From: an uncultured Coriobacteriia bacterium
Lineage (GTDB): Bacteria; Actinomycetota; Coriobacteriia; Coriobacteriales; QAMH01
Reading direction: 5' to 3'
DNA length: 5,024 nucleotides
NCBI GenBank assembly: GCA_949283445.1
Contig: CASDTD010000277.1
Coordinates: forward strand, 1-5,024
The notes under the pieces are model-generated. The model searched no databases, was not told the DNA's origin, and saw nothing but the letters and a program-made list of their open reading frames with translations. A program made the position numbers and the translations under genes. Shown here in pieces: positions 1 through 5,024 of this stretch (positions are counted from its first letter, which is position 1; the number at the start of each line of letters is the position of its first letter).

Positions 1-1978
1 CGCCGTCATGGAGAACCCCGACATCTCCGTGGACGAGATCATGCAGATCATGCCCGGTCCCGATTTCCCAACCGGCGCCACCATCATGGGGCGCAAGGGC
101 ATCCGCGACGCCTACGAGACGGGTCGTGGCTCGATCACCATCCGCTGCAAGGCGCACGTGGAGAAGGTCTCCTCCGGCCGCAACCGCATCGTGGTCACCG
201 AGATTCCCTACCAAGTGAACAAGACGAAGCTCATCGAGAAGATCGCCGAGCTGGTGCGCAAGAAGGAGATCACGGAAATCTCCGGCCTCAACGACGAGTC
301 CGACCGCAAGGGCATGCGCATCGTCATCGACCTCAAGCGTGGGGAAGAACCACAGGTCGTCTTGAACAAGCTGTACAAGCACACGCAGCTGCAGACGGGC
401 TTCGGCATCATCAACCTGGCGCTGGTGGGCGGCGTGCCGCATGTGCTTTCCCTGAAGGAGATTCTCAACAACTACATCGCGCACCAGATGGACGTCATCA
501 CGCGGCGTACGCGCTACGAGCTGCGCAAAGCCGAAGAGCGCGCCCATATCCTCGAGGGCTACATCATCGCGCTGGATAACATCGACGAGGTCATTCAGAT
601 CATTCGTCATTCGCGCGACGACAACGAGGCGCGCGCCAAGTTGATGGAGCGTTTCGGCCTCTCGGAGGCGCAGACCAACGCCATCCTCGAGATGCGCCTG
701 CGTCGTCTGACCGGTTTGGAGCGCGAGAAGATCGAGACCGAGCTGGCCGAGCTGCGCGAGAAGATCGCCTACTACAAGCGCGTCCTTTCCGATGACAACC
801 TGGTGAAGGAAATCATCAAAGAGGAAATGCTCGAGATCAAGAAGAAGTTCGGCGACAAGCGCCGTACCGACATCGCCGACGAGGCGCGTGACCTCGACAT
901 CGAGGACATGATCGCCGACGAGGACATGGTCGTCACCATCACGCGCGCGGGTTATGTCAAGCGTCTGCCTGTGGCGACGTATCGTCAGCAAAAGCGCGGC
1001 GGCAAGGGCATGAGTGGCGTGAAGCTCAAGGAAAACGACTTCGTCGAGCAGCTCTTCGTGGCATCGACGCACGATTACATGATGTTCTTCACGAACAAGG
1101 GCAAGGTCTACCGCCTGAAGGTGCATCAGCTTCCGCTGGGCAGCCGCCAGGCACGCGGCACGGCCATCGTCAACCTGCTGCCGCTGGAAAACGGCGAGCG
1201 CGTGGCCACGGTCATCAGCACGCGTGATTTCCCCGATGACGAGTTCTTGTTGTTCGCCACCAGCCACGGCATGATCAAGAAGACGGCGTTTTCCGCGTAC
1301 AAGAACGTGCGTTCCTCCGGGCTCATCGCCATCAATCTCAAGGACAACGACGAGCTCATCGCCGTGCGTCGCGTCAAGCCGGGCATGCAGGTTATGATGG
1401 TGACCAGCGCCGGCAAGGCCATCAAATGGGACGAATCCGAAGCCCGCTCCATGGGACGTGACACGTCCGGCGTCAAGGGCATCACCGTCGACACGGCTGC
1501 CGGTGTGCGCGTGCTGGGTATGGAGATTGCCCCCGAGGGCAGCGATCTGTTCGTCATCACCGAACGCGGCTACGGCAAGCGCACCAAGGTCGAGGAATAC
1601 CCGACGCAACACCGCGGCGGCCAGGGCGTTTCCACCATCAAGCTGACCGACAAGAAGGGGCAGCTCGCCGCCATGAAGGTGTGCAACGAGAAACACGAGA
1701 TGATGATCGTCTCCGAGGAAGGCGTCATGATCCGCGTGAAGGCGAGCGACATCTCCGAGCTTGGCCGCGCCACGCAGGGCGTCAAGGTCATGAACGTGGA
1801 GGACGAAGACCGCGTCGTCGCTATCGCGCGCATCGCCGGCGGCAACAAGAAGAAGGAGAAGAAGGACATCATCGAGGGGCAGGAGTCGCTGCTCACCGAA
1901 GAAATTTCCGGGCCGATGCATTCCTCTTCTGCTGACGAAGAAGAGTACGATGACGATGCAATCGACACCACCGATTAA
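1..1978 (+). CDS. gyrA: DNA gyrase subunit A, 5'-truncated by window edge
   Basis: GyrA is the DNA breakage-and-reunion subunit of the A2B2 gyrase that introduces negative supercoils. The frame is open to the left edge, so the ATG at 8 is internal; roughly the first 200 residues, with the quinolone-resistance region and catalytic Tyr, lie outside. Counting from that Met, PGPDFPTG is at 16-23, a helical coiled-coil/exit-gate region spans about 150-290, and the C-terminal DNA-wrapping pinwheel runs from about 302 to 607. Six blade repeats with a T-x-x-G-x-x-K/R-like core can be seen near 307, 357, 412, 462, 512 and 563. The GyrA box QKRGGKG (328-334) argues for GyrA rather than ParC, and a second box-like QHRGGQG lies at 534-540. 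The tail has a Lys-rich patch (614-619) followed by an acidic end (EEEYDDD). The stop is TAA at 1976-1978. Nothing looks damaged. Confidence 0.97.
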   Translation, partial: AVMENPDISVDEIMQIMPGPDFPTGATIMGRKGIRDAYETGRGSITIRCKAHVEKVSSGRNRIVVTEIPYQVNKTKLIEKIAELVRKKEITEISGLNDESDRKGMRIVIDLKRGEEPQVVLNKLYKHTQLQTGFGIINLALVGGVPHVLSLKEILNNYIAHQMDVITRRTRYELRKAEERAHILEGYIIALDNIDEVIQIIRHSRDDNEARAKLMERFGLSEAQTNAILEMRLRRLTGLEREKIETELAELREKIAYYKRVLSDDNLVKEIIKEEMLEIKKKFGDKRRTDIADEARDLDIEDMIADEDMVVTITRAGYVKRLPVATYRQQKRGGKGMSGVKLKENDFVEQLFVASTHDYMMFFTNKGKVYRLKVHQLPLGSRQARGTAIVNLLPLENGERVATVISTRDFPDDEFLLFATSHGMIKKTAFSAYKNVRSSGLIAINLKDNDELIAVRRVKPGMQVMMVTSAGKAIKWDESEARSMGRDTSGVKGITVDTAAGVRVLGMEIAPEGSDLFVITERGYGKRTKVEEYPTQHRGGQGVSTIKLTDKKGQLAAMKVCNEKHEMMIVSEEGVMIRVKASDISELGRATQGVKVMNVEDEDRVVAIARIAGGNKKKEKKDIIEGQESLLTEEISGPMHSSSADEEEYDDDAIDTTD

Positions 1979-2004
1979 ACGTCGACTGCATACAAGTTCG
2001 TGTG

Positions 2005-2036
2005 AAACCCGCCTGGTTCGAACCGGGCGGGTTTTC
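2005..2036 (+). terminator. Rho-independent terminator of gyrA
   Basis: The arm AAACCCGCC (2005-2013) pairs perfectly with GGCGGGTTT (2026-2034). The inner bases TGGTT/AACCG extend the stem through one T-G wobble to a small loop around CG (2019-2020). The right arm runs into TTTT. It starts 26 bases after the gyrA stop, so it should end gyrA transcription and insulate it from the tup operon. The stem and T-run are seen directly; the activity is inferred. Confidence 0.9.
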
Positions 2037-2062
2037 ATTTGATGTCATCCGCAAGCCGATAC

Positions 2063-2130
2063 TTGTTGTCATTTCCTACAGCATATAGCCCATATCCTCA
2101 TGCATATTGACGGATTTCTCGTATCATATG
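2063..2130 (+). promoter_or_regulatory. Possible promoter/operator region of the tup operon
   Basis: This AT-rich stretch follows the gyrA terminator and must hold the tupA promoter unless transcription reads through. CATAT occurs four times (2082, 2091, 2103, 2125). Promoter-like pieces include TTGTTG (2063-2068) with TATAGC (2084-2089) at a short 15-base spacing, TTGACG (2107-2112) without a well-placed -10, and TATCAT (2122-2127) without a good -35. None is a clean sigma-70 pair, so the exact promoter is not resolved. The CATAT copies could bind a metal-responsive repressor, but the stretch does not match the ModE operator pattern I know. Confidence 0.35.
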
Positions 2131-2181
2131 AACCACTAGGGGGCAGTTCTTGTAAGTGTAGGTTCAATCAGGGGAGGAACC
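2129..2181 (+). promoter_or_regulatory. tupA leader with two alternative hairpins and RBS
   Basis: TGAACC (2129-2134) is a perfect inverted match to GGTTCA (2161-2166). The stem can be drawn longer as TGAAC+CACT pairing with AGTG (2155-2158) and GTTCA, with a 3-base bulge. The same GGTTC (2161-2165) also pairs with GAACC (2177-2181), which lies between the Shine-Dalgarno GGGGAGG (2171-2177) and the ATG at 2182. The two foldings exclude each other: one leaves the ribosome site free, the other places it in an 11-base loop and pairs its last G plus the spacer. The pairings are seen in the sequence; a regulatory role is inferred. I do not recognise the molybdenum/tungsten cofactor riboswitch here, and the leader seems too short for it. 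Confidence 0.4.
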
Positions 2182-3186
2182 ATGACAAGGACACTGTTTA
2201 GGAAATGGGTTGGCCTCTTTACCGCGCTACTCGCCGTGGTCGCGCTGCTCGCCCTTGCGGGGTGCAGCTCGGGCGGTGGCAACGCCGAGGACCAATCCGC
2301 ACAGCCCGCGCAATCCACACTCAAGATTCTCTATGAAGAGGATGAGGGGCTGATCAACAACTATTCGCTTATCGCCGTCAATCCCGATGCGCCGTTCGCC
2401 GACGCCGATGGCAACGCCGTTTCCGACGTTTCCATCAACACCGAAGGCGCCAAGGCGCTTATCGACTGGATACTCGGTCCGGGCATCGACCTCATCTCCG
2501 AGTACGGTGTCGAGGAATACGGTGAGAACCTCTTCTACATCGACGAGAACGCCCCGCGTTTCGAGGGCGAGGTTCCCAAGGCAACCGACGAGACGAAAAC
2601 CATCCGCATGTCCACCACGACATCGGTCAACGATTCCGGCTTGCTCGAATACCTGCTCCCGAAGTTCGAGGAAGAGTACGGATATGACGTCGAGGTCTAT
2701 TCCGCGGGTACGGGTAATGCCATCGCCAACGCCGAGATGGGTAATGCCGACTTGATTCTCGTCCACTCCAAGAGCCAGGAAGAAGAGTTCATCGACAAGG
2801 GATTCGGCTACACGGTCAAGGGATATGACAGCCCGCGTTTGACGTTCATGTACAACTACTTCGTCATCTGCGGCCCTGAAGACGACCCGGCCGGTGTGGC
2901 TAAGGCCGCGTCCGCTTCCGATGCTTTCAAGGCCATCGCCGACGGCAAGTACAAGTTCATCTCCCGCGGCGACGAGTCCGGCACGCACACCAAGGAAATT
3001 TCGCTGTGGCCTGAAGAGCTGGGTATCACCACCGACGAGGCCAGCGTTGCCGATTACACGGACTGGTATGTGTATTCCAACGCAGGTATGGGTGCTTGTC
3101 TGACCATGGCTGCCGAAGAGGGTGCCTACATCCTCTCCGACAAGGCGACGTTCTTGGCCTTCCAGGCCAACGGCGGCCAGGCGTAA
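2182..3186 (+). CDS. tupA: Tungstate ABC transporter binding lipoprotein, circularly permuted TupA
   Basis: This is a 334-residue type II periplasmic-binding-protein-like receptor that should capture tungstate (or molybdate) outside the membrane and deliver it to TupB. It has a positive start (MTRTLFRK), a hydrophobic stretch at about 10-26 and the lipobox LAGC with Cys28, then a Gly/Ser/Gln-rich linker. The order of the rest is unusual. Residues 46-120 (LKILYEEDEG, YSLIAVNP at 61-68, EGAKALIDWI at 88-97, YGENLFYI) match what is normally the C-terminal end of TupA. A linker (about 121-139) leads into the normal start of the mature protein, STTTSVNDSGLL (144-155). Then come SAGTGNAIA (174-182), LVHS (193-196), YNYFVICGPEDDPAG (224-238), the oxyanion-site motif SRGDESGTH (261-269), AGMGACLTMA (301-310) and AYILSDKATFLAF (315-327), just before the stop. 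Each segment occurs once. The ATG follows GGGGAGG with a 4-base gap. The TupA family call is firm; tungstate over molybdate is likely from the family, not proven. Confidence 0.9.
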   Translation: MTRTLFRKWVGLFTALLAVVALLALAGCSSGGGNAEDQSAQPAQSTLKILYEEDEGLINNYSLIAVNPDAPFADADGNAVSDVSINTEGAKALIDWILGPGIDLISEYGVEEYGENLFYIDENAPRFEGEVPKATDETKTIRMSTTTSVNDSGLLEYLLPKFEEEYGYDVEVYSAGTGNAIANAEMGNADLILVHSKSQEEEFIDKGFGYTVKGYDSPRLTFMYNYFVICGPEDDPAGVAKAASASDAFKAIADGKYKFISRGDESGTHTKEISLWPEELGITTDEASVADYTDWYVYSNAGMGACLTMAAEEGAYILSDKATFLAFQANGGQA

Positions 3187-3207
3187 CGCACGGGGGAGCT
3201 CGCTTTT

Positions 3208-3894
3208 ATGTTGAGTGCCATCTCACAGGCAATCGACCTCATGCTGTCGGGTGATCCGATTCTGTTGCAGATTATTGTGGTCACCCTGCAGATGAGCGTG
3301 GCGAGCTCCCTTATTGCTCTTTGTCTGGGGGTCCCTTTCGGTGTGTTTCTTGCTACGCGCAAGTCGAAGCTGAAGACGATCCCCATCGTGTTGAACAGAA
3401 CGATGATGGGACTGCCCCCTGTTGTCTGTGGTCTGTTCTGCTATCTGATGTTTTGCGGCGTCGGGCCCTTGCGAGGGCTTGAGCTCCTCTACACCGTCCC
3501 CGGCATGGTCGTGGCGCAGGTGCTGCTCATCACGCCCGTCGTTGCCGGCAACATGGAAGCATTCGTGAACAATATTGCCGAGCCCATACGGGAAACGGCC
3601 TGCGGTTTGGGGCTTTCCCCGTTGCGCAGCATGTGGATGGTCATGTCCGAATGTCGCTATCAGGTCATCACGGTGTACTTGCTTGCGTTCGGGCGCGCTA
3701 TTGCCGAGGTGGGAGCGGTGACCATGGTCGGCGGCGCCATCGCCCACAAGACCAACGTCATGACCACGGCCATCATGATGTACACCAACCGTGGAGACTT
3801 CACGTTGGGCATCGCCCTTGGCATCATCCTGCTTTCCATGTTCCTGGTGCTCAACGTCGCTGTGGGCCTGTTCCAGATGAAGGTCAGCAAGTGA
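3208..3894 (+). CDS. tupB: Tungstate ABC transporter permease TupB
   Basis: This 228-residue integral membrane protein should form the homodimeric channel of the importer. Hydrophobic segments by eye lie at about 18-48, 58-84, 92-114, 150-176 and 197-222. The cytoplasmic coupling loop that contacts the ATPase is seen as IRETACGLGLSPLRSMW (127-143), an EAA-type loop with the conserved Gly at 135. It is followed by the family-typical FGRAIAEVGAVTMVGG (161-176). The length and pattern fit TupB/ModB-like permeases; placing it next to TupA favours TupB. The start ATG at 3208 has a good Shine-Dalgarno, GGGGGAG (3192-3198), 9 bases upstream. The gap from the tupA stop is 21 bases and holds no terminator, so the genes are cotranscribed. 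The TGA stop lies within the GTGA overlap with the next gene. The gene looks intact. Confidence 0.92.
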   Translation: MLSAISQAIDLMLSGDPILLQIIVVTLQMSVASSLIALCLGVPFGVFLATRKSKLKTIPIVLNRTMMGLPPVVCGLFCYLMFCGVGPLRGLELLYTVPGMVVAQVLLITPVVAGNMEAFVNNIAEPIRETACGLGLSPLRSMWMVMSECRYQVITVYLLAFGRAIAEVGAVTMVGGAIAHKTNVMTTAIMMYTNRGDFTLGIALGIILLSMFLVLNVAVGLFQMKVSK

Positions 3895-4559
3895 TACTCA
3901 CGGGAATGCAGAAGTCGTACGATGGCAAGCTGGTTTTGGATATCGAGCGGCACGAATTTGCTCCTAACGGCATTCACGCGGTTATCGGTGCGAACGGCTG
4001 CGGCAAGTCAACGCTCGCGAAAATACTTTCCGGCGTTATCAAGCCTGATAAAGGGGATGTCGATTTCTGCGGCGCGAACGTAGGGTTCATGCCACAGCGG
4101 TGTTATGCGTTCTACGGCAGTCTGTTACATAACGTCATGATGGGTGCCCGGCGCGACGTCGAGAAAGCCACGTCTCTGGAGCGTGCGCACCAGCTCATGG
4201 GGACGTTGGGGCTTACGGCCCTGGAGAGCAAATCTGCCAAGCGTCTTTCGGGAGGAGAGACCGCGCGCATGGCGCTTGCCCGCGTGCTCATGGGCGCGTA
4301 CGGATATCTCATCTTGGACGAGCCGACAGCGGCGCTCGATGTCAAGTCGACGCTGGCTGCCGAGCGGCTCATTGCGGAATACCGTGAAGAACATGCAGCT
4401 GGTGTCATTCTCATCACTCATTCCATCAAACAGGTGCGCCGTATAGCGGATACCGTCACGTTCATGGAAGATGGGAAAATAGTCGAAACCGGCCCCGCTC
4501 ACATGGTGTTGGGGAACACGAGCACACGGCAGCTCCAGACGTTCCTTGACTTCGCTTGA
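3891..4559 (+). CDS. tupC: Tungstate ABC transporter ATPase TupC
   Basis: This 222-residue cytoplasmic ATPase should drive the importer as a dimer bound to the TupB coupling loops. All nucleotide-binding motifs are present: Walker A GANGCGKST (33-41), Q-loop Gln69 in MPQR, ABC signature LSGGE (119-123), Walker B YLILDEP (139-145), D-loop AALD (147-150) and switch His177 in ITHS. The signature has Glu in place of the common Gln, followed by TARMALARVL, so the usual QQR stretch is altered; the Q-loop to signature part is also compact. There is no C-terminal TOBE-like regulatory domain. I chose the GTG at 3891: it overlaps the tupB stop as GTGA, has GAAGG (3879-3883) 7 bases upstream, and gives MILTGMQKSYDG, the expected first strand. 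The next ATG (3906) would remove part of that strand. The open frame upstream of 3891 is only a shadow of tupB. Confidence 0.92.
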   Translation: MILTGMQKSYDGKLVLDIERHEFAPNGIHAVIGANGCGKSTLAKILSGVIKPDKGDVDFCGANVGFMPQRCYAFYGSLLHNVMMGARRDVEKATSLERAHQLMGTLGLTALESKSAKRLSGGETARMALARVLMGAYGYLILDEPTAALDVKSTLAAERLIAEYREEHAAGVILITHSIKQVRRIADTVTFMEDGKIVETGPAHMVLGNTSTRQLQTFLDFA

Positions 4560-4606
4560 TGCAGTTTCCGTTCGCAGGGCAAATGCAACCATAAGCAAGT
4601 GTCCTG

Positions 4607-4635
4607 TTCCAATCATCACAGAAAATCCGTATACT
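4607..4635 (+). promoter_or_regulatory. Candidate upstream promoter before tRNA-Ile
   Basis: TATACT (4630-4635) matches the -10 consensus at five of six bases and lies 17 bases after a poor -35-like TTCCAA (4607-4612). The palindrome TACCGGTA (4635-4642) begins at the last -10 base and would cover the transcription start. It is about 100 bases upstream of the tRNA, so it would give a leader-containing precursor. The weak -35 makes this tentative. Confidence 0.35.
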
Positions 4636-4688
4636 ACCGGTAAAGCGTTTTAGCAAACGTGACACCGAGAACTTTTAAAAATTGTCTT

Positions 4689-4718
4689 TGCAAAGTAAGA
4701 ATTTTGTGGCAATATACG
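4689..4718 (+). promoter_or_regulatory. Likely promoter of tRNA-Ile
   Basis: TTGCAA (4689-4694) and TATACG (4713-4718) are separated by 18 bases. An AT-rich tract (ACTTTTAAAAATT, 4671-4683) lies just upstream, where an UP element would be. Transcription would start near 4725, about 9 bases before the mature tRNA. The -35 sits inside the perfect palindrome CTTTGCAAAG (4686-4695). The position and AT-rich upstream tract fit a strong stable-RNA promoter; the -10 is only a partial match. Confidence 0.5.
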
Positions 4719-4733
4719 TTCTTGCGTGTTTAG

Positions 4734-4810
4734 GGGCCTTTAGCTCAGTTGGCTAGAGCGCACGACTGATAATCGTGAGGTCAGAAGTTCGAATCTTCTA
4801 AGGCCCACCA
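4734..4810 (+). tRNA. ileT: tRNA-Ile (anticodon GAT)
   Basis: This is a complete 77-base cloverleaf with an encoded CCA (4808-4810). The acceptor stem is GGGCCTT/AAGGCCC, the D stem GCTC/GAGC, and the anticodon stem CACGA/TCGTG around loop CTGATAA, giving anticodon GAT at 4768-4770. The T arm is AGAAG-TTCGAAT-CTTCT and the discriminator is A4807. It reads isoleucine codons ATC and ATT. The ileT symbol follows the actinobacterial gyrA-ileT-alaT naming and is by analogy. Confidence 0.98.
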
Positions 4811-4817
4811 TCTTAGG

Positions 4818-4866
4818 AATAAACGCCCCGGAGTGGGCCGAGTCGCCTCCGGGGCGTTTATTAATT
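4818..4866 (+). terminator. Strong hairpin terminator between the two tRNA genes
   Basis: AATAAACGCCCCGGAG (4818-4833) and its exact reverse complement (4847-4862) form a perfect 16-bp stem with a 13-base loop. The A-rich left end and T-rich right end (GTTTATTAATT) make it a possible bidirectional intrinsic terminator. It begins 8 bases after the tRNA-Ile CCA end, so it should end that transcript before tRNA-Ala. The structure is certain; how well it terminates is inferred. Confidence 0.85.
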
Positions 4867-4887
4867 AAGAATCAAACCAGCATATAT

Positions 4888-4963
4888 GGGGGTATAGCTC
4901 AGCTGGGAGAGCGTCGGCTTTGCAAGCCGGATGTCAGGGGTTCGAGCCCCCTTACCTCCACCA
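4888..4963 (+). tRNA. alaT: tRNA-Ala (anticodon TGC)
   Basis: This is a complete 76-base cloverleaf with an encoded CCA (4961-4963). The acceptor stem GGGGGTA/TACCTCC has a G-T mismatch at the third pair (4890 with 4957), which is the G3-U70 pair recognised by alanyl-tRNA synthetase. The D stem is GCTC/GAGC. The anticodon loop is TTTGCAA with anticodon TGC at 4921-4923. The T arm is AGGGG-TTCGAGC-CCCCT and the discriminator is A4960. It reads GCA and, by wobble, other alanine codons. The stretch 4863-4887 before it has no convincing promoter at a proper distance. The alaT symbol is by analogy. Confidence 0.98.
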
Positions 4964-4971
4964 GAAATTCC

Positions 4972-5005
4972 AGAGGCTTCCGACAGCGGAAGCCTTTCTT
5001 GTTTT
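4972..5005 (+). terminator. Rho-independent terminator after tRNA-Ala
   Basis: AGGCTTCCG (4974-4982) pairs perfectly with CGGAAGCCT (4987-4995) around the 4-base loop ACAG. Two further weak pairs (A4972-T4997, G4973-T4996) extend it, and a T-rich tail (TTTCTTGTTTT) follows. It starts 8 bases after the tRNA-Ala CCA end and should end that transcript. Confidence 0.9.
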
Positions 5006-5024
5006 CATCGGTCGCTGAGGGCGA

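What the first reader, a model, noticed from the sequence alone, without database searches (positions are those of the whole stretch)
2182..3186. TupA appears to be a natural circular permutant
Known TupA-type proteins run from ATTTSTQDSGLL near the mature N-terminus, through SRGDxSGTH and YxLTDRxTYLA, to a C-terminal part with YxVIAVNP, EGAxxFIxWL and a final FGxxxFGxxLF. Here the last part (46-120) comes first, right after the lipobox Cys28, and the protein stops at ATFLAFQANGGQA, exactly where that part should follow. Every segment is present once, so this is reordering, not duplication or loss. The new ends lie near what should be the second crossover strand between the two lobes, so the fold could be kept while the ends move to the hinge. 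The order is seen directly; the family order is from knowledge; the hinge location is inference.
Basis: partly seen in the sequence, partly recalled or inferred. Interest (0 to 1): 0.88.

Follow-up and report, generated by a model that had tools for sequence, protein, structure and literature searches.

The report
Naturally circularly permuted tungstate-binding protein
A bacterial protein that appears to capture tungstate for import has its chain cut and re-joined so that its usual tail comes first, and relatives in gut bacteria are cut at several other places too, which makes them a natural record of how proteins can move their ends.

Summary
The 334-aa lipoprotein at 2182-3186 is a TupA-type substrate-binding protein whose C-terminal piece comes first. 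Residues 139-328 match the solved TupA 3lr1 at 5-179, and residues 43-105 match the same chain at 181-233. Doubling the sequence raises its score against a canonical TupA model from 244 to 294 bits; 151 canonical proteins gain nothing. The eight oxyanion-site residues are kept, and tupB and tupC follow. The new ends lie in lobe B, before the second crossover.

The order is shared by 159 of 353 retrieved homologues. Relatives show three further cut points (orders B, C, D), and two tandem dimers fit the predicted intermediate. In one bacterial order, canonical, A, B and D genes sit at the same riboswitch-tupA-tupB-tupC place. One origin is rejected for orders A, B and C, not for D. A permuted sugar-binding protein, TpMglB-2, is published; my searches found no paper on permuted TupA. 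The window and its nearest relatives gave no riboswitch hit. No binding was measured.

The parts
2171..2177 (+). Shine-Dalgarno-like GGGGAGG, 4 bases before the ATG
   Evidence: Sequence; function inferred.
2182..2265 (+). Signal peptide and lipobox, residues 1-28 (LAGC, Cys28)
   Evidence: Translation; Cys28 invariant in 66 homologues.
2266..2316 (+). Low-complexity spacer, residues 29-45
   Evidence: Variable; residues 27-39 have pLDDT below 50.
2317..2394 (+). Segment a (residues 46-71): lobe-B strand plus crossover strand YSLIAVNP; normally in the C-terminal part of TupA
2425..2544 (+). Segment b (residues 82-121): helix INTEGAKALIDWILG and final YG..YG.NLF; normally the extreme C-terminus of TupA
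2545..2595 (+). Linker b-to-N (residues 122-138) that joins the old C-terminus to the old N-terminus
   Evidence: 7 of 10 order-A linkers of the mixed clade score 17 bits or more (two of the seven are identical), 1 of 6 B linkers 25 bits, at most 4 of 29 D linkers above 5 bits (best 29.7), none of 4 C linkers; shuffles reach 9.9.
2596..3021 (+). Segment N (residues 139-280): STTTS 144-148, H195, first hinge strand 220-232, R262, T268
   Evidence: binding residues from PMC5517513.
3061..3171 (+). Segment K (residues 294-330): WYVYSNAGMG, AYILSDKATFLAFQAN, with D320; end of lobe B and now the C-terminus
3208..3894 (+). tupB permease of the same operon
   Evidence: NF038017 185.6 bits (cut-off 100); TupB model NF041773 E 6.5e-39 but 134.1 bits against a cut-off of 320.
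3891..4559 (+). tupC ATPase (start codon inferred); short form, without the last third of the TupC model
   Evidence: ABC_tran 1.2e-22; NF041774 matches 2-209 of 319, 90.8 bits against a cut-off of 400.

Best explanation
The gene encodes a lipid-anchored tungstate (possibly tungstate/molybdate) binding protein of a TupABC importer whose chain is circularly permuted: lobe-B strand + second crossover + C-terminal helices (a, b) come first, a 17-residue linker joins the old C-terminus to the old N-terminus, and the chain ends in lobe B. Shown: the order, the homology of each piece, the kept oxyanion residues and the operon. Inferred: it folds into the ordinary two-lobed trap, binds WO4(2-), closes, and docks on TupB, with the membrane tether on lobe B instead of lobe A. 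It most likely arose by in-frame tandem duplication and trimming from both ends. The signal peptide and promoter stayed in place, and the same process has moved the termini in relatives, giving orders A (window), B, C and D.
For: Two-piece swapped match to four solved TupA-like chains. Doubling test: +54 bits median (min 28.7) in 174 order-A proteins, -2.3 median (max -1.0) in 151 canonical. AF2 pLDDT 88.4, pTM 0.79. T145-147, S148, H195, R262, T268 and D320 align to DaG20 T9-11, S12, H59, R118, T124 and D170, and these eight residues are invariant in 66 homologues. tupB and tupC follow. Other orders: b-N-K-a, K-a-b-N, and K split as K-a-b-N-K. Tandem dimers N-K-a-b-N-K-a-b in one ORF: P0130 and P0236, 82% identical, on different contigs. 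In the order of G001 the riboswitch precedes tupA in 14 of 14 loci and tupB plus tupC follow in 13 of 14, for canonical, A, B and D alike. Canonical P0142 and order-C P0190 share an identical 26-aa signal peptide and are 77% identical once rotated. One clade rejected for A (p 4e-10), B (1.9e-4) and C (5.9e-4). The TupB tree independently puts A, B, D and canonical loci in one clade (100/99).
Against: No binding, structure or expression data. TupA equivalog NF041772 scores 144.9 against a cut-off of 400, as expected if only the collinear part aligns, but the cut-off is not met; TupB and TupC models are below cut-off too. No Mo/W riboswitch at gathering score in the window, nor in the ten window-type loci tested (L001, L003, L008, L012, L091, L170-L174). 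No leftover half-copies beside the permuted genes (one weak 64-aa hit in L240). Dimers with near-identical halves are rare: 3 of 353 proteins. Most B and D linkers do not score above shuffles, so the linker supports one junction for A but only for a few B and D. Direction of change is unresolved: no reversion is needed if canonical relatives are sister to A+B+D (78/86). Order D as one clade is not rejected (p 0.0515).
Confidence: 0.88

Rival explanations
1. The front piece came from a different binding-protein gene and was fused on, converging on the fold, as the TpMglB-2 authors considered for their protein.
For: The front piece is not significant against single solved chains (i-E 0.18 to 200), unlike the body.
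Against: The front piece itself is TupA C-terminus: 56 of 61 canonical ORFs at E<0.01, 100 shuffles reach at most 7.7 bits. Every segment is present once. Canonical/permuted pairs with identical signal peptides exist.
Confidence: 0.05
2. Domain-swapped oligomer: the front piece completes the lobe of a neighbouring molecule, so this is not a self-contained permutant.
For: Not excluded by any search; the 17-residue linker would allow it.
Against: A monomer model with high confidence through a, b and N. Order D gives a similarly confident monomer (pLDDT 89.4, pTM 0.78).
Confidence: 0.07
3. Assembly or gene-calling artefact, or a dead gene.
For: The window is a 5-kb contig with no held genome.
Against: The 120 listed homologues share the order. 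It is also in genome loci L001-L014, L021, L091 and L170-L174. The frame is open and functional residues are invariant.
Confidence: 0.01
4. It is a permuted oxyanion-binding protein, but its ligand is mainly molybdate or another anion rather than tungstate.
For: The protein and its permease miss the TupA and TupB equivalog cut-offs (144.9 of 400, 134.1 of 320), and the permease also hits molybdate ModB (80.4 bits, cut-off 182.6).
Against: The TTTS, H, SRGD..GT and D residues of TupA are kept. The best solved relative, 3lr1, is named a tungstate transporter protein.
Confidence: 0.15

Closest known systems
Canonical TupA (3lr1 Geobacter; 5my5 Desulfovibrio alaskensis, PMC5517513, passages read)
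   Same: All segments, binding residues and the tupABC operon
   Different: Order N-K-a-b there and a-b-N-K here; membrane anchor moves from lobe A to lobe B (inferred)
TpMglB-2 / Tp0684, 'Cluster Bc' (PMC4990184, passages read)
   Same: A natural circular permutant of a lipoprotein substrate-binding protein, also found in Gram-positive gut bacteria
   Different: Type I sugar-binding protein with another cut; one permuted topology described in the passages seen, and the moved piece was poorly conserved (13% identity)
Permutation by duplication, e.g. DNA methyltransferases and saposin/swaposin (PMC3320104, passages read)
   Same: Tandem in-frame duplication followed by trimming, with intermediates documented for DNA methyltransferases
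   Different: Here the orders lie in one operon type, with canonical/permuted pairs that share the same signal peptide
ModA (molybdate) and WtpA
   Different: No ModA among the PDB sequence hits at E 0.01; canonical order

Membership tests
TupA tungstate-binding protein (NF041772) | Curated equivalog score of at least 400 bits | tested here: not met
   144.9 bits over profile 14-192 of 266; a collinear model cannot align the moved part.
TupA tungstate-binding protein (NF041772) | TTTS, His59, Arg118, Thr124, Asp170 oxyanion site | tested here: met
   P0001 T145-147, S148, H195, R262, T268, D320.
TupA tungstate-binding protein (NF041772) | N-K-a-b segment order | tested here: not met
   Order is a-b-N-K.
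TupA tungstate-binding protein (NF041772) | tupB and tupC next to it | tested here: met
   Permease and ATPase follow, both below the TupB/TupC equivalog cut-offs; also in relatives.
TupA tungstate-binding protein (NF041772) | Selective high-affinity tungstate binding | not testable with these tools
   Needs ITC.
PBP_like_2 (PF12849) | Gathering score 27 bits | tested here: met
   106.2 bits.
Circular permutant of a known protein | Both pieces homologous, swapped, each once, and joined by doubling | tested here: met
Circular permutant of a known protein | Same three-dimensional fold | tested here: inconclusive
   Confident model, but sequential aligners cover only about 136-333 against TupA; no permutation-aware superposition.
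TpMglB-2-type 'Cluster Bc' proteins | Type I sugar-binding fold with that permutation | tested here: not met
   Pfam and PDB sequence matches are TupA-like oxyanion proteins.

The most novel reading that the evidence does not exclude
TupA of gut Clostridia has mobile termini: the same gene, at the same riboswitch-controlled locus, has been circularly re-permuted again and again by in-frame tandem duplication and trimming behind a fixed signal peptide (at least four permuted orders and, on a 79-row tree, at least nine order changes), including reversion from a permuted order back to the canonical one.
Probability: 0.4. Interest if true: 0.88.

Novelty: new variant of a known kind. Interest (0 to 1): 0.76.

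Why it matters
Intermediates of circular permutation have been documented before (DNA methyltransferases, PMC3320104 passages). Here canonical, four permuted orders and tandem dimers coexist in one type of transport operon in related bacteria, and some pairs differ in order while sharing an identical signal peptide. This makes the permutation-by-duplication model, and the effect of moving the membrane tether between lobes of a binding protein, directly testable. It also shows why a collinear family model can miss such proteins (NF041772 scores 145 of 400), so tungstate uptake genes in gut bacteria may be under-called (inference).

Tried and rejected
Reading the K-a-b-N-K group as an overlap intermediate with K twice was wrong: the two K pieces are complementary halves (profile about 17-37 at the front, 1-20 at the end), so it is a fourth permuted cut point (order D).

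Doubling without removing signal peptide and spacer gave no gain for order A; trimming to the matched pieces did. One K-a-b-N protein gained only 0.9 bits, and partial b-N(-K) proteins gained none.

Reversion to canonical order: the simple-model tree nested 15 canonical proteins inside permuted ones (97/95/99/96). The mixture-model tree leaves that open, the AU test does not reject a permuted clade without them (p 0.069), and A+B+D against canonical is already one side of a branch (78/86). The TupB tree again puts canonical rows in a clade with A, B and D (100/99), apart from the window's all-A clade, and the b-N linker is alike in 7 of 10 order-A proteins of that clade (P0156 and L240 have the same linker). 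That favours reversion or a long-lived duplicated ancestor. I do not claim it.

Leftover half-copies beside permuted genes: none seen, apart from one weak hit. Order-C genomes: none seen among 43 and 250 genomes (only 30 loci per call could be read); C is known only from four protein clusters. G981 (L239) has a masked stretch inside tupA; I did not fill it, counted it as canonical from the parts outside, and used its TupB. P0243 (dimer of order D) has identical halves on one contig; an assembly error cannot be excluded. In one search one B linker (P0169) could not be cut out and was dropped. VIA-align and Foldseek are sequential; a family absent there is not excluded. Mo/W riboswitch in the window: none at gathering score. 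Paper searches: (listings); passages read.

Full report
WHAT IS THERE. The window holds the 3' part of a gyrase-A-like ORF (8-1978; name by eye, no search), then tupA (2182-3186), tupB (3208-3894), tupC (about 3891-4559), tRNA-Ile(gat) and tRNA-Ala(tgc), on the + strand. The TupA-like protein has a signal peptide with a lipobox Cys28, a short spacer, and then, in order, segments I call a (46-71), b (82-121), N (139-280) and K (294-330).

IS IT PERMUTED? Yes. In canonical TupA the order is N-K-a-b. In the phmmer search of PDB sequences the best match, 3lr1 (Geobacter TupA), takes query 139-328 at chain 5-179 and query 43-105 at chain 181-233; 3muq, 5my5 and 3kn3 show the same pattern, though the second piece alone is not significant against single chains (i-E 0.18 to 200). 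Residues 46-121 alone hit 56 of 61 canonical TupA ORFs at E<0.01 (best 43.6 bits; best of 100 shuffles 7.7 bits; the 61 were chosen for having a C-terminal hit). Doubling the mature sequence lifts P0001 from 244.3 to 293.7 bits against an HMM of 61 canonical proteins, and lifts the 174 order-A proteins by a median of 54 bits (min 28.7), while 151 canonical proteins change by -2.3 (max -1.0). AlphaFold2 on 66 relatives gives mean pLDDT 88.4 and pTM 0.79, with a and b well ordered.

WHERE ARE THE NEW ENDS? Using the alignment with 5my5 and the lobe limits given in PMC5517513 (passages), the window's ends fall at about D. alaskensis residues 181-184, inside lobe B (91-200), some 16 residues before the crossover at Y201 (= Y61 here).

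DOES IT STILL LOOK FUNCTIONAL? The oxyanion residues named in PMC5517513 (T9-11, S12, H59, R118, T124, D170) align to T145-147, S148, H195, R262, T268 and D320; these eight are invariant in 66 relatives. tupB and tupC follow directly. A Mo/W riboswitch (RF01055) lies upstream of tupA in 15 of 20 sources and 8 of 14, permuted and canonical alike. It was not found at gathering score in the window or in ten window-type order-A loci (L001, L003, L008, L012, L091, L170-L174); the contig of L242 begins at the gene.

HOW WIDESPREAD? Of 5709 homologues, 120 are listed, and these have the window's order. Among the 353 proteins of three searches: a-b-N-K (order A) 159; canonical N-K-a-b 143; K-a-b-N-K 28; b-N-K-a 5 with three partial b-N(-K) hits; K-a-b-N 5 (one of them, P0233, is order D on reading); 10 others, tandem or incompletely matched. 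The K-a-b-N-K proteins are not duplicates: K is split in two complementary halves (order D). So the circle has been opened at b|N (canonical), K|a (A), a|b (B), N|K (C) and inside K (D). Order D also folds confidently in prediction (pLDDT 89.4, pTM 0.78), with TupA chains as best fold matches. Genome samples (they overlap): class of G001, 148 genomes, 22 with a match, one order A and one B by their match pattern; order of G001, 297 genomes, 15 matches, 14 of them TupA genes (A 1, B 1, D 6, canonical 6); one family of 43 genomes, 12 with TupA (A 2, B 3, canonical 7 including one with a masked stretch); class of G005 (Coriobacteriia by the titles of L020/L023), 246 genomes, 67 with a match, three of order A, the rest with the canonical pattern or a partial match; order of G002, 295 genomes, 33 matches, three of order A; family of G007, 250 genomes, 41 matches, two of order A among the loci read; family of G311, 40 genomes, 11 matches, seven of order D and one A.

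HOW DID IT ARISE? Permutation by duplication predicts in-frame tandem dimers (PMC3320104, passages). Two exist: P0130 (580 aa) and P0236 (572 aa), 82% identical, from different contigs, each N-K-a-b-N-K-a-b behind one signal peptide; they nest in a canonical clade. P0243 is a dimer of order D with identical halves, so an assembly error is possible. Canonical P0142 and order-C P0190 have identical 26-aa signal peptides and 77% identical mature parts once rotated; B P0123 and A P0126 likewise (identical signal peptide, 73%). So the 5' end appears to have stayed while the rest was re-cut. At the locus level, canonical, A, B and D genes of the order of G001 sit behind a riboswitch in 14 of 14 loci and before tupB-tupC in 13 of 14.

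HOW OFTEN? On a 79-row mixture-model tree (chosen from 149 clustered rows, themselves from 393) the order changes at least nine times when D and its dimer are merged, ten when not; shuffled labels need about 40. One clade is rejected for A (p 4e-10), B (1.9e-4) and C (5.9e-4); for D it is not (0.0515). A tree of the neighbouring TupB (66 rows) gives a 39-row clade made of an all-A clade (20 rows, with the window and Coriobacteriia) and a mixed clade (canonical 7, D 6, B 3, A 3; 100/99) and needs five changes. The b-to-N linker of the window's clade is alike in 7 of 10 order-A proteins of the mixed clade (17 bits or more; two of the seven identical), in 1 of 6 B and in at most 4 of 29 D linkers; shuffles reach 9.9 bits, canonical spacers 9.1; none of 4 C linkers scores. 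This suggests that the A junction formed once and that the cut then moved in some lineages, while C formed separately. For most B and D proteins the linker says nothing. Whether canonical members of the mixed clade are reversions is open.

NOVELTY. A natural permuted binding protein is known: TpMglB-2 of Treponema pallidum, a type I sugar-binding protein, with relatives in Gram-positive gut bacteria (PMC4990184, passages). Searches for permuted TupA, tungstate or type II binding proteins gave listings in which I saw no such report, and a 2025 paper on tungsten in gut microbes that surveys TupA does not use the word 'permut' in its main text (PMC11980592). The library holds open-licence papers only, so other papers are not excluded. 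The new points are a permuted tungstate-binding protein, several cut points in one type of operon, and surviving tandem dimers.

LIMITS. No wet-lab data; no coordinates for superposition; order C is seen only as protein clusters; many of the named loci are metagenome-assembled genomes (titles); and the clade tests were chosen after the first tree was seen.

Noticed in passing
L131:1405-3189 (+); P0245, P0257: A canonical TupA fused to a second binding-protein domain (PF01497 listed for P0245 and P0257; L131 similar by eye), with a Mo/W riboswitch upstream in L131 and no tupB hit in that 3.5-kb locus.
   Followed up: no
P0237, P0238, P0239, P0241, P0242, P0315: TupA proteins listed with S-layer homology domains (PF00395); P0237, P0239 and P0241 lie close to the tandem dimers P0130 and P0236 in the tree: another way to tether a TupA.
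   Followed up: no
P0214, P0240, P0316, P0320: Diverged tandem TupA dimers (two TupA-like units in one chain) outside the gut clade.
   Followed up: partly
P0123 / P0193; L249 / P0184 (by eye): Nearly identical signal peptides on mature parts of different order (P0123/P0193 identical signal peptide, mature only 52% identical), as if the 5' end were exchanged between genes.
   Followed up: partly
window 3891-4559: TupC is short (about 222 aa) and covers only 2-209 of the 319-position TupC model; no TOBE domain hit in Pfam at E 0.001.
   Followed up: no
window 2182-4559: Order-A tupABC is rare in Coriobacteriia (3 of 67 matching genomes); the window and those three form one TupB clade inside an otherwise Clostridia all-A clade, suggesting transfer from Clostridia. 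No gyrA hit in 12-13 kb around those three.
   Followed up: partly
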